Assembly: GCA_024278215.1 (NCBI GenBank)
Contig: JAJRTR010000126.1
Location: 1-10,542 of the forward strand
Direction: 5' to 3'
Length of the DNA stretch: 10,542 nucleotides
From: a bacterium
GTDB lineage: Bacteria; UBP15; UBA6099; JAJRTR01
Every line of letters starts with the position of its first letter. Position 1 is the stretch's first letter. Below are positions 1 through 10,542 of this stretch, piece by piece. The notes below the pieces were generated by a model, which did not search any database, had not been told where the DNA came from, and saw only the letters and a program-made list of their open reading frames with translations. A program made the position numbers and the translations under genes.

Positions 1-2
1 AT

Positions 3-1070
3 AACCTTACGCTCACACTTTCGTATGTACCCGGCCCGGTGCTGCGGGAAGAACTGGCCGTGCGGGGCGCGGTTCTGCGTGATCGCGATGTGGACGACAA
101 CCCGGATTTCGCGCGGCTCGACCCTTTCGCACAGCGCCTCAAGCGGATCGAGGAAGGAAAACGCGTGCTGCACGATGTCGTAGAACCGCAGTTCGTCGAA
201 GCGGTTTTCGAGCAGATGAAAAACATCCACAGCGCGGGTTTTATACTCAACGATGTCAAGTATGGCAACATTATAATCGAGGAAAACAGCGGCGAACCGT
301 TCTTTGTGGATTTCGAACTTTCCATGAACTGCACCGGGATGGGAAGCAGCAGTTTCAGAGTGTTGCGAGACCTGGACATCGAAGAATTCAATCTTCATTT
401 CGGTACGGAAAAACCAACATACAGAAGGATCAGGCAGCGCCTGGAAACCGGCTCGATCCCAATGCCGGAAAACTGGTACGCGCCTGTTTACATCGGTGCC
501 GGCATGAAGATCGGCCGTATGTGGGACCCCGACTCCGGGTGGGGAAGATGGCATTATATTCTGAAAGACAACATGCCGCCACTCGAGGGTGCGCGGGTAC
601 TCGATATCGGGTCGAACAATTCGTACCTCGCGCTCCTGATGCTGCAAAGCGGCGCGCGTGAAGCTGTCGGATTCGAGATAAACAGCGGTCGCATCGAGCA
701 GGGCGAATTCCTGAAATCGGCTCTCGAATGGAAAGACAACAGGAAGTATAACTTCAGGTATATTCAGGAAAGTATGGCCGATTTGCCGTCGATGGACCTG
801 GGGAAATTCGACATCGCAACCGCGCTCTGCTCGATATATTACCTTGACGACGAGTCTATCGACCGCGTCATCAGGCATATCAGCACCATATCCGAATATT
901 TCGTGGTTCAGTGCAACACGGCGCGCGATATCGGGCGGCAGGATCAGCATGCTTACGAAAAAGCCGGCGTCGAATATCTCACAGCGGCACTCGTGCGGAA
1001 CGGATTCCCCAATGTCAGAAAAATAGCGCCACGCGGCTATCCCAGACCGTTGCTGATTGGAAGCAAGTAG
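3..1070 (+). CDS. Kinase-like domain fused to a SAM-dependent methyltransferase, 5' end outside the window
   Basis: The reading frame is open to the left edge, and the residues before the first possible GTG (39) read as kinase sequence (YVPGPVLREEL), so the true start lies upstream. Numbering from that GTG, residues 60-95 hold a kinase catalytic loop, NDVKYGN (Asp72, Lys74, Asn77), and a metal-binding DFE (91-93) in place of DFG. This resembles small bacterial LPS/sugar kinases and atypical protein kinases. The ATP-binding N-lobe would be off the window. Residues about 145-343 form a Rossmann methyltransferase: SAM loop VLDIGSNNSY (187-196), acidic Glu213 ending strand 2, and a strand-4 motif at 257-270 (FDIATALCSIYYLDD). 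The approach sequence with tryptophans and PPLEG is reminiscent of DUF1698/CmoB-like methyltransferases. The gene ends at TAG. Phosphorylation plus methylation of a surface glycan is a plausible role but is inferred; the substrate is unknown. Confidence 0.8.
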   Translation, partial: NLTLTLSYVPGPVLREELAVRGAVLRDRDVDDNPDFARLDPFAQRLKRIEEGKRVLHDVVEPQFVEAVFEQMKNIHSAGFILNDVKYGNIIIEENSGEPFFVDFELSMNCTGMGSSSFRVLRDLDIEEFNLHFGTEKPTYRRIRQRLETGSIPMPENWYAPVYIGAGMKIGRMWDPDSGWGRWHYILKDNMPPLEGARVLDIGSNNSYLALLMLQSGAREAVGFEINSGRIEQGEFLKSALEWKDNRKYNFRYIQESMADLPSMDLGKFDIATALCSIYYLDDESIDRVIRHISTISEYFVVQCNTARDIGRQDQHAYEKAGVEYLTAALVRNGFPNVRKIAPRGYPRPLLIGSK

Positions 1071-1101
1071 TAATTAAGCTATTGTAATCGAGGGCGCTAC
1101 T

Positions 1102-2190
1102 TTATTTCGAGACCAGTATCTTTGCGTATTCTGCGGCCATTTTATCCCATGAAAATTCGGTTTCGACCCAACCCGGACCGCTTCGAGCCATTTCGTTTCT
1201 AAGGCGGCTGTCTTCGATTAATTCGACGATTTTTTCGGCGAACGATGCCGGGCTTCCTTCGACAACGAAGCCGGTCCGGCCGTGCGACACTGCTTCCGGA
1301 CATCCGGATTTGTTACCCACTATCACAGGCAGCGAACATGCCTGGGCCTCCAGTATCACCCTGGGCAGGCCGTCCGATGTGTCGTCGGGCGTGTGGTATA
1401 CAAAAATGTGAGAATCCCTGTAGAGCTGCTTCATGTTGTCGACATTGACCAGCAGCCGGATTCTCCGCGCGAATGCGCTCGAGCCGATCTTTTTTTTAAC
1501 TTGTTCAACATTATTGTTTCCACGGTCACCAGAAGCGGATACGGCGATTGTCAGAGTCGCGGTCGAGCAGGCGGCGACGATGTCGAACGCCTCGATAATA
1601 GTGAACAGCCCGTGTGTTTTCCTCGTAAAGTTCGCGTTTGACACTGTGAGTATGTGAAATTCGTCTACGGTATCATCGCGTGCACCGGCAGTGAATTCCC
1701 CCCTGTAGTCGATGCCGCATAGCACCGGGAAGATGCGGCGGCTATCGGCATAGCCATTGCGAACCATGAGCTCCGCGCCTTTGCGGCTGTTGGTTATTAT
1801 GAAAAGCGACCTGTTGAAAACAAACAGATAGGCGGCCCGGAATATCTTTTTCATCAGACCGCCGAGCGCGCGTCCCTCCGCCCTCGTTGCAATGTCGTCT
1901 TCAAACCATGCGACAAGGTGTATTCCGAACCGGATTCTTCTCAGCAACGCCATCACAGCGCCTGTCACCACCGGCTTCAAGTACGACTCTTCTCCGAACA
2001 GATATACGTCGCATTTGTTCGTCGAAAGCGTTCTATATAAGTTGAAAGGTGAGTTCTTCTCAAGTTCAATATAATCCGTCGACAGGTCCTCTGAACTGAA
2101 AGTCAACACTTCGATACCCTGGCAACCGTTCAGGCTGCCGCTCAGGTTCTCCGCTACTTCCGCTCTGAATTCGACAAGTCCTACACGCAT
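1102..2190 (-). CDS. Glycosyltransferase family 4 (GT-B fold)
   Basis: This is a predicted retaining sugar transferase using a nucleotide-sugar donor on the cytoplasmic side of the inner membrane. From the ATG at 2190 it has 362 residues, normal for GT4. The N-terminal half opens with a Rossmann strand (MRVGLVEF) and binds the acceptor. The C-terminal half carries the donor site: a TVSNANFTRKTHG segment (about 183-194), then DGLPRVILEA, which is the E-x7-E signature with the first Glu replaced by Asp (Asp273, Glu281). It is followed by CSLPVIVGNKSGCPEAV and the usual TGFVV loop. A GTG nine bases further upstream (2199) is an alternative start. A GGGTG sits 7 bases before the GTG and an AGAG 8 bases before the ATG, so the start is not settled; I prefer ATG because homologues usually begin with MRV/MKI. 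The gene converges on the kinase/methyltransferase gene with 31 bases between stops. The acceptor is unknown. Confidence 0.88.
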   Translation of the reverse strand: MRVGLVEFRAEVAENLSGSLNGCQGIEVLTFSSEDLSTDYIELEKNSPFNLYRTLSTNKCDVYLFGEESYLKPVVTGAVMALLRRIRFGIHLVAWFEDDIATRAEGRALGGLMKKIFRAAYLFVFNRSLFIITNSRKGAELMVRNGYADSRRIFPVLCGIDYRGEFTAGARDDTVDEFHILTVSNANFTRKTHGLFTIIEAFDIVAACSTATLTIAVSASGDRGNNNVEQVKKKIGSSAFARRIRLLVNVDNMKQLYRDSHIFVYHTPDDTSDGLPRVILEAQACSLPVIVGNKSGCPEAVSHGRTGFVVEGSPASFAEKIVELIEDSRLRNEMARSGPGWVETEFSWDKMAAEYAKILVSK

Positions 2191-2265
2191 CGCACACACT
2201 CTGTTTCACCCGGTGGTTTTTCGCAGCATACAATTCACCGGTGCTTTATTCCGGCATGGCACATA

Positions 2266-2294
2266 ATTATAGCTGAACTTTTGCATTTTTATAA
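2266..2294 (-). promoter_or_regulatory. Predicted sigma-70-like promoter of the GT4 gene
   Basis: On the minus strand there is a perfect TATAAT (2266-2271), with TTATAA (2289-2294, four of six matches to TTGACA) 17 bases upstream. Transcription would start near 2260, giving a leader of about 70 bases to the ATG at 2190. The -35 lies in the palindrome TTTTTATAAAAA (2286-2297), an A/T-rich tract that would suit an UP element. The call rests on motif matching only. Confidence 0.5.
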
Positions 2295-2351
2295 AAAAGA
2301 ACCGAAATTCCATCTCCACGAAATAATGATAGAGAAGTTATCCGCCCGGTC

Positions 2352-2367
2352 TTGACCAATCGGTCAA
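2352..2367. promoter_or_regulatory. Perfect 16-bp dyad, candidate operator for the reductase gene
   Basis: TTGACC-AATC-GGTCAA is a perfect inverted repeat (6-bp arms, 4-bp gap) 78 bases before the reductase ATG. Its overall size equals a CRP/FNR-class site (TTGAC-N6-GTCAA), and a TetR-type operator is also possible. The left arm itself matches a -35 box (five of six to TTGACA), but the sequence 17-18 bases downstream (TTAGTC/TAGTCT) is a poor -10. A repressor that blocks RNA polymerase would fit this overlap; this is inference. Confidence 0.4.
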
Positions 2368-2444
2368 ATATGTGTTAGTCTATTAAGACACTTGCAATTA
2401 TATGTCAGGCTGCGAGCAGTGCCACTACATATCAGGAGTCACGA

Positions 2445-3767
2445 ATGAAGAAGACAAAAGAGGACAAATGTGATGCGTTGATCGTGGGCGCCGGTGTTGT
2501 CGGTTCATACCTCGCGAGAAGGATTGCGGAGGAAGGCCACAAAGTTATTATTGTGGATAAAAGGAGCAGGGCCGAACTCGGCGGCTGGAAAAACAGCGGA
2601 CACAATATCGACAAGGACGTCTTTAAAAAGCTTCCTGTCGAGCCGCCGGCGGAATCGGAAATCGGTGCGCAGGTGGAATATGCGGAGTTTCGCGGGCCGA
2701 ACACTCATTTTAAGTTTCGCCTGCCCATGTACAATGTGCGGCTGGGGCTTTTCACGCGGCGAATCCTGGACGATGCGATGGACGCCGGAGCGAGTTTTCA
2801 GGGTGGAGTCGAGTGTCTCGGCGCGGAAATCGAAGACGGCTGTGTGGTGGGGATAAAAGCCCGCAAGGAAGGTGGCGATGTATCTTATCGCGCGAAGCTG
2901 GTTGTGGATGTCAGCGGTATATGTGCAGTAGTGCGCAACAGTCTCCCGGATGAATTCGGAATCGACAAAAAAATGACGCCGTTCGATTATCTGAATGTTT
3001 ATTCCGAGGACCGCAAAGTCGACCCCGCGCATTGGCCTGTTCCGTTCACATATCATTCCGTGATGCAGGGCTGGAGCGGTTCGAGGCGTCCCGGGGTCAT
3101 AGGGCTGGGGCTGGGGCGTTTTGGATACACGGGAGAAGACCCGGCGGAGGCGTGTCGCGCGCTGGCCCGGCAGGCGCTGAGTGTGCCGGGCGAAGTGATA
3201 TTCAAGACGAGGGCAAGGGTGCCGGTAAGACATCCGCTGCACAAGCTCGCGGCACCGGGTGTTATGATATTGGGCGATGCCGCGTATCAGGGGAAACCGC
3301 TTAACGGTGAAGGCCTGAGCGTCATGCTCTACGCGGCCGAGACAGCTGCCGGTGTCGCCGCCCGCGCTCTGGCAAACGATGATGTGTCGGAAGAATCGCT
3401 ATGGGACTATTCGTATCGTTACCAGCGAAAGTGGGGAAAGCGGTTCGCGCCGATTCACCGGTTGCGCTATGAGCTTTCCCGATTCAGCAAAGAGGAGCAG
3501 GCATTCACAATGGGGTTGGGGCTCTATGGGCCTGAGGAAATGAGTTCGATAATGCTCGACGGCAAACTCGAAATATCAGCTCTGCAACTTGCGAATAAAG
3601 TCCGAAATGGATGGAAGGCGATTTTCAAACCTGATCTCGTTATTCGGCTCGCACGCGCTTCGCTACAGGGCTCGAAGCTGACGGAACTATACAGACAATA
3701 CCCTCGGAAGCCGGCGGATATTACAGATTGGGCCGCGGAAGCCGATCATCTTTTCCGGCATGATTGA
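2445..3767 (+). CDS. FAD-dependent oxidoreductase, geranylgeranyl reductase family
   Basis: This 440-residue flavoprotein has the p-hydroxybenzoate hydroxylase/geranylgeranyl reductase fold. Seen directly: an N-terminal dinucleotide-binding motif GAGVVG (15-20) after a hydrophobic strand, with Asp38 ending the second strand (VIIVDKR) to hold the ADP ribose of FAD; a middle VVDVSG segment (153-158); and the second flavin motif ILGDAA..GKPLNGEGLSVMLYAAE (275-299), the GDA-x-PxxGEG-type signature of this family. No membrane span is evident. Family members reduce isoprenoid double bonds (chlorophyll phytyl chains, archaeal lipids, polyprenols, quinone side chains), and others are halogenases or hydroxylases, so the substrate here is open. 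The start is well supported: AGGAG (2434-2438) lies 6 bases before ATG. The gene is divergent from the GT4 gene and convergent with the LptC/OstA gene. With surface-lipid genes nearby, a role in polyprenyl or lipid maturation is reasonable but unproven. Confidence 0.82.
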   Translation: MKKTKEDKCDALIVGAGVVGSYLARRIAEEGHKVIIVDKRSRAELGGWKNSGHNIDKDVFKKLPVEPPAESEIGAQVEYAEFRGPNTHFKFRLPMYNVRLGLFTRRILDDAMDAGASFQGGVECLGAEIEDGCVVGIKARKEGGDVSYRAKLVVDVSGICAVVRNSLPDEFGIDKKMTPFDYLNVYSEDRKVDPAHWPVPFTYHSVMQGWSGSRRPGVIGLGLGRFGYTGEDPAEACRALARQALSVPGEVIFKTRARVPVRHPLHKLAAPGVMILGDAAYQGKPLNGEGLSVMLYAAETAAGVAARALANDDVSEESLWDYSYRYQRKWGKRFAPIHRLRYELSRFSKEEQAFTMGLGLYGPEEMSSIMLDGKLEISALQLANKVRNGWKAIFKPDLVIRLARASLQGSKLTELYRQYPRKPADITDWAAEADHLFRHD

Positions 3768-3828
3768 TCCGCTGCGTATCTTTTCGCTTATCAGCAATTT
3801 CGTGGCCGATTAAGAAACTGTATACCTG

Positions 3829-6462
3829 TCACTTCGTTTCTTCGACTTCCGCTTCGCCATGCTTGATCTCGAAAGCTTCAAGTGTTTTTTCGTTGCCGTC
3901 GTAAACGACGCGCTCCGCGCTGAGTGTGCGGCCTTTTTCATCTTTATATTTCACATTACCTTCGAGAATCGTTTTCTTTGTTATCCCGAAACGCCACATC
4001 CTGTCCGCCGTGGCCCGCGCCCGGCCCTGTACTATCCGGACATTGCCTTCGAGCAACAATTTCTTCTCGTCTTTTCCATACAGTGATTCGAGCCTGTCGG
4101 CAGTGATCTCGACAGCTCCCGCGAGCCGTTTCTTTACTTCCCCCTCGGCATCATTATCAATGAAACCTTCATCGAAAAGCCACCGGCCGCTGCTTTGCGC
4201 AACATAGACATTGCCTTCGGCTACCAGCCGTTTCGCCCGCGTGTCGACTTCGAGACTGTCCGCTCTCAGCTGCTTCAGAGGCTGCTTCACCAGCACATTG
4301 TCCTCGAAGCGCACAAAGCCCGCCTCTTCATTCATGAGCGCTTTGCCGCATGTAATATCTGTCGGTTTTCCGGCGATTCTACGGGCGTCCTCATCCACAT
4401 CGCCGAACCACCCGTACTTATCGAGCCAGCCGCCGCCCTCCTGGTGGAATATGACATCGCCGGTGAAAATGTATTCCTTTTTCAGCCTGTCGATATCCAG
4501 CCGGTCCGCTATGCTCCAGCGGGGCGGACCATCGTCCGCCGCCCTGAGCCGCACACGCCCGCCGGCCTCTCCGGTCGCGGTGCCTTTTTTCTTTTCCCAG
4601 TAGTATTTGAGCGTGTCCGCCTCGAGTTCGAAAGGTTCTCTTCCGGATTTTACGCCAGTCTCAGGCACGCCTTTATCCTTCATTAAAACATTTCCTGTGA
4701 AAACAGCGTATTTCTCTTTTGTGTCGGCGTAAACAGTGTCGGCTGTTATCTCGGTTTCAGGGTCTTTGAGGATCACGCTGCCTGTGCCGGAAGCCGTGTC
4801 GCCGGTGTAATCGACCAACATCGTATCCGCATCGAGCTCGATGTCCCTGTAGAGCACCCGCGCGCGCGCATTTGCATATACACGGTCGGCTTTTTCGTCA
4901 TACGTTATATCGTCGGAAAATACGCGCGCCCGCTCGACAGGCACAGTGCCGGACGCAACTGTCTCGCCGCCTTTTCGCTCCGCATAAACAGTGTCCAGCT
5001 CCTGTGCGGCGTCCTTGTCCACATCCATCTCCACGTAGGCTTTGCCCAGCGCTTCAAACTTCTTTTTCTCTTCGTTGTATTTAAACATGTCGGCGGTGAT
5101 TTTTTTATCGTCCTCGATTGCCACAGGCCCGCCGTACACCGTCCACACGCCTTCTTCGCCTTTGTAGACGGCTTTCGAGCCGAGCAGCCTGCGGTCCTTC
5201 TGCTCGACGATCACATCGCCAGCCGCCGCGAGGTCTTCCGACTCGAAGTCCATCTCCATCGTTTTGCATCTGACCACAGTATCCTGCCGGGCGATTTCTT
5301 TTGTCTTGTCGCCGGCGTCTTCCCTTACAATCCCTTCGTCTTCGAGCCACTTTCCTTTATCCTGGTGCAGCCGCACACCGCCGGACAGAAAAGCCGTGTC
5401 GTTCTTCGAGTCGAGAAAAGCCCTGCCGGAGTTTAAGTCGAGATTATCCTGGTACATCAACATCGGCCCGGGGACCTCGACGTGGCCTTTCTTCCAATAG
5501 TAATAGACTTCCTGAGTCTCGATTTTCGTGTCGCGTTTTTTCAGAGCCGCCGCCGCATCGGCACGCGCGGCCTCCGGGATTTTCGCCTTATCTGCCTCCG
5601 GTTCGCCTTTTTTAACAATATGTACGTCACCGACAGCGCGGGCGTATTTCCTGGCGAAATCCATATACATCTCGTACGACTCGATGTAAAATTTTTCGCC
5701 CGTCAGCGTGACTTTAGGATTGCTGTCATAGCTCATGATCTCGCCCGGCATACGGATTATCTTCCAGCCGGTTTTCGGGAAGCAGCGCATGAACTTCGTC
5801 TTGCCTGAATATTCGATCTCGCCCGCCCGCAACACGAGTTTCTTCAGGTTTTTTTCCTCGATACCCGATTCCGCAATCTCTTTTTTTGTCTTCTTCGAGC
5901 CCGATTCGTTTATGTCCGGAACCTCGACGACAACATCATTTTTCAGCGTCATATCGTCAAGGTCTTCGCCCGTAGCGGTCAGCTCCCGGGCCGAGTATGT
6001 GTTGCCGTCCATTCGCAGTTTAAGCGGGGTGGGTATGAAGAGTTTGTCGGGCTTGCCGTACCACTCGACGCGTTGCGTGCGGAAGTAGTCGCCGTTGTCC
6101 GAGTCAAACATTATGTTGCCTTCAAGCACCACTTCGTCGGTCTCGCTGTTGTATGTGCCGCGCGCCGCGCTGAAGACGAACGGCGGTTTGTCTTTGCGAT
6201 AGTAAATGCCTTTATATATATTCTTTAGATCGTGCCGCTTGCCGTCTTTGCCGACGGTTATCTCGTCCGTCCACACTTCCCACTTCAGCTTCTCTTTTTT
6301 GAGTATCCTTATATATGTGCCTTCGAGTGTGAATGACTCTCTGTCGTGGGTAATATACTTATCGACGTCAATGACGAATGCAGCGATCAGAAAAGCGATA
6401 ATCAGCGCGAAGAAAGCGCCGAATGAAAACTGCCTCAGTTTTTCAAGACTTTCGTATTCCAT
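3829..6462 (-). CDS. Membrane-anchored LptC/LptA (OstA)-like fusion protein with about 15 beta units
   Basis: This 877-residue protein probably carries LPS or a related lipid from the inner membrane across the periplasm. Residues 1-12 are short and basic, 13-31 form one membrane anchor, and the rest is predicted periplasmic. Residues about 40-182 look like LptC, with beta strands such as FVFSAARGTYN and VVLEGNIMFDSDNGDYFRTQ. From about 205 to 865 there are roughly 15 repeating strand pairs of the OstA type, 'I-T-A-D-x-L ... (E/T)GNVxV', clearest at 572-597, 732-756, 786-812 and 847-865. E. coli LptC and LptA are each about 190 residues and separate, so this chain is far longer and seems to combine them. 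Three W-L inserts interrupt the repeats (see repeat entries). It is the second gene of a unit: its ATG lies five bases after the TGA of the membrane glycosyltransferase-like gene, without a visible Shine-Dalgarno sequence, which suggests translational coupling. Family assignment is firm for OstA-like repeats; a single-chain bridge is inference. Confidence 0.85.
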   Translation of the reverse strand: MEYESLEKLRQFSFGAFFALIIAFLIAAFVIDVDKYITHDRESFTLEGTYIRILKKEKLKWEVWTDEITVGKDGKRHDLKNIYKGIYYRKDKPPFVFSAARGTYNSETDEVVLEGNIMFDSDNGDYFRTQRVEWYGKPDKLFIPTPLKLRMDGNTYSARELTATGEDLDDMTLKNDVVVEVPDINESGSKKTKKEIAESGIEEKNLKKLVLRAGEIEYSGKTKFMRCFPKTGWKIIRMPGEIMSYDSNPKVTLTGEKFYIESYEMYMDFARKYARAVGDVHIVKKGEPEADKAKIPEAARADAAAALKKRDTKIETQEVYYYWKKGHVEVPGPMLMYQDNLDLNSGRAFLDSKNDTAFLSGGVRLHQDKGKWLEDEGIVREDAGDKTKEIARQDTVVRCKTMEMDFESEDLAAAGDVIVEQKDRRLLGSKAVYKGEEGVWTVYGGPVAIEDDKKITADMFKYNEEKKKFEALGKAYVEMDVDKDAAQELDTVYAERKGGETVASGTVPVERARVFSDDITYDEKADRVYANARARVLYRDIELDADTMLVDYTGDTASGTGSVILKDPETEITADTVYADTKEKYAVFTGNVLMKDKGVPETGVKSGREPFELEADTLKYYWEKKKGTATGEAGGRVRLRAADDGPPRWSIADRLDIDRLKKEYIFTGDVIFHQEGGGWLDKYGWFGDVDEDARRIAGKPTDITCGKALMNEEAGFVRFEDNVLVKQPLKQLRADSLEVDTRAKRLVAEGNVYVAQSSGRWLFDEGFIDNDAEGEVKKRLAGAVEITADRLESLYGKDEKKLLLEGNVRIVQGRARATADRMWRFGITKKTILEGNVKYKDEKGRTLSAERVVYDGNEKTLEAFEIKHGEAEVEETK
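4093..4191 (-). repeat. W-L insert, copy 3, in the LptC/OstA fusion
   Basis: Residues 758-790 hold SGRWLFDEGFIDNDAEG, then VKKRLAGAVEITADR. It is 82 residues after copy 2 and follows the strand GNVYVAQS. It is closest to copy 2 in its RLAG/RIAG and (D/E)IT ending, suggesting these two share a more recent duplication. Confidence 0.6.
4339..4437 (-). repeat. W-L insert, copy 2, in the LptC/OstA fusion
   Basis: Residues 676-708 hold GGWLDKYGWFGDVDEDARRIAG, then the beta unit DITCGKALM. It follows FTGDVIFHQ, which resembles the strand before copy 1 (VRLHQD). It lies 307 residues after copy 1, measured from tryptophan to tryptophan. Confidence 0.6.
5263..5361 (-). repeat. W-L insert, copy 1, in the LptC/OstA fusion
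   Basis: Residues 368-400 hold GKWLEDEG followed by an acidic stretch, then KEIA and a return to a beta unit (VVRCKTMEM). The shared pattern with copies 2 and 3 is G-x-W-L-x3-G, then Asp-rich residues, then K/R-x-(I/L)-A. It follows the beta unit ending in GGVRLHQD. Confidence 0.6.
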
Positions 6463-6467
6463 ATTAT

Positions 6468-8138
6468 TCAGTCAGTCGAACTTCTGTTTTCAACTTCGCT
6501 ATATGCCGCCCGGAACCTGAAAAAGACAAACAGCAATCCCAGCGCCGAAAGGGAAAAGAACACAAGTAAAGTATATGCCGACCGTGCGACCCAACCGGCG
6601 CTTCGTGGATAGAACTTCGGCAGGTAATACCACCAGAAATCGAGCACCACCGCGCGCCGCGGCCTGTCAAGTTGCGGCACAGCATAGGGCATCAGGCCCT
6701 TCCACGGGAAATCAGACTGCATCTTTTTCCTCAGCGCGCCGGGTTCGAGACGCCTGTCTTTCACTATATGTTTCAACAGCCACCAGTGCCCCGCGAGCGG
6801 TGAAAATTCCGGCACATAATGCGGATTCAGCAGATCGTCTCTTTTGTCGATCCGGCCCGGGTTACCGGAGTCGTAGTACATGTCGTAAGGCACTTGAGTT
6901 TTCATTATCAGAAGATACTCGTTGTAATTCACTACGACACCTAGCGCCTGTACGAATATCGACACGGCTGCCAGAGCCGCCACCGCCGCGACAACTACTT
7001 TATTCAACGACTCACCCGGCGGCGGCGCGAGCAAGTTGCCCAGTGGCAACACCAGCAGCGGTATCAGCGGCACAAGGAACCTTGGTCCCCAGCTATAGTC
7101 GCCGTGCCACTGGTTCCACATCGCGAAAACCGCCACGACCGGCAGGCTGATGAAAATGATCAACCATCCTTCGCCGGGATACCTTTTCACAAAACCCGGC
7201 AAAGCCGCCACCGCCGCTATCAATACCGGCGCATAAAAAAACAGCCCCTTGCCCGAACTCAGCAGCAGGCCGTGAACACCCGTGAGCAGCGGCATGCTGA
7301 AACCGTAAAGCGTCTCTCTGTCCCGGAGCACCATGTATCCCGTCTCGAAAATATCGCCGAAGCGGATGTAATTGTAGCCGAGAATTACCGCCGCCCAGAA
7401 GCCGAGCATAAGCACGAATGATATGAGATCGACAGCCGGCCTGCGCGACTTCTTTGCCGCAAGGCAGACGAGCAGATACACACCGGCCGGCACAATAACA
7501 ACCGCAAGCGCCAGCTTTGTCGCCGCCAGCAGCCCCAGAAAAAAGCCCGCCGACGGCGCACCCGGCAGCCCGCCCTCTCCCTGCCCCACAAGCAGCAGGC
7601 TGTGGAACGCCCCGATCAGCGCCAGCGCTTGCAGCGGCTCGCTGAAAAGCCACTTCGTGTGCGGCCACAACAGTGTGCACAGTCCCGCGACAATCGTCAC
7701 GGTAAGCGACACGCGCGAACCGTATCCCAGCCTCAGGCAGGTCAAAAATATCAGCACGCATATCGCCGCCCCGAGCAGCGGCGATGTAAACGCGGTAACA
7801 AAAAACAGGAACGTGTCTGCATGAACCGATTTGTTGTATTTCGACAGGTAAGACGCGAGCATGTAGGCAGGCGTTTCCGCAATCGACTGGCCGACCCCGA
7901 ACTTCGACACGGGATTATTATTTATGCCCGGCACAAGTACGACATTCGATTCGTGCGCGAGGAAAGCGTCGCCGTCGTCGACCAGGCTGCGCGTGGCGAG
8001 GAACATGCCCCACGCGTCGCCGCCCGTCGGCAGACCCTGTATAGTCAGCGAATAGAGACAGAAAAAAAATACGAAAATCAGCAGCGCCGCGCCCGGCGGA
8101 CCGCTTTTCCCCGCTCCACTATTCAAACCTCTCATCAC
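6468..8138 (-). CDS. Multi-spanning GT-C / GT39-like membrane glycosyltransferase (predicted)
   Basis: This 556-residue integral membrane protein has about 10-12 hydrophobic spans: one near residues 15-35, the bulk between 105 and 400, and a last one at 518-540. The first outside loop carries acidic residues in GGDAWGMF and DDGD (39-57), where GT-C enzymes place their catalytic Asp/Glu. Other landmarks are KFGVGQSIAETPAY (79-92), LLWPHTKWLFSEP (156-168), SSGKGLFFYAPVL (294-306) and WNQWHGDYSWGPRFLVPL (341-358). These recall uncharacterised bacterial and archaeal membrane proteins related to dolichyl-phosphate-mannose protein mannosyltransferases (GT39), which move sugars from polyprenyl phosphates outside the inner membrane. 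Residues 405-517 form a Trp/Tyr-rich periplasmic region. The start is GTG 8138 or the adjacent ATG 8135, without a clear Shine-Dalgarno sequence. It is the first gene of the unit with the LptC/OstA gene. Donor and acceptor are unknown, and a non-enzymatic role cannot be excluded. Confidence 0.75.
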   Translation of the reverse strand: MMRGLNSGAGKSGPPGAALLIFVFFFCLYSLTIQGLPTGGDAWGMFLATRSLVDDGDAFLAHESNVVLVPGINNNPVSKFGVGQSIAETPAYMLASYLSKYNKSVHADTFLFFVTAFTSPLLGAAICVLIFLTCLRLGYGSRVSLTVTIVAGLCTLLWPHTKWLFSEPLQALALIGAFHSLLLVGQGEGGLPGAPSAGFFLGLLAATKLALAVVIVPAGVYLLVCLAAKKSRRPAVDLISFVLMLGFWAAVILGYNYIRFGDIFETGYMVLRDRETLYGFSMPLLTGVHGLLLSSGKGLFFYAPVLIAAVAALPGFVKRYPGEGWLIIFISLPVVAVFAMWNQWHGDYSWGPRFLVPLIPLLVLPLGNLLAPPPGESLNKVVVAAVAALAAVSIFVQALGVVVNYNEYLLIMKTQVPYDMYYDSGNPGRIDKRDDLLNPHYVPEFSPLAGHWWLLKHIVKDRRLEPGALRKKMQSDFPWKGLMPYAVPQLDRPRRAVVLDFWWYYLPKFYPRSAGWVARSAYTLLVFFSLSALGLLFVFFRFRAAYSEVENRSSTD

Positions 8139-8144
8139 GATAGT

Positions 8145-8173
8145 ATTCTATCCGCTATGTGGTTTTATAGGAA
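8145..8173 (-). promoter_or_regulatory. Possible promoter for the membrane protein–LptC/OstA unit, maybe leaderless
   Basis: On the minus strand TAGAAT (8145-8150) ends 6 bases before the GTG/ATG start pair, and TTCCTA (8168-8173, only three of six matches) lies 17 bases upstream. If used, the transcript would begin at or next to the start codon, which fits the lack of a Shine-Dalgarno sequence. The -35 is weak, so this is tentative. Confidence 0.25.
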
Positions 8174-8188
8174 GAGACACCCCGCATA

Positions 8189-8204
8189 CGCTTTGCGAAA
8201 AGCG
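8189..8204. other. Small hairpin with a GCGA tetraloop
   Basis: CGCTTT-GCGA-AAAGCG forms a perfect six-pair stem closed by a GNRA-type loop when read on the plus strand. It lies between the two divergent promoters and upstream of both predicted transcripts, so an RNA role is doubtful; a protein site or chance is as likely. Confidence 0.3.
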
Positions 8205-8231
8205 GAGACGCCGCCGGTAATGCCTTCATAA

Positions 8232-8255
8232 AAAACATGAATCAGCGCATGTTTT
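8232..8255. promoter_or_regulatory. 24-bp dyad abutting the amidohydrolase -35 box, candidate operator
   Basis: AAAACATG and CATGTTTT are perfect 8-bp arms around the spacer AATCAGCG. The last two bases of the dyad are the first two of the -35 box (8254), so a bound dimer would either contact or block RNA polymerase at the promoter of the amidohydrolase. There is no following T-run long enough to make a good terminator. Confidence 0.5.
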
Positions 8256-8282
8256 GAAAAGAGCCGCGTAATTGTTTAGAAT
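8254..8282 (+). promoter_or_regulatory. Predicted sigma-70-like promoter of the amidohydrolase gene
   Basis: TTGAAA (8254-8259) and TAGAAT (8277-8282) each match the consensus at five of six positions and are exactly 17 bases apart. Transcription would start near 8289, leaving a leader of about 73 bases before the ATG at 8362. This also argues against any start codon at 8272, which would lie inside the promoter. Confidence 0.6.
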
Positions 8283-8350
8283 TCATTTGGGAATTGAATC
8301 ATACACACGCGGCGCTTATGCGTCGGCACAAATGCGATGGGCGGGAGAGC

Positions 8351-8355
8351 GAGGG
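8351..8355 (+). promoter_or_regulatory. Ribosome binding site that fixes the amidohydrolase start
   Basis: GAGGG lies 6 bases before ATG 8362. The in-frame ATG at 8332 and TTG at 8272 have no comparable site, so translation most likely begins at 8362 with MDLSSFDL. Confidence 0.6.
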
Positions 8356-8361
8356 CAAGTT

Positions 8362-9399
8362 ATGGATTTATCAAGTTTCGATCTCAGGACACTCGACGAT
8401 CTGGCAAAACTACCGTGGTTTGAAAAACGCGGCGACGGCCATATCTGGATGAAAGAAGGCGCGGACTGCCCGCCCATCGGCGACGATCATTCACATCTCG
8501 GATGGAGCTACCTGTTCGGCAGGGTGATAGATCACCTCAAGGCTCCGCTCCCGACGGAGTATTACTACGACTTCACGATTCCGGCTCCCGCCGACATTCT
8601 CAAGGAACAGGGCCACCCGACAAAGAAGGAACTGAAAATGATAGAGCTGGACAGCTATCTCGTCATAGGCCGCTGTCCGCCGATCTCGAAAACGCAGACC
8701 GTACCCAACCTGCTCGCTGAAATGGAACGATTCAACGTTCGCTGGATAGCCAGCGCGCCTATCGAGATTCCATTACGCTCGCGGCACGCGCGCCAGACGG
8801 TCGCCGCATGTAAAACCGATCCGCGCCTCATCGCTTATGCCGGCGTCCACCCGCAGACACCGACTTTCAGACAGCGCATCAAAGACCAGGTTGCCGACGG
8901 CGCGCTGGGGCTCAAATATCACCCCGAATTCCAGTTCTGCCCGCCCGACCATCCGCGTGCCCTGCGCATATTCGAGGTGTGCGAAGAACTCGGCCTGCCG
9001 GTGCTCTGCCACTCGGGCTGCACAGGCCAGGAACCGCCCTTCATGCAGAAACTCGCCTCGATGGACCGCTATAGAGTTGTTTTCGAGACATTCCCGAAAC
9101 TGAATTTCATTCTGGGCCACTCCGGACTGCGCAACACCGAAGAGGCCATCGCCTACGCCAACGAATTCCCGCAGGTATGGCTCGATCTCGCGGGCCAGAC
9201 TACGCCGCAGATAGAATTGGTTCTGAAAAAAGCCGACCACGACCGCATCCTCTACGGCTCCGACTGGCCCTTCTACCCCATGGCCGTCACCATCGCCCGC
9301 ACTCTTATGGCGCTCGAAAAATATCCGCAGTCAAAAGAAAAAGTTATGCTCACAAACATGGAACGGCTGCTGAAATTAAAAATGCCCGCGACTGTGTAG
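8362..9399 (+). CDS. Amidohydrolase-2 family metal-dependent hydrolase or decarboxylase (TIM barrel)
   Basis: From the chosen ATG the protein has 345 residues, typical for PF04909. The metal site can be followed along the chain: DDHSH (His43, His45) as the HxH motif on strand 1, His187 in GLKYHPEF, His217 in PVLCHSG, His253 in FILGHSG, and Asp301 in ILYGSDWPF, the family's closing signature. Relatives include ACMSD-type decarboxylases and various hydrolases acting on aromatic or lactone-like acids. Between HxH and the next barrel strand there is a long insert (about 46-105, with YYYDFTIPAPADILKEQG), which probably shapes the substrate pocket and makes transfer of a specific function unsafe. 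No signal peptide is seen, so it should be cytoplasmic. It stands alone, divergent from the membrane protein/LptC-OstA unit and convergent with the MraY-like gene, and has its own promoter with an adjacent dyad. Substrate unknown. Confidence 0.85.
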   Translation: MDLSSFDLRTLDDLAKLPWFEKRGDGHIWMKEGADCPPIGDDHSHLGWSYLFGRVIDHLKAPLPTEYYYDFTIPAPADILKEQGHPTKKELKMIELDSYLVIGRCPPISKTQTVPNLLAEMERFNVRWIASAPIEIPLRSRHARQTVAACKTDPRLIAYAGVHPQTPTFRQRIKDQVADGALGLKYHPEFQFCPPDHPRALRIFEVCEELGLPVLCHSGCTGQEPPFMQKLASMDRYRVVFETFPKLNFILGHSGLRNTEEAIAYANEFPQVWLDLAGQTTPQIELVLKKADHDRILYGSDWPFYPMAVTIARTLMALEKYPQSKEKVMLTNMERLLKLKMPATV

Positions 9400-9470
9400 A
9401 GTGGCTTTGATTCCTGCGCCTGTCTTCATACAGCGATTTTTATTGTTCGGTGTTTTCGTTGCGCCTCTGC

Positions 9471-10367
9471 CTACTTTTTCACCCGCTTTTGTGAAATATG
9501 CGTTTTAACGCCGAACGAATCGATTTTTTTAAGAAAAGAAGAGCTTTCGATAATAGAAGAAAGAGAAACGGCTTCGCAAAAAAGATGGAAGCCTATCAGG
9601 AACGCCAGAATAATCAGCCGGTTCGTTATCGAGAGTTCGATAATGACCAGGAATCCCAGCGCCGAGCCGAGCACATTCGAGCCTGTGTCGCCCATCATGC
9701 CTTTGCAACGAAAGTCCGTCCGTGCATAGACGAGCGTCCACAACAGGAACGGAACAAGCAGGATGTGCGTCAGCGGTGAGAAAGCGGCCCAGTCGCCGAA
9801 CAGCACCCCGATCCACGTGCCGCCGTATATAACCAGGAACCCGGCGGCGAATCCTTTCACCGCACGGCCGGGCCGCACATCCAGCAGGTTTATCGAGTTC
9901 GCCGACATCGCCAGAATCAGCGTATCGGCCAGAGCGGAAAGCGTACCCTGACTATGCCAGAAATAAAAAGATACAAAGAATGACAGCGATATGCCGAAAA
10001 ACAATTTCAGGATTGCCGTGGACACAACGCCGCCCGTGCGGATGCGTGAAAGATGTCCGGCCAGGCCGCCCGCCTCACGGCCCGCCACCAGATCGTCGAG
10101 CATCCCCAGCAGCCCAAAGCCGACAATGACAATGAAAAGCGACGGAATAATACATTTCGGGTCTTCGATGGGCAGAACAGTTACCACGGCAGCCATGAGC
10201 ATCGTCAGCAGCACAAAGCCTGTTCCAAGGCTCGTCGGTATGTTCCTGCCCTGAAAATTTATTCGCACATGGCCCGCGCGGCTCAGTGTTTTCGTCAACA
10301 CTTTAAATACCGTGACACCCGCAACGACCACAGCTACATACCATATTATGATAAATACAATGTTCAT
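9471..10367 (-). CDS. MraY/WecA-type polyprenyl-phosphate sugar-1-phosphate transferase
   Basis: This 298-residue integral membrane enzyme (PF00953 type) is predicted to transfer a sugar-1-phosphate from a UDP-sugar to a polyprenyl-phosphate carrier at the inner membrane, the first step in building lipid-linked glycans. Visible motifs: INFQGRNIP (36-44) in the first cytoplasmic loop; the Mg-binding GMLDDLVAG (88-96, Asp91-Asp92); the catalytic region ANSINLLDVRPGRAVKGF (156-173); and GMMGDTGSNVLG (223-234). The remaining sequence is almost all membrane span. It is shorter than MraY (about 360 residues) and lacks its C-terminal HHHFE motif and WecA's C-terminal His motif, so it is neither classical enzyme; the RPGRA variant after NLLD marks a separate subgroup. 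The start at 10367 has no good Shine-Dalgarno sequence. The sugar is unknown. Confidence 0.85.
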   Translation of the reverse strand: MNIVFIIIWYVAVVVAGVTVFKVLTKTLSRAGHVRINFQGRNIPTSLGTGFVLLTMLMAAVVTVLPIEDPKCIIPSLFIVIVGFGLLGMLDDLVAGREAGGLAGHLSRIRTGGVVSTAILKLFFGISLSFFVSFYFWHSQGTLSALADTLILAMSANSINLLDVRPGRAVKGFAAGFLVIYGGTWIGVLFGDWAAFSPLTHILLVPFLLWTLVYARTDFRCKGMMGDTGSNVLGSALGFLVIIELSITNRLIILAFLIGFHLFCEAVSLSSIIESSSFLKKIDSFGVKTHISQKRVKK

Positions 10368-10389
10368 ATTTGCCGATTATCGACTGCCC

Positions 10390-10542
10390 TGCAATTCAAA
10401 AGAGCCAATTGCAAAATTCTGATTCGGCTACAGTCGGCTGCAATTGTCAACAGCTGCGTTGTCGGCACAAAATCTTCCTCAACGTACTCTGCAAGTACGC
10501 CTGCGGTGATTTTGCACCTCCGCCTTGCTTCTGAATAATTTC
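10390..10542. repeat. Inverted-repeat-rich non-coding segment, possible dispersed repeat
   Basis: Upstream of the MraY-like gene and running off the right edge is a stretch with no convincing gene. CAATTGCA (10406-10413) pairs with TGCAATTG (10439-10446) around a 25-base loop holding two TCGGCT copies (10424, 10434). Next comes a nested dyad: CAAAATC (10468-10474) with GATTTTG (10508-10514), and inside it CGTACT (10483-10488) with AGTACG (10494-10499), with 8-base unpaired stretches on both sides. The symmetry looks like a folded repeat unit. Only one copy is in the window, so the dispersed nature is a guess. Confidence 0.4.

Follow-up and report, generated by a model that had tools for sequence, protein, structure and literature searches.

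An 877-residue natural fusion of long LptC and long LptA carrying a conserved tryptophan insert

The number of LptA copies in the lipopolysaccharide bridge is not known (PMC8727689). The gene at positions 3829 to 6462 of the DNA analysed here encodes a single chain of 877 residues in which an LptC-like, membrane-anchored region is joined to LptA-like units, and it raises the question of whether one covalent molecule makes up the bridge. We refer to the whole stretch of 10,542 nucleotides as the window; it is the entire contig C100 of an assembly of 4.55 Mb that is 95% complete.

Domains, anchor and fold of the chain

The chain and the parts of it that are considered in this section are as follows.

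3829..6462 (-): fused LptC-LptA chain, whole coding sequence, 877 aa, ATG start (open reading frame; LptC and LptA models; homologues that cross the junction in G001, G006, G005 and G002)
6367..6435 (-): predicted N-terminal inner-membrane anchor helix, residues ~10-32 (hydrophobicity read in the sequence)
5935..6351 (-): LptC domain, residues 38-176 (PF06835; TIGR04409)
3853..4365 (-): segment 700-870, modelled as an LptA/LptD-N-type beta-jellyroll (AlphaFold2; PDB matches)

A single hydrophobic stretch is present at the N-terminus (residues ~10-32, from the sequence), and the homologues in G001, G006 and G005 have it as well. The two families to which the first-pass annotation had pointed both match above their cut-offs: the LptC model PF06835 scores 58.6 bits at residues 38-176 (Pfam cut-off 21), and the LptA/LptD_N model PF03968 scores 88.5 bits on the whole protein (cut-off 20.4), with matches repeated along the chain. 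A second LptC model, TIGR04409, gives 76.8 bits (NCBIfam cut-off 38), and the LptA model TIGR03002 gives 75.7 bits (NCBIfam cut-off 71.7). With a profile for the strand-pair unit of OstA, we counted 15 units in the chain, of which 12 score at least 3 bits, as against 0.02 in each shuffled copy; the count of 15 is partly circular because the profile was seeded from 8 repeats of the chain and its seeds are thus of the same family. Therefore, we place the main weight on the Pfam, NCBIfam and PDB-profile matches, which are independent. Together with the unit profile and its shuffled controls, the Pfam and NCBIfam matches bear out the first-pass description of about 15 OstA units and an LptC-like anchored region within 877 residues.

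The repeated character of the chain is also seen when it is compared with itself, where the highest peak is 56 and the null maximum is 18. Its beta-type hydrophobicity alternation exceeds that of all 500 permutations, and its alpha-type alternation falls below the corresponding null. The beta-type alternation is high along most of the chain and weak near residues 196-235, 276-315, 356-395, 476-515 and 676-715; these stretches are possible breaks in the beta track.

To describe the fold of one segment, residues 700-870 were modelled with AlphaFold2 from an alignment of the other repeats of the chain and a Leptotrichiaceae relative (the L016 locus). The model is one beta-jellyroll (pLDDT 78.5, pTM 0.75), and the solved structures closest to it are those of LptA, LptH, LptD and LptC, with Z-scores of 15.2 for LptD, 13.9 for LptA and 12.0 for LptC and a score of 8.1 for the first protein outside the Lpt group. 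As modelled, then, residues 700-870 adopt the beta-jellyroll fold. A profile search of the PDB with five homologues finds LptA weakly (E 2e-4). Single-sequence AlphaFold2 of the full-length chain yields a pLDDT of 33, and a helix at residues 3-34 is the sole feature that we read from it. When the window chain was aligned globally with L016, the result looked unreliable and was left out of the evidence.

The periplasmic part of the chain comprises ~840 residues and corresponds by length to LptC plus ~3-4 LptA equivalents, given that a piece of 171 residues matches one LptA. The earlier estimate of two or three LptA equivalents was thus somewhat low. Counted in residues, the chain amounts to about 4-5 Lpt-domain equivalents. 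At a length of 42-55 Å for each Lpt domain (PMC10353723), it would measure ~17-25 nm if continuous, which is an upper estimate. As a covalent, anchored molecule the chain is not a soluble, separate periplasmic LptA protein, and its C-terminal region should be called an LptA-like domain rather than an LptA protein.

One chain in this order, two genes in other lineages

Profiles of separate genes from other lineages divide the chain into two halves.

4969..6462 (-): long-LptC half, residues 1-498, a separate gene elsewhere (profile of separate LptC genes)
4930..4968 (-): fusion junction, residues ~499-511 (the first profile ends at 498 and the second begins at 512)
3838..4929 (-): LptA half, residues 512-875, a separate gene elsewhere (profile of separate LptA-like genes; PF03968)

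The chain was found in five of the seven genomes of the order. The copies in G000 (the genome of the window), G001 and G006 are complete, and those in G005 and G002 lie at contig ends and are incomplete; neither G003 (92% complete) nor G004 (67%) yielded a copy. The homologues are 31-38% identical to the window protein in the alignment, and one open frame crosses the junction in several genera. A family profile built from the five chain homologues was run over 386 genomes, and in six lineages (G161, G310, G022, G234, G111 and G381) it matches two neighbouring genes, in order. The first gene encodes a long LptC of 575-760 aa with a transmembrane anchor, which matches the N-terminal half of the chain, and the second encodes an LptA-like protein of 600-812 aa, which matches the C-terminal half (the G381 copy is cut by the stretch fetched). 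The two genes overlap by 4 nt in G161, G310, G022 and G111 and lie ~235 bp apart in G381; the start of the second gene is uncertain in G234. Where they can be read clearly, the separate second genes begin by encoding a signal peptide plus an acidic stretch rich in proline, and the fusion has neither. No relative of the chain was found in a scan of viral contigs.

Reciprocal profiles locate the boundary between the halves. The best matches of the profile of separate first genes in the window protein are at residues 55-231 and 251-498, and the profile of separate LptA-like genes matches residues 512-875 with 132 bits (E 9e-42). Weaker cross-matches between the halves are also observed, as expected given that both halves are built from the same repeat. 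With the first-gene profile running to residue 498 and the second-gene profile starting at residue 512, the junction therefore lies at residues 499-511. We conclude that a long LptC and a long LptA are naturally fused in the 877-residue chain; the two-gene state may be the older of the two.

The chain can be set against several known proteins. It resembles LptC (PF06835/TIGR04409) in its transmembrane anchor and its one LptC domain, for which both cut-offs are passed, but typical LptC open frames have ~180-250 aa and the chain extends some 700 residues further. Its likeness to LptA (PF03968/TIGR03002; PDB 2R19, 2R1A) consists of the repeated OstA units and, in the model, the LptA fold of residues 700-870; copies of LptA, however, are free in the periplasm and stack on one another, whereas the LptA-like units of the chain are joined covalently to LptC and carry tryptophan inserts. 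The pairs of long lptC and long lptA genes share with it both halves, their order and the tryptophan inserts, but they are two genes, and the N-terminal segment that the second protein has of its own is missing from the fusion.

Anchored single chains with LptA units also occur in other genomes, where they lie beside lptB. G210, G176 and G083 (loci L100 to L102) and G088 (L103) encode anchored LptC+LptA chains of 680-798 aa by lptB, the reading near lptB being less clean at L103 than at the other three loci. In G088 and G210 the sole PF03968 match outside the fused chain is one LptD-size frame. The Leptotrichiaceae metagenome-assembled genome (L016:7815-10013) encodes, beside lptB, an anchored OstA chain of 732 aa with bacterial Ig-like domains at its end. 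Unlike the window chain, all of these fused chains are without the tryptophan insert, and those of L100 to L103 are absent from the family-profile matches at E <= 1e-8 in a search made without L016. LptC and LptA have probably been joined on more than one occasion, and such recurring fusions suggest that a covalent chain can replace stacking. Long stop-to-stop frames in high-GC genomes (for example, G073 and G046) were considered as further cases of long LptC and rejected after their loci were read.

A tryptophan insert shared by the fused and the separate proteins

The window protein carries three copies of an insert.

5248..5382 (-): tryptophan insert 1, residues ~361-405 (self-comparison; motif search)
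4327..4461 (-): tryptophan insert 2, residues ~668-712 (self-comparison; motif search)
4078..4215 (-): tryptophan insert 3, residues ~750-795 (self-comparison; motif search; AlphaFold2 model)

The consensus of the insert is GxVxxxQxxGxWL, followed by ~20 variable residues that often close with PTxI. The set examined contains 26 copies from 10 genomes, and the tryptophan is invariant among them; this residue was itself part of the search pattern, which included only some of the flanking Q, G and V positions. In the model of residues 700-870, the loop behind the tryptophan of insert 3 (residues 762-780) is of low confidence. The insert is common to the fused chains of the order and to the separate long lptC and long lptA genes. 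No natural LptC-LptA fusion is described in the open-licence papers that were searched. LptC+LptA single chains next to lptB also occur in unrelated lineages; the fused LptCA chain of this order is set apart by its conserved tryptophan insert.

The export machine of the genome and the probable place of the chain in it

Single copies of lptB (counting matches over cut-off), lptF, lptG and lptD are present in the genome, with lptB and lptF on contig C123 and lptG and lptD on contig C107; lpxC is on contig C84. A separate open reading frame of 343 aa with the OstA fold (L031:4337-5368, equivalent to G000:C123:8336-9367) immediately precedes lptB, its stop codon overlapping the lptB start codon. 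It was found by reading the lptB locus, and the whole-genome PF03968 search, for which it lies just under the cut-off, did not list it. Its product has a signal-peptide-like N-terminus and scores 40 bits with PF06835 and 52 bits with TIGR04409. The protein scores better with LptC models than with LptA models, and its name is unsettled.

The lptB locus was also read in G002, G003, G001, G004 and G006, and each of these genomes of the order has a gene at the same place upstream of lptB (329 aa in G002 and 422 aa in G003); the 3' ends of the frames in G001, G004 and G006 are the same as in G003. The 422-aa frame of G003 has no Pfam match at 0.01; its position and a weak family-profile match hint that it may be a gene of the same kind as the 343-aa gene. 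In G111, which has the two-gene arrangement, a third OstA frame is found near lptB, on the other strand. A PF06835 search of the window's genome, an assembly with contig gaps, found no other LptC-type chain with a transmembrane anchor. The genome thus has lptB, lptF, lptG, lptD and an lptA-type gene, and no separate lptC was found in it.

The 877-residue chain is therefore one of a set of OstA proteins and not the sole one. Given the separate OstA gene at lptB and its counterparts in the order, a bridge built without other OstA proteins is unlikely, and the presence of an intact lptA-type gene argues against the chain being the whole bridge, which it probably is not. Of the single-chain bridge proposed in the first-pass annotation, the joining of an anchored LptC-like region to LptA-like units stands; the independence from other OstA proteins is not supported, in view of the 343-aa gene that overlaps lptB and the same layout across the order.

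The reading that we consider likely is that the natural fusion of long LptC and long LptA serves as a bridge track on LptB2FG and that the lptB-linked OstA protein completes the path. The N-terminal helix and the LptC domain would dock on LptB2FG, and the remainder of the chain would form a beta-jellyroll track, perhaps with a continuous groove, that takes lipid A chains outward from the inner membrane. One covalent molecule, the chain, would then account for most of the bridge, and the 343-aa protein would probably extend or cap the track in the direction of the LptD N-terminal domain. The stretches of weak beta-type alternation, the lack of a copy in G003 and a gene position that adjoins no lpt gene and has varying neighbours count against this reading.

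Alternatively, the chain could bridge the whole distance from LptB2FG to LptD, and the lptB-linked OstA protein could be an accessory (a chaperone, a regulator or an alternative piece). Some 4-5 Lpt-domain equivalents of the length cited above (PMC10353723) would suffice for a periplasm, and G088 and G210, in which the fused chain lies by lptB and PF03968 is matched elsewhere only in one LptD-size frame, are consistent with such an arrangement. However, the 343-aa gene overlaps lptB at the operon position typical of lptA, and a gene is retained at that place in other genomes of the order, which suggests a core role for the 343-aa protein; we regard a complete bridge of this kind as unlikely. 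It is likewise doubtful that the fused chain alone acts as a covalent lipid slide from LptB2FG to LptD on which the tryptophan inserts are lateral arms for closing, bracing or anchoring; if the chain did span the periplasm alone, the bridge would need no LptA stacking.

The surroundings of the chain gene bear on a further alternative.

6468..8138 (-): membrane glycosyltransferase of the LA_3751/3752 type, 5 bp upstream of the chain gene (NCBIfam 37 bits, below cut-off)

The glycosyltransferase gene is probably co-transcribed with the chain gene, and a gene whose product is 43% identical lies near the chain homologue in G005. In none of the genomes of the order that were read does the chain gene adjoin an lpt gene, and the genes around it vary from one genome to another. 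These features, and the presence in some genomes of the order of a second LptD-like protein of ~490 aa, would fit a chain that belongs to a second intermembrane bridge for another lipid or glycolipid, with the lptB-linked OstA protein serving lipopolysaccharide. Yet the genome has only one lptF, one lptG and one over-cut-off lptB, the N-terminal part of the chain matches LptC, the partner of LptB2FG, and the neighbours of the chain homologues in G001 and G006 are housekeeping genes; a second bridge thus seems improbable to us. Although other lineages have two genes with the junction at the same place, we reject as virtually inconceivable an assembly or reading error that fused two genes, since one open frame covers the junction in G000, G001 and G006 and, in partial chains, in G005 and G002.

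A fused bridge track completed by the lptB-linked protein, the reading we prefer, has consequences for how the bridge can be studied. When LptC and LptA form one covalent chain, the stoichiometry and the orientation of these pieces are fixed, and a single molecule becomes available on which the continuous-slide model can be tested. Likewise, the gene pair behind the fusion indicates, on genetic grounds, that LptC and LptA act end to end.

In the sister genomes, the second, LptD-like protein of ~490 aa mostly adjoins an S-layer-homology (OmpM-like) protein (L063:4162-5631, L058:4475-5947, L064:3920-5389, L067:2689-4152 and L068:3356-4834). We considered this OstA protein as a further LptA and rejected that assignment because its sequence looks LptD-like. 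Three other genes of the window were also read. Positions 39-1070 (+) hold a kinase-like region and a methyltransferase domain in one open reading frame whose 5' end lies beyond the contig, and positions 9471-10367 (-) encode an MraY/WecA-like transferase that scores under the curated cut-offs. Positions 2445-3767 (+) encode a geranylgeranyl-reductase-like FAD protein, for which the best NCBIfam match is an archaeal-lipid reductase, well below cut-off.
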